This document shows, one piece after another, positions 1 to 64,000 of a stretch of DNA of 64,000 nt. This DNA is from Vulcanimicrobiota bacterium. Lineage in GTDB: Bacteria; Vulcanimicrobiota; Vulcanimicrobiia; Vulcanimicrobiales; Vulcanimicrobiaceae. The position numbers and the translations under genes were made by a program. The stretch is taken from NCBI GenBank assembly GCA_003168375.1, contig PMSI01000007.1, positions 186,001 through 250,000 of the forward strand, in the 5' to 3' direction. The notes below the pieces were generated by a model. It did no database searches and was not told the origin of the DNA. It saw only the letters and a program-made list of their open reading frames with translations. How positions within the stretch are numbered: the stretch's first letter is position 1; the number at the start of each line of letters is the position of its first letter.

Positions 1-2
1 CC

Positions 3-1133
3 GATACGGCCGCCGACGACGTCTGCATGATAGCGTTCACCTCGGGGACGACCGGGCGTCCGAAGGGGACGATGCATTTCCACCGCGACGTGCTCGCGAT
101 CTGCGATACGTTCCCGCCTTCGTCGTTCGCACCGGCGACGGGCGACGTGTTTGTCGGAACCCCGCCGCTGGCGTTCACCTACGGTCTGGGCGGAGCGCTG
201 CTGTTCCCGCTGCGCGCCGGCGCGTCGACGGTGCTGCTCGAGAAGCCGTCACCCGGCGTGCTCCTCGAGGCGATCCAGCGCTTCGGTGCGACCGTGTGCT
301 TCACCGCGCCGACCTCGTACCGCGCGATGGCGCCGCTGGCGAAGGACTACGATCTGCGGCGGCTGCGCGCGTGCGTGTCGGCCGGCGAGACGCTGCCGGT
401 CGCGACCCGCACGCTGTGGGAGAGCGCGACCGGCGTGCGGATCATCGACGGTATCGGCTCGACCGAGATGCTGCACATCTTCATCGCCGCATCCGGCGAC
501 GCGATCAAGCCCGGCGCGACGGGGATCCCCGTCCCGGGCTACGTCGCCTGCATCCTCGACGACGACGGCGCGCCGCTGCCGCCCGGAAACGTCGGTCGCC
601 TCGCGGTGAAAGGCCCGACCGGCTGCCGGTATCTCGCCGACCCGCGGCAACGAGAGTACGTGCAGAACGGCTGGAACCTCACCGGCGATGCGTACTTGCT
701 CGACGCGGACGGCTACTTCTGGTATCAAGCGCGCACCGACGACATGATCATCTCGTCGGGCTACAACATCGCCGGCCCTGAAGTCGAAGGCGCGCTGCTC
801 GAACATCCGCGGGTCCTCGAATGCGCGGTCGTCGGTGTCCCCGACGAAGCGCGCGGAACGATCGTCAAAGCATTCGTCGTCCTCCGCCCCAACACCGACG
901 CCACCAATCCCGATGTCACCCCGCCCCTCGATGTCACCCTGACCCTTCGACAAGCTCAGGAGAAGGGTGCGGCTGACCAAGCCGCACTCGTGGCGGAGCT
1001 GCAGGACTTCGTCAAGGCGCGCATCGCGCCGTACAAGTACCCGCGCGCGATCGAGTTCGTCGATGAACTGCCGCGTACCGAAACCGGGAAGCTCCAGCGC
1101 TTCAAGTTGCGTACCGCGGAGGTGAACGCATGA
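3..1133 (+). CDS. Benzoate-CoA ligase family (2-aminobenzoate-CoA ligase-like), 5' end outside window
   Basis: An adenylate-forming acyl-CoA synthetase that would activate an aromatic acid, probably benzoate or 2-aminobenzoate, with ATP and CoA. The frame is open to the window edge, so the N-terminal part is missing. Visible motifs are the phosphate loop FTSGTTGRPKG near the start, GIGSTEM in the middle, the hinge segment around YQARTDDMI, and the C-terminal catalytic lysine in PRTETGKLQRFK. Between the hinge and that lysine lies about 25 residues (PDVTPPLDVTLTLRQAQEKG) that are the translation of a palindromic repeat at 932-960. This is an in-frame addition within the C-terminal domain. The stop overlaps the RidA start by four bases, so the two genes are probably co-translated. 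The family is clear; the exact substrate is inferred. Confidence 0.85.
   Translation, partial: DTAADDVCMIAFTSGTTGRPKGTMHFHRDVLAICDTFPPSSFAPATGDVFVGTPPLAFTYGLGGALLFPLRAGASTVLLEKPSPGVLLEAIQRFGATVCFTAPTSYRAMAPLAKDYDLRRLRACVSAGETLPVATRTLWESATGVRIIDGIGSTEMLHIFIAASGDAIKPGATGIPVPGYVACILDDDGAPLPPGNVGRLAVKGPTGCRYLADPRQREYVQNGWNLTGDAYLLDADGYFWYQARTDDMIISSGYNIAGPEVEGALLEHPRVLECAVVGVPDEARGTIVKAFVVLRPNTDATNPDVTPPLDVTLTLRQAQEKGAADQAALVAELQDFVKARIAPYKYPRAIEFVDELPRTETGKLQRFKLRTAEVNA
932..960. repeat. Palindromic repeat copy 1, inside a coding region
   Basis: A copy of the window's recurrent element: a left arm TGTCACCCTGA, core CCCTTCGACAAGC and the beginning of a right arm TCAGG. The right arm then diverges into AGAAGGGTG. 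A partial extra left-arm copy (GATGTCACC) precedes it at 913-920. It is read in frame within the CoA ligase, adding residues such as VTLTLRQAQ. Confidence 0.85.
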
Positions 1134-1534
1134 CGATCCTGCAGCCGCCGGGCTGGCCGCGCCCGAAGGGTTATTCCTGCGGCGTCAGCGCCGAAGGGAC
1201 CAGCGTCTTCGTCAGCGGCCAGATCGGCTGGGACGAACATGGCCGCTTTCCGGTAAGCGATATCGCCGGCCAAGTGCGAACGGCGCTGAAGAACGTGCTG
1301 ACCGTCCTGGGCGAAGCCGGCGCACGCCCGGAGCACGTCGTGAGAATGACCTGGTTCATCACCGACAAACGCGCATATCTCGCCGCCCAGCGCGAGATTG
1401 GCGAAGCCTATCGCGAGGTGATGGGCCGGCACTTCCCAGCGATGTCCGTCCTCGAGGTCAGCGCGCTCCTCGAGGACGATGCGAACGTCGAGATCGAGGC
1501 AACCGCCGTCATCCCGCCCCCATTGTCATCCTGA
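1130..1534 (+). CDS. RidA/YjgF/YER057c family protein
   Basis: A 134-residue protein of the RidA (enamine/imine deaminase) superfamily, which forms trimers and hydrolyses reactive enamine or imine intermediates. The N-terminal half (VFVSGQIGWDEHG) and the central segment (VVRMTWFITDKRAY) follow the family pattern. Its start overlaps the CoA-ligase stop (ATGA), so a role in the same pathway, for example deaminating an aminated aromatic intermediate, is plausible but inferred. The last codons and the TGA stop at 1532-1534 lie in the left arm of a palindromic repeat, so the C-terminus (PPPLSS) may have been altered when the repeat arrived. Confidence 0.85.
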   Translation: MTILQPPGWPRPKGYSCGVSAEGTSVFVSGQIGWDEHGRFPVSDIAGQVRTALKNVLTVLGEAGARPEHVVRMTWFITDKRAYLAAQREIGEAYREVMGRHFPAMSVLEVSALLEDDANVEIEATAVIPPPLSS

Positions 1535-1558
1535 CCCTTCGACGAGCTCAGGGTGACA
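1524..1558. repeat. Palindromic repeat copy 2, overlapping the RidA stop codon
   Basis: A full copy with arms TGTCATCCTGA and TCAGGGTGACA flanking the core CCCTTCGACGAGC. The arms can pair with one G-T mismatch. It is followed by CCGAAGGGCGGGG, a tail also seen after copy 5. The left arm supplies the RidA stop codon. As RNA it could fold into a hairpin at the end of the CoA ligase-RidA transcript, although there is no T-tract. Confidence 0.9.
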
Positions 1559-1610
1559 CCGAAGGGCGGGGATGTTCACTAACCGCTCTCGCGGGGAAAA
1601 GGAGCGGCGT

Positions 1611-1829
1611 ATGGACGACCGATCGACCGAACGCACCGAGACCGACGAGCGCGTCGCCGAGAATCAATCGCCCGCCCCGATCGCGTCCTTGACGCGAGAT
1701 GCGAAGACCGACACCGACCCGGCGACCGGGCTGCCGCGCGGCCAGCACGACGACGACGCGAGCCCGCTCGACCCCGGCGAACCGCTCAATCCGTTCGGGG
1801 GCAAGCCGTCCGACGAGCGAGGCCCATAG
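1611..1829 (+). CDS. Small acidic hypothetical protein
   Basis: A 72-residue, highly charged, low-complexity protein rich in Asp, Glu, Arg, Thr and Pro, with no hydrophobic segment. The ATG at 1611 has a good ribosome binding site (AAAGGAG about 8 bases upstream) and is preferred over the upstream in-frame ATG at 1572. The C-terminal part (GEPLNPFGGKPSDERGP) looks like a disordered tail. No family recognised. It faces the convergent deacetylase-like gene, whose stop lies directly behind it. Confidence 0.55.
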   Translation: MDDRSTERTETDERVAENQSPAPIASLTRDAKTDTDPATGLPRGQHDDDASPLDPGEPLNPFGGKPSDERGP

Positions 1830-1830
1830 C

Positions 1831-2721
1831 TCACCGGCGCTGTGTCGGAGGCGTTTGCGCGACGTACCAGTCGAGGATCTCGCTCGCGGTCATCACGCAC
1901 GCGCCGTAGCGCTCACGGGCGAGTGCGAGGACGCGGTCGAGCGCGGCGATCCGATGCGGCGTGCCGGTGAGATATGGGTGCAGCGCGAGCGCGAGGATCT
2001 TCGGCGACGCGGCGCTCTCGGCGTACAGGATTTCCAACGCGGCGGCGCAGCGCGTGTAGAACTCTTCCGCCGGGTGCCGCTCGACGGCGAAGACCACGAT
2101 GTCGTTCGTCTCGACCGGATACGGGATCGCGATCATTCGCCCGCTCGCGACGTCGAGATCGAACGGCAGGTCATCGGCCGGCCCCCAGTCGCAGCAGTAT
2201 TCGAGCCCGGCGGCCGCGAGCAGATCGAGCGTCTGCGGGGTCTCCACCAGCGCGGGCCCGAGCCAACCGCGGGGCCGCTTCCCGGTCGCCGCTTCGATCT
2301 CGGCGATCGATTCTTCGATGACAGCGCGTTCGTCGTCGACCGTCGCCATCGTGCGCTGGACGACGCCGTGCGGCATCATCTCCCAGCCCGCCGCGACGGT
2401 GCGCTCGACGATCTCGGGATACTCGCGGCAGACGGCCGAGTTGATGCTCAGCGTCGCGCGCGCGCCGTGACGCGAAAGCGTGTCCAGGAGCCGCCAGATG
2501 CCAACGCGCTGGCCGTACTGATACCAGGCGAAGTTCGGGATGTCGGGGACGGTCCCGCCGGCGGGCGGCGGCGGCAGCGCGGTGCGCGGCATCGGCTTCG
2601 CGTAGTCCCACACCTCGACGTTGACGATCGGGTGAAGCGCGAGTCGCGCACCGCCGGGAAACGGCGCGAGCGGCGGACGGGCGTACGCCGGCGTATAGAT
2701 CGTGCGGCCGTGGGAGAGCAT
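1831..2721 (-). CDS. Polysaccharide deacetylase family (PuuE/allantoinase-like)
   Basis: A 296-residue protein of the NodB-type deacetylase fold, closest in style to the cofactor-light allantoinase (PuuE)-type group that acts on small amides or sugars. Supporting segments are RLALHPIVNVEVWDYAK near the start, ATLSINSAVCREYPEIV, MMPHGVVQRTM and RGWLGPALVETPQTLDLL, followed by CCDWGPADDLPF. These follow the deacetylase order of strands and active-site loops. The ATG at 2721 is chosen over an upstream in-frame ATG (2814) because it gives the typical family start and leaves a promoter space to the divergent alcohol dehydrogenase. The substrate cannot be told from the sequence. Confidence 0.75.
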   Translation of the reverse strand: MLSHGRTIYTPAYARPPLAPFPGGARLALHPIVNVEVWDYAKPMPRTALPPPPAGGTVPDIPNFAWYQYGQRVGIWRLLDTLSRHGARATLSINSAVCREYPEIVERTVAAGWEMMPHGVVQRTMATVDDERAVIEESIAEIEAATGKRPRGWLGPALVETPQTLDLLAAAGLEYCCDWGPADDLPFDLDVASGRMIAIPYPVETNDIVVFAVERHPAEEFYTRCAAALEILYAESAASPKILALALHPYLTGTPHRIAALDRVLALARERYGACVMTASEILDWYVAQTPPTQRR

Positions 2722-2800
2722 CGCGGCGCCTTCCACGCTCGGAGGCCGTCGCCCCCGCGCGGCGGAAAGCCGCAGTCGTGAACCGGCCGGGCTCGATGTA

Positions 2801-3904
2801 ATGGCGGCGACCATGCGCGCCGCGGTCTACCACGGCGCGCGCGACCTCCGTATCGAAGAGGTTCCGCGACCGCGGCCCGCGCCCGGCGAAGTGCTGGTGC
2901 GCGTGCACGCGAACGGCATCTGCGGCACCGACGCGAGCGAGTATTTGGGCGCGCAGATGTACCCCCTCCACGCGCGGCACGGCCTGACCGGGCATCACGG
3001 CCCGATGATCCCGGGCCATGAGTTCGCCGGACGGATCGCGGAGATCGGTGACGGGGTCGATGGGTTCACCGAAGGCGAGCCGGTCGTGACGGGCTCGGCG
3101 CTCTGGTGCGGCGTCTGCCGCCAATGCCGCGCCGGACGAACGAGCATCTGCGTCCAGTACGCAACGGTCGGCTTGCACCGTGACGGTGGGCTGGCCGAGT
3201 TCGTGCGCGTCCCGGCGCACATCGTCTTTCGTGCCGCACCGTTCGGGCTCAGCGATGACGCCGCGGTGCTGACCCAACCGATGGCGATCGCGGTCCACGC
3301 GCTGCGCCGCGGCCGCCCACGCGCCGGCGAGCACGTGCTCGTGCTCGGCGCGGGCGGGATCGGCGCCTTCCTGACGTTCGCGCTCGCGCAGCACGGCGCG
3401 CATGTCGTCGCGGCCGACCTCTCCGAATCGCGGCTGGCGGTCGCGCGCCGGCTCGGCGCAAGCGAAACCGTGCGGGCGGGCGACGCCGGGGCGCTGAGCG
3501 CGGCGCTGGCGGAGATCGGGTTCATGCCGACGCTGGTGTACGAGGTCACGGGAACGGACGCCGGAATGGCGGCGGCGATCGCCGCGGTCGACGCCGGCGG
3601 GCGCCTCGTCACCGTCGGGATCGCGAAACACCCGATCGAGGTCGACGCGCGGCGGGTGACGACCAAAGAATTGGAGATCGTCGGCACCAACGCGCTGATC
3701 GGTCGCGACGACGTCCCGGAAGCTGCCCATCTGCTGGCGCGCGATCCCGCCGCGTGGCAGGACGTCGCGCCGGTCGCGATCCCGCTCGAGCGGATCGTCG
3801 AGGACGGGATCGTACCGATGCTCGAGGGGCGCGCCGCGCAGATCAAGCTCCTCGTCGACCCGTGGACGCGCGCCACGCGCCCGACCGCGATGACAAACCC
3901 CTAG
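2801..3904 (+). CDS. Zinc-dependent medium-chain alcohol dehydrogenase
   Basis: A 367-residue MDR-family NAD(P)-dependent dehydrogenase, similar in layout to butanediol, threonine and sorbitol dehydrogenases. The catalytic zinc cysteine is in NGICGTDASEYL and the GHE motif in IPGHEFAGRI. The structural zinc site is the four-cysteine loop CGVCRQCRAGRTSIC. The Rossmann motif is VLGAGGIGAFL. The open frame extends upstream of 2801, but this overlaps the divergent deacetylase start and lacks family similarity. ATG 2801 or ATG 2813 (MRAAVYHG) are the realistic starts. The cluster with an aldehyde dehydrogenase suggests alcohol oxidation; substrate unknown. Confidence 0.85.
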   Translation: MAATMRAAVYHGARDLRIEEVPRPRPAPGEVLVRVHANGICGTDASEYLGAQMYPLHARHGLTGHHGPMIPGHEFAGRIAEIGDGVDGFTEGEPVVTGSALWCGVCRQCRAGRTSICVQYATVGLHRDGGLAEFVRVPAHIVFRAAPFGLSDDAAVLTQPMAIAVHALRRGRPRAGEHVLVLGAGGIGAFLTFALAQHGAHVVAADLSESRLAVARRLGASETVRAGDAGALSAALAEIGFMPTLVYEVTGTDAGMAAAIAAVDAGGRLVTVGIAKHPIEVDARRVTTKELEIVGTNALIGRDDVPEAAHLLARDPAAWQDVAPVAIPLERIVEDGIVPMLEGRAAQIKLLVDPWTRATRPTAMTNP

Positions 3905-3910
3905 GCTGCC

Positions 3911-4387
3911 TCAGCCGCCGGCGTTCGAGAGCATCGAGCGGAGCCGGTCGACGTGATCGCGGTCGTGATCGAGCATCCCGGCCACGACCGCAGCGAGCGT
4001 GATCGGATCGTCGCCTTCGTAGTGACCGATCCGCCGGAAATCCGACTCCGCCACGGCGCGCAGCGTGTCGACGTTGTGCTTGCGAGCTTCGAGGAACGCG
4101 TTCAGCGCGACGTACGCGTTCTCCGACCGGTAGTTCGAAGCCGTGGCGACCCCGGCGCCGTCGAAGTCGAACAGCAGCGGGTCGACCTCGTCCAGAACGC
4201 TCCGGATCCGCGGCGTGAATCCGTCGCGTTCGAGATCCCGCAGGTGGCAGGCGTGCTCGACGACGGAGAATTCATCGCCGAACGGCGCCAGCCGGGACTC
4301 GGGCGGAAACGACGCGACCAGCTCGGCGAGCTCTGCAGCATTCGTTTCCAGCGTCTCGGCAAGCTCGACGACCTCGGGCCGGATCAT
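3911..4387 (-). CDS. DinB-like four-helix protein
   Basis: A 158-residue protein with the DinB/YfiT-like pattern: helical throughout, with VVEHACHLRDLERDGF (metal-binding His), EARKHNVDTLRAV and a final HDRDHVDRLR. The histidines are placed as in the metal-binding triad of the family. DinB-like proteins are often thiol-dependent transferases or hydrolases, but most have no known substrate. The ATG at 4387 overlaps the upstream gene's stop (ATGA), so it is the last gene of the operon aldehyde dehydrogenase - unknown protein - DinB. Confidence 0.75.
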   Translation of the reverse strand: MIRPEVVELAETLETNAAELAELVASFPPESRLAPFGDEFSVVEHACHLRDLERDGFTPRIRSVLDEVDPLLFDFDGAGVATASNYRSENAYVALNAFLEARKHNVDTLRAVAESDFRRIGHYEGDDPITLAAVVAGMLDHDRDHVDRLRSMLSNAGG

Positions 4388-5001
4388 GGACGACTCTTCA
4401 CCCGCGGTCGCGCAGGTTCCCGGCTTCGCGCGAGCACGAGTAGCGCGGCCATCGCCGCCAGTTTTTGGTCGACGCGCCACGGCGGTCCGGCGTCGTGGCC
4501 CAGTTCGGCGATGCGACCCTCGAGCGCCGGCGGACTGAGGCGAAGTGCACGCGCCGCGTCGCTCGCGATCGTGCGATCCGAGATCTCGATGAGCTGGGTT
4601 CGCAACGCGCGCGCCGCGTCCGCGAGGGTGCCGCGGAAGAGGTCGCCTTCGGCTGCGTGGATGCGTGGGTGCGAGGCGAGGATCGCCGCCAAGCCGGGGG
4701 TCTGCCGCAGTGCCCCGATCACGGCGCAGCCCACGATGCGCCTTCCCGCCGCGCGGTGCTCCTCGATCGCGGAATGCAGCGCGCGCACGGCGACCGCGCG
4801 GACGGCGGCCACGGTCTGCGTGACGAGACGCTCCGCATCGGCGAACTCCAGTTCCGCCGCCATGTGGTAGAGCTGGTCCGGGATCCCCGGCGCGCGCAAG
4901 TCGAGCCGGCGCCGCTCGAGGACGACGGGCGGATCGCCGCCGAGGACGACGAGCGCCGCCCAGCCGGTGTGCGGGCGCAGGCCGATCGCTGCGTCGACCA
5001 C
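4384..5001 (-). CDS. Conserved-looking hypothetical protein, operon with aldehyde dehydrogenase
   Basis: A 205-residue protein of no recognised family. The GTG start at 5001 follows the aldehyde dehydrogenase stop by two bases, and its stop overlaps the DinB start. The composition is normal for a real gene here, unlike the Arg-rich antisense frames. Visible features are VDAAIGLRPHTGWAALVVLG near the start, a long helical middle (ALEFADAERLVTQTVAAVRA) and RRIVGCAVIGALRQTPGL, then a mostly helical C-terminal half. The beginning, with an acidic residue after a hydrophobic strand and a Gly-Thr-Gly turn, recalls ribonuclease H-like or acetate-kinase-like folds, but that is only a guess. Confidence 0.6.
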   Translation of the reverse strand: MVDAAIGLRPHTGWAALVVLGGDPPVVLERRRLDLRAPGIPDQLYHMAAELEFADAERLVTQTVAAVRAVAVRALHSAIEEHRAAGRRIVGCAVIGALRQTPGLAAILASHPRIHAAEGDLFRGTLADAARALRTQLIEISDRTIASDAARALRLSPPALEGRIAELGHDAGPPWRVDQKLAAMAALLVLARSREPARPRVKSRP

Positions 5002-5003
5002 GA

Positions 5004-6509
5004 TCAGCTCAGCCGGACGACGGCGTTCGTTGCGTACCAGTCGACGGGCTCGTCGAGGTTGACGATCACGCTTTTCGTCGTCGTGTACTCGCGGTAGCCC
5101 TCGAGGCCGGCCTCGCGCCCGATCCCGCTGTCCTTCATCCCGCCCCAGGGCAGCGCGGGATCGATGCGGTGGTGGTCGTTGATCCAGATGATGCCGCACT
5201 CGAGCCGTTCGGCGAGCTTCATCCCACGCGCCGCATCACCGGTCCAGATCGACGCGGCGAGACCGAACTCGACGTCGTTCGCGATCCGCACTGCGTCGTC
5301 GACGTCACGATACGTCAGCACGCACGTCACCGGACCGAAGATCTCGTCCTGCGCGATCCTCATCGACGGCAGGACGCCGGTGAAGATCGTCGGCTCGTAG
5401 AAGAAGCCCTGCGCAAGTTCGCCGGCGGGACGGCGGCCGCCGCATGCGACCTTCGCGCCCTCCGCTTTGCCGATCTCCACGTAGCGTTCGGTGCGTTCGA
5501 GCTGGCCCTGCGAGACGAGCGGGCCGAGCTGCGTCTGCAGGTCGAGCGGATCGCCGATCCGGATCGCGCGAGCGCGCCGTACCATCCGCTCGACCAGCGC
5601 ATCGGCCTGGCTCTCGTGCACGAGCACGCGCGTCCCGGCGACGCAGGTCTGTCCCGACGCGATGAACGCCGCGAACGTCGCGCCGGCGGCGGCCCGGTCG
5701 AGATCGGCGTCGGGCAGCACGATCACCGGCGCCTTCCCGCCGAGCTCGCACGTGACGCGAATCAGGTTCTCGCCGGCGAGCTTCGCGACGACGCGGCCGG
5801 TCTCGGTGCCGCCGGTCAGGTCGAGTTTGCGGATGCGTTTGTCCGAGCACAGCGCCGCGCCGGCGCCGGCGCCGAACCCGGTGACGACGTTGAAGACGCC
5901 GTCCGGGAGCCCGGCATCGCGCGCGATCTGCGCGAGAACGAGGGTCGTGAGCGGCGTGAACTCGGACGGCTTGACGACGACCGTGTTGCCGGCCGCGAGC
6001 GCCGGTGCGAGCTTCTTCGTCAGGATCAGCAGCGGATGATTCCACGGCGTGAGCTGGCCCACCACGCCGAGCGGGACGCGGCGCACGTAGTTGAGATACG
6101 GCCCTTCGAACGGCGTCACGGCGTCTTCGGCGGTGCGCGCAACGGCGGCGAAGTAGCGGTAGAACTCCGGGATGCGCCCGAGCTGCGCGCGCATCTCGCG
6201 CAGCGGGCGTCCGACGCACGTCGACTCCAGCGTCGCGAGCTCCGGCAGCGCTGCTTCGATCGCATCGGCGAAGCGGCTCAGGATCCGGTGCCGTTCGCTG
6301 ACCGCGAGCCGCGACCAGCGCCCGTCGGCGAACGCCGCGCCGGCCGCCTCGATGGCGAGCCCGATCTCCGCGGCGCCGCCCTCCGCCACGCGCGCGACGA
6401 GCGCACCGTTCGCGGGATTCCGCACCTCGAACGTACGTCCGTCCGCGCTCGCGCGTTCGCGACCGCCGATGAAATGGCCGTAAACTGCGATTCCGTCGAG
6501 CGTCGTCAT
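5004..6509 (-). CDS. NAD(P)-dependent aldehyde dehydrogenase
   Basis: A 501-residue aldehyde dehydrogenase oxidising an aldehyde to the acid. The family order is complete: FIGGRERASADGRTFEVRNP start, TPWNHPLLILTKKLAPALAAGNTVVVKPSE (cofactor binding and catalytic Asn), the catalytic Glu in CELGGKAPVIV, the nucleophilic Cys in ASGQTCVAGTRVL, and EIFGPV plus PWGGMKDSGIGREAG near the end. The ATG at 6509 gives the normal family N-terminus; upstream frame extension is not family-like. It heads a three-gene operon and may act with the nearby zinc alcohol dehydrogenase or the PQQ dehydrogenase. It resembles hydroxymuconic semialdehyde and betaine aldehyde dehydrogenases; substrate unproven. Confidence 0.92.
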   Translation of the reverse strand: MTTLDGIAVYGHFIGGRERASADGRTFEVRNPANGALVARVAEGGAAEIGLAIEAAGAAFADGRWSRLAVSERHRILSRFADAIEAALPELATLESTCVGRPLREMRAQLGRIPEFYRYFAAVARTAEDAVTPFEGPYLNYVRRVPLGVVGQLTPWNHPLLILTKKLAPALAAGNTVVVKPSEFTPLTTLVLAQIARDAGLPDGVFNVVTGFGAGAGAALCSDKRIRKLDLTGGTETGRVVAKLAGENLIRVTCELGGKAPVIVLPDADLDRAAAGATFAAFIASGQTCVAGTRVLVHESQADALVERMVRRARAIRIGDPLDLQTQLGPLVSQGQLERTERYVEIGKAEGAKVACGGRRPAGELAQGFFYEPTIFTGVLPSMRIAQDEIFGPVTCVLTYRDVDDAVRIANDVEFGLAASIWTGDAARGMKLAERLECGIIWINDHHRIDPALPWGGMKDSGIGREAGLEGYREYTTTKSVIVNLDEPVDWYATNAVVRLS

Positions 6510-6570
6510 CGTGCGGGACCTCGGCAAACGCGGTGGGGAGTTCGGGCGATCTCCGCGTACTCCGCACAGT

Positions 6571-8325
6571 ATGGAAGCCGAGCACCGGGAACCTCCCACG
6601 AGCATCGACTGGGACGTTCCGATCCCGATGGACGACGGCGTCGTGCTCCGCGCCGACGTGTTCCGTCCGCCGGGTGAGCTCCGCTATCCCGTCATCCTCA
6701 GCTACGGACCGTACGCCAAGGGTCTCGCCTTTCAAGAAGGCTATCCGAGCGCGTGGAATCGCATGGCCGAGAAGCACCCAGACGTCACGGCCGGCTCGAC
6801 GAATCGCTATCAGAACTGGGAGGTCGTCGATCCCGAGAAGTGGGTCCCCGACGGCTACGTCTGCGTGCGCGTCGACTCGCGCGGCGCAGGCCGCTCGCCG
6901 GGATTCCTCGACCCGTGGTCGCCGCGCGAGACGCAGGATCTCGCGCAGTGCATCGAGTGGGCCGGGACGCAGCCGTGGAGCAGCGGCAAAGTCGGCCTCA
7001 ACGGCATCTCCTACTACGCGATGAATCAGTGGTGGGTCGCGTCGCTGCAGCCGCCGCACCTCGCCGCGATGTGCGCGTGGGAAGGGGCCGCCGACTTCTA
7101 CCGCGACCTCACGCATCACGGCGGCATCCTCTGCACGTTCGCGCAGAACTGGTACGACATGCAGGTGAAGAGCGTCCAGCACGGACTCGGCGAGCGGGGT
7201 CCGCGCAGCCGCGTCACCGGCGAGCTCGCCTGCGGTCCCGAGACGCTTGGGGAGGACGAGCTGGAGCGCAACCGGACGGACTTCGGCGCCGACATCCTCG
7301 CGCATCCGCTCGACGATGAGTACCATCGCTCGCGTTCGCCGGTATGGGAGCGCGTCACGGTGCCGTTCCTGACGGCGGCGAACTGGGGTGGACAGGGGCT
7401 GCATCCGCGCGGAAACTTCGAAGCCTTCGTGCGCGCCGCATCGCCCGACCGCTGGCTCGAAGCGCACGGCATCGAGCACTGGACCGAGTTCTACACCGGC
7501 TACGGCGTGCGGCTGCAGAAGCAGTTCTTCGCCCACTATCTCAAGGGCGAGGACACGCTGCGCGACTGGCCTCGCGTGCGGCTGCAGGTGCGCCATATCG
7601 ACCGGTTCGTCGAGCGCCACGAGGACGCGTGGCCGATCCCGCGCACGCACTGGACGAAGCTGTACCTCGATCTCGAACGCCGCACGCTGCGCCCCGATGC
7701 ACCGCCGGGGCCGGCGCGGATCGAATACGACGCGCTCGGCGACGGCATCACGTTCACCGGCGAGCCGCTCGAGGCAGAGACGGAGCTCACCGGCCCGCTC
7801 GCAGCCCGATTGTTCGTCTCGTCGTCGACGAACGATGCCGACGCGTTCGTCGTCCTGCGCGCGTTCGCACCGGACGGCGAGGAAGTCGTCTTTCAAGGGG
7901 CGATCGATCCGCATACGCCGCTCGCCCAGGGCTGGCTACGCGCCTCACACCGCGCGCTCGACCCCGCCTTGACGACCGACTACCGTCCGTATCACACGCA
8001 CTCCGCCCGCGAGCCGCTCGTGCCGGGCGAGCCGGTGCAGCTCGACGTCGAGCTGTGGCCGACATCGATCGTCCTGCCGGCCGGCTACCGCCTCGCGCTC
8101 ACGGTGCGCGGCACCGACTATGTCTATCCCGGCCCGAGCGGCGGACGGCTCTCGAACTTCAAGAACGAGATGACCGGCAGCGGGCCGTTCTTGCACGACG
8201 ATCCTCGCGACCGACCGCCCGACGTCTTCGGGAGTACGTACGCGCTGCACGGCGGCGCGGAGCGGGCGGCGTTCGTCGTGCTGCCGATCGTACGCTCCGA
8301 AGGGGCGGGCGCTCAGTCCGAATAA
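6571..8325 (+). CDS. CocE/NonD family alpha/beta hydrolase (peptidase S15-like)
   Basis: A 584-residue hydrolase of the X-Pro dipeptidyl-peptidase/cocaine-esterase type. The N-terminal catalytic domain shows IPMDDGVVLRADVFRP, VCVRVDSRGAGRSPGF and the nucleophile elbow GLNGISYYAMNQWW (Ser). A later IEHWTEFY is a candidate for the catalytic His. The C-terminal part, from about residue 400, has the jelly-roll pattern of the X-Pro/CocE C-terminal domain (LTGPLAARLFVSSSTNDADAF). The ATG at 6571 gives MEAEHREPP. No signal peptide, so probably cytoplasmic. Such enzymes hydrolyse esters or amides; the substrate cannot be inferred. Confidence 0.85.
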   Translation: MEAEHREPPTSIDWDVPIPMDDGVVLRADVFRPPGELRYPVILSYGPYAKGLAFQEGYPSAWNRMAEKHPDVTAGSTNRYQNWEVVDPEKWVPDGYVCVRVDSRGAGRSPGFLDPWSPRETQDLAQCIEWAGTQPWSSGKVGLNGISYYAMNQWWVASLQPPHLAAMCAWEGAADFYRDLTHHGGILCTFAQNWYDMQVKSVQHGLGERGPRSRVTGELACGPETLGEDELERNRTDFGADILAHPLDDEYHRSRSPVWERVTVPFLTAANWGGQGLHPRGNFEAFVRAASPDRWLEAHGIEHWTEFYTGYGVRLQKQFFAHYLKGEDTLRDWPRVRLQVRHIDRFVERHEDAWPIPRTHWTKLYLDLERRTLRPDAPPGPARIEYDALGDGITFTGEPLEAETELTGPLAARLFVSSSTNDADAFVVLRAFAPDGEEVVFQGAIDPHTPLAQGWLRASHRALDPALTTDYRPYHTHSAREPLVPGEPVQLDVELWPTSIVLPAGYRLALTVRGTDYVYPGPSGGRLSNFKNEMTGSGPFLHDDPRDRPPDVFGSTYALHGGAERAAFVVLPIVRSEGAGAQSE

Positions 8326-8357
8326 CGGGTTCTTCCCATCCACGAGAGGAGGGCATC

Positions 8358-10016
8358 ATGTCGCGAATCGCGCTTGGTCTCATCGTTCTAACCGGCCTCG
8401 TCGCCGCCGTGCTCGTTGGAGGCTCGCCGCAGGTCGGCGCGCAGGGAGCGTGGCCGACGTCGGACTCGTATGTCAACGCGGATAAGGACGCCGCGAGCTG
8501 GCTGTTGCCGGCCCGCAACTACAGCGGAAACCGCTACCTCTCCGAGACGGAGATCACCCCGGCCAACGTCGGAACCCTCAAGAAGGCGTGGAGCGCCAAC
8601 GTCGATGCGCGCGGTCCGTTGGAGACGTCCCCGATCGTGTGGAACGGCACGATGTACGTGACCTCATCGCACAACGACGTCTACGCGCTGGACGCAAAGA
8701 CCGGCGCCGTGAAATGGCATTTCCCCTACAAGCCGCACGTCATCGCGTTCTCCGCCAATCGCGGCGTCGCACTGAGCGACGGCAAAGTCTACGAAGGGAC
8801 GCTCGACGGACACCTCATCGCGCTCGACGCGACGAGCGGCAAGCCCGTGTGGAACGTCGTCGCCGCACACGATCTGACCAACACGTTCTATACGATGCAA
8901 CCGGTCGTGTACAAGAACATGGTGCTGCTGGGCGCTTCGAACGGCGACTGGGGTGGGATCGGGTACATCAGTGCGTTCGACGCGGCAACGGGCAAGCGGC
9001 TTTGGGATTGGAACACGATCCCGGGCCCCGGTGAAGCGGGCCACGACAGCTGGAGCGGCGATTCGTGGAAACGGGGCGGCGGCGCGATTTGGAGCGGCAT
9101 CGCGATCGACCCGGCGACGAACACGCTGTACGCCGATACCGGGAACCCGCAGCCGGACTTCCTCGGCACGATCCGCAAAGGCGCGAACCTCTACACCAAC
9201 GCGATGGTCGCGCTCGACATCGGCGGGTCCAAGCCGGCGCTCAAGTGGTACCGTCAGTTCATCCCGCACGACACCCACGATTGGGATCCGGCGATGCCGC
9301 CGGTCCTCTTCACGGGCACCGTGAACGGTGCGCCGCGGAACCTGGTCGCCGCGGGCGACAAGGGCGGTAACTTCTGGGTGCTCGACGCGGGCACCGGGGC
9401 GCTGGTCTATCGCCTGGCGGTGAGCACGCAAAAGGGACAGAACACCGAGCCGAACCGCAAGGGCAACATCGCGTGCCCGAACACGAACGGCGGCGTCGAG
9501 TTCAACGGCGGCAGCTACATGCCGGAGACGAACGCGTTCTACGTTCCGAGCGTCGACCAGTGCGGGATCTGGAAGTCGCAGGGAACCGCGACCTACGTCG
9601 CCGGTCAGTTCTATCTCGGCGGTTCGTTCCCGGCGCTCTACGGACCGAGTACCGGTTACGTGAACGCGGTCGACATCGGCACCGGGAAGTTCATGTGGCG
9701 CAAGCACCTGGCGTTTCCGCAGATCGGCGGCGCGCTCTCGATGTCGCCCGGCCTGGTGTTCACCGGCGGCGTGAACGGCGACTTCACCGCCTACGACGCG
9801 AAGACCGGAAACGTGCTCTGGCACTACGCGACCGGGATGACGATCCAGGCACCGCCCGGATCGTACGTCATCGACGGCAAGCGGTACGTGGTCGTCGCGG
9901 CCGGACCGGCGGGTGTCAATTTCGCCGATCCTCGCCTCAATAAGGGAGCGCCGACGCTCGAGGGGAGCTACAAACACCCGACGTCGGCGACGATCACCGC
10001 CTTCACGCTGCCGTAG
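8358..10016 (+). CDS. Periplasmic PQQ-dependent alcohol dehydrogenase
   Basis: A 552-residue quinoprotein with a Sec signal peptide (hydrophobic residues 4-22, AQG cleavage area). It would oxidise alcohols in the periplasm with pyrroloquinoline quinone and pass electrons to cytochrome c. Beta-propeller W-motifs recur (YALDAKTGAVKWHF, ALDATSGKPVWNV, AYDAKTGNVLWHY). The segment HDTHDWDPAMPP holds the likely catalytic Asp308 and a second Asp310, the position that coordinates lanthanide in XoxF- and PedH-type enzymes. The vicinal Cys-Cys pair of classic methanol and ethanol dehydrogenases is absent. GAGGAGGG precedes the ATG. The cytochrome c gene follows 10 bases later, so the pair is an operon. 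Confidence 0.9.
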   Translation: MSRIALGLIVLTGLVAAVLVGGSPQVGAQGAWPTSDSYVNADKDAASWLLPARNYSGNRYLSETEITPANVGTLKKAWSANVDARGPLETSPIVWNGTMYVTSSHNDVYALDAKTGAVKWHFPYKPHVIAFSANRGVALSDGKVYEGTLDGHLIALDATSGKPVWNVVAAHDLTNTFYTMQPVVYKNMVLLGASNGDWGGIGYISAFDAATGKRLWDWNTIPGPGEAGHDSWSGDSWKRGGGAIWSGIAIDPATNTLYADTGNPQPDFLGTIRKGANLYTNAMVALDIGGSKPALKWYRQFIPHDTHDWDPAMPPVLFTGTVNGAPRNLVAAGDKGGNFWVLDAGTGALVYRLAVSTQKGQNTEPNRKGNIACPNTNGGVEFNGGSYMPETNAFYVPSVDQCGIWKSQGTATYVAGQFYLGGSFPALYGPSTGYVNAVDIGTGKFMWRKHLAFPQIGGALSMSPGLVFTGGVNGDFTAYDAKTGNVLWHYATGMTIQAPPGSYVIDGKRYVVVAAGPAGVNFADPRLNKGAPTLEGSYKHPTSATITAFTLP

Positions 10017-10026
10017 GAGGGACTCG

Positions 10027-11196
10027 ATGCGCACGATCGCGCTGGGCCTTGCCGCCGTCCTCACCCTGAGCGGGGCGGCGCCGGCGCGATCGCCGGTCGA
10101 CGATCACGCGAGCGCGCTGGCCGCGCTGGCCGACGTTCGCGCCGCGGTCGCGGAGATCGTGCGCATCGAAGACGGCTATGCCGTCGGACATGGCGCGTAC
10201 CTGCGTGCCGCCCACCGCGCGATGAACGCGCTGGTGGGCCGGCGCGACGACGGCTATGCGAAGTCGTTCGGCGACCCCGGCGACGGCGTCGGAACCCTGG
10301 GCCATCTCGATCTGATGCTCGACAAGGCCGGAACCTCGCTGTGGACGCCCGCCGTGCAGGGCGCGAAAGCGAACGTGCTCGCCGCCGCCGAGGACCTGCA
10401 AAGCGCGCTAGCCCAGAAGGAGATGGAAGAGTATCAGGCCGACCTGACGCGCGCCCTTGCGAGCCTGGCGCTGGTCGTCGGCCGGCCGTCCCAGAGCGGC
10501 GTGCTGGGCGGCCTCAGCGGCGCGCTGGCAAATACGTCGCTCGGCGTTCCGCTCGGGGCGCTCAGCGCCTCGGGCTGCGCCGCGCCGGTGCGCGCGCCGG
10601 CGTACGGCGTCGTCGCCGGGCGGCTGGCGTACGTTGCCTTGCCGCGCAGCGCGGCGTCGGCCGGGATTCCGGATGATCTGAGCGTTGCGCGGGTCGTCGT
10701 GCAGGGCGACATGGTCGTGCTGTACACCCACGCGGCGCGCGACGCTGCGGCGTTGTGTCGCTCGGCATCACGCCTGCAGCGCACGCGCAGCGTCGTCGCG
10801 TCGCCGTCGCAGATCTCGTACACGGTCGCACAGGCGCGGGCCGGGGCCGCCGTCTACCGCCGCTATTGCCTGCAATGTCATGGTGCGGACTTGCAGGGCA
10901 CGGCGGGGCCGAGCGTGGCAGGCGCGGACTTCGTGGCGACGGCGCAGCGCAACTCGTGGTCGCTGAGCGATCTGCGGACGACCGTCTTCGAGAACATGCC
11001 GTTCTCGAATCCCGGTTCGCTCACGCCGAAGCAGTACGCCGGCGTGATGGCGTTTCTGTTGGCCTCGAACTGCTACCCGAGCGGTGCGAAGCCGTTTCCA
11101 CCAACCGCGAGCCCCTCGTTCGCGAAGGTGAAGCTCGCTGCGGTGCCGCGCGCCAAGCCCGCGAACGCGAAGCTTGGCACCTGCCCAGTGAAGTAG
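10027..11196 (+). CDS. Secreted cytochrome c domain protein, partner of the PQQ dehydrogenase
   Basis: A 389-residue exported protein (signal peptide MRTIALGLAAVLTLSGAAPARS). Residues 30-260 form a mostly helical domain of no recognised family. The C-terminal third is a class I cytochrome c domain with haem site CLQCH (Cys281, Cys284, His285) and a likely axial Met in ENMPFSNPGSLTP. It starts 10 bases behind the PQQ dehydrogenase with a good ribosome binding site (GGAGGG), so it most likely accepts electrons from that enzyme. The large N-terminal extension makes it unlike the usual small dedicated cytochromes. Confidence 0.85.
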   Translation: MRTIALGLAAVLTLSGAAPARSPVDDHASALAALADVRAAVAEIVRIEDGYAVGHGAYLRAAHRAMNALVGRRDDGYAKSFGDPGDGVGTLGHLDLMLDKAGTSLWTPAVQGAKANVLAAAEDLQSALAQKEMEEYQADLTRALASLALVVGRPSQSGVLGGLSGALANTSLGVPLGALSASGCAAPVRAPAYGVVAGRLAYVALPRSAASAGIPDDLSVARVVVQGDMVVLYTHAARDAAALCRSASRLQRTRSVVASPSQISYTVAQARAGAAVYRRYCLQCHGADLQGTAGPSVAGADFVATAQRNSWSLSDLRTTVFENMPFSNPGSLTPKQYAGVMAFLLASNCYPSGAKPFPPTASPSFAKVKLAAVPRAKPANAKLGTCPVK

Positions 11197-11207
11197 GGGC
11201 GGGCGGC

Positions 11208-11297
11208 TACGCCGAGGTGCCGTCGCCGAGCGGGTGTGCGCGGTGATAGGAGCCGTGGCAGGCGTACAGCAGGCGAGTCCGTCGTCGAGCCCCAAAG
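11208..11297 (-). pseudogene. Remnant of a flavin reductase C-terminus
   Basis: Read on the minus strand, this stretch encodes RTRLLYACHGSYHRAHPL followed by a short tail and a TAG stop. The intact flavin reductase at 14057-14608 ends with RKPTLLFCHGSYHRAHPL. The two DNA copies are identical for 34 bases (11228-11261 and 14105-14138). No upstream portion of a reductase gene is present, because the frame loses similarity before about 11300. This is either the relic of a second reductase gene or a duplicated end left when the adjacent island was acquired. Confidence 0.55.
11228..11261. repeat. 34-bp direct repeat, left copy bounding the low-GC island
   Basis: Identical over 34 bases to 14105-14138 in the same orientation. 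Both copies lie within flavin reductase C-terminal coding sequence (the CHGSYHRAHPL stretch). The 2.8 kb between them holds three genes with lower GC than the surroundings. It could be the mark of homologous recombination between paralogues or of integration at a gene end. Confidence 0.85.
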
Positions 11298-11378
11298 CCA
11301 ATTGTCATCCGCCGCTATTCGAGGCGGGGAGGCGCCCCGTCCACGGCTACGAAACCACACTCGATCTCCGCGACTACA

Positions 11379-12146
11379 TTGGGTCCTGTGTACGTGATAC
11401 CGTGCTTTGATATGAGCGTCTCAGTCCGGGGTGGGTACGACGACCTGGCATCGGAATACTATGATCCGACGCGTCACCCAACCTGCGCGAACTTCCGCGA
11501 AGCGAGTGCGAAGGTGCTCCGAGATTGTTTCTTGCGGCAGCCGGCGCCTCGCGGGCCGCTGTGCGAGGTTGGAGCCGGAGACTCAGTCTTGGCTTCCCTC
11601 GTCGACGCGCCTCGCGCCCGAATGGATAATCTCCTTATAACGGATTCGTCGGCTTCGATGCTCGCCTATTCCGCAAAATGGAGGAGTCGGCGAGCTCGGC
11701 TCGCCGTCGCCGACGCATCGCGCTTGCCCGTGCCCTCGGACAGCGTCGAACTTCTCGTTGCGTCACTTGGCGATCCGTACAATGAAGCCGCCTTCTGGAG
11801 CGAAGCCTGTCGCGTCTTAGCGCCTGGCGGCCGACTGGTCTTTACTACTCCGAGCCATGAATGGGCTTGGGCTTTTCGACAGGGTGATGCGGCGAGTGAG
11901 ACCGCAGAATTCGAACTCTCCGACGGCCGTCGAATCTGCGTACCGTCTGTGATACACCCGATAGCCGAGCAGACAAGCATGATTGCGGCAGCGGGTATGA
12001 TAGTTGCACGCGTAACCGACGTCACTCTCGGCGACATAGATTCCGCTCGCATGTCGCCGAAACTGCTGCCCCAGCGCAGTAAAAGCGCATCATGTCTTAC
12101 GGCGTTCGACGTATTCAAGCCGAGAAACGGACCGCCCGATGACTAA
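11379..12146 (+). CDS. Class I SAM-dependent methyltransferase, first gene of the island
   Basis: A 255-residue Rossmann-fold methyltransferase. Motif I is LCEVGAGDSVLASLV, the acidic strand-2 region is LLITDSSASML, then LAVADASRLPVPSDSVELLVAS (motifs II/III) and CRVLAPGGRLVFTTPS (post-motif). The C-terminal part is short, without an obvious substrate domain. The start could be the upstream codon at 11379 or ATG 11412 (MSVSVRGGYDD), which fits the usual length before motif I. Base composition is visibly less GC-rich than in flanking catabolic genes. Its end overlaps the next gene by eight bases, so the two are probably translated from one message. Confidence 0.8.
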   Translation: MGPVYVIPCFDMSVSVRGGYDDLASEYYDPTRHPTCANFREASAKVLRDCFLRQPAPRGPLCEVGAGDSVLASLVDAPRARMDNLLITDSSASMLAYSAKWRSRRARLAVADASRLPVPSDSVELLVASLGDPYNEAAFWSEACRVLAPGGRLVFTTPSHEWAWAFRQGDAASETAEFELSDGRRICVPSVIHPIAEQTSMIAAAGMIVARVTDVTLGDIDSARMSPKLLPQRSKSASCLTAFDVFKPRNGPPDD

Positions 12147-12882
12147 CGTCAGCGTCGGAATGCCGGCGGTTGATTTCGTTGTAGGGCTCGTGCGGTCGAA
12201 GAAGGAAATCGAGAGCATCGACTTTGTTTCATACCCGGTTGCGCCGAGCTTCGAGGTACGGCTTTCGAAGAACGACGAGTTGCATCGCGAGTCTGAAATT
12301 GAATCACTGCTGGCGGTCATCCGGAAGAGCAAAGCGCCGCTGTGGGCGATCCTCGCGAGCTACTATCTACAGACGCGTGGAGTCGAAGGCCTTGCGCGAG
12401 AGGCTTTGCTCCACGACAATACGGGCGCCACGACGTGGACTATCCCGAGACGCGAGCTGAGCGTGGAGGGGCTCGAGGAAATTGTTGATGACCTCGGGAG
12501 TGCCTATGCGCTCAGCGCGAGCTCCAAGGTCACGCTATCCGACGGTTCTATCGGCCATCTCCCGATGATCGACTTCCGATGTGAGCCTTCGGACGACAAC
12601 TTGCGGGCGGTCACGGACGTGGCTCGTGCGATCGGTGAGAGAAGCGGAGCTTTTCTAAACTCCGGTAACTCCTATCATTATTACGGACTGAACGTCCTCG
12701 GCGAGCGTGACTGGGTGGCCTTCCTCGGCAAGTGCCTCCTCTTCGCTCCCCTCGTCGATGTCCGTTACATCGGACACCGGCTCATCGATGGCCACTGCCG
12801 GTTGAGACTGAGCCGGATTGGCGCAAAGCCCGTACCGACGGTTGTGGAAGTCTTTTTTGCTGACGGGGGTTCAGGCGAATGA
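12139..12882 (+). CDS. Putative archaeo-eukaryotic primase (AEP)-like protein
   Basis: A 247-residue protein not recognised with certainty. Its second half has the order of motifs expected of an AEP (primase-polymerase) fold: a hydrophobic strand ending in acidic and basic residues (LPMIDFRCEP, Asp145 and Arg147), a Ser-x-His-type motif after a Ser-Gly turn (SGNSYHYYG, His180), and a late strand VDVRYIGHRLIDGHCRLRLS with conserved-looking basic residues. The classic second acidic residue of motif I is replaced by Arg, so catalytic activity is doubtful. The N-terminal half is alpha/beta with no known motif. The start overlaps the methyltransferase end, and the stop overlaps the next start (ATGA). 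Function unknown; a defence or nucleotide-sensing role is speculation. Confidence 0.55.
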   Translation: MTNVSVGMPAVDFVVGLVRSKKEIESIDFVSYPVAPSFEVRLSKNDELHRESEIESLLAVIRKSKAPLWAILASYYLQTRGVEGLAREALLHDNTGATTWTIPRRELSVEGLEEIVDDLGSAYALSASSKVTLSDGSIGHLPMIDFRCEPSDDNLRAVTDVARAIGERSGAFLNSGNSYHYYGLNVLGERDWVAFLGKCLLFAPLVDVRYIGHRLIDGHCRLRLSRIGAKPVPTVVEVFFADGGSGE

Positions 12883-14060
12883 TCGTACTCATCACCTCTG
12901 CTGGGCGCGAGATGTACAAGCAGTTCATCCTTCAGGTGCTCTGTTATCCAAATGAATACGTGCTGCCGGACGTGCCGTACGGTTTGGATCGAGTTGCCGA
13001 ACCGTTCGCGCACAGTGCCACGGATCTGTCTGGCCAGTTGGCCGTCGTGGTTCTCGTCGCGTACAAGGATAACAACGGCGTACCAGAAGCGCAGTTTTAC
13101 CCGCTCAGATTGGCGAGAATCGTAAAAAGTCGCATCATCGCGGGAAAGCTGCTCGTAGACCTGCGGCTCGGCCTATTCCCGTACTACGAGGACGGAATTC
13201 AGACGGCATACAGAGACCCTGGCGTCACGATCGATACGGGGAAAAAGTGGAGTCGGGTCCTTTGCCAGAAAAGAGACGCGCCGGTGGCCACGGCACGTCC
13301 GGGGAAAACGATGCAGTTCGCCGACCCCGCCTCTTGGCGAAGCGATGGGAAGTTCGTCTTCAGCATCGCGGATAACGATCTCGATTTCAATATCGATAAA
13401 GCTGCAGAAGTCGCCGTGCGTTATCATCGCGACGACTGGAAGAGCGTCATCGACATGATCGCTCCTAGCTCTCAGCTCAAAGACAAGCTGTTCTATCAAA
13501 TCTCCGTGCTGAGCGGTCGTGCGGAAAAAACCGACAAGCGCCTTACTGAGTACGGTTCCAAAACAATCTACGATCTGCAATCTGGAGACAGCGCGGATCT
13601 CTTCGTTCACTTCTATTTCGGCGGCGGCCACGGTCACTCGCGCGAGGAGGGCAAACGGGTCTTAGAGATTTCAACTGATCGCAGCTACGTGGCGACCATC
13701 GGGCGATCGTCGATCGATGTATATCCGCAGCAGTTTGAAGGCAAGATCGAGAGCATTCAGCTGATCGCAAAGAAGCAGATGTCTGAGGAGTTCACGCGAT
13801 TGGCAATCCGAGAAAAGGACGGGGTGGCGGGTTTTCCGGCACTAGCCACGGCGGAGCTGTATCTTCGCATCCGCCCGAAGCCGGCTCTCATCTGGGTGGT
13901 GTTGACGCTGTTTTTCGTTGGAGCGCTGCTGAGCGCATTGGCCATTGATCTGCCGCTGCCGAGCCCATTGAACTCGATTGGGTCGAAGGTGGTCGGATCG
14001 ATCATGATGGCGATCGCGTTCTATTTGGGGTTTGCCAAGTTTCCATCCGGCGCCGGCTAG
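12879..14060 (+). CDS. Unknown protein with C-terminal membrane anchor, coupled to AEP-like gene
   Basis: A 393-residue protein of no recognised family, translationally coupled to the AEP-like gene (ATGA overlap). Residues 1 to about 330 are soluble alpha/beta with many charged residues. They include an Asp-rich stretch (FSIADNDLDFNID), a Gly/His-rich loop (FYFGGGHGHSREEGK) and a segment ending in ELYLRIRPKP. Two transmembrane helices follow near residues 336-357 (ALIWVVLTLFFVGALLSAL) and 370-388. The soluble part therefore probably faces the cytoplasm and works with the AEP-like protein at the membrane. GC content is low for this window. A membrane effector role is possible but unsupported by any motif seen. 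Confidence 0.7.
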   Translation: MIVLITSAGREMYKQFILQVLCYPNEYVLPDVPYGLDRVAEPFAHSATDLSGQLAVVVLVAYKDNNGVPEAQFYPLRLARIVKSRIIAGKLLVDLRLGLFPYYEDGIQTAYRDPGVTIDTGKKWSRVLCQKRDAPVATARPGKTMQFADPASWRSDGKFVFSIADNDLDFNIDKAAEVAVRYHRDDWKSVIDMIAPSSQLKDKLFYQISVLSGRAEKTDKRLTEYGSKTIYDLQSGDSADLFVHFYFGGGHGHSREEGKRVLEISTDRSYVATIGRSSIDVYPQQFEGKIESIQLIAKKQMSEEFTRLAIREKDGVAGFPALATAELYLRIRPKPALIWVVLTLFFVGALLSALAIDLPLPSPLNSIGSKVVGSIMMAIAFYLGFAKFPSGAG

Positions 14061-14608
14061 CCGGTAGGGTTGCGCGCGCGAGATGGTTTGGCGTCGTCGT
14101 CGTCGAGCGGGTGTGCGCGGTGATAGGAGCCGTGGCAGAACAGCAACGTCGGCTTGCGGATGTAGGAGAAGCGCTCGACCTGGCCGAGAAAAATCTCGTG
14201 GTCGCCGCCGTAGTAGCGGTCCACGATACGGCATTCGAAGTGCGCCGGGGCTCCCTCGACCAGCGGGACCCCGTATGCGCCCAGCGTGTACTGCACACCC
14301 TCGAACTTGTCGCTGTGCGGGCGCGCGAAGCGGACGGCGAGCTCGTGTTGCTCCATGGCGAGGACGTTCACCCCGAAGTGCGTCGCCTCGCGAAACGCCG
14401 GCAGGCTCGGCGCCGCGCACGAGAGGCTCCACAGCACCAGCGGCGGGTCCAGCGAGACGGAGCTGAACGAGTTTCCGGTCAGGCCATACAGGCGGCCTTG
14501 CGGGTCGCGCGTGGTGATGATCGCCACCCCCGTCGCGAAGGTGCCGAGCGCGTTGCGCAGGTCTCGCGCGTCGAACGACGCGGTAGCGGGCTCGTGTGCC
14601 GTACCCAA
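14057..14608 (-). CDS. Flavin reductase (HpaC-like, FMN-binding split barrel)
   Basis: A 183-residue flavin reductase-like protein supplying reduced flavin to a monooxygenase. It shows the family pattern LRNALGTFATGVAIITTRD, GLTGNSFSSVSLDPPLVLW, FGVNVLAMEQHELAVRFA, and the closing CHGSYHRAHPL. The start is a TTG at 14608 with a close GGGAG; no better start is seen. The natural partner is the luciferase-like monooxygenase at 16461. Its promoter faces the divergent amidohydrolase across 88 bases that hold a perfect inverted repeat. The 3' end carries the 34-bp repeat shared with 11228-11261 and overlaps the end of the convergent island gene by four bases. Confidence 0.88.
   Translation of the reverse strand: MGTAHEPATASFDARDLRNALGTFATGVAIITTRDPQGRLYGLTGNSFSSVSLDPPLVLWSLSCAAPSLPAFREATHFGVNVLAMEQHELAVRFARPHSDKFEGVQYTLGAYGVPLVEGAPAHFECRIVDRYYGGDHEIFLGQVERFSYIRKPTLLFCHGSYHRAHPLDDDDAKPSRARNPTG
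14105..14138. repeat. 34-bp direct repeat, right copy bounding the low-GC island
   Basis: The right-hand copy of the direct repeat at 11228-11261, inside the 3' coding region of the intact flavin reductase. Confidence 0.85.
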
Positions 14609-14626
14609 ATCTCCCGGAGAGGGCTA

Positions 14627-14642
14627 TTTATCTATCGATAAA
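14627..14642. promoter_or_regulatory. Candidate operator TTTATC-TATC-GATAAA between divergent genes
   Basis: A perfect 6-base inverted repeat with a 4-base spacer, the only AT-rich patch in the 88 bases between the flavin reductase (minus) and the amidohydrolase (plus). Its TATCTATCG half recurs, inverted, in front of the luciferase-like gene (CGATAGATA at 16434-16442). The nearby TetR protein is the obvious candidate to bind it. Confidence 0.45.
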
Positions 14643-14696
14643 ACACCCTCGCGGGACCCCGTGTCAAGGACCGCTCGCGCGGACGAAGGAGCGACC

Positions 14697-15749
14697 ATGC
14701 CGATCTGCATCGACTGCCACGCGCACTTCCTGCCGGACGACTTCATCGAGACGCTGCGGCGGCACGGGCTGATCGACGCTCGCAAGGACGCCGGGGTCAT
14801 CCACCTCGACCGCTCGGTCTGCGGCTACGCCGCGCAGCAGACGCGCCTCCCGTACTTCCCGCTGCTCTACGATCTCGACGCGCGCACCGCGCTCGCCGAG
14901 CAGCAGGGGATCGATCGCCAGATCGTCTGCCTGCCGCCGTTCTACTTCGCTTACGGCGCCGGGCCCGAGCTGGGCGCCGCGATCTGCCGCGCCGGCAACG
15001 ACGCGCTCGCCGCGGCGGTCGCGCGGGCGCCGCACCGCTTCGCCGCGTTCGGCACCGTGCCGCTCCAGTCGCCGCCGGCGGCGGTCGCCGAGCTGCGCCG
15101 CGCCGTCCTGGAGCTGGGCCACTGGGGTGTCGAGATCGGCTCCAGCGTCGCCGGCGCACCGCTCGACGATCCTGCGCTCGACGCGTTCTGGGCGGCCTGC
15201 TGCGAGCTCGACGTTCCGGTCTTCATGCACCCGCACCACGAGCTCGGCGGCGAGCGCACCGCCCTGTACTACCTCGGCAACCTGTGGGGCAACCCGTCCG
15301 AGACCGGGCTGATCGTTGCGCGGCTGATCTACGCGGGCGTATTCGAGCGCTTTCCGCAGCTGAACATGATCCTCGCGCACGGCGGCGGGACGCTGGCAGC
15401 GATCGCGGGCCGCCTCGATCACGGCTACCGCGTGCGGCCCGAGACGAAGACGATCCCCAAACCTCCGAGCGCGTACCTCTCCCGGTTGTACTTCGACATC
15501 GTCACGCACGACGACGCCCTGCTGGCATACCTGGTCGGGCGCGTCGGCGCGGCGAGCGTCGTGGTCGGCACGGACCGGCCGTTCGACATGGGGATCGACG
15601 ACCCGCGCGGGACCGTCGCGGCGATCCCGGGGCTCGACGACGCCGGGCGCGCTGCGATCCTGGGCGGAAACGCGCGCTCGTTTCTCAGCCGCGCCGGCGC
15701 GGCGCTCGCCGAGGAGCCTTCGCCGCGGGCGTCAGCGCCCTTGCCATGA
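14697..15749 (+). CDS. Metal-dependent amidohydrolase (ACMSD-like decarboxylase family)
   Basis: A 350-residue TIM-barrel protein of the amidohydrolase_2 group, which includes aminocarboxymuconate-semialdehyde decarboxylase and aromatic acid decarboxylases. The HxH metal motif is at the start (CIDCHAHFLPDDF), followed by PVFMHPHHELGG (metal His), NMILAHGGG, and GTDRPFDMG (metal Asp). GAAGGAG precedes the ATG. It is divergent from the flavin reductase and convergent, with 65 bases of overlap, with the TetR gene. In context it probably decarboxylates or hydrolyses a ring-cleavage or aromatic intermediate. Confidence 0.85.
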   Translation: MPICIDCHAHFLPDDFIETLRRHGLIDARKDAGVIHLDRSVCGYAAQQTRLPYFPLLYDLDARTALAEQQGIDRQIVCLPPFYFAYGAGPELGAAICRAGNDALAAAVARAPHRFAAFGTVPLQSPPAAVAELRRAVLELGHWGVEIGSSVAGAPLDDPALDAFWAACCELDVPVFMHPHHELGGERTALYYLGNLWGNPSETGLIVARLIYAGVFERFPQLNMILAHGGGTLAAIAGRLDHGYRVRPETKTIPKPPSAYLSRLYFDIVTHDDALLAYLVGRVGAASVVVGTDRPFDMGIDDPRGTVAAIPGLDDAGRAAILGGNARSFLSRAGAALAEEPSPRASAPLP

Positions 15750-16371
15750 CCGCCGGGACCCCGTCGAGGAACGCGGTCGCCAGGTTCTCGACGACCTCGT
15801 CGACGTTCTCGGGGATCTCGAGCCCGTAGATCCACTTGCGGATCCCGATGTAGAAGATGCTGGCGTGCAGCGCCCATACCAGCTCGAACTCCATCTCGCC
15901 GATCGGCACCTCCGCGGGCGAGGGCAGACCGTGCTCGCGCCGCAGCTCGCGGATGACGCGCGTATAGATACGGTCGCGCACCAGCGTGAGATAGCGGCTG
16001 TTGAGGTTCATGCCGCGCAGCCCCGAGAACATGAAGATGCGGATCCACTCGTAGCTCAGCACCGCCTTCGCGTACTCGCGGTAGAAGGCGATGATGCGCT
16101 CGCGCGCCGGTCGCGAATGGTCGTCGAGCACCTCTTCCCAGCGCGGGTCCCAGCGGTTGAGGTACACCTCGCGGTAGACGCGGTCGATCAGCGCCTCTTT
16201 GTTCGGAAAGTAGCGGTAGAGCAGCGGCTGCGTGATCCCGAGCCGCTTGGCGAGCTCGCGCGTCTGACCGCCGAATCCGGCCTCGCAGAAGAAGGCCACC
16301 GCACCGCGCGCGATGTGTCGCTCGCGCTCGTCGGCGGAGAGCCGCGTTCGCGGCGGCCGCTTCACTGGCAT
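15685..16371 (-). CDS. TetR-family transcriptional regulator
   Basis: A 228-residue regulator. The N-terminal helix-turn-helix domain is clear: RERHIARGAVAFFCEAGFGG, TRELAKRLGITQPLLYRYFPNKEALIDRVYREV. The C-terminal ligand-binding domain is helical. The ATG at 16371 (MPVKRPPRT) is chosen because it directly precedes the DNA-binding domain. It is divergent from the luciferase-like gene across 89 bases containing a TATCGCGATA palindrome and a CGATAGATA motif. It probably represses this monooxygenase/transport cluster and responds to a substrate. The 3' end overlaps the amidohydrolase end. Confidence 0.9.
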   Translation of the reverse strand: MPVKRPPRTRLSADERERHIARGAVAFFCEAGFGGQTRELAKRLGITQPLLYRYFPNKEALIDRVYREVYLNRWDPRWEEVLDDHSRPARERIIAFYREYAKAVLSYEWIRIFMFSGLRGMNLNSRYLTLVRDRIYTRVIRELRREHGLPSPAEVPIGEMEFELVWALHASIFYIGIRKWIYGLEIPENVDEVVENLATAFLDGVPAVMARALTPAAKAPRRAPRRRG

Positions 16372-16380
16372 CCGGGGTGA

Positions 16381-16390
16381 TATCGCGATA
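16381..16390. promoter_or_regulatory. Palindrome TATCGCGATA, candidate TetR operator
   Basis: A perfect 10-base palindrome just upstream of the TetR start, in the divergent space to the luciferase-like gene, where autoregulatory TetR sites usually lie. A second motif, CGATAGATA, follows at 16434-16442 and matches part of the inverted repeat at 14627-14642. Confidence 0.4.
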
Positions 16391-16460
16391 CGCAAACCCC
16401 GTCCTGTCGGCAAGGGAAATGCGGGTGATCGGGCGATAGATAGGCGGCGGAGGATCGGCG

Positions 16461-17582
16461 ATGCGGCTTGGCTACTTCACGATGCCCCTTCACCCTCCGT
16501 CGCGGAACTATACCGAGGTCCTCAAGGAGGATCGCGAGGCGATCGTCCTGGCGGACCGGCTCGGCTACGTCGAGGCGTTCGTCGGCGAGCACGTGACCGA
16601 CACCGCGGAGCCGGTCACGTCGTGCCTGACGTTCATCGCCTCGCTGATCGACCGGACGGAGAAGATCGTGCTGGGCAGCGGTACGGTCAATTTGCCGAAC
16701 AACCATCCGGCGCAGGTCGCGGCGCAGGTCGCGATGATCGACCACCTGCTCGAGGGACGCTTCCTGTTCGGGATCAGTCCGGGCGGCTTGCTCTCGGATG
16801 CGGAGGCGTTCGGGAATCTCGACCGCGACCGCACCGCGATGTTCGTCGAAGCGATCGACCAAGTGCTGGCGATCTGGGCCGGCGAGGCGCCCTACGATTT
16901 GCACGGCGACTACTGGACGATCTCCACCCGGCGCACGATGAACCGGGAGAGCGGTCAGGGCAGCATCGTCAAACCGTACCAGCGCCCGCATCCGCCGATC
17001 GTCGTGACCGCGGTGGCGCCGTTTTCCAAAGGCGTCGTGTCGGCGGCGCAGCGCGGCTGGACGCCGATCTCGGCGAACTTCCTCCAGCCGAACTGGGTCG
17101 CCTCGCACTGGCCGAAGTACGCGGAGGGCTGCGCCGCCGGCGGGCGGCCGGCACATCCGGCCGACTGGCGCGTCGCGAAGAGCGTCTTCGTCGCCGACGA
17201 CGAGCCGACGGCGCGGCGCTACGCCAAAGGCCACGACGGTCCGTACGCCTACTACTTCCACTCGCTGATGACGAAGCTCATCAAGAACGGCCGGCCCGAG
17301 CTGTTCAAGGCGGATCCCTCGCTGCCGAACGCGGCGATCACGCTCGACTACGTGCTCGACTCGCTGGTGATCTGCGGGACGGTCGACTCCGTCGTCGAGC
17401 AGCTGCTCGCGTTCCGCGAGAAAATCGGCGACTTCGGGACGCTGCTCTACGCCGGGCACGATTGGGTCGATCCGGCGCTCGCGAGGCGCTCGATGGAGCT
17501 GATGGCGACCGAGGTGATGCCGCGCGTGAACGCGGCGCTCGCGGCGGGCGCCGCCGCGCCGCCGAGCTCCTCGGTCGCGTAG
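16461..17582 (+). CDS. Luciferase-like flavin-dependent monooxygenase
   Basis: A 373-residue enzyme of the bacterial luciferase-like family, similar in layout to limonene monooxygenase and alkanal monooxygenases. Family marks are the start MRLGYFTMPLHPP, VEAFVGEHVTD, EKIVLGSGTVNLPNNHP, AAQVAMIDHLLEGRFLFGISPGG and, near the end, ICGTVDSVVEQLL. It needs reduced FMN, which the flavin reductase at 14057 could supply, although the two genes are in separate transcripts. GGAGG stands eight bases before the ATG. It is the first gene of a long plus-strand run with the dehydrogenase and Liv transporter genes. Confidence 0.88.
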   Translation: MRLGYFTMPLHPPSRNYTEVLKEDREAIVLADRLGYVEAFVGEHVTDTAEPVTSCLTFIASLIDRTEKIVLGSGTVNLPNNHPAQVAAQVAMIDHLLEGRFLFGISPGGLLSDAEAFGNLDRDRTAMFVEAIDQVLAIWAGEAPYDLHGDYWTISTRRTMNRESGQGSIVKPYQRPHPPIVVTAVAPFSKGVVSAAQRGWTPISANFLQPNWVASHWPKYAEGCAAGGRPAHPADWRVAKSVFVADDEPTARRYAKGHDGPYAYYFHSLMTKLIKNGRPELFKADPSLPNAAITLDYVLDSLVICGTVDSVVEQLLAFREKIGDFGTLLYAGHDWVDPALARRSMELMATEVMPRVNAALAAGAAAPPSSSVA

Positions 17583-17585
17583 CGC

Positions 17586-18479
17586 GTGGTACAGCGCGTC
17601 GGTGTCGTCGGCCTCGGGATCATGGGATCCGCGTACGCCGGTCACCTGATCGACGCCGGGTTCCCGACCTGCGGTTTCGATGTCGACGCCGGTGCGATGC
17701 GCCGCTTCGAAGAGCGCGGCGGAACGTGTGCCCCCGATCCGCGCGGCGTCGCGGCCGACGCCGGCGTCGTGATCACCGCCCTGCCGAGCGTGGCCGCGGT
17801 CAAGGCGGCATTCTTCGGTGATGACGGCCTCGCCGCCGGCGCGCACGCCGGCCTCGTCGTCCTCGAGGCCAGCACGCTGCCGCTGGCACTCAAAGAACGC
17901 TGCCGCGAAGCGATGGCCGCACGCGGCGCGGCCGTGCTCGACGCGCCGGTCAGCGGAACCGGCTCGCAAGCGCGCCTGAAAGACCTCGCGATCTACGCCA
18001 GCGGCGACGCTGCCGCATACGAGGTCGCAAGCGGCGTTCTCGCGAGCATCGCGCGAGTCGTGCGCTACGTCGGCGAGTTCGGTGCCGGCTCGAAGCTCAA
18101 ATACATCGCGAACCTGCTGGTAACGATCCACAACCTCTCGACCGCCGAAGCCGTGGTCCTCGCGCTCAAGGCCGGAATCGACCCAGCGATGATGATCGAG
18201 GTCGTCGGCGAAGGTGCCGGAGCGTCGCGGATGCTCGCCGTCCGTGGTCCGATGATGGCGGCGGGCAGCTACGACGAACCGACGATGAAGCTCGACGTCT
18301 ACCAGAAGGACATCGAGATCATCGCCGCGTTCGCGCGGGAGGTCGGCGCTCCGACGCCGCTCTTCTCGGCGAGCGCCGAGTTCTATGCGGCGGCGCTGGC
18401 CGAAGGCCGCGGAAAACAGGATACGGCCGCGATCGCTTCGGTATTGAAGGCGATGGCGGGACTCGCACCGGACCCGTAG
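17586..18479 (+). CDS. 3-hydroxyisobutyrate dehydrogenase family oxidoreductase
   Basis: A 297-residue beta-hydroxyacid dehydrogenase. The Rossmann motif is VGVVGLGIMGSAYAGHL, the substrate loop LDAPVSGTGSQARLKD, and the catalytic Lys region GAGSKLKYIANLLVTIHN. The GTG start lies three bases after the monooxygenase stop. The family oxidises 3-hydroxyisobutyrate, tartronate semialdehyde and similar 3-hydroxy acids. DAPVSGTGSQA differs slightly from the commonest DAPVSGG form, so the substrate is not assigned. Confidence 0.88.
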   Translation: MVQRVGVVGLGIMGSAYAGHLIDAGFPTCGFDVDAGAMRRFEERGGTCAPDPRGVAADAGVVITALPSVAAVKAAFFGDDGLAAGAHAGLVVLEASTLPLALKERCREAMAARGAAVLDAPVSGTGSQARLKDLAIYASGDAAAYEVASGVLASIARVVRYVGEFGAGSKLKYIANLLVTIHNLSTAEAVVLALKAGIDPAMMIEVVGEGAGASRMLAVRGPMMAAGSYDEPTMKLDVYQKDIEIIAAFAREVGAPTPLFSASAEFYAAALAEGRGKQDTAAIASVLKAMAGLAPDP

Positions 18480-18499
18480 CGCCGGCAAGGAAAAGCACG

Positions 18500-19363
18500 A
18501 TGGGCCTCCAGTTCTACGTCCAGAACGCGCTCGGCGGACTCGCCTACGGGAGCCTGCTGTTCTTGATCGCGTCCGGCCTGACGCTGATCTTCGGACTGAT
18601 GCGCATCATCAATCTGGCGCAGACGGCGTTCTATCTGCTCGGCGCGTACGTCGGGCTGACCCTGGTCGCGCACGGGACGAACTTCTGGCTCGCGAGCGTC
18701 GCGGGCGGCGCCGTGACGATGGTGCTGGGCCTGGCGGTGTACAGCGCGTTCCTCCACCGGTACCATGCCGATCACCTCACCTCGCTGCTGCTGACGCTCG
18801 GATTCGCGCTGATCCTCGACGACGGCGTGCTCGCGGTGTGGGGCGGCGATCCGCGGTCAATCGCGCCGCCGCCGGGCCTCGCCGGATCGATCCACATCGG
18901 GACGCTGGTCTTCCCCGAGTACTGGCTGGCGGTCATCGCCATCAGCTTCACCATCGCCGCGGTGCTGTTCTTCGCGTTGCAGCGCACGATGCTCGGCGTG
19001 ATGATCCGGGCGAGTGTCGACGACGAGGAGATGGCGCGCGGACTCGGCGTCGACGTCAACCGCGCGTTCTTCGTGGTGTTCGCCGCCGGCGCGTTCATCG
19101 CGGGTCTGGGCGGCCTGCTGGGTGGACCCATCACGAGCGCGTATCCGGGCCTCGACGGCGAGATCACCCCGCTCGCGTTCGCGGTGGTGATCGTCGGCGG
19201 GATGGGCAGCCTCACCGGCGCGCTGGTCGGCAGCCTGCTGATCGGGCTGGTCAACGCCTTCGGCAAAGCGATGTTCCCCGAGCTGTCCTACTTCACGATC
19301 TTCGTCCCGGTTGCGCTGATCATGGCGTTTCGACCGCAGGGCCTGTTCGGAAGGAAACTGTGA
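18500..19363 (+). CDS. livH: Branched-chain amino acid-type ABC transporter permease LivH
   Basis: A 287-residue inner-membrane permease of the LivH type, with about eight hydrophobic helices. Typical segments are LGGLAYGSLLFLIASGLTLIFGLMRIINLAQ at the start (the family's N-terminal signature), VDVNRAFFVVFAAGAFIAGLGGLLGGP and AFAVVIVGGMGSLTGALVGSLLIG. It is followed by livM (GTGA overlap), livG and livF, forming a complete high-affinity importer. Linkage to catabolic enzymes means the substrate may be an aromatic or other organic acid rather than an amino acid. Confidence 0.93.
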   Translation: MGLQFYVQNALGGLAYGSLLFLIASGLTLIFGLMRIINLAQTAFYLLGAYVGLTLVAHGTNFWLASVAGGAVTMVLGLAVYSAFLHRYHADHLTSLLLTLGFALILDDGVLAVWGGDPRSIAPPPGLAGSIHIGTLVFPEYWLAVIAISFTIAAVLFFALQRTMLGVMIRASVDDEEMARGLGVDVNRAFFVVFAAGAFIAGLGGLLGGPITSAYPGLDGEITPLAFAVVIVGGMGSLTGALVGSLLIGLVNAFGKAMFPELSYFTIFVPVALIMAFRPQGLFGRKL

Positions 19364-20337
19364 GCGTCGGCCGGCGCTGGATCGTCGCGGCGGCGGCGGG
19401 GTTCGTCGTCGCGCTGCTGCTGCCGCGGCTGGGCGTCCCGACGTTCTACGTCTCGCTGCTCACGCAGACGTGGATCTTCGCGATCGTCGCGATGAGTCTC
19501 GACCTGCTGGTCGGCTTCACCGGGCTGGTGAACTTCAGCCAAGCCGCGCTCTTCGGCGTCGGCGCCTACGCGGTCGCGATCGGCGCGACACGCTTCCACG
19601 TGACCGCGTTCGTGCCGGTGATGGCGCTCGGGATCGTCTGCGCGATGGTGACCGCGGCGATCTTCGGCCTCGTCGCGCTGCGCAGCGAAGGGGTCGGGTT
19701 CATCATCATCACGATCGCGCTCAACGAGATCGTGTGGGGGCTGGCCTACCAGTGGGTCTCGGTCAGCGGCGGCGACAACGGGATCACCGGGATCGTGCGC
19801 CCGCACGTCGGCCCGTTCGACGTCTCGGAGAACACCGGCTACTACTACGTCTGCCTGCTGTCGTTCGCGATCTGCCTGGTCTTGCTGCTGGTTCTCGTGC
19901 GCTCGCCGTTCGGGCTGGTTCTCAAAGGGGTGCGCGAGACGCCGCGCCGGATGCGCGCGCTGGGCTACAACGTGTGGCTCTACCGCTATCTCGCGATGAC
20001 GATCTCCGGCGGTTTCGCCGGGGTCGCGGGCGTGCTGTTCGCGTGGTACAACCAATTCGTCGGACCGGTCGCGCTCTCGCTCGACCAGTCGACCCAGATT
20101 CTGATCATCGTGATCCTGGGCGGGATCGGGACGCTGTACGGGCAGGTCTTCGGCGCGCTCGTCGTCGTGTTCTTGAGCAACGAGCTCAGCGCGGTGACGC
20201 AGCGCTGGGAGATGGTGCTCGGCGTCATCTACTTCGCCGTCGTGATGTACGCGCCGGGCGGGCTCGTCGTGCTGGTGCCGCGGCTGTGGAACCGGCTGCT
20301 CGGCCGGCGCACGCCGGTCACGGCGGAGGAGTCGTGA
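19360..20337 (+). CDS. livM: Branched-chain amino acid-type ABC transporter permease LivM
   Basis: A 325-residue LivM-type permease with about nine to ten membrane segments. Hallmarks are MSLDLLVGFTGLVNFSQAALFGVGAYAVAIG and the coupling-loop region RSPFGLVLKGVRETPRRMRALGYNVW, then QILIIVILGGIGTLYGQVFGAL. The GTG at 19360 overlaps the livH stop. Its own stop (20335-20337) touches the first of two tandem palindromic repeat copies at the start of livG. Confidence 0.93.
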   Translation: MSVGRRWIVAAAAGFVVALLLPRLGVPTFYVSLLTQTWIFAIVAMSLDLLVGFTGLVNFSQAALFGVGAYAVAIGATRFHVTAFVPVMALGIVCAMVTAAIFGLVALRSEGVGFIIITIALNEIVWGLAYQWVSVSGGDNGITGIVRPHVGPFDVSENTGYYYVCLLSFAICLVLLLVLVRSPFGLVLKGVRETPRRMRALGYNVWLYRYLAMTISGGFAGVAGVLFAWYNQFVGPVALSLDQSTQILIIVILGGIGTLYGQVFGALVVVFLSNELSAVTQRWEMVLGVIYFAVVMYAPGGLVVLVPRLWNRLLGRRTPVTAEES

Positions 20338-21131
20338 CCCTTCGACAGGCTCAGGATGACATGGCCCTTCGACAGGCTCAGGATGACAAGGTTTGCCTCC
20401 GGCTCGACGGCGTCTCGAAGCGCTTCGGGAGCCTGAGCGTGTTGGATGACGTCTCGATCACGATCCGGACCGGCGAGCGCTGCGGGATCATCGGACCCAA
20501 CGGGGCCGGCAAGTCGACGCTGTTCAACATCATCGCCGGCGAGCTGCCGCTCAGCCGCGGCTCGGTGCGCTTTCTCGGCAACGACGTGACGCGGGTGAGC
20601 GCCCACACGCGCGCGCGGCGCGGAATGGCGCGCACGTTTCAGACGACCACGCTCTTCCCGCGCTTGACGGTGATCGAGAACCTCGTCCTCGCACTGCAGG
20701 CGCACAGCGCCGAGCGCTTCACGATGCTGGTTCCGCGCAGCCGCTACCGCGCGCGCGACCACGAGGCGCGCGCGCTGCTCGAGCGAGTCGGGCTGGGGCC
20801 CCGGGCCGACGCGCTGGTCGATGCGCTCGGCTACGGCGAGAAGCGGCAGATCGAGATCCTGCTCGCGCTCGCGCAACGCCCCAAGCTGCTGCTCCTCGAC
20901 GAGCCGACGGCCGGTCTCGCGCCGAGCGACGCGTCGCTGGTGACCGAGATGCTCAAGCGCGAGCATGCCGGCCTGACGATGGTGCTGATCGAACACGACA
21001 TGGGGGTCGTCTTCGACGTCGTCGAGCGGCTGACGGTGCTGCATTACGGCCGCGTCGTCGCCGACGGACCGGTCGAAGCGATCCGCGCCGACGCGAACGT
21101 GCAAGAGATCTATCTGGGCGGCAAGGTGTGA
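20334..21131 (+). CDS. livG: ABC transporter ATP-binding protein LivG with repeat-derived N-terminus
   Basis: A 265-residue ATPase of the Liv importer. Walker A is GPNGAGKST, Walker B LLLLDEPTAGLAPSD, the signature region YGEKRQIEILLA, and the switch His lies in IEHDMGVVFDVV. The GTG start at 20334 overlaps the livM stop. The first 18 residues (TLRQAQDDMALRQAQDD) are the translation of two tandem 27-base units of the palindromic repeat; the conserved ATPase begins only at VCLRLDGVSKRFG. An ATG at 20361 inside the repeat is an alternative start. The extension is not part of the family and was created by repeat insertion. Confidence 0.92.
   Translation: MTLRQAQDDMALRQAQDDKVCLRLDGVSKRFGSLSVLDDVSITIRTGERCGIIGPNGAGKSTLFNIIAGELPLSRGSVRFLGNDVTRVSAHTRARRGMARTFQTTTLFPRLTVIENLVLALQAHSAERFTMLVPRSRYRARDHEARALLERVGLGPRADALVDALGYGEKRQIEILLALAQRPKLLLLDEPTAGLAPSDASLVTEMLKREHAGLTMVLIEHDMGVVFDVVERLTVLHYGRVVADGPVEAIRADANVQEIYLGGKV
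20335..20388. repeat. Two tandem palindromic repeat copies at the livM/livG junction
   Basis: Two copies of CCCTTCGACAGGCTCAGGATGACA spaced as 27-base units (20338-20364 and 20365-20388 on). Because 27 is a multiple of three, both are read in frame as L-R-Q-A-Q-D-D. The copies differ from others in the window by AGG instead of AAG in the core. Confidence 0.9.
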
Positions 21132-21829
21132 GCCTGCTCGAGGTCGACGACATCCACACCTACTACGAGCACAGCCACATCTTGCAGGGCGTCTCGCTGC
21201 AGGCCGAGAGTGGGCGCGTCACCGCGCTGCTCGGCCGCAACGGCGTCGGGAAGACGACGCTGATCCGCTCGGTGATCGGCTTCACGCCGCCGCGCACGGG
21301 CGGCATCAGGTTCTCCGGCGAGTCGATCGAACGGCTTCCGTCGCACACGATCGCGCGGCGCGGCGTCGGTCTGGTGCCGCAAGGGCGGCGCGTCTTCCCG
21401 TCGCTCACCGTCGAGGAGAACTTGCGGCTCGGCGGTCTGCCGGGACGGGCCGGGCGCTGGACGCTGGAGACCGTGTACACGATGTTCCCGCGGCTGCGCG
21501 ATCGTGTTGCGAACTACGGCGGGCAGCTCAGCGGTGGCGAGCAGCAGATGGTCGCGATCGGGCGCGCCCTGATGTCGAACCCTGTGCTGCTGCTCATGGA
21601 CGAACCGTCGGAGGGGCTAGCGCCGCTGATCGTGCGCGAGCTCGAGCGCACGATGTGCGCGCTCAAGGAGACCGGGCTCGCGATCGTGCTCGTCGAGCAG
21701 AACCTGCCGCTGGCGCTCGCGGTCGCCGACACGGCGTACATCATCAGCAAAGGGCGGGTCGTCTTCCACGGCGACCCGCAGACGATTCGCACCGACGACG
21801 AGGTTCGTACCAAGTACCTCGGAATCTAA
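21128..21829 (+). CDS. livF: ABC transporter ATP-binding protein LivF
   Basis: A 233-residue ATPase, second nucleotide-binding subunit of the Liv importer. Walker A is GRNGVGKTT, signature LSGGEQQMVAIGRAL, Walker B LLLMDEPSEGLAP, and the late VEQNLPLALAVAD is typical of LivF. The GTG start overlaps the livG stop by four bases. The C-terminus KYLGI is the normal family end. Confidence 0.93.
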   Translation: MSLLEVDDIHTYYEHSHILQGVSLQAESGRVTALLGRNGVGKTTLIRSVIGFTPPRTGGIRFSGESIERLPSHTIARRGVGLVPQGRRVFPSLTVEENLRLGGLPGRAGRWTLETVYTMFPRLRDRVANYGGQLSGGEQQMVAIGRALMSNPVLLLMDEPSEGLAPLIVRELERTMCALKETGLAIVLVEQNLPLALAVADTAYIISKGRVVFHGDPQTIRTDDEVRTKYLGI

Positions 21830-21856
21830 CTCGCACCACACCCGGAGGGACGATCG

Positions 21857-23131
21857 ATGAGGATCTCCATCAGCGCGAAGACCGCGGCGCTCGTCGCCCT
21901 GTTCGCGATACTCTGTACCGGCGTCCCGCGCCCGGCGCCCTCGGCCGACGCCGGTCCGATCAAGGTCGCGCTGCTCGCGCCGACCTCCGGGTCGGCCGCC
22001 GCCGCCGGTCACGACATGGTCGCCGGCTGGGAGCTGTACTGGAAGGAGCGCGGCGGAAAGGTCGCGGGCCGAACGGTGCAGACGACGGTCTACGACACCG
22101 CGTCGAACGCGGCGCACGCGCTCGACCAGGCGCGCCACGCCGTCGAGCAGGACGGCGCGCAGATCGTCGTCGGGCCGTACCTGGCCAACGAGGGGCTCGC
22201 GGTCGCGCCGTATACCGTCCAGCATCGCATCCCGCTGTTTCTGCCGACCGTCTCGGCCGACGATCTCTCACAGCGCCAAGCGAGCGCGTTCGTGATCAAG
22301 GTCGCAGGCTGGACCTCCAGCCTGACGACGCACGTGGCCGGCGAATGGGCGTACGAGCAGGGCTACCGCAAGGTCGTGACGCTCGCGAACAGCTACGCCT
22401 TCGGCTACGAGAACGCCGGCGGGTTCGCGCACACGTTCACGTTGAAAGGCGGCAAGATCGTCGACCAGATCTGGGCGCCGCTCGGAACCGCGGACTACAC
22501 CCCGTACATCTCGAAGGTCCAAGCATCCGCGCCGGATGCGCTCTTCGTCGAGATGGTCGGCGCGGACGCCGTGCACTTCCTCCAGCAGTGGAGCCAGCTC
22601 GGTCTCAAGAACAAGATTCCGCTGATCGCGAACGAGACGACGACCGATCAGTCCAACATCCGCTCGATCGCGCCCGAGATCGTCGAGGGGATCACCAGCT
22701 TCGGCCACTTCGCCGAAGGACGTGACGCGCCGGCGACGCGCGCGTTCATCGACAAGTACGGCAAGGCGGAAGGCGTGCTGCCGTCCTATATGGCGACCTC
22801 GTTCTACACCGCCGCGGGGTGGATCGCGCAGGCGATCGAGTCCGTACACGGCAACACCGCGGACGCCGGAACGTTTCTGCGCGCGGTGCGCGACATCAAG
22901 CTGCAGGACTCGCCGCTGGGACCGATGGTTCTCGACCAATACGGCGCTCCGATCGAAAACGTGTACGTGCGCAAGGTCGTCGCGACCACCGGCGATGCGG
23001 CGAAGTACGCCAAGACGTGGAACGTGGTCACCAAGACCTACCCGCACGTCTCGCAGTTCTGGACCTGGAAACCGGCCGACTATCTCAAGCAGCCGGTCTA
23101 CTCACCGAGCTATCAGGGGTACACGAAATGA
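21857..23131 (+). CDS. Liv-type periplasmic substrate-binding protein, first copy
   Basis: A 424-residue exported binding protein of the receptor/Leu-Ile-Val-binding type. A signal peptide covers about residues 1-30 (AALVALFAILCTGVPRPAPSADA). The mature protein starts IKVALLAPTSGSAAAAGHDM, with the two-lobed pattern VGPYLANEG, SADDLSQRQASAFVIKVAGWTSS, and a Tyr/Trp-rich end VSQFWTWKPADYLKQPVY. It is 28 bases behind livF with a good GGAGG site. Its stop overlaps the start of a second binding protein of the same subfamily. Confidence 0.9.
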   Translation: MRISISAKTAALVALFAILCTGVPRPAPSADAGPIKVALLAPTSGSAAAAGHDMVAGWELYWKERGGKVAGRTVQTTVYDTASNAAHALDQARHAVEQDGAQIVVGPYLANEGLAVAPYTVQHRIPLFLPTVSADDLSQRQASAFVIKVAGWTSSLTTHVAGEWAYEQGYRKVVTLANSYAFGYENAGGFAHTFTLKGGKIVDQIWAPLGTADYTPYISKVQASAPDALFVEMVGADAVHFLQQWSQLGLKNKIPLIANETTTDQSNIRSIAPEIVEGITSFGHFAEGRDAPATRAFIDKYGKAEGVLPSYMATSFYTAAGWIAQAIESVHGNTADAGTFLRAVRDIKLQDSPLGPMVLDQYGAPIENVYVRKVVATTGDAAKYAKTWNVVTKTYPHVSQFWTWKPADYLKQPVYSPSYQGYTK

Positions 23132-24375
23132 CGAACGCACGGCGTTTGGCCTGGCTCGCCGCGGCGAGCTTCGCGCTCACGAGTCTCGGCGCCGACACAC
23201 GGGGCGCCGGCGCGCAAGCGAAGACGTTCAAGATCGGCTTCTTGTATCCGGTCACCGGCGTCTTCGCGGCGCCCGGAAAATACATGCAAGAAGGGCTCGA
23301 GCTCTACCTGAAAGAGCACAACAACACCATGGGCGGGCTGAAGGTCGACGTCGACGTCGCCGACGATCAAGGGAATCCGTCGGTCGGCCTGACGCAGATC
23401 CGCAAGCTCGTCGAGCAGGACCACGTCGACGTCATCTTCGGGCCGCTCTCGGCGGCGGTCGGCTCGGCGCTCGTGCCGTACATCGAGCAGCACAAGATCG
23501 CCGCCGTCTATCCGATCGTCTCCTCGGACGATCTGACGCAGCGCACGCCGAGCGACTACATCGTGCGGACCGAGTGGACGAGCAGCCAGCCGACGCACGT
23601 GCTGGCCGATTACGCGTACAAGACGCTCAAGTACCGCAAGGTCGCGACCGTCGCGTACGACTTCAGCTTCGGCTGGGAGAGTCTGGGCGGCTTCATCGAC
23701 ACGTTCCAGCGCGACGGCGGCAAGATCACCAAAGAGGTCTGGACGCCGCTGGTGACCTCGGACTACTCGCCGTACCTCTCGGCGATCCCGCGCGACGTCG
23801 ACGCGGTGATGTGCAGCTACTCCGGTGCCGCGGCGATCAACTTCATCAAGCAGTACAAGGCGTTCGGGCTGAAGATGCCGCTGATCTGTCAGGGCAATAC
23901 GACGGATGAGAGTACGCTTCAGGAGACGCCTGACGCCGCCGGGATGATCACGGCGCTGCAGTACACCGCCGCGCTGAAGTCGCCGGCGAACGACAAGTTC
24001 GTCGCGGCGTACACCAAAGCGTACGGGCACGAGCCGTCGTACTACGCCGAAGGGACGTACGTCGGCGCGCAATACCTCGATCGCGGCTTGGCGGCGGTCA
24101 AGGGTAACAGCGCCGACGCCGTCGCGTTCGTCAAAGCGATGCGCGCGGTGCGGGTCACCGACGCTCCACGCGGTCCGCTCCACCTCGACGACCGCGGCAG
24201 CCCGGTGCAGAACATCTACATCCGCCGCGTCGACTCGGTGGGCGGCAAGCTGCAGAACGTCGTGCTCCAGACCTACCCGAACGTCTCGCAGTTCTGGACC
24301 TACAACCCCACGGAGTACTTGAAGCAGCCGGTCTACGACCGCACGCACCCACCCTGCAACGCCTGCGGCAGCTAA
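23128..24375 (+). CDS. Liv-type periplasmic substrate-binding protein, second copy
   Basis: A 415-residue paralogue of the preceding protein, coupled by an ATGA overlap. A signal peptide spans about residues 1-31 (ends GAGAQA). The body IGFLYPVTGVFAAPGKYMQEG, FGPLSAAVGSALVPYI, SSDDLTQRTPSDYIVRTEWTSSQPT and the end VSQFWTYNPTEYLKQPVYD run in parallel with the first copy, so the pair arose by tandem duplication. Differences in the ligand lobe suggest the transporter accepts two related ligands. The extreme C-terminus PPCNACGS has two cysteines. Confidence 0.9.
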   Translation: MTNARRLAWLAAASFALTSLGADTRGAGAQAKTFKIGFLYPVTGVFAAPGKYMQEGLELYLKEHNNTMGGLKVDVDVADDQGNPSVGLTQIRKLVEQDHVDVIFGPLSAAVGSALVPYIEQHKIAAVYPIVSSDDLTQRTPSDYIVRTEWTSSQPTHVLADYAYKTLKYRKVATVAYDFSFGWESLGGFIDTFQRDGGKITKEVWTPLVTSDYSPYLSAIPRDVDAVMCSYSGAAAINFIKQYKAFGLKMPLICQGNTTDESTLQETPDAAGMITALQYTAALKSPANDKFVAAYTKAYGHEPSYYAEGTYVGAQYLDRGLAAVKGNSADAVAFVKAMRAVRVTDAPRGPLHLDDRGSPVQNIYIRRVDSVGGKLQNVVLQTYPNVSQFWTYNPTEYLKQPVYDRTHPPCNACGS

Positions 24376-24386
24376 CGTCTCCATTC

Positions 24387-24518
24387 CCGCCCTTCGACAA
24401 GCTCGGGATGACAACGATAGGTGCAACACGCGGTGAGTTTGTCTAAGGGTCAGGCTGACGTGACTCCCCTCATGTCATCCTGACCCTTCGACGGGCTCAG
24501 GGTGACTCGAAGGGCGGG
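24387..24518. repeat. Cluster of palindromic repeats between binding protein and cysteine dioxygenase-like gene
   Basis: Three elements. One copy is at 24387-24413 (CCCTTCGACAAGCTCGGGATGACA). A degenerate copy around 24434-24459 (GTTTGTCTAAGGGTCAGG) contains the stop codon of the minus-strand cysteine dioxygenase-like gene. A full copy at 24473-24506 has arms TGTCATCCTGA and TCAGGGTGAC plus the tail TCGAAGGGCGGG. The whole convergent gap is made of such sequence, which may act as a two-way transcription end. Confidence 0.85.
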
Positions 24519-25046
24519 AACCGTGTCGTAGCGCGAGGGCATGATGCGCGTGTTGCCGTCTTCGTCGAAGACGGTGCAGGCGTCGATCGGCTTCGCGTAG
24601 ACGTGCAGCGTGACGGCGCGGCCGCCGCACGCGCCGACGCGGTGGACCGAGAGGTGCCCGCTGCGCATGTCGATCTCGCCTTCGCGCAGTGTGCGCGTCG
24701 TCGTATGGCGTAGATCGCGCGGGCCCTTGTCGAAGCCGTCGGGATAGGCGACCCGGTAGTTCTCGCAGCTGATCGCGCCGCGCTGTACGACGAACGCGCA
24801 GTCGGAGTCCGCGTGGTCGTGGATCGCCGAGCGCGCGTCCTTCTCCCAACAGATCGCGATCAGCTCGAACGCCGCATCGCGCACGACCAAGTTGCGGGTG
24901 TACCGGCCGGGCGCCCAGGTCATGAACGGCTCCAGCGTGCGCGCGTCGATGCGCACGCCGCGCAAGGCGGCGGCGACGCGTACCGGCTGGAGCACGTCGC
25001 CGAGCTCGCGGAGCGCGAGGACGAGGTCGTCGATCCCGTGGAGCAT
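24450..25046 (-). CDS. Cysteine dioxygenase-like cupin protein
   Basis: A 198-residue non-haem iron cupin of the cysteine dioxygenase family, which adds O2 to a thiol to give a sulfinate. The metal motif is AIHDHADSDCAFVVQRG and the later His is in HLSVHRVGACGGRAVTLHVYAKP. AGGAGG lies 10 bases before the ATG at 25046, which settles the start; the open frame continues upstream but is antisense to the next gene. The last 18 or so residues (RVTLSPSKGQDDMRG and onward) are translated palindromic repeat, so the original stop has been lost. The exact thiol substrate is unknown. Confidence 0.82.
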   Translation of the reverse strand: MLHGIDDLVLALRELGDVLQPVRVAAALRGVRIDARTLEPFMTWAPGRYTRNLVVRDAAFELIAICWEKDARSAIHDHADSDCAFVVQRGAISCENYRVAYPDGFDKGPRDLRHTTTRTLREGEIDMRSGHLSVHRVGACGGRAVTLHVYAKPIDACTVFDEDGNTRIMPSRYDTVPALRVTLSPSKGQDDMRGVTSA

Positions 25047-25105
25047 GGTGCGTTCGTCCTCCTGAACCGTTCCGATGCCCTTCAACTCACCGCAGTCCCG
25101 CTGCC

Positions 25106-26785
25106 TTATGGGGGCGGCAGGACGCTCGACGCCGCGATCGGTCCCAATCGGCGGCGCGGGGCAGTCTGCCACCGAGCGGCAAGCTCGTAGAAGCGATCGA
25201 GAATTCCGACCTTGATGTCGCCGACGTCGATGGGCTCGGGGTTCCAGTCGACGTTCTCGATCTCGTCGAAACGATAGGCGCGGACGAGGCTCTCGAGCGC
25301 CGAGAAGCGTTCGCGATCGGATGCGTGCCCCGCCTCGTCGTTGAGCGGATAGAAGACGATGACCGGGATGCCCATTGCGATCGCAGGCAGCGCGCAGTGG
25401 AGGAGCGTCGTCACGATGAGTTTGGCACGTGAGCGGTAGCCGTCGAGAAGCTCCTCTGCCCGCGCCATGTTCGCCGCGAAGTCGTGCGAACCCGAGTAGT
25501 GGCTGACGAAGGTATACGGCCCGAACGCCCGCGGAAGATAGTCCTTGACGCGCTCGTCTCGCGACACGACGAACACTTCGGTCTGACTCTTGGCACCGCC
25601 GATCCTTCTGGGAAACGTCAGCGAGAGACAGTTGCTGATGAAAGCGTCGACGCCGTTCGACCGCAAGAGGCTTTCGGTGTAGACGTCTCGACATCCAATC
25701 GGCTGGTGCCGGCGAAAAAAGTCGATCGATGCTTTCGAGATGAGCTCGGGGCATTGAAACAAGCGAATGTGGAATCCGTCGATCAGCGGCATGAGTCTCG
25801 GATGCGGTGGCCATTCCGTTCGGTTTGCCTTGAACCAGCCATTGAGCAGGATTCCGACCGGGTCGTTGCCTTCGGGCAGACCGGTCCCTGACTCGAGCGC
25901 ATCGTCGCGATCAATATCGTGCGTCGGCTGGATGCCTAATCGCGAAAGGATGCGCAGCCCGGCGATGATCTGGATATGGTCACCCAAGTTCTCGGTCGAG
26001 ACCTTCAGCGACGCGAAGATCTGAGGCGTTGCGAGATCGGGCTCCGCGCTGCGTACGAGTCCGGACTCCCCAGCGGCCGCTTTGTCCTGCTCCAGCAGAT
26101 GTTCGAGCATGCACCCGGGCTTTACTCGCTCTTCGAGCAGCCGGTGCGTCAGCTTGAAAACGGGCGTCGTCCAGTCGATCGACTCGAGAACCTCCGCCTT
26201 CGGGCGGTACAACCGATCGAGGACTTGCAATGCGTGCGGCCCGTCGGCGCTCACCCGTGGAACTCGGGACCATGCCTCCGCCGCGGTGCGATCCGCCGCG
26301 CATATTTCGCGAAAGACGTGATGAAGCCAAAAGTAGTCGTCTGAACGAGGACGGTTCGACCAAAATTCGATCATCCATCGGCACCAGGTCGAGATCAGAT
26401 AATGGTCGGATTCGGCGCTCAAGAACCAGGATGACAGCGGGCGGTCAGGGGCGGGCGTGGCGAACGCAAAGAAGCCCTCCTCCATCACGCTGGGCAGCCA
26501 GTCATCGAGAGGTCGATTGCAAAGGAGTGTCGCGTCGACCCACACGCCGCCGAACTCGTGCAACAACAGGATTCGCACGATGTCTGACAAGGAAGCGGCC
26601 GTCACGGACTGACGCGCGAGCTCGATGTAGTTCCCCACGGAAACATACCGCTCGACCGAAAGCGCATCGAGGCAGCGGAGCTCCCAGCCTGGATTCTTCC
26701 GCTCCCAACTGCGTAGACACATCTCGACCAATGGCGGGGCGTTCTCTCGTCCCTGAAACCAACAAGTCCAGATCGTCTTTTTCAC
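25106..26785 (-). CDS. Fusion of a glycosyltransferase (capsule-type, GT32-like) and a polysaccharide pyruvyltransferase-like domain
   Basis: A 559-residue two-domain protein. Residues 1 to about 250 resemble capsular polysaccharide/GT32-type glycosyltransferases: MKKTIWTCWFQGRENAPPL, a nucleotide-sugar site with SLSDIVRILLLHEFGGVWVDATLLC (the D-x-D-like acidic motif is GVWVDAT), then DRPLSSWFLSAE. From about residue 265, NLGDHIQIIAGLRIL, NGWF, GCRDVYTESLLRSNGVDAF and LSLTFPRR match the pyruvyltransferase (WcaK/CsaB) domain, ending with LHCALPAIAMGIPVIVFYP. Such a protein would build and decorate a surface glycan. No signal peptide. The combination in one chain is uncommon. Confidence 0.78.
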   Translation of the reverse strand: MKKTIWTCWFQGRENAPPLVEMCLRSWERKNPGWELRCLDALSVERYVSVGNYIELARQSVTAASLSDIVRILLLHEFGGVWVDATLLCNRPLDDWLPSVMEEGFFAFATPAPDRPLSSWFLSAESDHYLISTWCRWMIEFWSNRPRSDDYFWLHHVFREICAADRTAAEAWSRVPRVSADGPHALQVLDRLYRPKAEVLESIDWTTPVFKLTHRLLEERVKPGCMLEHLLEQDKAAAGESGLVRSAEPDLATPQIFASLKVSTENLGDHIQIIAGLRILSRLGIQPTHDIDRDDALESGTGLPEGNDPVGILLNGWFKANRTEWPPHPRLMPLIDGFHIRLFQCPELISKASIDFFRRHQPIGCRDVYTESLLRSNGVDAFISNCLSLTFPRRIGGAKSQTEVFVVSRDERVKDYLPRAFGPYTFVSHYSGSHDFAANMARAEELLDGYRSRAKLIVTTLLHCALPAIAMGIPVIVFYPLNDEAGHASDRERFSALESLVRAYRFDEIENVDWNPEPIDVGDIKVGILDRFYELAARWQTAPRRRLGPIAASSVLPPP

Positions 26786-26815
26786 GCGGCCTCGAAAAAT
26801 GCCCGTTCCCGTTCG

Positions 26816-27697
26816 TTATCTCGAACGAAGAACGCGCCCCTGCGGCGCGTTGACGAGGCACTCGGATCGTTCCACGAGCAGCCGTCGTTCGGTGCCCCCG
26901 AACTCCTTGAGCGGATACGAGCGAAGCTTCCGTTCAATCGCGTCGAGAAGGTCCGCGAACGGCGGTTGTTCCTCCTCTTGCCGTCGCAGCAACTGCCAGC
27001 TCTGAAGTTCCTCTCGGTTCACGTAGAACATCACCAATACATCCCGATCGATCGTCGACGAAAAGCCGTGATACGTGTAAAAGTGGGGAACGAAAATGCA
27101 GACGGAGTTCGGTCGGAACCGCGCCTGGAAATGCGGCACGAGGGATTTGTCGTAGAGGATCGTCGCATTGCGTTCTTCCTCTGCCGGCGACACGACATGC
27201 GCCGGGATGTAGAAGACGAATGAGATGAACTTCGGCGGTATATCGACGTGGATGTTCTGAAACCGAGCCGCCTTCGTGAAGATGTACTCGAACTCGTCAT
27301 GGATCGACAGCGAGTTGGCGAGGGCCTGTAACGGCGCGAAGTAGAACTTCTCGAGCAGCGCTTGCTTGACGTCAGGGCTCGAAAAGACGGCTCGGATGCA
27401 CTCCACGACATCGTCCGTGCTCGTGAAGAGGTTGTAGCGCTGGTTCACGAAGGCAGGGTTGTCCTGGGGACGATCCTGAACGCCATCGCCGTATTTGCAC
27501 TTCACCATGTGCGCGTGAAGGTCGGCGTAGAGATCGGCCGGGAAGATGTCCGCGATGAAGGTGTGATAGAACGGTTTCACATCGGTCGCCGTCTGTTCGA
27601 TCCGTGAAAGTACGTGCGAGCGGCAACGTCGATAGAAGTCTTGCCTCGATGGCTCGTTTCGAGCGTTCTGCGTTGCCGGCGATCGTGCCGAATTCAT
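26816..27697 (-). CDS. 2-oxoglutarate/Fe(II)-dependent oxygenase-like protein
   Basis: A 293-residue protein with the double-stranded beta-helix pattern of 2OG-Fe(II) oxygenases: the HxD motif in NIHVDIPPKFISFVFYIP, the distal His in HFYTYHGFSSTIDRDVLVMFYVN, and an Arg shortly after (STIDRD) that could bind 2-oxoglutarate. The N-terminal region (FYHTFIADIFPADLYADLHAHM) matches the typical lead-in of this family. It sits 30 bases upstream of the glycosyltransferase fusion on the same strand, so the two probably form an operon for hydroxylating or decorating a glycan or lipid. Substrate unknown. Confidence 0.75.
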   Translation of the reverse strand: MNSARSPATQNARNEPSRQDFYRRCRSHVLSRIEQTATDVKPFYHTFIADIFPADLYADLHAHMVKCKYGDGVQDRPQDNPAFVNQRYNLFTSTDDVVECIRAVFSSPDVKQALLEKFYFAPLQALANSLSIHDEFEYIFTKAARFQNIHVDIPPKFISFVFYIPAHVVSPAEEERNATILYDKSLVPHFQARFRPNSVCIFVPHFYTYHGFSSTIDRDVLVMFYVNREELQSWQLLRRQEEEQPPFADLLDAIERKLRSYPLKEFGGTERRLLVERSECLVNAPQGRVLRSR

Positions 27698-27799
27698 CGT
27701 TAGTTGCCGACTTGACGCTTCATGGAGCCTTTTCCTCGCGGGTGCACAGATGCGGCGCGCCGCGAAGGATCGAGGCGGTCGCGGCCGGGAGTATCAAGC

Positions 27800-29461
27800 A
27801 TGATCGACGATTCTGTTCGCACGATCCGGGCACCGCGCGGTACCGCGCTGCGCGCACGCAGCTGGCAAGCGGAAGCCGCCTTGCGCATGCTGATGAACAA
27901 TCTCGATCCGGAGGTCGCCGAGCGTCCCGGCGACCTCGTCGTCTACGGCGGGATCGGGAAAGCCGCGCGCGACTGGCCCTCGTTCGATCGCATCGTCGCG
28001 GAGCTCGAACGCCTCGGCGACGACGAGACGCTGGCGATCCAATCCGGCAAACCGGTCGGCGTCTTCCGCACCCATCCCGATGCGCCGCGCGTCGTGCTCG
28101 CCAACTCCAACCTCGTCCCGCATTGGGCGACCTGGGAGCACTTCCACGAGCTCGACCGCAAAGGGCTGATGATGTACGGCCAGATGACGGCCGGTTCGTG
28201 GATCTATATCGGCTCGCAAGGGATCGTGCAGGGGACGTACGAGACGTTCGCCGAGCTCGGCCGGCAGCATTACGGCGGCGATCTCGCCGGCAAGTGGATC
28301 CTCACCGCCGGCCTGGGCGGGATGGGCGGCGCGCAGCCGCTCGCCGCGACGATGGCCGGCGCGTCGATGCTCGCGATCGAGTGCGATCCGGCGCGCATCG
28401 AGAAACGCTTGGCGACGCGCTACCTCGACAAGCACGCGGCGTCGCTCGACGAAGCGCTCGCGCTGATCGAGGAGTCGAAGCGCACGAAGGTCCCCGTGTC
28501 GGTCGGGGTCGTCGGGAACGCGGCCGAGATTGTCCCCGAGCTGCTGCGGCGCGGGGTGCGCCCGGATGCGGTGACCGATCAGACCTCGGCGCACGATCCG
28601 GTCAACGGCTATCTCCCCGCCGGCTGGACGCTCGAGCAATGGCGCGAAGCACGCGAGCGCGATCCGCAGGCCGTCGCCGAGGCGGCGAAGCGCTCGATGG
28701 TCACGCACGTCGAAGCCATGGTCGCGTTTCATCGCCTCGGCGTCCCGACGTTCGACTACGGCAACAACATTCGCCAGATGGCGCTCGAGACCGGCTTTGC
28801 GGACGCGTTCGCGTACCCGGGATTCGTGCCGGCGTACATCCGGCCGCTGTTCTGCCGCGGGGTCGGACCGTTCCGCTGGGTCGCGCTCTCGGGCGATCCC
28901 GACGACATCGCGAAGACCGACGCGAAGGTCAAGGAGCTGCTGCCGAACGACGCGCATTTGCACCGCTGGCTCGACATGGCGCATGAGCGGATCGCGTTTC
29001 AGGGGCTGCCGGCGCGGATCTGCTGGATCGGTCTGGGCGACCGCGACCGGGTCGGCCTGGCGTTCAATGCGATGGTCGCGAGCGGTGAGCTGAAGGCGCC
29101 GATCGTGATCGGCCGCGATCATCTCGACAGCGGCAGCGTCGCCTCGCCGAACCGCGAGACCGAAGCGATGCGCGACGGTTCCGACGCGGTCAGCGACTGG
29201 CCGCTCCTCAACGCGATGCTCAACGTCGCGGGCGGCGCGACCTGGGTCTCGATCCATCACGGCGGCGGGGTCGGGATCGGGTACTCGCAACACGCCGGGG
29301 TCGTGATCGTGTGCGACGGCACCGAGGCTGCGGCGAAGCGCATCGCGCGCGTGCTGTGGAACGATCCGGCGAGCGGCGTCGCGCGCCATGCCGACGCCGG
29401 CTACGAATCGGCGCTGGAGTGCGCCCGCGAGCACGGCCTCCGGATTCCTATGCAACAGTGA
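27800..29461 (+). CDS. hutU: Urocanate hydratase
   Basis: A 553-residue urocanase converting urocanate to imidazolonepropionate with tightly bound NAD+. The sequence follows the family throughout: [16 protein letters not shown], the NAD-binding [32 protein letters not shown], the catalytic-Cys region [34 protein letters not shown], and [15 protein letters not shown]. The ATG at 27800 gives the normal start. It is coupled to hutH by a GTGA overlap. Confidence 0.97.
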
Positions 29462-30996
29462 GCGCAACGGTGACGATGCGCGCCGGCGAGCTCCGCGCAG
29501 CCGACGTGCGCGCGCTGCTGCGCGGCGATACCCTCCTCGCACTCGATCCGGAGGCGAAAGCCGGTGTCGACCGGGCCGCCGCGGTGGTCGCCGCGATCGC
29601 CGCGCAAGATGCCAGCGTCTACGGAGTCAACACCGGCTTCGGGAAGCTTGCGCAGACGCGCATCCCGCGCGAGCGACTCGGGGAACTGCAGCGCAATCTC
29701 GTCATCTCGCACGCCTGCGGCGTCGGCGCGCCGCTGCCGCGCGAGGTCGTGCGACTCGTGCTGGCACTGAAGATCAACTCGCTCGCGCGCGGCTATTCCG
29801 GCGTGCGCTGGAGCGTGATCGAGACGCTGCTGGCGTGCCATGAGCGCGACGTCCTGCCGGTGATCCCGGGACAGGGTTCGGTCGGCGCGTCGGGCGATCT
29901 CGCGCCGCTCGCGCACCTGTCGGCGGCGCTGATCGGCGTCGGCGACGCCGTCGCCGGCGGCCGCACGATGCCCGCGACCGAGGCGCTGGCGCAGGCGGGG
30001 ATCGCGTTGCTCGAGCTGCGCGCGAAAGAAGGGCTCGCGCTGCTCAACGGGACGCAGGTCTCGACCGCGCTGGCGCTGCGCGGACTGGTCGGCGCCGAAG
30101 ACGTGCTCGCCGCATCGCTCGTCGCCGGTGCGCTGACGATCGAAGCCGCGCTGGGCAGCGTGCGCCCGTTCGACGCGCGGATCCACGCCGTTCGCGGACA
30201 CGCGTCGCAGAGCGACGTCGCGGCGGCGGTCCGCGATCTGATCGAAGGCAGTGAGATCAACGAGTCGCACCGTGACTGCGGGCGGGTGCAGGACCCGTAC
30301 AGCCTGCGCTGCATCCCGCAGGTCGCCGGGGCGTGCTTGCGCACGATACGGGACGCCGCCGCGGTCCTGGTCGACGAGGCCAACGCGGTCTCCGACAACC
30401 CGCTGGTCTTCCCCGACACCGGCGAGGTGATCTCCGGCGGCAACTTCCATGCGGAACCCGTCGCGCTGGTCGCCGACGCGCTGGCCGTCGCGATCGCGGA
30501 GATCGGGAACATCAGCGAACGTCGCAGTGCGCTGCTGGTCGATCCGACGTTCAGCCAGCTGCCCGCATTCCTCGCAACCGATCCCGGGCTCGAGTCCGGC
30601 TACATGATCGCGCAGGTCACGGCGGCCGCGCTCGCCTCGGAGAACAAAGGGCTCGCGCATCCGGCCAGCGTCGACTCGATCCCGACCTCGGCGGGACAGG
30701 AAGACCACGTCAGCATGGCAACGCACGGCGCGCGCCGGCTCGACGACATGCTGCGCAACGCCGCGCACATCGTCGCGATCGAGCTCCTCTCGGCAGCGCG
30801 CGGGATCGGCTTCCGCCGCCCGCTGCGCACGTCGCGGACACTTGAAGCGATCCTGGCCGAGATCGCGCCGGACGGCGGCGGCCGGGGTGACCGGTACCTC
30901 GCGCCGGAGATCGCACGCGTCGCGCAGCTCGTGCGCAGCGGCCGCTTCACGCCGCTGGTCGCCCAGCTGTTCCCCACGACGGCCGGTGCGTCGTGA
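29458..30996 (+). CDS. hutH: Histidine ammonia-lyase
   Basis: A 512-residue enzyme that deaminates histidine to urocanate. The Ala-Ser-Gly triad forming the MIO cofactor is in [15 protein letters not shown], with the substrate region [42 protein letters not shown] and [23 protein letters not shown] start at 29458 overlaps the hutU stop, matching the coupling style of this genome; GTG 29470 and ATG 29476 are alternatives. Its stop overlaps the start of hutG. Confidence 0.96.
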
Positions 30997-31835
30997 CAAA
31001 CCCAGATGTCACCCTGAGCTTGTCGAAGGGTGTCTTCGAGCTGGAGCGCGGTGACGGGCCGCTGGTGATCAGCGCGCCGCACGTGGGGACGTTCGTGCCC
31101 GACGAACTCGCGGCGCGTTTGACGCCGCCCGGTCGCGCGCTGGTCGACACCGACTGGTTCGCGGATCGGCTCTATCCGTTCGCCGGCCAGCTCGGCGCGA
31201 CGGTGCTGCGGGCACTCCGGTCGCGGTACGTCGTCGACCTGAACCGCGATCCCTCGGGTGCGACATTGTATCCGGGCGCGCGGACGACCGGGCTCTGCGC
31301 GACCGAGACGTTCGAAGGCGAGCCGCTCTACGCAGCCGGTGACGAGCCGTCGTACGACGAGATCGCGATCCGCCGCGCGCTGTGCTTCGACCCGTATCAC
31401 GACGCGCTCGCCGGCGAGCTTGCTCGCATCAAAAGGGTGCACGGCTATGCGCTGCTGCTCGACGCGCACTCGATCTGGAGCCCGTTGCCGCTGCTCTTCG
31501 ACGGCGAGCTGCCGGATGTGAACGTCGGGACGAACTCGGGGCGCTCGTGCGAACGCAATCTGGCGGACGCGGTTGCGCACGTCGTCGCCGCGTCGCCGTA
31601 CGCGTACGTCGTCGACGGGCGCTTCAAAGGCGGGTACATCACGCGGCGGTACGGCAATCCCGCGCACGCCGTGCACGCGATCCAGCTCGAGATCAACCAG
31701 AAGACGTACCTTGCCGACGGCTCGCGCACCGCGTGGGACGAGGCGAAGGCGGGACGTCTCTCCGTCGTCCTGCGCGCAGTCTGCAACGCGCTGCTCGCGA
31801 CGGCTCCCAAGCATTCCACGTCGGCATCACCCTGA
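30993..31835 (+). CDS. hutG: N-formylglutamate amidohydrolase
   Basis: A 280-residue hydrolase that cleaves N-formylglutamate to formate and glutamate, the last step of the route through HutF. Family motifs are LVISAPHVGTFVPDEL, DTDWFADRLYPFA, VVDLNRDPSG, and LLLDAHSIWSPLPLLF. The GTG start overlaps the hutH stop. Residues 4-14 (DVTLSLSKGVF) are the translation of a palindromic repeat at 31007-31031, so the enzyme carries a non-native N-terminal segment. Confidence 0.93.
   Translation: MTNPDVTLSLSKGVFELERGDGPLVISAPHVGTFVPDELAARLTPPGRALVDTDWFADRLYPFAGQLGATVLRALRSRYVVDLNRDPSGATLYPGARTTGLCATETFEGEPLYAAGDEPSYDEIAIRRALCFDPYHDALAGELARIKRVHGYALLLDAHSIWSPLPLLFDGELPDVNVGTNSGRSCERNLADAVAHVVAASPYAYVVDGRFKGGYITRRYGNPAHAVHAIQLEINQKTYLADGSRTAWDEAKAGRLSVVLRAVCNALLATAPKHSTSASP
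31007..31031. repeat. Palindromic repeat copy in the hutG start
   Basis: The copy reads TGTCACCCTGAGCTTGTCGAAGGGT, that is, in the opposite core orientation to the copies at 932 and 1524. It lies between the GTG start and the conserved body of hutG and keeps the frame open as VTLSLSKG. Confidence 0.88.
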
Positions 31836-31851
31836 GGAGAACGGTCGATCC

Positions 31852-32577
31852 ATGCAGCATCACGAGATCGCGCGTGCGGAGTTCGTCGGCACGGGCGAGG
31901 GGAAGCGTGCCTACCTGGCCGTCCCCGCCGGCGGCGGACCCTTCCCGGGCGTGCTCCTGTTTCAGGAAGCGTTCGGCGTCAACGACTACATCCAGAGCGA
32001 GGTGCGCAGGCTCGCCGAGCACGGCTACGAAGCGATCGCGCCGGATCTGTTCGACGGCGACACGTACTCCTACGCGCAGCTCGACAAGGTGTACCCGCGT
32101 TTGACGGGCCTCAGTACCGAGGGCATGCTCGAGGACGTGCGCGCCGCGACCGCGTTTCTCGACGCTGATCCCAGCGTGCGCCATGAGCGGTACGGCGCGG
32201 TCGGGTTCTGCATGGGCGGACGTCTCGCGGTGCTGACCGCGCTGACGCTCGGCGAGCGGATCGCCGCAGCGGCGTCGTTCTACGGCGGCGGGATCGCGCC
32301 GAAAGTACCGCGCCTCTGGCAGCCGCTGGTCGAGCGTCTGCCGGAACTGCAATCGGAACTGCTGCTGATCTACGGCGCCGACGACGAAGGGATCGCGCCC
32401 GACGAACACGGACGCGTCGCCGAAACGCTCTCCCGTGAGAAGAAGCGCTACACGATCAGCGTCTACCCGGGCGCGCCGCACGGCTTCGCATCGCGCGACC
32501 GCGACAGCTACCGCCCGCAGCAGGCAGAAGCCGCCTGGCTCGAGACGCTCGCGTTGTTCGAGCGCACGCTGCGGTAA
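31852..32577 (+). CDS. Dienelactone hydrolase family protein
   Basis: A 241-residue alpha/beta hydrolase with a cysteine nucleophile as in dienelactone hydrolases (VGFCMGGRLAVLTAL), acid in LLLIYGADDEGIAPDE, and His in YPGAPHGFASRD. The N-terminus PFPGVLLFQEAFGVNDYIQ is typical. It follows hutG by 16 bases with a GAGGAG site and is probably co-transcribed. No step of histidine breakdown needs it, so its role there is unclear. Confidence 0.9.
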   Translation: MQHHEIARAEFVGTGEGKRAYLAVPAGGGPFPGVLLFQEAFGVNDYIQSEVRRLAEHGYEAIAPDLFDGDTYSYAQLDKVYPRLTGLSTEGMLEDVRAATAFLDADPSVRHERYGAVGFCMGGRLAVLTALTLGERIAAAASFYGGGIAPKVPRLWQPLVERLPELQSELLLIYGADDEGIAPDEHGRVAETLSREKKRYTISVYPGAPHGFASRDRDSYRPQQAEAAWLETLALFERTLR

Positions 32578-32580
32578 CGC

Positions 32581-33801
32581 CTACAGAGGCTCGCCGGCGA
32601 TCACGACGCCGGCGCAACGGCTCGTGCCGAGCCAGTAACACAGCTCCGGCGGCGATGCGATGTCCCAGAGCGCGAGATCGCAGCGCATGCCGGTGCGCAG
32701 CTCGCCGCGGTCGTCGAGGCCGAGGGCGCGCGCGGCGTGGCGCGTGACGCCGGCGACGCTTTCTTCCGGCGTGAGGCCGAACAGGACGCAGGCCATGTTC
32801 AGCACGGTCGGCAGCGTCAGGATCGGCGATGTACCGGGATTGCAATCGGTCGCGAGCGCGATCGGGACGCCGTGCGCGCGCAGCGCTTCGACGGGAGGTT
32901 TGACCGTCTCGCGCAGATAGTAATACGCGCCCGGCAGCAGCACGGCGACCGTGCCGCTCGCGGCGAGCGCGGCGATCCCGGCCTCGCCGGTGTGTTCCAG
33001 ATGATCGGCCGAGAGCGCACCGTAGCGCGCCGCGAGCGCTGCTGCTCCGGTATCGGCGATCTGGTCGGCGTGCACTTTCACGGCGAGACCGAGCCGTCGC
33101 GCCGCGTCGAGTACGCGCGCCGACTCCGCCGGCGAGAACGCGATCGTATCGCAGAAGACGTCGACCGCATCGGCCAGCTCCTCGCGCGCCACTCGCGGCA
33201 GCATCTCGCCGCACACGAGCGCGAGGTAGTCGTCGCGGCGGCCGGCGTACTCCGGCGGGACGACGTGCGCGCCGAGATAGGTCGTCCGCACGGTGATCCC
33301 GAGCTCGCGCCCAAGCCGGCGCGCGACGCGCAGCATGCGCAGTTCGGTCTCGACGTCGAGCCCGTAGCCGGACTTGATCTCGACCGTCGTCGTACCGCTT
33401 GCGATCATCGCGCGCAGCCGCTGCGCCGCCTCGCGGTAGAGCGTCTCCTCGTTTGTCGCGCGGGTCGTCGCGACGGTGTGCGCGATCCCGCTTCCGCCGC
33501 TCGCTGCCGCGAGATAGCTTTGTCCCGCAACGCGGCGCTCGAAATCGGCGACGCGCTCGCCGCCGAAGACCAGATGCGTGTGCGGATCGACGAACCCCGG
33601 CGTGATCCAGCGTCGCGCCGCATCGACCACGCGCGCCGCGAGCCGTTCCGGCGCGTCCGGCAGCTCCGCGCGCTCGCCGACGAACGCGATCGCGCCGTCC
33701 TTCGCGCCGAGCGCGCCGTCGGCGATCGCGCCGTACGGCACGGCGCCCGGCGTCATCGTCGCGAGCCGGGCGTTGATCCACAGCGTGTCGTAGGAGGACA
33801 T
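32581..33801 (-). CDS. hutI: Imidazolonepropionase
   Basis: A 406-residue amidohydrolase opening the imidazolone ring to give N-formimino-glutamate. Metal-binding and substrate motifs are PGFVDPHTHLVFGGERVADFERR, IKSGYGLDVETELRMLR, VKVHADQIADTGAAALA, ADHLEHTGEAG, and TDCNPGTSPILTLPTVLNMA. It lies convergent to the dienelactone hydrolase-like gene and follows the DUF2339 gene on the same strand by 13 bases. Confidence 0.96.
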   Translation of the reverse strand: MSSYDTLWINARLATMTPGAVPYGAIADGALGAKDGAIAFVGERAELPDAPERLAARVVDAARRWITPGFVDPHTHLVFGGERVADFERRVAGQSYLAAASGGSGIAHTVATTRATNEETLYREAAQRLRAMIASGTTTVEIKSGYGLDVETELRMLRVARRLGRELGITVRTTYLGAHVVPPEYAGRRDDYLALVCGEMLPRVAREELADAVDVFCDTIAFSPAESARVLDAARRLGLAVKVHADQIADTGAAALAARYGALSADHLEHTGEAGIAALAASGTVAVLLPGAYYYLRETVKPPVEALRAHGVPIALATDCNPGTSPILTLPTVLNMACVLFGLTPEESVAGVTRHAARALGLDDRGELRTGMRCDLALWDIASPPELCYWLGTSRCAGVVIAGEPL

Positions 33802-33814
33802 CCGGCCGACTCGT

Positions 33815-35650
33815 TTACGCTTCGGTGCCGGCCGCCTTCTGCCGGACCATCGCCCGCTGGTACCAGGCCGATACCGCGATGAGCACGACGCCGAGCCCGA
33901 GCGAGGAAAGGATCCGGTACGTCACGTCGAGCGAGGCGAGATCGACGGCGAGCACCTTGACGATCGCGCACGCGAACAGGATGATCCCGAGCCAGCGCAA
34001 CAGCCCGTCCTGCCGCGCCATCCCGATCGCGAACAGCGCGGTGGCGTACACCGTCCAAACCGCCGACAGTCCGAACTGCGCCTGGCTGGTGAGGTCGTCG
34101 AGACCCTTCGGACCGCCGAAGAGGTCGACGCACTCGCGCGAGAGCCCGGTCAGCGCGACGAGGTTGATTGCGACGATCCCGGTGACACGCCAGCCGCGCA
34201 GCGTCCGTTCTCCGGGCGACGCGGTGTCGAGCCGCGAGAGCGCGAACGCGAGCGCGGCGACGTAGACCGCGACCCCGACGGCGAGATCGTTCACGATGTT
34301 GTGCTGCGGGGGGGTCGACGCGGCGAGGCCCAGGAACGCCAGGCCGGTCCAAGCGAAGATCAGCGCGCCGGCGACCGCGACCCAGCGATGGCCGGTCCGC
34401 GTCGCGATCAGCACCAGAAGCGCCGCTTCGACGGTGAACACGTCGAGCAGCGACATCGCGTGGAAGAGTGCGGGGAGTGCGAGCGTCGCCGCGGAGAGGC
34501 CGAGATAGAAGTAGGCGAATCCGAGCGGATACGGCAGCGGGATGAAGCGCGCCGTCGCGATCAAGATGGCCGCGAAGACGAGCAGCGAGAGGCCGAGCAC
34601 CGACTGGCGCTGCGAGTAGATCAGCAGCAGCACGAGCCCGAAAGCGGCGGTGTCGAGGGCCAGGAGGGTGAGCCGCGCGGCGGAGGCTTTGCGGTCGTGC
34701 ACGGCGCCGAGCGTCGCGGCGAGCGCGAACGTCGCGAAGAACAGCGCCCCGACGATCGTGCACGCGAGGTCGTTCCAGTGGTGCGGCCGGTCGATCGCGA
34801 ACGCCGGGCCGTAGCACAGCACCGCGACGAACGTCAGCCATTCGACGAACCGGAACGACGAGCGGATCCCGACCGCGAGCATCGTCGCCGTCAAGATCAG
34901 CAGATAGCTTGCGAGCAGGGCGTGGTCCGTGCGGTCGCCGGCAAGGAGCAGCGGCGTGAGGAAACCGCCGAACGACCCCATCAGCGCGAGACGCTGGGAG
35001 CGGCGCCGCGTCGCGAGCAGTGCGAGCACCGCCGTCACGACGACCATCGCGCCGAACGCGGCGGCGCGCGGGACGTGGAGCGACGGGAACACCGCGACCG
35101 ACGCCCAGAGCGAGAGGTAGTCGATCCCCGCCCCGAGCCCGATCAGCCCTTCGGCGAGGAAGGTGAGCTCCGGGCCGATCCGGCGCGCCGCGAACAGCAT
35201 CAATCCGGAGCCCACGATCAGCCCGAGCGCGAGCCGCGCCGACGGCGGGATCCAGCCGTGCGTGAAGGCGACGTCGAGAAAGTATCCGGCCGCGAGCAGG
35301 ACGAGCAGCAGCCCGACGAGCTGCATCCCGCGGCCGGCGAGCGCCGCCTCGAGCGAGGCCTTGGGTTTCGGCGGAGCGGCACCGAGCCCGGCCGGCAGCC
35401 GCGTGCCGAACGCTTCCTGATAGCGTCCCCTGCCGTCCGGCGTGAAGAATGGCTCCGCGGCCGGCGCCGGTTGCGGCGCGGCCACCGGCTGAGGCGCTTC
35501 GACCGCCGGAGCGACCGCCGGGATCTGCTTCGGTACGGGCGGCACGAAGGCCGCGCCGCGCGCCGTGTCGATCTCAGCGCGCAGTCCGCTGAGCTCGGTC
35601 TCCAGTCGGCGCATGCGCAGATCGAGCCGTTCGTAGAAGTCGGGATTCAC
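33815..35650 (-). CDS. DUF2339 multi-spanning membrane protein
   Basis: A 611-residue membrane protein. Residues 1-32 form a short charged helix, probably a coiled coil (ERLDLRMRRLETELSGLRAEID), followed by a Pro/Ala-rich linker to about residue 85. From about residue 105 onward there are some sixteen or more hydrophobic helices, with RRSQRLALMGSFGGFLTPLLL and an end AVSAWYQRAMVRQK. This layout is that of the DUF2339 family, whose function is unknown. Its place between hutI and hutF is unusual, though it is transcribed with hutI. Confidence 0.8.
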   Translation of the reverse strand: MNPDFYERLDLRMRRLETELSGLRAEIDTARGAAFVPPVPKQIPAVAPAVEAPQPVAAPQPAPAAEPFFTPDGRGRYQEAFGTRLPAGLGAAPPKPKASLEAALAGRGMQLVGLLLVLLAAGYFLDVAFTHGWIPPSARLALGLIVGSGLMLFAARRIGPELTFLAEGLIGLGAGIDYLSLWASVAVFPSLHVPRAAAFGAMVVVTAVLALLATRRRSQRLALMGSFGGFLTPLLLAGDRTDHALLASYLLILTATMLAVGIRSSFRFVEWLTFVAVLCYGPAFAIDRPHHWNDLACTIVGALFFATFALAATLGAVHDRKASAARLTLLALDTAAFGLVLLLIYSQRQSVLGLSLLVFAAILIATARFIPLPYPLGFAYFYLGLSAATLALPALFHAMSLLDVFTVEAALLVLIATRTGHRWVAVAGALIFAWTGLAFLGLAASTPPQHNIVNDLAVGVAVYVAALAFALSRLDTASPGERTLRGWRVTGIVAINLVALTGLSRECVDLFGGPKGLDDLTSQAQFGLSAVWTVYATALFAIGMARQDGLLRWLGIILFACAIVKVLAVDLASLDVTYRILSSLGLGVVLIAVSAWYQRAMVRQKAAGTEA

Positions 35651-35723
35651 TCGGACGCCTCCCCGAGCGTGCGTGCCCGGTCCTCCCCAGGATTCAGGCG
35701 AGGCCGCGGCGCTTCATCCTTCG

Positions 35724-37031
35724 ATGCGCATCTTCGCGCGGGAGGCGCTGCTCCCGGACGGCTGGGCCCGGGACGTCGCGTTCGAGCTCGGACCGGACGG
35801 GACGATCGCCGACGTGCAGCGGGGCGCGCCGCCCGGCGGCGACGTGGTCGACGGCCCGGTCGTGCCGGGGATGCCGAACCTGCACTCGCACGCGTTCCAG
35901 CGCGCGATGGCCGGCGCCGCCGAGCGGCGCGGCGCGAGCGGCGACGACTTCTGGGGGTGGCGCGAAGCGATGTACCGGCTCGCCGCGACGCTCGATCCGG
36001 ACGCGCTGCGAACGATCGCGCGCGAGGTGTACCGCGCGATGCTTGCCGCCGGGTACACCGCCGTTGCGGAGTTCCACTACCTGCATCGCGATCCGCGCGG
36101 AGCGTGGTACGCCGACAAGGCGGAGACGTCGCGCGCGCTGATCGCGGCGGCCAAGGATGCCGGGATCGCGATCTGTCTGCTACCGGCACTCTACGCGCAT
36201 GCCGATGCCGGCGGCGCACCGCTGCACGCGCGGCAGCAGCGCTTCGCGACGACGCCCGACGACGTGCTGGAGATTGCGGGCGCGCTGCGTCGCGACCACG
36301 CCGGCGATCCCGACGTCGTCGTCGGCGCGTGCGCGCACTCGCTGCGCGCCGTTACGCCCGACGAGCTGCGCGCGCTGGTCGCGGGCTCGCCGCCGACCGT
36401 CCCGGTTCATCTGCACGCCGCCGAACAGACACGCGAAGTCGAGGCCGTGCGCGCGGCGCTCGGCGCACCGCCGGTCGCGTGGCTGCTCGCGAACTACGAC
36501 GTCGGACCGCGCTGGTGTCTGGTCCACGCGACGCACATGGACGACGCGGAACGCGATGCGCTCGCGCGCACGGGGGCGATCGCCGGGCTGTGTCCGACCA
36601 CGGAGGCGAACCTCGGCGACGGCGTCTTCCCGCTTGCGCCGTACCTCGCGGCCGGGGGACGGATCGGCATCGGTTCCGACAGCAACGTCTCGATCTCGGC
36701 GGTCGAAGAATTGCGTTGGCTGGAGTACGGCCAGCGGCTAACGAAGCGTCGCCGCATCGTCGCCGCGAGCAGTACCGGTCAATCCTGCGGCGAGACGCTC
36801 TACGCGCACGCGGCACGCGGCGGCGCGCAGGCCTGCGGGATTCGCGCGGGCGCGCTCGCCGTGGGACATCGCGCCGACCTGCTCGTGCTCGACGATCGCG
36901 CGGAGCCGCTCGCCGGCGCGCCGCCGGAAGAGCTGCTCGACCGGTACGTCTTCGCAACGAATCGCGCCGCCCCGCGTCACGTCATGGTGGGCGGGCGCTG
37001 GCGCGTTCGCGACGGAAACCCGAGTCCTTGA
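35724..37031 (+). CDS. hutF: Formimidoylglutamate deiminase
   Basis: A 435-residue amidohydrolase that deiminates N-formimino-glutamate to N-formylglutamate, feeding HutG. It has PGMPNLHSHAFQRAMAG (HxH metal site), VAEFHYLHRDP, VPVHLHAAEQTREV, CLVHATHMDD, the substrate-binding CPTTEANLGDG and the metal-Asp region GSDSNVSISAVEELRWLEYGQRL. ATG 35724 (MRIFAREALLPDGW) gives the normal start. Together with HutU, HutH, HutI and HutG it completes the five-step histidine pathway. The stop codon overlaps the -35 element of the next promoter. Confidence 0.95.
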   Translation: MRIFAREALLPDGWARDVAFELGPDGTIADVQRGAPPGGDVVDGPVVPGMPNLHSHAFQRAMAGAAERRGASGDDFWGWREAMYRLAATLDPDALRTIAREVYRAMLAAGYTAVAEFHYLHRDPRGAWYADKAETSRALIAAAKDAGIAICLLPALYAHADAGGAPLHARQQRFATTPDDVLEIAGALRRDHAGDPDVVVGACAHSLRAVTPDELRALVAGSPPTVPVHLHAAEQTREVEAVRAALGAPPVAWLLANYDVGPRWCLVHATHMDDAERDALARTGAIAGLCPTTEANLGDGVFPLAPYLAAGGRIGIGSDSNVSISAVEELRWLEYGQRLTKRRRIVAASSTGQSCGETLYAHAARGGAQACGIRAGALAVGHRADLLVLDDRAEPLAGAPPEELLDRYVFATNRAAPRHVMVGGRWRVRDGNPSP

Positions 37032-37056
37032 CCGGACGGCGACGCGGTGCTACGAT
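37028..37056 (+). promoter_or_regulatory. Sigma-70-type promoter for the lysE leader
   Basis: TTGACC at 37028-37033 and TACGAT at 37051-37056 are separated by exactly 17 bases, a near-consensus housekeeping promoter that overlaps the hutF stop codon. The predicted transcription start lies around 37063-37066, directly at the ATG (37067) of a short leader ORF. Confidence 0.6.
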
Positions 37057-37066
37057 GCGCCCGTCC

Positions 37067-37105
37067 ATGCACCATACGACCTCTCGTCGACAACGTACGC
37101 TCTGA
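37067..37105 (+). CDS. Putative leader peptide ahead of the LysE exporter
   Basis: A 12-residue ORF, MHHTTSRRQRTL, ending in TGA. An in-frame ATG at 37055 would give 16 residues (MRPS added) but lies within the predicted -10 element, so the second ATG is more likely, translated from a nearly leaderless message. It is followed six bases later by a terminator-like hairpin and then the exporter gene. The run of His-His, Thr-Thr and Arg-Arg-Gln-Arg codons suggests that ribosome stalling could report on one of these amino acids. No such leader is known to me for this gene family. Confidence 0.45.
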   Translation: MHHTTSRRQRTL

Positions 37106-37110
37106 CTGAG

Positions 37111-37139
37111 CGGTAGCCGCACTCGCGGCGCCGTTTTTT
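37111..37139 (+). terminator. Rho-independent terminator or attenuator hairpin before lysE
   Basis: The left strand CGGTAGCCGC and right strand GCGGCGCCG pair around the loop ACTC (GCCGC with GCGGC, then CGG with CCG across a small internal loop), followed directly by six T residues at 37134-37139. This is the clearest intrinsic terminator in the window. An alternative fold, GAGCGG-TAG-CCG-CA-CTC at 37108-37124, uses the same left strand and would prevent the terminator. It could end hutF transcripts as well as regulate lysE. Confidence 0.65.
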
Positions 37140-37166
37140 GCTGCTACGTTCCGAGAGGATCTCGTC

Positions 37167-37775
37167 ATGGACCCGTTTCTTCGCGGCGTCGTCATTGGGT
37201 TTGCGATCGCCGCGCCGGTCGGACCGATCGGCGTCTTGTGCATTCGCCGCACGATCGCCGGCGGGATGCGAATCGGCTTCGTCTCCGGCCTCGGTGCGGC
37301 GATCGCCGACGCGCTCTACGCCGGGATCGCGACCTTCGCGCTGGCGCTCGCGACCGCGTACGTCGCACGCCTCACGCAGCCGCTGCACCTGATCGGCGGC
37401 GCGTTTCTCCTCTGGCTCGGCGTGACGACCGCGCTGCGCGCGGCACCGGCGGCCGGCGCCGGAAGGCCGGCTCCGCGCGCGTACGCCGGCGCGTTCCTGA
37501 GCACGTTCGCACTCACGGCGGTGAACCCGGCGACGATCGTGTCGTTCGCGGCGGTGATCGCCGGCGCGGTGTTCGGCGCGCAGCCGCCGGTTGGGTTCGC
37601 CGCGGTCCGCCTCGTCGCGGGCGTCTTCGCCGGGTCGGCGCTGTGGTGGCTCGTGCTGAGCGCCGGGGTCGGGATCGTGCGCCGGGGTCTGACGCCGCGG
37701 GCCATGCGTGCCGTGAATGTCGTGTCGGGGATCGTGCTGGCGGGCTTCGGCGTGTGGGCGCTCGCGTATCGCTAG
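37167..37775 (+). CDS. LysE/RhtB family amino acid exporter
   Basis: A 202-residue inner-membrane protein with about six hydrophobic helices, of the LysE/RhtB exporter superfamily. The N-terminal signature FLRGVVIGFAIAAPVGPIGVLCIRRTI is typical, as is the central TFALTAVNPATIVSFAAVIAG. It is preceded by a promoter, a leader ORF and a terminator-like hairpin, suggesting control by transcription attenuation. Its position after the histidine cluster makes export of histidine, arginine or another amino acid possible; the substrate is not shown by the sequence. The 3' end overlaps the convergent amidase gene by four bases. Confidence 0.88.
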   Translation: MDPFLRGVVIGFAIAAPVGPIGVLCIRRTIAGGMRIGFVSGLGAAIADALYAGIATFALALATAYVARLTQPLHLIGGAFLLWLGVTTALRAAPAAGAGRPAPRAYAGAFLSTFALTAVNPATIVSFAAVIAGAVFGAQPPVGFAAVRLVAGVFAGSALWWLVLSAGVGIVRRGLTPRAMRAVNVVSGIVLAGFGVWALAYR

Positions 37776-39043
37776 CCGGGCGGAACGCGCAGATGCCAGC
37801 CCGTCAAGTGCTGGTAGAGCCGCGCGATCCCGAACCCCGCCGCAACGTCGCCGCCGAGCGCGATCGCTTGCATGCCGAGCGGCATCCCCGCCGCTCCGAC
37901 CCCGATCGGCACCGCGGCGACGGGAAGACCGAACGCGCTCGCCGGCGTGACCAGCGGAATCGTGTCGTCGCGGAACGTCGGCGGGGCGGGTGAGATCGGC
38001 GCTTCGCTGCCGGCCGACGGCGCCAGCGCGATCTCGTAGCCATTCGTGGCCGCGTTCCACGACGACCGCGCCGACGCTATGACGGTCCGCGCATCGCGCT
38101 CTTCGGTCTCGCCGACGCCGAGGGCGTGCGCGACGCGCGCGCGCACGTCGGGTCCGTACTCGTCGCGGTGCGCGGCGTACAGCGGCTCGTGGACGCGAGC
38201 GGCGGCGCGCTGCTGCACGACCGCGACGGCGCCGACGAGTTCGTCGTCCCACCACGAGACGTCGTCGACGACGACGCCGGCCCCGCGCAGTGCGGCCGCC
38301 GCATCGTCGAGCGCGGCGGTGACCGCCGGATCGACGCGGTCCCACCGGCCGCCGCGAAGACGGCACGCCCGGCGTACGGTTACGGCGCCGACCGGCCCGC
38401 CTGCGAGCACCTCGTACGCGCGCTGCACCATGACGATCTCGCGCGCCATCGGGCCCACCGAGTCGAGCCCCACCGCGAGCGGGAAGATGTCGTCGATCGC
38501 CAGCGCACCGGTCGCGGGACGGACGCCGCTGATGCCGTTCAGCGCCGCCGGGATGCGGATCGAGCCGAGCGTATCGGTGCCGAGCGCGATGTCGCACAGG
38601 CCGGCGGCGACCGCCGCGCCGGAACCGCCGCTCGAGCCGCCGGGGATGCGCCGCTCGTCCCAGGGGTTCGCGGTCCGCCCGAAATGCGGGTTCTCGGTGG
38701 TGACGCCCCAGGCGAACTCGTGCGTGTTCGTCTTCCCGACGACCAGCGCGCCGGCCGCGCGCAGCGCCGCCACGACCGGTGCGTCGCGTACCGGATCGCG
38801 GCGGAAGAACGACGAGCCGGCGCGCGTCGGCAGCCCGGCGACGTCGATGATGTCCTTGACGCCGAGCGTCAGTCCATGCAGCGGCCCGCGCGCATCCGGC
38901 GCAATCGCGTCGAGCCGCGCGGCTTCGCGCAGCACGGCGTCCTCATCGACGGCGACGTAGCAGCGCAGCCGCCCGTCGATCGCGCGAATCCGCGCGAACA
39001 GCGCGTGCGCGCGTTCGCTCGTCGTGCGGCCCATCGAAACCAT
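37772..39043 (-). CDS. Amidase signature family enzyme
   Basis: A 423-residue amidase. The Ser-cisSer-Lys triad is visible: Lys in LTLGVKDIIDVAG, cis-Ser in the PGGSSGGSGAAVAAGL stretch, and the nucleophile in GTDTLGSIRIPAA. In most family members the last motif reads GTDTGGSIR; here Leu replaces the first Gly. The C-terminal part PLVTPASAFGLPVAAVPIG and MPLGMQAIALGGD is normal. The start MVSMGRTTSERAH is at 39043 or at the ATG at 39034 (MGRTT). It hydrolyses an unknown amide. Confidence 0.88.
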   Translation of the reverse strand: MVSMGRTTSERAHALFARIRAIDGRLRCYVAVDEDAVLREAARLDAIAPDARGPLHGLTLGVKDIIDVAGLPTRAGSSFFRRDPVRDAPVVAALRAAGALVVGKTNTHEFAWGVTTENPHFGRTANPWDERRIPGGSSGGSGAAVAAGLCDIALGTDTLGSIRIPAALNGISGVRPATGALAIDDIFPLAVGLDSVGPMAREIVMVQRAYEVLAGGPVGAVTVRRACRLRGGRWDRVDPAVTAALDDAAAALRGAGVVVDDVSWWDDELVGAVAVVQQRAAARVHEPLYAAHRDEYGPDVRARVAHALGVGETEERDARTVIASARSSWNAATNGYEIALAPSAGSEAPISPAPPTFRDDTIPLVTPASAFGLPVAAVPIGVGAAGMPLGMQAIALGGDVAAGFGIARLYQHLTGWHLRVPPG

Positions 39044-39079
39044 GCTCGCTGGTTCGGAACCGGCTTTGGTCCCGCCCCC

Positions 39080-39985
39080 TCAGCGGTCGATCCATACCGC
39101 GCGGCGCGGATAGTCGATCGTCAACCGCCCGCCGGCGAAGAACGGGGCGCCCAAGATGCCGTCGAGCGGCATCCCCGCTTCGGCGCTTGCCGCGCCGAGC
39201 ACGTCGGCGACGATCAGCGTCACGGCACGCTGGTGCGTCCGGCCCGCGCGGATTTCGCGCGCGATCGAGCGTACGCCGCGGGCGCGGCCGCCGGCGCCGT
39301 ACAGCGCCGCGGGCCGCCCCAGCGCGAGCCCGGCGCGCCGCGCGGCGCTCGTCGAGAGGATCGTCACGGCGGCGCCGGTGTCGAGCACGAAACCGAACGG
39401 GCCGGCCCCGTTGACGGTCACGTGTACGACCAGCACGGGCCGTCGCGGAGCCAAGACGAAGTGCAGCGGTGGCGTGGCCGGCACGGCGCCGTCGAACGTC
39501 ACGCGCGCTCGCACGTAGTCGATCGAGACACGATGGTCGCGCAAGAACACGCCGCCGATCACGGCGTCGAATCGGCGCGCTCCTCTACCGCTCGCCGTTT
39601 CGACGGCAGGCGAATCGGCGGCCGTCGGTCGCTCGAGTCGCATCGCGCCGAGTCCGAAGCTGCGCAGCACGACGGACCGGAAGGTGACCGGGACCGAACC
39701 GATCTCAGCCCGCGACGTCCGGCGCGCGCCGGTCGGCCGCGCGCCGACGCGCGCGCTCAGCGCGGGCCCGATCAGGATCGCATACGGAGCGGCGTCGCCG
39801 GTGTCGAGCAGGGTTCGGACCGAATGGACACCGTCGACATCGGCGTCGAGCAGGACGAGCCGGTCGTTGCCGGCGTGGAACGGTACGGAGAAGCTCGCCG
39901 GAGCGTCCGCCCGCGAGGGACCGGAGAGCGCCGTGACGGCGAGCATCGCAGCGATCGCCGGCGGGGCGAACGATGCGATGCGCAC
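39080..39985 (-). CDS. Exported aspartyl protease-like protein with duplicated retropepsin-type domains
   Basis: A 301-residue protein with a signal peptide (GTG start at 39985, hydrophobic run IAAMLAVTALSGPSRADA). It has two retropepsin-type halves. The first carries LLDTGDAAPYAILIG (Asp-Thr-Gly), and the second FVLDTGAAVTILSTSAARRAGL followed by IVADVLG and LDGILGAPFFAGGRLTIDY. The duplicated arrangement would allow an intramolecular active site like a bacterial pepsin-type protease. The start codon lies six bases after the haloacid dehalogenase gene. Natural substrate unknown. Confidence 0.78.
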   Translation of the reverse strand: MRIASFAPPAIAAMLAVTALSGPSRADAPASFSVPFHAGNDRLVLLDADVDGVHSVRTLLDTGDAAPYAILIGPALSARVGARPTGARRTSRAEIGSVPVTFRSVVLRSFGLGAMRLERPTAADSPAVETASGRGARRFDAVIGGVFLRDHRVSIDYVRARVTFDGAVPATPPLHFVLAPRRPVLVVHVTVNGAGPFGFVLDTGAAVTILSTSAARRAGLALGRPAALYGAGGRARGVRSIAREIRAGRTHQRAVTLIVADVLGAASAEAGMPLDGILGAPFFAGGRLTIDYPRRAVWIDR

Positions 39986-39990
39986 GCTCG

Positions 39991-40704
39991 CTACTGCGCC
40001 GGAGCGGGCGCCGGCAGCGCGTCCGCGAGCTCGGCGAAGTCTTTCACGACGATGTCGGGTTGGTACGGTGTCCTCCCGAACGGGCGCATCCGGCGTTCGA
40101 TGAACGCGGTCTGCATGCCGAACGCCTTCGCGCCGATGCAATCGAAGGCGTGGTTCGCGACGAACAGGATGGAGGACGGGTCGGCGCCGGCGATCTCCGC
40201 CGCCTTCCGGTACGTGGCGACATGCGGCTTGAACGCGTTCGCTTCGGCGACCGAGATCACGCGGTCGAACGGGACCTTTGCGTAGGCAACGCCGGCGGCC
40301 AGCATGTCGGGGTCGCCGTTGGAGAGGATCACCAGTTCGTAGGTCCCGCGCAGCCGGTCGAGCGCCGCGGCGACATCCGGAAACGGGCGCAGCCGCGTGA
40401 TCGCGTCGACCAGGTCGCGGACCTCGCTCTCGGTGTGCGCGATCCCGGCCCGCTCGAGCGTGTAGTCGACCGCGCGCTGCCCGATCTCGCGGTACGGTGT
40501 GTGCTCCTTGTGCAGCAGCGCGTCGATCATCGAGTTCTCGAAATGGGTGCGCCGCCACCAGGTGACGACCGAACCAGGATCGCCCTTATAACCCTTGCTC
40601 TTCAGATACGGCGCGATCGTCTCGGTGAGCCCGCCCTGCATGTCGACGACCGTCCCGTAGAAGTCGAACATGAGAACGCGTACTGCGCCCGACTCAAATG
40701 CCAT
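39991..40704 (-). CDS. Haloacid dehalogenase type II-like HAD hydrolase
   Basis: A 237-residue HAD-superfamily protein. Motif I with the nucleophile is LMFDFYGTVVDMQGG, motif II LVILSNGDPDML, the Lys motif ANAFKPHVATYRKAAEI, and motif IV ILFVANHAFDCIGAKAFGM. The pattern, with SNGDP and the FVANHAFD loop, is that of L-2-haloacid dehalogenases, which also act on phosphoglycolate-like esters. A phosphatase role cannot be excluded. Upstream of it lie 119 bases with no gene. Confidence 0.88.
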   Translation of the reverse strand: MAFESGAVRVLMFDFYGTVVDMQGGLTETIAPYLKSKGYKGDPGSVVTWWRRTHFENSMIDALLHKEHTPYREIGQRAVDYTLERAGIAHTESEVRDLVDAITRLRPFPDVAAALDRLRGTYELVILSNGDPDMLAAGVAYAKVPFDRVISVAEANAFKPHVATYRKAAEIAGADPSSILFVANHAFDCIGAKAFGMQTAFIERRMRPFGRTPYQPDIVVKDFAELADALPAPAPAQ

Positions 40705-40823
40705 GAGGGCGAACTACCCAAGCATACGGAGCAATCCTGCCCGAACGACGGGCGCATAGATCGCCGCGACCGCGGCGGCGTCGCCTGCGACCGCTCAGCG
40801 TATCGGCGCACCCGCGACGTCGG

Positions 40824-41168
40824 TCAGCGTGCGTCGACGAAGGTGAAACGCGGCTCGCGGGTGCCCGAGAAGAAGGCGACCATGTCGGCGACCATGCGCT
40901 CGCAGTCGGCGCGGGTCATGGCGTAGCCTCGTTCGTCGCGCAGGTACACCGGCGCCGACGGCTGCCCGGAGATCGCGTCGATCGCCGGCGGCGCGACGAA
41001 ACGCGCCACGATACGATCCGCGCCGCCCAGCTCGACGACCGCCGCATGGCCGTCGTACGACCATCGCGCGGCGGTGCCGTCTCTCGAGAAACGCAGGCGC
41101 TCGCCGAAGGTCGTCCCCAGGGGGGCGAAAGCCTCGGCGAGCCAGAGCGTGGGCGCGGTATGGGCCAT
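40824..41168 (-). CDS. Hypothetical protein of 114 residues
   Basis: A 114-residue soluble protein of no recognised family. It is likely real because its codon use is coherent and the antisense frames are Arg-rich noise. It has mixed beta strands (RLRFSRDGTAARWSYDGHAAVVEL, RIVARFVAPPAIDAI) and a final helix (RADCERMVADMVAFFSG). No signal peptide or membrane segment. The gap between its start and the next gene is short and featureless. Confidence 0.5.
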   Translation of the reverse strand: MAHTAPTLWLAEAFAPLGTTFGERLRFSRDGTAARWSYDGHAAVVELGGADRIVARFVAPPAIDAISGQPSAPVYLRDERGYAMTRADCERMVADMVAFFSGTREPRFTFVDAR

Positions 41169-41234
41169 GAACGCAGCGTACCTGCGAACGGCTCGGCGGC
41201 CATCGGCCAGCCGGTTAACGCGGCCGGGGGTGTG

Positions 41235-41498
41235 TTATGCGGTTCGTGCGCCGAGCCGCTCGACGATCGTGCCGGCGGCGACCTCGGGCTGCGTCTGGTC
41301 GAAGTTCAGCGAGAGGCTGTCGCCGGCGTCGAACGAGAGCTTCGCGGTTGCCTCGTCGTCCTGCAGCGCGGCCACGACGGTCCCGCCGCTGCCGACCCAC
41401 ATCGCGGAGTCCCACGACAGCTCTTCGGTGCGAACGCCGCGCCCGAGGCGCCCGCGGACCTGGGCGTCGACCGCCTCGACCCATTGATCAAATGTCAT
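41235..41498 (-). CDS. Small acidic hypothetical protein
   Basis: An 87-residue acidic protein. ATG 41498 (MTFDQWVEAVDAQVRGRLG) has a GGAG ribosome binding site eight bases upstream and is preferred over the upstream GTG at 41513. It contains alternating strands (VVAALQDDEATAKLSFDAGDSLSLNFDQ). No family recognised. It stands divergent to the ammonium transporter across about 235 bases. Confidence 0.55.
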   Translation of the reverse strand: MTFDQWVEAVDAQVRGRLGRGVRTEELSWDSAMWVGSGGTVVAALQDDEATAKLSFDAGDSLSLNFDQTQPEVAAGTIVERLGARTA

Positions 41499-41651
41499 AT
41501 CCGTCTCCGTCACCCTTATCCAAAGGGCCTATCTTGCGTCGAGCATACCGCGTGGCGCGGCCGATTGCAACATGGACGGCGGCCGGCGTAGGGCAGTCGG
41601 GCCAGTCGTGCCTTTCGGCTTAGCCCGATGGAGTGCTGGGCGAAACGCCGC

Positions 41652-41717
41652 TTACACGCATGTAGAGTGCGCCATGCTTCCTGCCCGGGCTACGGTGTGA
41701 AGCCTACACGCTCGTAG
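41652..41717 (+). promoter_or_regulatory. Pair of similar 14-base motifs upstream of the ammonium transporter
   Basis: TTACACGCATGTAG at 41652-41665 and CTACACGCTCGTAG at 41704-41717 match at 11 of 14 positions and are partly palindromic (TACA..TGTA and CTAC..GTAG). Their starts are 52 bases apart, near five helical turns. They lie in the control region of the ammonium transporter and could be sites for a nitrogen regulator. The rest of 41520-41651 shows nothing recognisable. Confidence 0.35.
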
Positions 41718-41733
41718 GACGCGGAGGTTTTTC

Positions 41734-43110
41734 GTGCTTTCACTCTTGGCCGACGTCAACCCGTACATCCCGGCGCCGAGCTGGTTGAACTCCGGGGACA
41801 CCGGTTGGCAGCTCACCGCCGCGACGTTCGTGGGACTCCAGAGTATCCCGGGGCTCGCGATCCTGTACGCCGGGCTCGTGAAGAAGAAGTGGGCGCTCAA
41901 CTCCGCGGTGATGTGCTTCTACGCATTCTCGATCGTGCTGATCTGTTGGGTCCTGTGGGGCTACAACATGGGCTTCGGCAGCCCAGCGACCCTGGGACCG
42001 GGAATCCTCTCGATGATCGTGGGGATCCCGGGACCGGCGATCGGCGCCGCGTCCGAGCTCGGGCAAGCGAACATCCCGCTGGCCGGGAGCGGCTTCCCGC
42101 CGCTGCGGTTCTCGGGTTCGGCGATGATCTATTTCCAATTCGTGTTCGCGGCGATCACGCCGATCCTCATCGCCGGCGCCGTGCTCGGGCGGATGAACTT
42201 CAAGGCCTGGATGCTGTTCGTGCCGCTGTGGAGTTCGCTGGTGTACACCGTCGGCGCGTTCATGCTGTGGGGCGGCGGCTGGCTCTCGAGTCTGGGCGCG
42301 GTCGACTACTCGGGCGGGTACGTCATCCACCTCGCGGCCGGCGTCTCGGGCTTCGTCGCAGCGGCGATGGTGGGACCACGGCTGCTGCAAGACCGCACCA
42401 GCTTCGATCCCAACAACTTGATCGTCGCGCTCGCCGGCGCCGGGCTGCTGTGGCTGGGATGGAACGGCTTCAACGGAGGTGACCCGTACTTCGCGAACGC
42501 GGACGCCGCCGCAGCCGTCTTGAACACGAACATCGCGACGGCGGTGGCATTGCTCGTCTGGCTGATTCTGGACATGTTCGCGCTGGGTCATCCCTCGGCC
42601 GTCTCGATGATCAACGGGATGATCGTCGGCCTGGTCGCCATCACTCCGGCGGCCGGCTACGTCGACGGCTACGGCGCGATCGCGACCGGCGGCGTCGCCG
42701 CGCTCGTGGTCTGGTTCACCTTGAACAAGGTCGGTAAGCTCGGGATCCTCAAGCGCGTCGACGACACCTTCAGCGTACTGCACACGCACGGCGTCGCCGG
42801 CTTGATGGGCGGCCTGTGCGTCGGGCTGTTCGCGAATCCCAACATGCTCATCTATCTCAGCGGCGACAAGAAGGTACCGGCGGTCTCGGTGCAAGGGCTC
42901 TTCTACGGAAATCCCAAGCAGCTGTGGATTCAATTCCTGGCGGCGCTCGTGATCATCGCGTGGAACGTCGTCGCGACCGCGATCGTGCTCAAGATCGTCT
43001 CCTTCATCTTCCCGCTGCGCGCCAGCGAGAGCGACATCGAGGGCGGGGATCTGGCGATCCACGGGGTCGATCCAGTGCCCGCGTATCCAGCTCCGGCGGC
43101 GCCCGCGTAG
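41734..43110 (+). CDS. amt: Ammonium transporter (Amt family)
   Basis: A 458-residue membrane protein with about eleven helices. Family signatures include AILYAGLVKKKWALNSAVMCFYAF, DYSGGYVIHLAAGVSGFVAAAMVG (first pore His), AGAGLLWLGWNGFNGG, and DTFSVLHTHGVAGLMGGLCVGLFA (second pore His). The start is GTG 41734 with GCGGAGG eight bases upstream. There is no separate signal peptide. No glnK/PII gene is adjacent, although amt is often paired with one. The acidic C-terminal tail (ASESDIEGGDLAIHG) is the usual PII-contact region. Confidence 0.95.
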   Translation: MLSLLADVNPYIPAPSWLNSGDTGWQLTAATFVGLQSIPGLAILYAGLVKKKWALNSAVMCFYAFSIVLICWVLWGYNMGFGSPATLGPGILSMIVGIPGPAIGAASELGQANIPLAGSGFPPLRFSGSAMIYFQFVFAAITPILIAGAVLGRMNFKAWMLFVPLWSSLVYTVGAFMLWGGGWLSSLGAVDYSGGYVIHLAAGVSGFVAAAMVGPRLLQDRTSFDPNNLIVALAGAGLLWLGWNGFNGGDPYFANADAAAAVLNTNIATAVALLVWLILDMFALGHPSAVSMINGMIVGLVAITPAAGYVDGYGAIATGGVAALVVWFTLNKVGKLGILKRVDDTFSVLHTHGVAGLMGGLCVGLFANPNMLIYLSGDKKVPAVSVQGLFYGNPKQLWIQFLAALVIIAWNVVATAIVLKIVSFIFPLRASESDIEGGDLAIHGVDPVPAYPAPAAPA

Positions 43111-43114
43111 CGCT

Positions 43115-43255
43115 TCAACGGTCGTCGTCGTCGGGCCCGGAAGCGTCGGGCGCGTACAGGAGCATTGCGACGAACAATGCGACTCCGGCGGCGACGGCGA
43201 GCGTGACGACGAGCATCGGTCCCTGAAGCGTACGCGTCTCGCGCGCACGGCGCAT
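43115..43255 (-). CDS. Small single-span membrane protein
   Basis: A 46-residue protein with one transmembrane helix (LVVTLAVAAGVALFVAMLLYA) and an acidic tail (DASGPDDDDR). Start ATG 43255 (MRRARETRTL) or an internal ATG (MLVV). It occupies the convergent gap after the ammonium transporter and is 35 bases downstream of the aldo/keto reductase on the same strand. No family recognised. Confidence 0.5.
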   Translation of the reverse strand: MRRARETRTLQGPMLVVTLAVAAGVALFVAMLLYAPDASGPDDDDR

Positions 43256-43289
43256 TGGCCAGATGTTCTTCGTCGCGCCGCCCGTCAGC

Positions 43290-44282
43290 TCACCGGTTGA
43301 TCGTCTGCATCGCGCCGGCCGCGTAGCGATCGCCCACGATCTCGTCTTGCGGAACGGCGGCCTCGAGCTCCGCGACCTCGTCCGGCGAGAGCGTGATCTC
43401 CACCGCGGCCGCATTCTCCTCGAGGTACTTCCGGCGCTTCGTTCCCGGGATCGGCACCAGATCGTCGCCCTTCGACAGCACCCACGCCAGCGCCAGTTGG
43501 CCGGCGGTCGCGCCCTTGCGGTTCGCGATCGCGCGCACGCGCTCGACCAGCAACTGGTTCTTGTCGAATGCTTCGCCCGTGAATCGGGGAAACCGCTGCG
43601 TACGCGAATCAGTGCTGTCCAGATCGCTGGGCTTCGTGATCGTGCCGGTCAGAAACCCGCGCCCCAGCGGACTGTACGGCACGAATCCGATCCCGAGCTC
43701 CCGCACCGCCGGCAGGAGCTCCGCCTCGACATGGCGCTCCCACAGCGAATACTCCGTCTGGAGCGCCGTGATCGGATGCACCTTGTGCGCGCGACGAATC
43801 GTCGCGGGCGACGCCTCCGAGAGCCCGAGGTACCGCACCTTGCCGGCGTTGACGAGCTCGGCCATCGTGCCGACCGTCTCTTCGATCGGCGTCTGCGGGT
43901 CGACCCGGTGCTGGTAGTACAGATCGATATGGTCGACACCCAAACGCTTCAGCGACGCATCACACGCCGCGCGCACGTACTCCGGCCTGCCGCTCACCGC
44001 CCAGTAGCTCGGATCGTCCTTTTTCCGCACGTTCGCGAATTTCGTGGCGATGAACACCTCGTCGCGCCGTCCGCGGATCGTCTTTCCGATCAGCTCCTCG
44101 TTGTCGCCGATCCCGTACATGTCGGCCGTGTCGAGCATGGTGATTCCGAGCTCCAGCGCTCGCAGGATCGTCGCGGCGGACTCCGCGTCGTTCCGCTCGC
44201 CGTAGAATTCGCTCATCCCCATGCAGCCGAGTCCCATCCGGGAGACGATCGCACCCTGTGAACCGAGATTGACCTTTTCCAT
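43290..44282 (-). CDS. Aldo/keto reductase
   Basis: A 330-residue NADPH-dependent aldo/keto reductase. The catalytic tetrad is in place: Asp and Tyr in [19 protein letters not shown], Lys in [10 protein letters not shown], and His in [10 protein letters not shown]. The cofactor region near the end is [19 protein letters not shown]. The start [28 protein letters not shown] is typical of the AKR13-like group. Substrate unknown. Confidence 0.92.
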
Positions 44283-44337
44283 GCGCGTTCCGACCGCGTC
44301 GCGGATGTCGAGGTTGCGCCCGGGGCGCTCGTTGCGC

Positions 44338-46557
44338 TTAGGGAGCAGGCGTGGGGTGGAGTTTTCGCGTGAGGTAGTCGAGGCTGGTTCGCGTCCGGTG
44401 GAGCAGGTTCGCCTGTGTCCAACCGGCGCGATGCCGAAGCCCCGGATAGAGCATGCTCTCGAACGGCGTCGCCGTGGCCTGAAGCGCCGCCATGAGCCGC
44501 GTGGAGTTCTCGAAGATGACGTTGTCGTCGGCCATGCCGTGGATCAGCAGCAAGGTGTTGGGCGCCAGGCGACTCAGCCGCGCGGTCACCTCCGACGCCG
44601 CATAGCCGGCCGCGTTGTCCTTGGGCGTTCCCATGTAGCGCTCGGTGTAGTGGGTGTCGTAGAGCGCCCAGTCGGTCGGCGGCGCCGCTGCCACGCCCAC
44701 CGCAAACGGTGAGTTCGGAGCCGTGAGCAGCATCAGGGTCATGTAGCCGCCGTAGGAGCCGCCGGTGACGCCGATTCGCGCCGGATCGACGTACGGCAGC
44801 GTCCTCAAATAGCGGACGCCGTCGAGCTGGTCGGCGACTTCCCACGTCCCGAGCTTGCGGTCGATGGCGGTCTTGAAGGCCACCGAGCGGTTCGGCGTAC
44901 CGTGGTTGTCGAGCGCGAAGAGGATGAAGCCGGCTTCGAGATAGAGCTGGTCGGCCGGGTTGTTCCACACCTTGCGCACCGTCTCGCCGCCCGGCCCGCC
45001 GTAGACCTGGACCAGCACCGGGTACTTCTTCGTCGCATCGAACCCGGGCGGCGTGCGCAGCGACCACCACAGCTTCTCGCCGTCGCTTGCCGCGATCGTC
45101 CCGAACGCCGGGACGCGCAGGCGGCCGGCAAAGGGATAATAGGGGTGATCGGGAGCGAGTGCGTTCTCCTCGATCCAACGGACCAGCGTGCCGTCGGCGC
45201 GGTAGAATCCCGTGCGCGGCGGCGTGCTCGGATCCTGAAACGTGGCGGCGAACGTACCGCCTGATTTCGCGACCGTCACCGTCCACCAGCCGCCGGCGGC
45301 GGTCAACGCGTTGGGCTCCGCCGGCTCGCGATACGAGACCTCGTAGAGGCGCCGCTCGATCGGAGTCTCCTTGTTGGCGGTGAACAGGACGACGCCGCGC
45401 GCCTCGTCGACCCCCACCACGGCGTCGACCGGCCACTCACCATGCGTGACCTGGCGGATCAGCTTGCCGCCGGCGTCATGCAGCGACACGTGCCGATATC
45501 CCGTGCGTTCCGAGGACCACAGGAACGAACCGTTCTTGAGCGGCCGGAAGTCGTTGGAGAGCTCGATCCAATGCGGGCTCGTTTCCGTCACGATGACGCG
45601 GCTCGCGCCGGTCGTCGCGTCGGCGGCGAGCAGGTCGAGCCGGCGTTGGTCGCGGCTCTCGCGCTGAACGTAGAGCGTCTTGCCGTCCAACGACCAGTCG
45701 ACGCGCGCGACGTAGATGTCGGTCGTCGCGCCGAGATCGACAGCGATCGTCTTCCGGGTCGCGACGTCGGCGATATGCAGGCTGACGATCGCGTTGGGGC
45801 GGCCGGCGCGGGGATAGCGCTGCCGCACGATCGTCGCCCCGGTGGCGCCGACGTCGAGCCGGTCGACCACGTCGACGCGGCGTTGATCGACGTGCGTCAG
45901 CGCGATGCGGCGTTCGTCCGGCGACCACCAGTAGCCCGTCTCGCGACCCATCTCTTCCTGCGCGATGAACTCCGCCGTCGCCCAGCTCGCGAGCTCGTCG
46001 CCGCCGGTCGTGATCGCGCGCTCCGCTCCGCCGGTCGACGGCATGACGTAGAGGTTGTCGGCGCGCACGTATGAGACGAATCGTCCCTTCGGCGAGACCT
46101 TCGCGTCGATGTGGTCGCCGCCGCCGCGCGTCAGCGGCTTGATCGTACCGTCGCTCCGCGCGTAGAGCCAGAGGTCGCCCTCAACCGAGGCGAGGATGAA
46201 GCGCCCCCGTTCATCCCAGTCGTAGTCGACGACGCCGTGGCTCTGAACGCCCTGGCGCTCGCGACGGCTCTTCTCGGCCTCGCTGAGCGCGCGGTCTTTG
46301 GGGATCAGCGCGCGCGCATCGATCAACAGCCGTGGAGCGCCGCCCTTGACATCGACGGCCCAGAGATCCGTCATCCGCGGATCGTCGGGCTTTGCCTTGA
46401 GATAGGTGACCATCGTGCCGTCGGGCGACAAGCCGACGCCGCGCGCCCGCGGACCGGACAAGTCGGGCGCCGCATACACCCGTTGCGGGGTCAGTTTCTC
46501 GGACTGCGCCACGCCGAACATCGCCCCCGCCGCCAGTACTCCGGCCAGCCACGCCAT
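44338..46557 (-). CDS. Exported S9 family peptidase (dipeptidyl peptidase IV-like)
   Basis: A 739-residue serine peptidase. An N-terminal signal peptide ([18 protein letters not shown]) is followed by a beta-propeller of repeated blade motifs ([44 protein letters not shown]). The C-terminal alpha/beta hydrolase domain has the nucleophile [15 protein letters not shown], the Asp region [17 protein letters not shown], and the His in LYPGLRHR. It would remove dipeptides from Pro-containing peptides outside the cytoplasm. The distal His segment is short but present. Confidence 0.9.
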
Positions 46558-46622
46558 CTCCGCGTCGTTCTCGGCGGAAGAAGCGCCGGCCCTGCGCGCT
46601 GCTTAGCGCACGTACGAATCGC

Positions 46623-48560
46623 TCATGGCTGTGCGCCGAGTGACCTCAGCCCGGCCCGAGCGGGTTCGCGCTGCAGGAGCTCCGGACAATCGTGCGCCGC
46701 GAGCCCGAAGAATCGCGTCGCTTCGGCCTTCGCACCTTGGAGCAGGTCGTATTCCGCCGTGTAGTAGTTCGCCAAGCAGACCTGGAGCCGTTCTGTCGCG
46801 GGGTTCGGATCGCGTGCGGCGGCGAGCGTCGCGGCCGAAGAGCTCTGCCCCAGGAAGAGCCGGACGATCGGTGCGGGCCATGCATTCATGTCGAGGCGCT
46901 TCGCGGCTTCGGGGAGCCGGCTCGGCGCATGACTGCGGCGATCCGCGAGCTCGACGAGCAGCGCAGCATAGGCGTTGGCCGGAGCAAGGGAGGCGGCTTT
47001 CTCGAAGTCGGCGCGCGCTCGGCTGAGCGGCCCCGCGTACAGGAAGTTCAGCCCACGCACGACGTACGGGTACGCGAAACTCGGAGTGAGCCGGACGGCC
47101 GTATCGTAATCGGCCACGGCGCGGGCGCGATCGTCTTTCGCGCTGTACGCCAGACCCCGATTTGCGTACACGGCGGCGACCGAGGGGTCGAGGCGCAGCG
47201 ACTGGGTGTAGTCGTCGATCGCCCGGTCGAGGTCGTTCTTCGCGCTGTAGGCGAGACCCCGATTGGCGTACGCGTCGGACATCGCCGGATCGAAGCGCAG
47301 CGCCAGGTTGAAATCCGCGATCGCCCGGTCGGGGTCGCCTTTGCCGCCGTACAGCAGCCCGCGATTGAAATAGGCATCGATCATCTGCGGATCGAGCCGA
47401 AGCGCTGTGCCGTAGTCGGCGATCGCGCGGTCGTACTCTCGCCGGTGCCCGTTCGCGATGCCGCGGTTGTAGTAGAAATCCGCGTCCGAGGGGTTCAACC
47501 GGATCGCCTCATCGTAATCGGCGATAGCGCGCTGGGGATTCCCGAGGTTGTCGTAGGAATCGCCCCGATCGTTATAGGCGTCCGCGAACGTCGGATCGAG
47601 CCGGATCGCTTCGTCGTCGTCGGCGATCGAGCGCACGTAGTCGTTCTTGTTGTAGTAACTGTTGGCACGATTGTAGAACGTGACGGCATCTCGCGGATTC
47701 AGGCGGATCGCCTCGTTGAACATCTCGATCGCGCGGTCGTAGTCGCCTTTGTCGTCGTAGAGCGTTCCACGATTGTTGAACGCGGCCGCGAGGCGCTCCG
47801 GATCGCCGCTTTGCCGAGCGACGATCAGCTGCGCGTCGTAGAGTGCCTGCGCTTCCCCCGCGGTCCGGAACGTCTTCACGTACGACGGTGCGTCGGCCGC
47901 AAAGGACACGCTCGGCGTGCGAGCGGGCGTAATCACGTCGACCGCTCTGACGACGTGCGGTCTGTCCGAGGCGGCGGCGCCGGCCGACGTCGCCGAGGAT
48001 TTGCTGCCCGCCGTCCGCCCCGGCCGCCTCGCTCCCTCGATCTGGAGCCGCGCGGCGTAGCCGACGTCGACGATCCCGCGCTTGCACGCGAACGTCACGT
48101 TCCGTCCGGACCCCTCGACCGAGAACACCGTGCCGCGCGCCGACGCGGTGAACGCGCGGCCGTACTTGATCTGAAAGAAACTGAGCGTGCCGTGTACGAC
48201 CGAGAACAGCGCGCTTCCGTGCGCCATGCTCGCACGCTCGCCCGCACCGGTTTCGATCAGCGTGAAGCTCGTGTCCGGCCGAAGCGTCGTGGTGCTCTTG
48301 GCGTCCGTCGACGCGATCACGACGGTCACGCGCAGCGGGACGTCGATGCGTGCGCCGTCAGGCAGCGTCTGACGAACGGCCAGCGCCGTGGGGCGGCCGT
48401 TCGGAAGGGTCACCGTCGCGAACGCGGTCGTGCCCGGCTGGGTGCGGATCTCCACCACGACGTGCTGCCGGCTAGCGGCATCCGCCCGTTCGTGACCGAA
48501 CGCAACGAGGGTCGCTGCGAGGGTGAGACAGAGAAGCGCGGACTTCCTCGTCGATCGCAT
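46623..48560 (-). CDS. Exported FecR-domain and TPR-repeat protein
   Basis: A 645-residue protein with a signal peptide (ALLCLTLAATLVAFG, residues 7-22). Residues of about 35-170 resemble a FecR domain, with RPDTSFTLIETGAGERASM and GTVFSVEGSGRNVTFACKRGIVDV. A linker follows, and then from about residue 240 at least eight tetratricopeptide repeats (for example YDRAIEMFNEAIRLNPRDA, PQRAIADYDEAIRLNPSDA). The C-terminal 100 residues are helical. Protein-protein scaffold in the periplasm is the likely role. ATG 48560 with GAGG is preferred over the upstream in-frame start. Confidence 0.8.
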   Translation of the reverse strand: MRSTRKSALLCLTLAATLVAFGHERADAASRQHVVVEIRTQPGTTAFATVTLPNGRPTALAVRQTLPDGARIDVPLRVTVVIASTDAKSTTTLRPDTSFTLIETGAGERASMAHGSALFSVVHGTLSFFQIKYGRAFTASARGTVFSVEGSGRNVTFACKRGIVDVGYAARLQIEGARRPGRTAGSKSSATSAGAAASDRPHVVRAVDVITPARTPSVSFAADAPSYVKTFRTAGEAQALYDAQLIVARQSGDPERLAAAFNNRGTLYDDKGDYDRAIEMFNEAIRLNPRDAVTFYNRANSYYNKNDYVRSIADDDEAIRLDPTFADAYNDRGDSYDNLGNPQRAIADYDEAIRLNPSDADFYYNRGIANGHRREYDRAIADYGTALRLDPQMIDAYFNRGLLYGGKGDPDRAIADFNLALRFDPAMSDAYANRGLAYSAKNDLDRAIDDYTQSLRLDPSVAAVYANRGLAYSAKDDRARAVADYDTAVRLTPSFAYPYVVRGLNFLYAGPLSRARADFEKAASLAPANAYAALLVELADRRSHAPSRLPEAAKRLDMNAWPAPIVRLFLGQSSSAATLAAARDPNPATERLQVCLANYYTAEYDLLQGAKAEATRFFGLAAHDCPELLQREPARAGLRSLGAQP

Positions 48561-48634
48561 GCCGGGAGCCTCCTCGGGTACCATTCGTCAGCGGACTCCG
48601 AAGGACTGCCGCGGCGACCCGTGGAGAGACTCGT

Positions 48635-49399
48635 ATGGGCGAACTCGCGGGTCGTGTTGCGATCGTCACCGGCTCCTCGGACGGGATCGGCTTGGCCACG
48701 GCGCGCCGGTTGGCGGAGCTCGGCGCGGCCGTGGTCATCAACTCGCGCTCGCAGGAGCGTGCCGACGCCGTCGCGCGTTCGCTGTGCGACGACGGCCTGC
48801 GTGCGAGCGCCGTCGGCGCCGATCTCGGCTCGCAGGCGGGGGTCGAGCGGCTGATCGCGGGCGCCATCGCCGCGTACGGCACCGTCGACGTGCTCGTCAA
48901 CAACGCCGGGATGCCGAGCGTCGCTCCCGCCGAAGATTTGCGCGTCGAAGACTGGCGCGCCGTTCTCGACCTGAACCTGACCGCTCCGTTTCTGTGCGCA
49001 CAAGCCGCCGGCCGCATCATGCTCGCGAAAGGCAAGGGCGTCATCGTCAACGTGGGATCGGTGTTCTCGCGGCTCGGCATGCGGGGGCGCGTCGCGTACA
49101 GCGTCAGCAAACACGGCTTGGACGGGCTCACCGCGACGCTCGGCGTCGAATGGGGACCGCGCGGAGTGCGGGTCGTCTCGGTCAATGCCGGATACACCGC
49201 GACGGCGCTGGTGCGGAACGCGATGGCGATCGGAAGCTTCGGCGACGATGACATCGCGCGGCGCACGCCGCTCGGGCGGCTCGCCTCGCCCGTCGAGGTT
49301 GCGAACGTGATCGCGTTCGTGGTCTCCGACGCAGCGTCGTACGTCAACGCCACCCACATCTACGTCGACGGCGGCTGGACCGGTTACGGCGGATGGTAA
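48635..49399 (+). CDS. Short-chain dehydrogenase/reductase (SDR)
   Basis: A 254-residue classical SDR. The cofactor motif is VTGSSDGIGLATARRLAELG, followed by VLVNNAGMPSVAP, catalytic Ser in NVGSVFSRLGMRG, and the YSVSKHG catalytic Tyr-Lys pair. The end VSDAASYVNATHIYVDGGWTGYGGW is the usual FabG-like tail. The Asn-Ser-Arg after strand 2 (VVINSRSQER) suggests NADP preference. Substrate unknown. Confidence 0.93.
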   Translation: MGELAGRVAIVTGSSDGIGLATARRLAELGAAVVINSRSQERADAVARSLCDDGLRASAVGADLGSQAGVERLIAGAIAAYGTVDVLVNNAGMPSVAPAEDLRVEDWRAVLDLNLTAPFLCAQAAGRIMLAKGKGVIVNVGSVFSRLGMRGRVAYSVSKHGLDGLTATLGVEWGPRGVRVVSVNAGYTATALVRNAMAIGSFGDDDIARRTPLGRLASPVEVANVIAFVVSDAASYVNATHIYVDGGWTGYGGW

Positions 49400-49402
49400 A
49401 CG

Positions 49403-49525
49403 CTAATCGCTGGCGAGGATGACGTTCTCGAGGACGGGATAGATCTGGGCGCCGAGTTCGCCCACCGGCATGTCTTGGCTACTAGGAACGTGACCGAGCG
49501 GCACCCAACGTGCGCAGGGAGCCAT
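49403..49525 (-). other. Short protein-like ORF, possibly a gene remnant
   Basis: A 40-codon minus-strand ORF (ATG 49525, TAG 49403) between the SDR and TIR genes. It reads MAPCARWVPLGHVPSSQDMP and then VGELGAQIYPVLENVILASD, a composition much more protein-like than ordinary antisense frames here. It overlaps the TIR gene start by two bases and has no open frame further upstream. It may be the end of a gene truncated when the TIR gene arrived, or chance. No family recognised. Confidence 0.3.
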
Positions 49526-50744
49526 GCCGCGCGTAACCCTCTCCTACCGGCGCGACGACTCGGCGGGGATCGCTCGCCTTATTTTTGAGCGCCTCAAGCC
49601 TCGCTATGGCGCCGAGTCGGTCTTCATGGATATCGACGCCATCGAGTTCGGCGAAGACTACCGCGACAAGATCCATCAAGCCCTGGGGCAGACCGACTTT
49701 CTCCTGGTGCTGATCGGTCCGCGCTGGCTAGGCCCGACGGCGGGCGGCCGGAATCGCATCAACGACGCGACCGACCCCGTGCGGATGGAGGTGGAGCGGG
49801 CCTTGGAGGTCGGTCTGCGGGTCGTGCCGATCCTGCTCGAGAGCACGCCGATGCCGAGCCCCGGCGAACTGCCTGAGTCGCTCGGCCGGCTCCCGTATCT
49901 CAACGCGGCGGAGGTCAGCGCGGGGCGCGAGTTCGACGGTCAGATCGACCGCATCATCCGCTTCATCGACCGGACGTTCGCCGCACTCGAAGCGAAGCGC
50001 GCGCGCGAGGCGCAAAAGGAAGTTCCCCGCGTCCCCGCGCCACCAACGCCCGCCGTGGCGGTTCCCGCTGACGTCGCGCCGCCGGCGGCGACCGTCGTCC
50101 CGCGCCGCGATCCGCCCGACGTACCCGCTCCTCCGACGCCGGTCGTCGCCGCGCGCCGGTCGAACAAGGGCCTCGTCGTCGGATTGGTCGTCGTGTTGGG
50201 TCTCGGCGGATTCATCGCGCTCGTGAACGCGGACATACACGCCCTCGGTCCCAAGACCGTTTCCGTAGCCACCGAAGCGCCGACGGCGGCACCGACCCCC
50301 CAGGTCTTCACCGTGCCGACCGCGGCGCCGACTCTCCAGGTCACGTCAGTGCCGACAGCGGCGGCGACCCTCAACATCTTCACCATGCCGGTGATACCGC
50401 GGCGGGCGGGCGCCACCGTGCCGATCGGCTTCGTCGTCATGTACCCCCGATTGGGTGGCCTGTTCTGGAAGCCGACGAAGTGCAGCCCGGCCGGCGCCGG
50501 TGCGCGGGTCAGTATCCAGCTTTTCAACGACTACCGCGGGACCCTCAACGCCGACGTCGCGCTGGCGAAGCCGGAGAACAGCTTTGTGACGAACGACTGG
50601 GTCGAAGCGCGTCAGCATCTCGCACCGGGTTTGAGTCCCACGTACGCCCGCACGTTCGCGAGCTTCAAGTGCGGGAGCAAAGTGTCATCCGGCGTGCGAA
50701 GGGTGCGGTTCGGCGAAGACAGCGGGGCCTACGTCACCTTTTGA
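49524..50744 (+). CDS. TIR-domain membrane protein with short tandem repeats
   Basis: A 406-residue protein. Residues 1-150 form a bacterial TIR domain: RVTLSYRRDDSAGIARLIFERL, VFMDIDAIEFGEDY, DFLLVLIGPRWLG, and VRMEVERALEVGLRVVPILLE, where Glu89 fits the catalytic Glu of NAD-cleaving TIR enzymes. Residues 160-212 are Pro/Ala-rich, and 215-234 a single transmembrane helix. Residues 250-289 hold three imperfect repeats of TVPTAAPTLQ-like units. A C-terminal domain of about 110 residues with two cysteines (KPTKCSPAG, SFKCGSK) follows. The topology suggests a cytoplasmic TIR and an outside sensor. Possible defence or stress NADase; not proven. Confidence 0.8.
   Translation: MPRVTLSYRRDDSAGIARLIFERLKPRYGAESVFMDIDAIEFGEDYRDKIHQALGQTDFLLVLIGPRWLGPTAGGRNRINDATDPVRMEVERALEVGLRVVPILLESTPMPSPGELPESLGRLPYLNAAEVSAGREFDGQIDRIIRFIDRTFAALEAKRAREAQKEVPRVPAPPTPAVAVPADVAPPAATVVPRRDPPDVPAPPTPVVAARRSNKGLVVGLVVVLGLGGFIALVNADIHALGPKTVSVATEAPTAAPTPQVFTVPTAAPTLQVTSVPTAAATLNIFTMPVIPRRAGATVPIGFVVMYPRLGGLFWKPTKCSPAGAGARVSIQLFNDYRGTLNADVALAKPENSFVTNDWVEARQHLAPGLSPTYARTFASFKCGSKVSSGVRRVRFGEDSGAYVTF
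50277..50390 (+). repeat. Three imperfect tandem repeats in the TIR protein
   Basis: The coding sequence repeats a roughly 39-42-base unit giving (E/V)APTAAPTPQVFTV, PTAAPTLQVTSV and PTAAATLNIFTM. It lies just outside the transmembrane helix and looks like a stalk region. Confidence 0.6.
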
Positions 50745-51154
50745 GTCGAGAGGACGGTACCCGCTTGCTCGAGCCCTGAGCGGATTGCATCCGGCGTCGG
50801 GGGACAACCATGGACGAAGATCGTCGCCTCCAACTCGACTCCGGCTCCCTCGCCCGCTTCGGGCGCCCCAGCCCAAGGACCGACGCCTGCGGCACAGTCG
50901 CCGATTGCAACCACCACCCGCGGAAGGGGGACGGCGTCAACGGTCTGTGCGGCCGCGGCACGCATCGCCACGGTCATCGGGCCCGTGACGGTGACGACGT
51001 CGGCATGCCGCGGGGAGGCGACGATGTCCCAGCCGTTCCGCGTAATATCGTAATAGGCGTTGTTCAGGGCGTTCATTTCGTGCTCGCAGCCGTTGCAACT
51101 TCCGCATACCAGGTGTCGAATACCGAGCGATCCGCGAAAACTCGACTTCGTCAT
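50729..51154 (-). CDS. Group 4 hydrogenase/complex I-like small subunit (HyfI/HycG/NuoB-like)
   Basis: A 141-residue iron-sulfur subunit carrying the proximal [4Fe-4S] cluster. The cysteines are in HLVCGSCNGCEHEM (Cys17, Cys20, Cys23), VAIGDCAAGVG (Cys87) and FVHGCPPTPDAI (Cys117), the pattern of HycG/HyfI and NuoB. The ATG at 51154 overlaps the large-subunit stop (ATGA). It is the last gene of the six-gene operon. It transfers electrons between the catalytic large subunit and an unknown donor. Confidence 0.85.
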   Translation of the reverse strand: MTKSSFRGSLGIRHLVCGSCNGCEHEMNALNNAYYDITRNGWDIVASPRHADVVTVTGPMTVAMRAAAAQTVDAVPLPRVVVAIGDCAAGVGPWAGAPEAGEGAGVELEATIFVHGCPPTPDAIRSGLEQAGTVLSTQKVT

Positions 51155-52554
51155 CGGTCGGCACACGCATAGCAGAGGTTGAAGCTCTTGTTCACGAGTG
51201 GAAAATCAGGGACGATGTTGCCGTCCATTGCCGCGGCGACGATCGGCCAGTTGCGATAGGAGGCGGAGATGACGTGCAGCCGGCTCAGGCGGCCTCGCTC
51301 GTCGACATGCACGGCGACCGTCTCTGCGCCGCGTGGTCCTTCGACGACGCCGATCGCAGCACCGGGCCCGAGACGCAGCGTCTTGGGCGCGCTTGGCCGC
51401 GCGTCGCCAAGCTGCGCGAGCGCCTCGTCGATGACGCGAAACGAGGCGCGCAGCTCGTCGCGCTTGACGCAACAGCGCGCGAGCGCATCTCCGCTCGCGG
51501 CGGTGACGGCGGCGATGCGGAGTCGTCGATAGGCTCCATAGGGAGCAAACGCGCGGACGTCGATCTTCCCACCCGACGCACGGCTTGCCGGTCCGACCGC
51601 CCCGAAAGCGCGCCCCATCTTGCGTGAAACGATTCCGGCGCGTTCCCAGCGGGCAACGACGGACGGATTGCCAAAGAGCGCCGCGAAATAGTGTTCGGCG
51701 GACCTCGACAGTGCACGAAGAGCGGCGCGCAGTTCCGACGGCTCGCGCAGCGTACTCGGTCCTACGCCACCCGGGACGATCGCGTCGAAAAGCAGCCGAT
51801 GCCCGCTTGCGAGCCGGCACGCGCGCATGGCGCGTTCCTTGAGCGCCATCCCCCTGGCGAATCCTGGTCCCCAGCCGGCTCCCGCGGCGCTGGCGGCCAA
51901 GTCCGCAAGGTGATTGTAGATGCGTTCGAGCTCCGCTACGACGAGCCGGGCGAGCTCGACACCAGGATCCATCTCGCTTTCGGCGAGGTGCTCGAGCGCT
52001 TGCGCATAGGCAAGCGACCGCGACGCGCTGCAGCCGCCGCAGATGCGCGCCACGCGGGCCGCCGCCTCGAGGACATCGGCCCCACAGAGGTGCTGCTCGA
52101 CGCCGCGGTGCGAATAGGAAAGCTGTGCGTCGAGATGGACGACCGTTTCGCCGCCCGAGCTGAAGGTGAATCGTCCGGGTTCAATGATCCCCGCGTGTAC
52201 CGGGCCGACGACCATGTGCATGAGCCCGCCACCCGTGGCCAGCAGAGCGTCCGGCATGCGGCCGTTCTGCCCCCGCAACGGGCGCGCATCGGGAAGATCG
52301 GCGAACTGCACGTTCCACTCGTCGCGCATTTCGCGCTCGTCCCACGAAAAAAGCGGAAACGTCGTCGAGAATGCCGTTGCCGCTCGACCGTCAACGCGCG
52401 GGCGCTCGAGCGTAAAGCCCCCCCGCGCCCCGAGGAAAAGATAGTGCAGCGCATCTGAAGACGCGTACGCGCCCAGCGGAACGCCGCTTTCACACTCGGC
52501 GCTCACGCGACGCTCGAATTCGCCCATTTCGATCTCGTGCAGCGATCCGCTCAC
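51151..52554 (-). CDS. Group 4 [NiFe]-hydrogenase-like large subunit (HyfG/HycE-like)
   Basis: A 467-residue protein with a short NuoC-like N-terminal part and a NuoD/HycE-like catalytic part. Both metal-site motifs of [NiFe] hydrogenases are present: RICGGCSASRS (Cys172, Cys175) and FNLCYACADR at the very C-terminus (Cys461, Cys464). NuoD proteins of complex I lack these cysteines, so a real Ni-Fe site is likely. Oddities: the His normally four residues after the first pair is Arg179, and the protein ends at the usual protease cleavage point, so no C-terminal extension exists. The GTG start overlaps the upstream stop. Confidence 0.82.
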   Translation of the reverse strand: MSGSLHEIEMGEFERRVSAECESGVPLGAYASSDALHYLFLGARGGFTLERPRVDGRAATAFSTTFPLFSWDEREMRDEWNVQFADLPDARPLRGQNGRMPDALLATGGGLMHMVVGPVHAGIIEPGRFTFSSGGETVVHLDAQLSYSHRGVEQHLCGADVLEAAARVARICGGCSASRSLAYAQALEHLAESEMDPGVELARLVVAELERIYNHLADLAASAAGAGWGPGFARGMALKERAMRACRLASGHRLLFDAIVPGGVGPSTLREPSELRAALRALSRSAEHYFAALFGNPSVVARWERAGIVSRKMGRAFGAVGPASRASGGKIDVRAFAPYGAYRRLRIAAVTAASGDALARCCVKRDELRASFRVIDEALAQLGDARPSAPKTLRLGPGAAIGVVEGPRGAETVAVHVDERGRLSRLHVISASYRNWPIVAAAMDGNIVPDFPLVNKSFNLCYACADR

Positions 52555-54017
52555 GGTGCAGACTCGAGCGTTGCGGCAATTCTCAGCAGCGACGTTCCGA
52601 GCGAGGTCCAGGGGACGACGGCGATGCCCAGAGCTCCGATCAGCGCGACGGCGATCGCGCCGCTAGCGACGGACGCGAGGCGTGCTGCGATCCGTTGCTC
52701 GACCGTCCGCGGTATCTCGAGGGCCGGCGAGCTCTCGATACCCTGCGCCTTCGCCGTACCGGATTCGATCTCGATCGCGTTGCGCGCTATCGCGGCAAAG
52801 GCCAGGGCTATGCCGGTGAGGCCCAGCCCCAAGGGAACCCATTGATGCGCCGCGATCCCGGCGAAAACCAAGAGCAGCTCGCTCACGAACAGTCCGAACG
52901 GCGGCATCCCGGAAAGCGCGACGAGCGCCGCGAGCAACAGCCGGCCCGAGCCGCCGCGCTGCCACAGGCCGCGCAATTTCCCCAGTGTCGTCGTGCTGAA
53001 GTCGCGCTGCACCATTCCGGCAGCGAAGAATGCGGCGGACTTCGCAAAAGCATGCCCGACGACGTGCAGCAGAGCCGCTAGAAACCCGAGCGAGCCGCCG
53101 AAGCCCAGCGCCAGCGCCACGATACCCGCGTGCTCCACGGTCGAGTACGCGAGCATTCGCTTCAAGTCTCGCTGCACCAACATGAGAGCACCCGCGACGA
53201 TCACCGATGCGGCGCCCAGCCACACCAGGATCTGGTGAAGCAGCGGGGAGACGCCCAGCGCCGCCCCAACCTCGAGCGTGCGCATGATGGCGTAGAGCGC
53301 GCACGAGACGAGGACTCCGGAGAGGAGCGCGCTGATCGGCGCCGGGGCCTTCGAATGCGCGTCGGGGAGCCATGCGTGCATTGGGAAAAGCCCCGCTTTG
53401 GTGGCGAACCCGACGAGCATCAGCACCGTTGCCAACTGCGCCAGTGATGGAGCGGCCGGCGTGGTATGGCCGGCGATCGCGGTCCACGATAGCGTCAGCC
53501 GCGGATCGATCCCGGCCGCGATCGCGACGTGCGCCAACGCGACGATCCCGAGCAGCGCGAAGCCGATCCCGACGCTACAGAGCACGAGATACTTCCAAGC
53601 AGCTTCCAGCGCGGCCGCCTCGCCGCTGAAGCCGACGAGGAAGGCCGTTGCGAGCGTGGTAGCCGAGATCCCCAGCCACAACGCCGCAAAGTTATCCGCG
53701 AGCACGACGAGCAGCATCGCACTCCAGAAAGCGCCGAGGAGAACGAAGTACACTGATTTGCGGGACCAGATCGCACGTCCGACCCCCCAGTCGGGCGTGA
53801 ACGTTCCGGTCGAGAACACCGTGGCCAGGAAACCGAGCACGGAAACGATCGCGGTAAACGTGCCCGAAAGACCGTCGATCGTTCCAACGAGCGAAAGCGG
53901 CAGCACGGCTGCGATCGCGGCGAGGACGACACGCGCAAACCGCCGCGCCTCGCGATTCCGAAACACGATCGTCAGAATCGCCGACAAGAGCGGCGCGGCG
54001 ATCACCCACGCCGTCAT
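52551..54017 (-). CDS. Proton-pumping antiporter-like membrane subunit (HyfF-like)
   Basis: A 488-residue, about fourteen-helix membrane protein of the NuoL/M/N-Mrp family. The hallmark is KAGLFPMHAWLPDAHSKAPAPISALLSGVLV with the conserved Lys and His residues, followed by QRDLKRMLAYSTVEHAGIVALALGFGG and HVVGHAFAKSAAFFAAGMV. It is HyfF-like by position (before the large subunit) and pattern. It couples electron flow to ion pumping. ATGA overlap with the HyfE-like gene upstream; GTGA overlap with the large subunit downstream. Confidence 0.88.
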   Translation of the reverse strand: MTAWVIAAPLLSAILTIVFRNREARRFARVVLAAIAAVLPLSLVGTIDGLSGTFTAIVSVLGFLATVFSTGTFTPDWGVGRAIWSRKSVYFVLLGAFWSAMLLVVLADNFAALWLGISATTLATAFLVGFSGEAAALEAAWKYLVLCSVGIGFALLGIVALAHVAIAAGIDPRLTLSWTAIAGHTTPAAPSLAQLATVLMLVGFATKAGLFPMHAWLPDAHSKAPAPISALLSGVLVSCALYAIMRTLEVGAALGVSPLLHQILVWLGAASVIVAGALMLVQRDLKRMLAYSTVEHAGIVALALGFGGSLGFLAALLHVVGHAFAKSAAFFAAGMVQRDFSTTTLGKLRGLWQRGGSGRLLLAALVALSGMPPFGLFVSELLLVFAGIAAHQWVPLGLGLTGIALAFAAIARNAIEIESGTAKAQGIESSPALEIPRTVEQRIAARLASVASGAIAVALIGALGIAVVPWTSLGTSLLRIAATLESAP

Positions 54018-54625
54018 CCGCGCAGTCTCCGCAGGGATTCGACATCGAGCAGGGGATCGTGCACGACGATCGCGCGCACGAGGGCCAGGCCGATGACCGT
54101 TGCAACGAGGGCATCGAACGCCGTGCCGAGCTCGATCGGTTCCGGCAGACCCGGTGCTAACATCGATGCCGCAAATCCGATCCCGATGCCGAGCACGAGT
54201 AAGCCGACCATGTGCGCCAGCAGGTTCCGATGGATGATGAGCATGCCGACTCCGCACAAGACGACGAAAGCGACGAGGTCGGCCATCGGGACCGTTGCCA
54301 CCGCCGGCAGACGCGTCACGACCTTGGCGAGCAGAGCGAACGCGATCACGATCAGAAGCCGGCCGGGAGCGGGAATCGAAGGCCGCAGATCTGCCGCAGC
54401 CGGGTTCGCGCGTACGAACAGCACGATTCCGAGGGGTGCGAGAACGACTTTGAGCACCGTCGCAACGGCGAACAGCGCAAAGGTTGCGGGTGAAGCGAGA
54501 GCGGCCGTAATACCGAGCGCGCCAACCACCGCGGAAAGAACGACGTAGGCGATCAAGACCTGGAACGTGCGACCGTTCACGAGCAAGATTGCACCGGCGA
54601 CGAGGACGACAACTTCCATCGTCAC
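54014..54625 (-). CDS. Small membrane subunit (HyfE-like)
   Basis: A 203-residue protein with about six to seven hydrophobic helices, matching HyfE (a NuoK-like subunit). Supportive stretches are VLKVVLAPLGIVLFVRANP and MLIIHRNLLAHMVGLLVLGIGIGFAASML, then a C-terminal segment HDPLLDVESLRRLRG. The GTG at 54625 overlaps the HyfC-like stop; an ATG at 54619 is the alternative start. Confidence 0.82.
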   Translation of the reverse strand: MTMEVVVLVAGAILLVNGRTFQVLIAYVVLSAVVGALGITAALASPATFALFAVATVLKVVLAPLGIVLFVRANPAAADLRPSIPAPGRLLIVIAFALLAKVVTRLPAVATVPMADLVAFVVLCGVGMLIIHRNLLAHMVGLLVLGIGIGFAASMLAPGLPEPIELGTAFDALVATVIGLALVRAIVVHDPLLDVESLRRLRG

Positions 54626-55500
54626 GCGAGCCCTCCCAGCACGCGCAGACCGATGCTCGCGACAGCGAAGATAAGCGCCGTGCCGAAGAGTTGCGGAACC
54701 TCGAAGAGCCGCAACTTCGCGAACAGCGTTTCGACGACGGTGACCGCTCCCATGAGGCCGAGGATCCACGGCAGGTGCCGCCAGCCCTCGGCGCCGCCCG
54801 GAAGCAGCATCGCCGCCAGCACGAGGAAGCACAGCTGACGGATGTAGCCGGCGTACTGCAGCATGGCGAGTTGCCATCCGGAGTATTCCAGCACCAGTCC
54901 CTCATGAATCATCGTGAGCTCGTAGTGCGTTTCTTGGTTGTCGACGGGAACGCGAGCGGTCTCGGCAAGGAGCACCAAGAAGAAAGCCGCGAACGCGAGC
55001 ATTCCGGCGAGTCCGAACGGCACATCCGGCAAGACCGAAAGGTGCGTTCCGCGGCCTAAGGCGGCTCCTCCGAGGAGCGCGAGGAGCAGCGCAGGCTCGA
55101 CGAGGCTGCCGAACGTCATCTCGCGGCTGGCTGCCATCCCGGCGAAGGAACTTCGCGTGTCGAGCGCAGCTAGCGCGAGAACGAAACGCCCCAGCCCCAA
55201 AAGAAAGGCCAGCGCGATGACGTCGACGATGCCGCCCATGGCATTCGGCGCGACGATCGGCAGCACCGAAGCGAAGGTAACGGCGACGCCGAGCACGATC
55301 CCCGGAGCGACCAGCGGCATCGGTGAGACGCCGTGCGGGAGCAGCGCCTCTTTGTTCAAGAGTTTCGCCAGATCGCGATACGGTTGCAGCGGAGACGGCC
55401 CGGGACGGCCTTGCAAGTTCGCGCGCAGCCGTTTCATCACGCCCTGTACCAACGGGGCGAGCGCGGCGATCGACAAGACCTGAGCGAGAAGCAGCATCAT
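54622..55500 (-). CDS. Membrane subunit anchoring the hydrogenase (HyfC/HycD/NuoH-like)
   Basis: A 292-residue membrane protein of about eight helices. Family hallmarks are RLRANLQGRPGPSPLQPYRDLAKLLNKE near the start and ETARVPVDNQETHYELTMIHEGLVLEYSG, typical of HyfC/HycD/CooK/NuoH and forming the link from the iron-sulfur subunit to the membrane arm. The start is the ATG at 55500, overlapping the HyfB-like stop. Confidence 0.9.
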   Translation of the reverse strand: MMLLLAQVLSIAALAPLVQGVMKRLRANLQGRPGPSPLQPYRDLAKLLNKEALLPHGVSPMPLVAPGIVLGVAVTFASVLPIVAPNAMGGIVDVIALAFLLGLGRFVLALAALDTRSSFAGMAASREMTFGSLVEPALLLALLGGAALGRGTHLSVLPDVPFGLAGMLAFAAFFLVLLAETARVPVDNQETHYELTMIHEGLVLEYSGWQLAMLQYAGYIRQLCFLVLAAMLLPGGAEGWRHLPWILGLMGAVTVVETLFAKLRLFEVPQLFGTALIFAVASIGLRVLGGLA

Positions 55501-57365
55501 CGAGCGAGCCCAACGGCGACGATCAACGCGGCGAGAGCATACGCGAGGTACATTCGCAGACTCCCGCTCTGCACCAGGCGGAACCGGCGCGCGAACCGCA
55601 GGATCACCGCCGCAAAGCGTCGCGCTCCTTCGTCGACGAGATAGCGGCTTTCGGTCCGATACGAGATCCGCTCCGGGAGCCATCGTGACGATCCCATCTC
55701 GTAACGCCGCTGACGCTCAGGCAGCAGCACGAAGGCGAAAACCGTGCGGAGCGGCTTGGAGAACGCGGTGGCCGTATATTGCGCCGCCGCGGAGACCGGC
55801 GATCCGCAGGTCCAGGTCGGCACGAAGCGTATGCTGCGCCGCGCCGCCATGACGACGCAGAGGAGAGCGCCGGCGAGCGGCAGCAGCGCCAGTGTCACCG
55901 GCAACACGGGCAGCGCCGGCGGAGGAAGCACGACCAGGCCGAGCGTTTTTCCGACGACGCCGGCTAATGGGCCGACCGCCAGCATGGGGACGACGCCGAG
56001 CACGATGCAGAGCCCGGCGAGAAGCGCGACTCCCGTCGTCGACGCGTCGAGCCGCTCGCGAACCGCGGGACGCGCATCGATACGTCGCGACGCACCGAGG
56101 AAAACGACTCCGAAGACCTTGACGAAACAGGCGGCGGCGAGCCCTCCGGTCAGCGCGAGCCCCGCGATCGCTGCGACGAAAACGAACGTCACCGTGAGGC
56201 CGCCGCCGGACAGGCCGCCGACGAGGCTCTGAAAGGTCAGCCACTCGGAGGCGAATCCGTTGAACGGCGGTAGACCGGTGATTGCGGCGCAACCGATGAG
56301 AAAGAACGGCGCGGTCCAAACGAGCTCGCCCCACAGACCACCCAGACGCTCGAGATCGACCGTGCCCTCCACCTCGTTGACGGTACCGGCACCCAGGAAC
56401 AGCAGTGCCTTGAACAACCCATGGTTGATCGTGTGGAACAGGGCCGCGACCAGCGCCAGTCCCGCGAGCGCGGAGCTCCCGGCGGATCGAGCCAGGAGGG
56501 CGACGCCGATACCGATCACGATGATGCCGACGTTCTCGACCGAGTGGTATGCGAGCAGCCGTTTGAGATCGTGATCGACGAGGGCGTACAGCACGCCGCC
56601 GACGGCGCTGACGGTGCCGATCGCGACGAGCGCAAGGCCCCACCAGGACGGCCCCGGGGCGGCGAGTTCCAGCGTGACCACGAGTAACCCGTACAGGGCG
56701 ACCTTGAGCATCGCGCCCGAGAGCATGGCGGAGGCACTCGCCGGCGCAACCGGATGCGCACGCGGCAACCAGAAGTGCAGCGGCATCAACCCCGCTTTGG
56801 AGCCGAAACCGAGCAGCGCGAAAACGAACACCGTGTCGCGCAATCCCGGCGAAAGGCGCGCCGCGTGCGCAGCGATTCCGGCAAATGACGTATCCCCGGC
56901 CGCCATCGCGAGGAGCGTGAGGGCGACGAGCACGCAAAGCGCACCCGTCTGCGCGACGACCAGGTAGGTGAAGGTGGCGCGGCGGACGCCGCGGCGTTCG
57001 TGGTGCGCCGCGACCAAGAAGGCGGAGACCAGCGACATCGCTTCCCACGCGATGAAGAAGAGCGCGACGCTCCGCGCGACGAGAACCAAGAGCATCGCGG
57101 CCGTGAATAAAGCGATCAGCAGTGGCTCGCCCGGCGCGCCCCGGCGCATGCACCACAGGGCCACCGCCGTGGTGAGAATCGCCAGAAGCGCACAGAACGG
57201 CGCGCTCAACGGGGTGACGGCGAATCTCAGAGCTAGGGCCGGAACGGCGCCTTGGAACGTCGCAGCCGCGATCTCGGCACCGTGCGCACGAAAGCCGATC
57301 GCGGCGACCGCGGCCGCGAGAACCGCGACGACGCACATCGTAACGACGCCGACGCTGCGAAGCAT
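55497..57365 (-). CDS. Large antiporter-like membrane subunit (HyfB/HycC-like)
   Basis: A 622-residue membrane protein of the NuoL-like HyfB/HycC type, first gene of the operon. Family segments are FFIAWEAMSLVSAFLVAAHHE, FGSKAGLMPLHFWLPRAHPVAPASASAMLSG, HDLKRLLAYHSVENVGIIVIG, FHTINHGLFKALLFLGAG and LPPFNGFASEWLTFQSL. The C-terminal 100 residues are a soluble-plus-helix extension like HycC. The ATG at 57365 (MLRSVGVV) is preferred; the open frame extends upstream to 57449 without family likeness. Confidence 0.9.
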   Translation of the reverse strand: MLRSVGVVTMCVVAVLAAAVAAIGFRAHGAEIAAATFQGAVPALALRFAVTPLSAPFCALLAILTTAVALWCMRRGAPGEPLLIALFTAAMLLVLVARSVALFFIAWEAMSLVSAFLVAAHHERRGVRRATFTYLVVAQTGALCVLVALTLLAMAAGDTSFAGIAAHAARLSPGLRDTVFVFALLGFGSKAGLMPLHFWLPRAHPVAPASASAMLSGAMLKVALYGLLVVTLELAAPGPSWWGLALVAIGTVSAVGGVLYALVDHDLKRLLAYHSVENVGIIVIGIGVALLARSAGSSALAGLALVAALFHTINHGLFKALLFLGAGTVNEVEGTVDLERLGGLWGELVWTAPFFLIGCAAITGLPPFNGFASEWLTFQSLVGGLSGGGLTVTFVFVAAIAGLALTGGLAAACFVKVFGVVFLGASRRIDARPAVRERLDASTTGVALLAGLCIVLGVVPMLAVGPLAGVVGKTLGLVVLPPPALPVLPVTLALLPLAGALLCVVMAARRSIRFVPTWTCGSPVSAAAQYTATAFSKPLRTVFAFVLLPERQRRYEMGSSRWLPERISYRTESRYLVDEGARRFAAVILRFARRFRLVQSGSLRMYLAYALAALIVAVGLAR

Positions 57366-57479
57366 GACTGCGTCGTTAGCGGTTTCCGCGGCCGGCCCTC
57401 CGTGTGCTACGAGGTAGGGGTTTCCCCCACATCCTGCGTAACCGTTCAAGAGAGTTCAGAATGGCGACACTGTGAAGAG

Positions 57480-58301
57480 ATGAGACGCAGCACCTTCGAG
57501 AAGGCCGGAGCAACGTTCTTTTATTCCGCGATCGCGGACTTCTTCTTCGTGAATACGTGGTACTCGCTCGTCAGCAAGCTCGATAAGAACGGCGAAGAGA
57601 CGTTTCTCAACTACGGGTTTGCCGACCTCGACGGTGCCAAGATCGAGCTTGCTCCGGAACTCGAGGTCCATCGGTATGCTGTTCAGCTCTACCACCACGT
57701 CGTGTCGAGGGCAGCCGTTCGAGGAAAAAACGTGCTCGAGATCGGCTGCGGCCGAGGCGGCGGGGCGTCGTACGTGGCTCAAACCCTGCAGCCGCGACGC
57801 TACGTCGGCCTCGACGTCAACAGGACCGCCATCGCCTTCGACCGGAGATTCTACCGGAATCAAAAGAACCTGGAGTTCATCGCCGGCGACGCCCACGCGT
57901 TGCCTTTCGCCGACGGCGTCTTCGACGTGGCCGTCAACGTCGAGTCGTGCCACCACTATCGTGACTTGGACACGTTCTTGGCCGAAGTCCATCGCGTGCT
58001 CGTGCCGGGCGGCACCTTCCTGATGGCCTGTTTTCCCCGCAAGAACGAAATGTCGCTGCTGCGAGAGCCGCTTCGTCGGTCGCGCTTCGAGTGCGTCCTC
58101 GAGGAGGACATCACTTCGAACGTGATGCGTGCGCTCGAGACCGACAGCGCTCGGAGAGAAGCCGCGGTGCGCCGCCTCTGCCCAGCGCCCTTGCGGACGT
58201 TCGGGCGGGAATTCGCCGGTGTCCGGGATTCAGAGCTGTACGAATCGTTTGCGTCGGGGAAACGCCCCTACTTGAACTTCGTGCTTCAGAAGAGCACGTG
58301 A
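57480..58301 (+). CDS. SAM-dependent methyltransferase
   Basis: A 273-residue methyltransferase. SAM-binding motif I is VLEIGCGRGGGASYVAQTL, followed by YVGLDVNRTAI, FIAGDAHALPFADGVFDVAVNVESCHHYRDLDTFLAEVHRVLVPGG. The N-terminal 90 residues (ATFFYSAIADFFFVNTWY, NYGFADLDGAKIELAPELEVHRYAVQLY) resemble those of mycobacterial phthiotriolone-type O-methyltransferases and suggest a lipid or polyketide acceptor. It is divergent from the hydrogenase operon. Confidence 0.85.
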   Translation: MRRSTFEKAGATFFYSAIADFFFVNTWYSLVSKLDKNGEETFLNYGFADLDGAKIELAPELEVHRYAVQLYHHVVSRAAVRGKNVLEIGCGRGGGASYVAQTLQPRRYVGLDVNRTAIAFDRRFYRNQKNLEFIAGDAHALPFADGVFDVAVNVESCHHYRDLDTFLAEVHRVLVPGGTFLMACFPRKNEMSLLREPLRRSRFECVLEEDITSNVMRALETDSARREAAVRRLCPAPLRTFGREFAGVRDSELYESFASGKRPYLNFVLQKST

Positions 58302-58314
58302 AACGCAGCGCTCC

Positions 58315-59124
58315 CTACCGGTAGAAGCCGCGTTCCCAGTTTCGTTGATTGTCCTTGCCCTCACGAATGAAAGGCGATCGCGCGGCGACTTGCAGAAGGA
58401 CCCAGTTCACGACGTTCGCCGGAAACCTCAGCGGCCGCACGAAGTCGGCGAACAAGACGACGCGCAGCTGGCCGCTCCGGTTCCAGGCTTCGTGCTCGTA
58501 CGAGTCGTCGAAGATGAGCGCCTTGCCTTCATCCCAGTGGCAGACTCGCGATCCGACGCGGATCGCCACGTTATCGCTGGCGTCCGGGACGATGAGGCCG
58601 AGATGGAGCCGTAACAGCCCGTTATAGGGGCCGCGATGCGGTTCCAGGTGCTTCCCGGGTTCGAAGATTGAAAACATCGCCGTCGAGAGGCCCGGAATTT
58701 CTCGGAGGATGCGCCACGTTTGCGGACACTGCTCGATGTTGCGCTTTGCCCTGATGCCGACTCCGAGCAGAAGGAACGACTTCCAACCACGGTCGCCCGT
58801 CACCAAGCCGACGTCCGGCAAGATATCCTGAAAGCACGGCAGCTCGTCCTTGCGCGTCAGGACACGATCGAGCTCGGCCCGAATCGTGCGCCAGTCGCGC
58901 TCGAGCCTCGGCACCCACGCAAAAGCCGCCGTGTCGAGCACCGCGTCGTTGGAGACTTTCGAACACGAGCGATTGAGCCGTTCGACGAAGGGCAGAATGC
59001 GAACGAGAAGACGAGACGTTAACGTCAGCTTGGTCTTCCCTTGCGAAAGCCATTGGTACTCGTCCATGCGGGACGCCACGTCTATTTGATCGATCACGCC
59101 CGCTTCGGGGCCCGACTCGACCAT
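58315..59124 (-). CDS. Aspartyl/asparaginyl beta-hydroxylase-like 2-oxoglutarate oxygenase
   Basis: About 269 residues of the AspH/LpxO-like fold. Iron-binding and cofactor motifs are FEPGKHLEPHRGPYNGLLRLHLGLIVP (His), GKALIFDDSYEHEAWNRSG (His) and RVVLFADFVRPL (Arg region). LpxO members hydroxylate lipid A, and others act on lipids, cyclic peptides or amino acids. The true start is unclear: ATG 59124 (MVESG) or ATG 59067 (MDEYQ); the open frame begins at 59172, inside the upstream gene. It converges with the methyltransferase at 57480. Confidence 0.78.
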   Translation of the reverse strand: MVESGPEAGVIDQIDVASRMDEYQWLSQGKTKLTLTSRLLVRILPFVERLNRSCSKVSNDAVLDTAAFAWVPRLERDWRTIRAELDRVLTRKDELPCFQDILPDVGLVTGDRGWKSFLLLGVGIRAKRNIEQCPQTWRILREIPGLSTAMFSIFEPGKHLEPHRGPYNGLLRLHLGLIVPDASDNVAIRVGSRVCHWDEGKALIFDDSYEHEAWNRSGQLRVVLFADFVRPLRFPANVVNWVLLQVAARSPFIREGKDNQRNWERGFYR

Positions 59125-59146
59125 CCTTGAATGCGTTGCTGGTGTC

Positions 59147-59839
59147 TCAGCTGCATGCCCGTAGCGCGACAACGAGCAGCACCAGAGTCCCCGCGATTTG
59201 CGCGGTTCGTACCGCCGTTCGCCGGACCTTCATCGCGCTGGTTTCGTCGAGTGGCTGCTCGCTCCAAGATGAGGAGGCCTCACCATAAAGCCCGGGCGCC
59301 TTCGTCCAAACCGTACCGGCGTCGGTCACTTCGACTCCCGCGCCGGACGCGATGGCGCCGGCGATCTCGTCGAGAGGAAGTTGGGCCGCCGGACCCATGG
59401 TGTTGCTGAAGAGCCCGATCCGTTCACCACCACTGGTCACGATGGACAACGAATCTCGAAGGTTGATCAGGCCGAACGAGCGGAACGCCTCCTGCCGTCT
59501 CTCGACGGACCGGATCTGCCCGAGCGGAAGCGCGATCACGCGGAAGTGCGGTACGAGCAGCCAGCTGTGGCGTTGAGGCACCGTTGCATCGAGGCTCGTT
59601 CCCTTGATGCTGATTTGGGTCCGCACGACCCCGATCAGCCCAAACGTCATGAAGAGACCGAACCCGGCCATGATGACGCCGGTGATGCCGATGATGGCGT
59701 TACTGCTTGGATCGCTTCCACCAACCAGAAGCGGCAAGCTGAAGAGTACGGCGGCGACGGCGAACATGAATACGGCCGCGAACCCGAGCATGATCCGCAT
59801 GCCGGGATCGAATCGCCACGTCCGATCTGGCGCAGACAT
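59147..59839 (-). CDS. Hypothetical membrane protein, PH-like middle region
   Basis: A 230-residue protein with two N-terminal transmembrane helices (LGFAAVFMFAVAAVLFSLPLLV; IIGITGVIMAGFGLFMTFGL), a beta-rich middle (ISIKGTSLDATVPQRHSW, RVIALPLGQIRSVERRQEAFRSF, LSIVTSGGERIGLFSNT) like small PH-type domains of bacterial membrane proteins, and a C-terminal helix (TAQIAGTLVLLVVALRACS). ATG 59839 is used; a TTG one codon earlier exists. No family name assigned. Confidence 0.65.
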   Translation of the reverse strand: MSAPDRTWRFDPGMRIMLGFAAVFMFAVAAVLFSLPLLVGGSDPSSNAIIGITGVIMAGFGLFMTFGLIGVVRTQISIKGTSLDATVPQRHSWLLVPHFRVIALPLGQIRSVERRQEAFRSFGLINLRDSLSIVTSGGERIGLFSNTMGPAAQLPLDEIAGAIASGAGVEVTDAGTVWTKAPGLYGEASSSWSEQPLDETSAMKVRRTAVRTAQIAGTLVLLVVALRACS

Positions 59840-59873
59840 CAAGGAATGCGCTCCGGTGCGAAGTGATGAACTG

Positions 59874-60062
59874 TCAGTGATCGATAAAGTTCGACGCTTC
59901 TTTCATCGTAGGGTCGAGCCGCAGATCTTCATGAGCATATTTGCGGTCTTCATGTCCGCCGGAGACCTCGACTCGCACGAGGACTTCGTGAGGGCGAACA
60001 TCTTTAACGGTCCCTTCTTCCTTGGTTCCGTCAATGTAGACCCTATCGCCGGCCTTCAACAT
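59874..60062 (-). CDS. Small KOW/SH3-like hypothetical protein
   Basis: A 62-residue protein with the small beta-barrel pattern MLKAGDRVYIDGTKEEGTVKDVRPHEVLVRVEVSGG, similar to KOW/SH3-type or hypervariable small barrels. ATG 60062 has a strong GGAGGGA site and is preferred over the in-frame ATG at 60095. Possibly an RNA- or protein-binding adaptor; no homologous family assigned. Confidence 0.55.
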   Translation of the reverse strand: MLKAGDRVYIDGTKEEGTVKDVRPHEVLVRVEVSGGHEDRKYAHEDLRLDPTMKEASNFIDH

Positions 60063-60344
60063 CGCTGTTCCCTCCAACCGAAGCTGCGCTAGCACAGTTC
60101 GCGTGCCGCCGGTACTGCGCTGTTCCTACGTAACCTCAACAGATTCACGCGGAAGGGGCACGGGCCTTCTCCGTGGTCGGAATCTGACCGAAGCGCAACT
60201 CGAGACCAAGATTACCGCTGCGCAAGCTTGCTATGAGACGTGGCGGCGGAACATCAGCATCACGACGCGGCTCGTCGACACCGTCAGCACGCCGATGCTC
60301 CTCAAAGTCGTGCGCGCGCACAAGATCGACCCCAAGCGCCGAGT

Positions 60345-60758
60345 CTACGGCGTGCGCCGCCAGAACGCCCCGTTCGTGAAGTGGACGTAGTCGATGAAGC
60401 AATCGTTCTGATCGGAGCGATAGGCGAAGAGCCCGCCGTTCACGGTACGCCGCAGGTGCCGGCTCACGTCGACGCCCGGCGGAAACGGCCCCATAAGATC
60501 GAACGTCGCGCGCTTCTCGTGCCTGCCGTACCGAGCGCTTAGGCCGACCCGGTCCGCCGTCACCGGCGTCGTGTTCCGGAGCGTGACGTCGTACGACGCG
60601 ATCTCGACAAGTTCGACGCTCGTGATCCCGCCGCTGCAACGCGAGATCGTGACCGGCGGTCGCGGGCCCGTCTGCGCGCCCACGGCGGCCGGCGCCGCGA
60701 CCGTCAGTCCCACTGCCAGGGCGGCACCCAGAACGCGCTCCCGGACGAATCGCCGCAT
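60345..60758 (-). CDS. Small exported hypothetical protein
   Basis: A 137-residue protein with a signal peptide (VLGAALAVGLTVAAPAAVGAQ). The mature part of about 108 residues is beta-rich with two cysteines (SRCSGGITSVELVEIASYDVTLRN, QNDCFIDYVHFTNGAFW). It may be a secreted immunoglobulin-like domain (LRNTTPVTADRVGLSARYG). No family recognised. Confidence 0.65.
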   Translation of the reverse strand: MRRFVRERVLGAALAVGLTVAAPAAVGAQTGPRPPVTISRCSGGITSVELVEIASYDVTLRNTTPVTADRVGLSARYGRHEKRATFDLMGPFPPGVDVSRHLRRTVNGGLFAYRSDQNDCFIDYVHFTNGAFWRRTP

Positions 60759-60880
60759 GTGATCGTCGATTGGTCGTCACATCGTCGGCACCTCCCTCGC
60801 GTTTTTCGGCGCATCCGATCCCGAGCTGCGCCGCAACGAGCCCAGCAACTGGGTGCCCGGCAAGGTGGTTCACAACTCGT

Positions 60881-61297
60881 ATGACGCCGCTCGATCTCAC
60901 CACCAGCCGCCCGCGCAAAGCGCGCGACGCCGTCGCCGGCATCGTCTTCCTGCCCCGCTCGATCGACAAGGCGCGCGCTACGCTGCCGGGGGGCAGCCTG
61001 GGAGATTACACGATCCCGGGCTTCACCGAGACGATGTTGAAGAATTTCGGCATCTCGGTCGACGCCTTCATGGCAGCGGTCCGTGACGCGGCGACCGACG
61101 ATGACGTCGCAGCGTGGGTGCGGTCGCACGCGACGCCGGGCGGCGTCGATGCGTGGATCGACTTCGCCAACAACCGCGAGATCTACAACGGCGACCGCGC
61201 CGAAGCAATCGCCGACTATCCGTACCTCGCTGATCACCCGGAACTCGTGTACTCGCTCGATTTCTTGGACTACCAGGAAGCGCACGGACTCGACTAA
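60881..61297 (+). CDS. DUF5069 family protein
   Basis: A 138-residue soluble protein starting MTPLDLTTSRPRKARDAVAG and continuing LPRSIDKARATLPGGSLGDYTIPGFTETMLKNFGIS, a pattern I associate with DUF5069. The rest (VDAFMAAVRDA, VDAWIDFANNREIY, EAIADYPYLADHPELVY) is helical. The function is not known. The nearest neighbour downstream is the acetamidase after about 125 bases. Confidence 0.75.
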   Translation: MTPLDLTTSRPRKARDAVAGIVFLPRSIDKARATLPGGSLGDYTIPGFTETMLKNFGISVDAFMAAVRDAATDDDVAAWVRSHATPGGVDAWIDFANNREIYNGDRAEAIADYPYLADHPELVYSLDFLDYQEAHGLD

Positions 61298-61423
61298 AGT
61301 CGCTGACTTCGCGCCGCTTCTGGCGCTGTGGGATGAACCGGTCCATGCTCCTGCGCTGCGCTGGAACGAAGCAGACCGGCAACCTTCAGCGGGCCACGGC
61401 GGCGACTGACCGAAAGCGAGCGC

Positions 61424-62332
61424 ATGCATATCAAGCGCACGCAGACCCATAACGTCTGGGATCGGTCCATCGCGCCTGTTGCCCGTATCGCGCCCGGCGA
61501 CACGCTCGTCGTCGAGCTCGAGAACGCGTCCGGTGGCCAGTTGCACGCGGATTCCGACGCGAGCGCGCTTGCGACGCTCGACTTCGCCCGCATCAATCCG
61601 GTCACGGGCCCGATCTTCGTCGAGGGGGCGCGGCCGGGCGATGCGCTCGTCGTCGAGATCCTCGAGCTCGACGTCCAGGAGTGGGGCTGGACCGCGAACA
61701 TTCCGGGATTCGGCCTGCTGGCCGACCGCTTTGCGGAGCCCGCGCTGCGTTTCTCGCGTATCGCGGGCGGTCGCGTGGAGCTGTTCACGGGGATGCAGAT
61801 ACCGAGCGTCCCGATGATCGGCACGATCGGCGTCGCACCGGCCGAAGCCGGTGCGTTCTCGGTGATTCCGCCGACGCGCAACGGCGGGAACATGGACATC
61901 CGCCATGCCGGCGCAGGCGCGACGTTGCTCTTTCCGGTCGCCGTCGAGGGGGCGCTGCTCTCGCTCGGCGACGGTCACGCCGCGCAGGGTGACGGCGAAG
62001 TGTGCGGCACGGCGATCGAAACGACGGCGGTCGCGACGTTGCGGGTAAGCCTCGAACGGGATCGCCCGCTGTCCGCGCCGATCCTCGTGACCGACGCGCG
62101 CGCACACCGCACGGGGCGCGCGTTGGCGACGACCGGCATCGGGCCCGATCTGCTCGAGGCGGCACGCGATGCGACGAATGCGATGATCGCCGAGATCGTT
62201 CGCCGCACGACGCTCTCGGAGATCGACGCCTACCTGCTGGCCAGCGTCGCGGCCGATTTGAAGATCAGCGAAGTGGTCGACGTTCCGAACTGGGTCGTCT
62301 CGCTGCACATCGACGCCTCGCTGCTCGCGTGA
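61424..62332 (+). CDS. Acetamidase/formamidase family protein
   Basis: A 302-residue metal-dependent amidase that hydrolyses short-chain amides to the acid and ammonia. Family stretches are THNVWDRSIAPVARIAPGDTL, NPVTGPIFVEGARPGDALVVEIL, GTIGVAPAEAG, PTRNGGNMDIRHAGAGATLLFPVAVEGALLSLGDGHAAQGDGEV, and TLSEIDAYLLASVAADLKIS. GTGA overlap with the permease that follows suggests uptake and hydrolysis of an amide or release of its product. Confidence 0.9.
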   Translation: MHIKRTQTHNVWDRSIAPVARIAPGDTLVVELENASGGQLHADSDASALATLDFARINPVTGPIFVEGARPGDALVVEILELDVQEWGWTANIPGFGLLADRFAEPALRFSRIAGGRVELFTGMQIPSVPMIGTIGVAPAEAGAFSVIPPTRNGGNMDIRHAGAGATLLFPVAVEGALLSLGDGHAAQGDGEVCGTAIETTAVATLRVSLERDRPLSAPILVTDARAHRTGRALATTGIGPDLLEAARDATNAMIAEIVRRTTLSEIDAYLLASVAADLKISEVVDVPNWVVSLHIDASLLA

Positions 62333-63708
62333 GTGGCGACACGCGCCTGCGGCGCGCGCTCGGCCTCTTCGAAACCGCCGGCGTCTCGGTGGCGATGATG
62401 GCGCCGACGGCTGCGATGGCGCTCAACGGCGCGCTCGCGGCATCGTATGCGCGTGCGGCGGTCCCGCTCGCCTTCGTCCTGGCGTTCGCAACGATCGGCT
62501 GCGTCGCGTTCGCATTCGTGACCTTCGCGCGGGTGTACGCGAGTCCGGCGTCGGTCGGCACGTTCAACGCGCGCGGTCTCGGGCCGTTCGCGGGCCGGCT
62601 GTCGGGGTGGGCGCTGCTGCTGGTCTACGTCTTGTTCGCCGCCGGCTCGGCCGCCGAGTTCGGTGCGTTCGCGGCTGCCGCGTGCGCGTACGCCGGCGCG
62701 TCGATCGGGTGGGTGCCGCTTGCGCTCGCGTGTCTTGCCGTCACCGCGTATGTGGGAACGCGCCCGGCGCGCACGTCCTCGCGAGCGATGCTCGTCGTCG
62801 AGGGAATATCGGTCGCCGCCGTCGTCGCGCTGTGCATAACGATCGTCGCGCGGGGCGGGGCGCACGGAAACACGCTCGCGCCGTTCTCCCCGAGCGGAGG
62901 GTCGCTCGGGGGACTCGGCCTGGCGACGGTGTTCGCGCTGCTTTCGTTCGCGGGTTTCGAAGGCGCCGCCGTCCTCGGCGCCGAGTCGCTCGAGCCGACG
63001 CGCACGATCCCGCGCGCACTTGTCGCGAGCGTCGCGCTGGCCGGCGTGCTCTACGTTTTCGTTGCGTACGCCCAGACGATCGGTTTCGGCATCGACGCGG
63101 CGGGCAGTGCGGCGTTCGCCGCCTCGGCCTCGCCGCTCGGCGATCTGGCGTCGCGCTACGCGAATGCCGCCGCCGCAGCGCTCGTCATGGGCGGCGCCGC
63201 CATATCGGCCCTCGCGGCGACCTTGGCCGCCGCGACAGGTGCGAGCCGACTCGTCTTCAGCATGGCGAACGACGCCGTTCTGCCCGAGCGACTCGGCCGC
63301 GTCGACGCGACGAGCGGAACGCCGATGGCCGCCTACCTTACCGTGATCGCGATCAGCGCGGTGATCGTAACGGGTTTCGCGCTCGCGCGCGCGAGCGGCA
63401 CCGATGCATTCGCGGCCTGCGGCACGATCGGCGTCCTCGCGCTCATACTGATCTACGGGAGCGTACAGGTGGCCGCGCTGCGTCTTTTTGCAGCACGCTG
63501 GAACCTCGCGCAGCGATTCGTGCCGGCGATCGCCCTGGTGTCACTTGCCGCAACGTTCACGGCGAACGTCGTGCCGTCGGCGGGCGGAGCCCCGGCGCTG
63601 TATTCGGTTCTCGTCGCGGCGTGGCTCGTGCTTGGCGCATGGATCGTTCGCCCCCGAGCGTCGCGTGATGCGGCAGCGGCTTCAGAGCCGGCAGAACCAT
63701 CGCGATGA
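62329..63708 (+). CDS. APC superfamily amino acid/amine permease
   Basis: A 459-residue inner-membrane permease with about twelve helices. Features are LFETAGVSVAMMAPTAAMALNG near the start, LLSFAGFEGAAVLGAESLEPTRTIPRALVAS (the conserved loop of APC members), and ATLAAATGASRLVFSMANDAVLPERLGRVDATSGTPMAAYL. The GTG start overlaps the acetamidase stop. The substrate is an amino acid, amine or amide of unknown identity. Confidence 0.88.
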   Translation: MSGDTRLRRALGLFETAGVSVAMMAPTAAMALNGALAASYARAAVPLAFVLAFATIGCVAFAFVTFARVYASPASVGTFNARGLGPFAGRLSGWALLLVYVLFAAGSAAEFGAFAAAACAYAGASIGWVPLALACLAVTAYVGTRPARTSSRAMLVVEGISVAAVVALCITIVARGGAHGNTLAPFSPSGGSLGGLGLATVFALLSFAGFEGAAVLGAESLEPTRTIPRALVASVALAGVLYVFVAYAQTIGFGIDAAGSAAFAASASPLGDLASRYANAAAAALVMGGAAISALAATLAAATGASRLVFSMANDAVLPERLGRVDATSGTPMAAYLTVIAISAVIVTGFALARASGTDAFAACGTIGVLALILIYGSVQVAALRLFAARWNLAQRFVPAIALVSLAATFTANVVPSAGGAPALYSVLVAAWLVLGAWIVRPRASRDAAAASEPAEPSR

Positions 63709-63717
63709 CGCGCTGGG

Positions 63718-64000
63718 CTACGCGCGTTTTCGGCTGGCGAGATATTCGCGCACCAAACGCTCTGGTGCCCGGGCGAGCCACGCCTCCAAGATGAGCCGCT
63801 TCAGGCTGCTAGCCGATATTTTTTCGAGCTGCACGAGTACGGCCGGATAGCCGTCAAAGTGGGGGATCGTAAAGAGGGCGAGTGGATCACTCCGCAGCAG
63901 CGCTTCCTTCATCTCGAGGTCGGCGGTGCGCACGCCGAGGATCGCACCCTTCGGAGCCGCATCACCGAGCGCGGCGAGATCCGGCTTGCGGAGTGGCCGT
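63718..64000 (-). CDS. MmcQ/YjbR-like protein, 5' end outside window
   Basis: The minus-strand frame is open to the window edge. The visible residues continue KPDLAALGDAAPKGAILGVR, DLEMKEALLRSDPLALFTIPHFDGYPAVLVQLEKIS and LKRLILEAWLARAPERLV, which fit the C-terminal half of MmcQ/YjbR-like (CyaY-fold) proteins of unknown function. A GTG at 63933 opens a shorter frame but is inside the domain. It converges with the permease gene. Confidence 0.7.
   Translation of the reverse strand, partial: RPLRKPDLAALGDAAPKGAILGVRTADLEMKEALLRSDPLALFTIPHFDGYPAVLVQLEKISASSLKRLILEAWLARAPERLVREYLASRKRA

Follow-up and report, generated by a model that had tools for sequence, protein, structure and literature searches.

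The LysE locus and its leader

The window, by which the whole analyzed stretch of 64,000 nucleotides from a Vulcanimicrobiota bacterium (contig PMSI01000007.1) is meant, harbors a gene for a LysE-type exporter of 202 amino acids (37167..37775; this and all other features lie on the forward strand). The protein belongs to the family PF01810 (E=1.6e-21; 77.1 bits at a gathering score of 25.6 bits). Specific exporter models stay below all curated cut-offs, and generic LysE models alone match. The upstream neighbor, which lies outside the switch described here, is hutF, encoding formimidoylglutamate deiminase (35673..37031; PF22429 and PF01979).

A promoter, TTGACC-N17-TACGAT (37028..37056), overlaps the hutF stop codon, with its -35 box at 37028, a 17-nt spacer and the -10 box at 37051-37056. 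It is the sole sigma-70-like site in 36000-38500, where 0.1 would be expected in shuffles. A leader ORF of 12 codons, MHHTTSRRQRTL (37067..37105), starts 10 nt past the -10 box and is probably leaderless. Its codons (ATG CAC CAT ACG ACC TCT CGT CGA CAA CGT ACG CTC TGA) include two His, three Arg and a single Gln codon, and its RQR core is shared with two relatives, G009 and G040. Directly 3′ of the leader stop follows the terminator-like hairpin P2 (37108..37139), which is built from a stem (37108-37120/37125-37136), an ACTC loop (37121-37124) and a run of six T residues (T6, 37134-37139). A second, predicted helix, P1, connects leader codons (5′ strand, 37076..37100) with the complementary ribosome-binding site of LysE (3′ strand, 37142..37165), in which the Shine-Dalgarno sequence (SD) GAGAGG occupies 37153-37158; the core CCUCUCG pairs with CGAGAGG. 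The order of promoter, 12-codon ORF, T6 hairpin and exporter had been described in a sequence-only reading of this DNA, and every element was found where that reading had placed it.

Because the leader ORF is part of a longer mechanical open frame (34301-37105), nothing can be concluded from its being open; among dinucleotide shuffles of the window segment, 0.08% yield a closed ORF containing RQR. In a terminator scan, 0.8 sites like P2 with its T6 are expected in this GC-rich stretch, and the hairpin alone is not unusual. Single features are weak by chance standards; taken together, they exceed chance. The folding of the 173-nt leader (z = -3.7 against shuffles) shows that it is structured, as would also be expected of a protein- or ligand-binding riboswitch in which the short ORF is incidental. 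Such an element is very unlikely here, as an Rfam search of the window and 20 related loci returned zero matches to known riboswitches or T-boxes, and the conserved properties are the ORF, its spacing and its codons, with conserved structure limited to short alternative helices.

Conservation within the phylum

Among 149 genomes of the phylum, eight carry a close LysE, the window's own counted. Three of these genes are preceded by the leader (window, G009 and G040), and the other five are not. G009 belongs to the same genus as the window (54% identity) and G040 to another family of the same order, so the unit spans three species and two families. All three share a layout of -10 box, short ORF, hairpin, SD and LysE, in which the start codon follows the -10 box after exactly 10 nt (3/3) and the hairpin begins 2-6 nt 3′ of the leader stop. 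The promoter counterparts read TTGTCA-18-TATGAT in G009 and TTGCGG-18-TAGCAT in G040. The leader peptides are VTSTPSRRQRQR in G009, which ends in RRQRQR before the stop codon, and MSHDETLRQRQ in G040, which ends in LRQRQ. Each thus holds a Gln/Arg run (RRQR in the window, RRQRQR in G009, RQRQ in G040). The shared RQR is encoded by synonymous codons (CGA-CAA-CGT in the window, CGA-CAA-CGA in G009, CGA-CAG-CGA in G040), a pattern that points to selection acting on the codons or the peptide. In shuffles of the two relatives, a closed RQR ORF occurs at 0.04% (G009) and 0.32% (G040). ORF and hairpin are therefore both found upstream of related exporters, and the ORF is not lost where the hairpin is kept.

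These relatives also bear on what the element serves. P2 could be a plain hutF terminator, accompanied by a chance ORF and promoter or by ones that serve LysE in an unregulated way. Its distance from the hutF stop is 77 nt, and T6 hairpins are, as mentioned, not rare by composition. However, the complete unit precedes LysE in G009, where hutF is not nearby, and hutF genes of the same genus without LysE downstream have no such element. Both observations assign the element to lysE and leave the hutF terminator highly improbable.

The sequence-only reading had further proposed His and Arg as the regulatory codons and a tie to histidine degradation. A classical His/Arg attenuator of this kind would suit the two His and three Arg codons of the window leader. 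The His codons, however, are not conserved: G009 has none, and the one in G040 lies away from the conserved core. Moreover, the LysE of G009 sits elsewhere in its genome without a hut gene, and the Ktedonobacteria leaders described below carry Gln runs without Arg. This alternative is accordingly most improbable. The conserved codons form a Gln/Arg run instead.

In G037-G039, the promoter of G040 (GTTTTGCTAGCATTGTAGCACCAATG) leads directly into LysE with no leader. From these sequences, the leader ORF looks like a removable cassette that was gained or lost within the genus G037-G040. In G024 and G120, LysE lies immediately behind another open frame. Elsewhere in the window's genus, pattern searches for an RQR leader did not rise above background, and neither eye nor scan detected such a leader before LysE in Anaerolineae, Armatimonadota, Proteobacteria, Haloferax and others.

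Three further observations concern the phylum. At the level of loci, the promoter of the one genus runs to LysE directly in L003, L004 and L005 and to the leader ORF in L007. A covariance model of the window and G009 (R1), scanned against 117 genomes, gave strong matches to these two only; the weaker hits inspected looked like coding sequence that lacks the leader. The middle of locus L181, from another genus of the family, holds a terminator with a GCCGCACTCGCGGC stem-loop identical to that of the window P2, and this stem-loop may be a common terminator form in the window's lineage.

Pairing of leader codons with the Shine-Dalgarno sequence

In the minimum-free-energy folds of the window and G009, the leader codons are paired with the SD region around the central hairpin. 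P1 of G009 joins GCCUUCUCG with CGAGAGGGC, and in G040 ACCCUCCGAC can pair with GUUGAAGGGU at 9/10 positions. P1 is kept in both relatives despite sequence changes. The complementarity between leader and SD, given as the worse of two shuffles, reaches p = 0.019 in the window, 0.031 in G009 and 0.176 in G040 (combined 0.005); G040 is not significant alone (p 0.12-0.18). In the free RNA, the SD has an unpaired probability of 0.00 in the window and G009, so that the leader codons are predicted to sequester it, with G040 weak when taken alone.

Placing a ribosome on the Gln codon in the model raises the mean unpaired probability of the SD from 0.00 to 0.39 in the window and from 0.00 to 0.22 in G009. 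With the ribosome at the leader stop, it is not raised in either. G040 follows the opposite trend, with a modelled accessibility of 0.16 in the free RNA, 0.03 with the ribosome on the Gln codon and 0.52 with the ribosome at the stop.

The mutually exclusive hairpin that had been suggested for the window, GUACGCUC (37095-37102) with GAGCGGUAGC (37108-37117), does exist but is weak, and the pairing of leader codons with the SD is the stronger alternative. The T-tailed, terminator-like hairpin is present in the window, but in G009 and G040 the hairpin is kept without its T-run. Judged from these sequences, the conserved RNA feature in the window's closest relatives is the predicted leader:SD pairing and not the T-tailed terminator.

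Leaders of the same exporter subfamily in Chloroflexota

A scan of the wider exporter subfamily found terminators just 5′ of LysE in three Chloroflexota, and two class-wide searches then yielded 60 loci. In most Ktedonobacteria, and in part of the other Chloroflexota class, strong terminators stand 35-80 nt before LysE. They are preceded by short ORFs such as MDHNNKLRQQNIALQQQQGNQPDMRSG (beginning only), MNNSQRQQPASRSG, MSITVSSTRQQQRRTRWPGGTAV and RQRQQTRRSG, of which the last three are given up to their stop codons. In most Ktedonobacteria examined, these ORFs are Gln-rich, and Gln is the residue that stands out: at least four Gln within 8 codons occur in 18/30 Ktedonobacteria, compared to 0.2 by shuffle and 0/30 control windows. 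The runs mix CAA and CAG and are thus not a simple CAG repeat. In L217, L232, L241 and L245, the leader starts 7 nt past the -10 box and again reads as leaderless. Among 47 genomes scanned with CAR3-N0-30-AGGTCTGG, the leader-terminator unit was found solely before LysE.

The RNA follows a trp-like plan. Segment r1 (CCAG-CCU) directly follows the Gln codons; r2 (AGGUCUGG) lies at the ORF end or close to it and is followed by r3 (CGCCAGACCU) and by r4 (AGGUCUGGCG) with a T-run. The r2:r3 helix is 96% paired with three pairs changed on both sides, and the r3:r4 helix is 94% paired with four; the covariation scores of both were reached by 0/500 shuffles, for segments that were hand-picked, r2 of L278 and L280 being set by eye after the automatic pick had missed it. 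Examples are a U-A to C-G change in L257, G-C to A-U in L265 and L274, and the GUUCGG set of L278/L280. Covarying stems, which had been named as potential support for an attenuator, are hence present here, as are mutually exclusive antiterminator and terminator helices. When a ribosome is modelled on the last Gln codon before r4 is made, r2 moves from r1 to r3 in 7/17 loci (L257, L259, L261, L264, L267, L271 and L281), with r2:r3 no higher than 0.6 without the ribosome and no lower than 0.98 with it. In the remaining modelled loci, r2:r3 is favored regardless or no switch is seen, so the switch is clean in under half.

One clade of the exporter tree, with a support of 93, unites the window, G009 and G037-G040. 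A leader-bearing Herpetosiphonaceae sequence (L216) lies nearby, in a tree whose deeper branching order is tentative. Exporters with a leader group together on this tree, with 13 changes where shuffling gives 32.5. The leaders of the window and of Chloroflexota may be homologous or convergent. Among Chloroflexota, conservation of the gene neighborhood of LysE is lacking, and the neighbors offered no hint of the substrate. Two resemblances were seen by eye. In the Chloroflexia loci L238, L248 and L249, which lack the leader, LysE is right behind a C-terminus resembling the large subunit of isopropylmalate/homoaconitate dehydratase. In L260, a single case that is not conserved in other loci, the gene adjoining LysE upstream resembles an agmatinase/arginase.

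Proposed mechanism

With a probability of about 0.66, 37028-37166 is a ribosome-mediated leader-peptide attenuator that is dedicated to the LysE-type exporter, reads the Gln/Arg codon run and turns LysE on upon stalling. Leader-peptide control of LysE, the core of the sequence-only reading, is thus supported by an ORF that is kept with the exporter and not with hutF, although its details are altered. The promoter would start an RNA whose first codons are the short ORF with its Gln/Arg run, which is presumably translated. Behind free-running ribosomes, the leader RNA would refold and the leader codons would mask the SD of LysE; in the window, the T6 hairpin could additionally end transcription. 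Either way, the exporter would be off. A ribosome paused on the Gln/Arg codons would occupy the masking strand, free the SD and switch the exporter on. In Chloroflexota, a pause on the Gln codons would cover r1, so that r2 pairs with r3 in the manner of a trp-type antiterminator. The best reading of these models is an attenuator that would act on transcription in Chloroflexota and, in the window's lineage, chiefly on translation.

The trigger, judged from the codons, would most likely be a shortage of charged tRNA-Gln, perhaps of tRNA-Arg as well. Two counterpoints apply: the one Gln codon of the window leader is poor for codon sensing, and a ribosome on RRQR would leave the T6 hairpin unblocked. 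If termination at this hairpin is strong, its relief would require a ribosome at the stop codon. Glutaminyl-tRNA synthetase (GlnS) was above cut-off in 0/8 genomes tested, with partial matches alone, as expected from GltX. Gln-tRNA is therefore expected to be made via the amidation route, which fits a sensor of glutamine supply without proving one. That the Gln/Arg leaders form a cross-phylum family for one LysE subfamily, which reads Gln-tRNA supply, turns the exporter on when glutamine is short and is implemented once as transcription and once as translation attenuation, is a tentative proposal that we regard as possible but doubtful.

The same RNA consequences would follow if the R-Q-R tail arrested the ribosome on a small molecule, such as a basic amino acid or a drug, instead of reporting on tRNA charging. 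Drug-dependent stalling is known from macrolide-type arrest peptides with a +X+ motif. The leaders of the window, G009 and G040 are likewise Arg-rich with RxR near the stop and merely one or two Gln codons, and their peptide core persists through synonymous changes. A drug pump, BmrCD, is among the exporters known to be under leader-peptide control (PMC4191407). Yet the Ktedonobacteria leaders are Gln runs, usually with no RxR in the stretch before r1, and the exact peptide is not conserved across phyla. Nascent-chain arrest is thus considered rather unlikely, and codon-dependent stalling on the Gln/Arg run is preferred.

Comparison with known systems

Ribosome-mediated attenuation is well known, and induction by excess through protein regulators is the usual picture for amino-acid exporters. 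Neither Rfam nor the searched literature described an attenuator of LysE or a leader with Gln codons, in line with the novelty already presumed for the former; most subscription papers lay outside the search, and this absence is not proof. Gln/Arg leaders before the same LysE exporter in two phyla thus seem undescribed so far. If the leaders do read Gln-tRNA supply, an exporter would be switched on by glutamine shortage, the reverse of the usual induction by excess. The leader switch would point to the exporter's role, which might speculatively be to remove an amino acid or a toxic analogue that blocks the supply of glutamine, and would make this role readily testable. To our knowledge, Gln would be a new entry among the amino acids that attenuators read, and a single leader logic would be seen to move between control of transcription and control of translation.

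The Chloroflexota relatives share with trp/his/ilv-type transcription attenuation the short ORF of regulatory codons and the protector, antiterminator and terminator helices. The differences are that an exporter and not biosynthesis is controlled, that the codons are Gln and that the window's conserved helix masks the SD, with a T-tailed terminator that is not common to its relatives. The window resembles ermC/cat-type translation attenuation in that leader codons base-pair with the main gene's SD, which a paused ribosome would free. In contrast to ermC/cat, the window's leader ORF begins right at the 5′ terminus of its RNA and lacks an SD, the target is LysE, an extra T6 hairpin is present and no drug inducer is known. 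In Corynebacterium glutamicum, LysE is activated by the LysR-type protein LysG in response to excess. In both cases a LysE exporter would be under amino-acid-related control, whereas the window has a leader that would act in cis and for which the models imply shortage or stalling as the trigger. The bmrB-bmrCD attenuator of Bacillus subtilis places a leader peptide and alternative stem-loops before an ABC drug pump that is induced by ribosome-targeting drugs (PMC4191407). It shares this arrangement before an exporter with the window, although peptide and RNA are unrelated.
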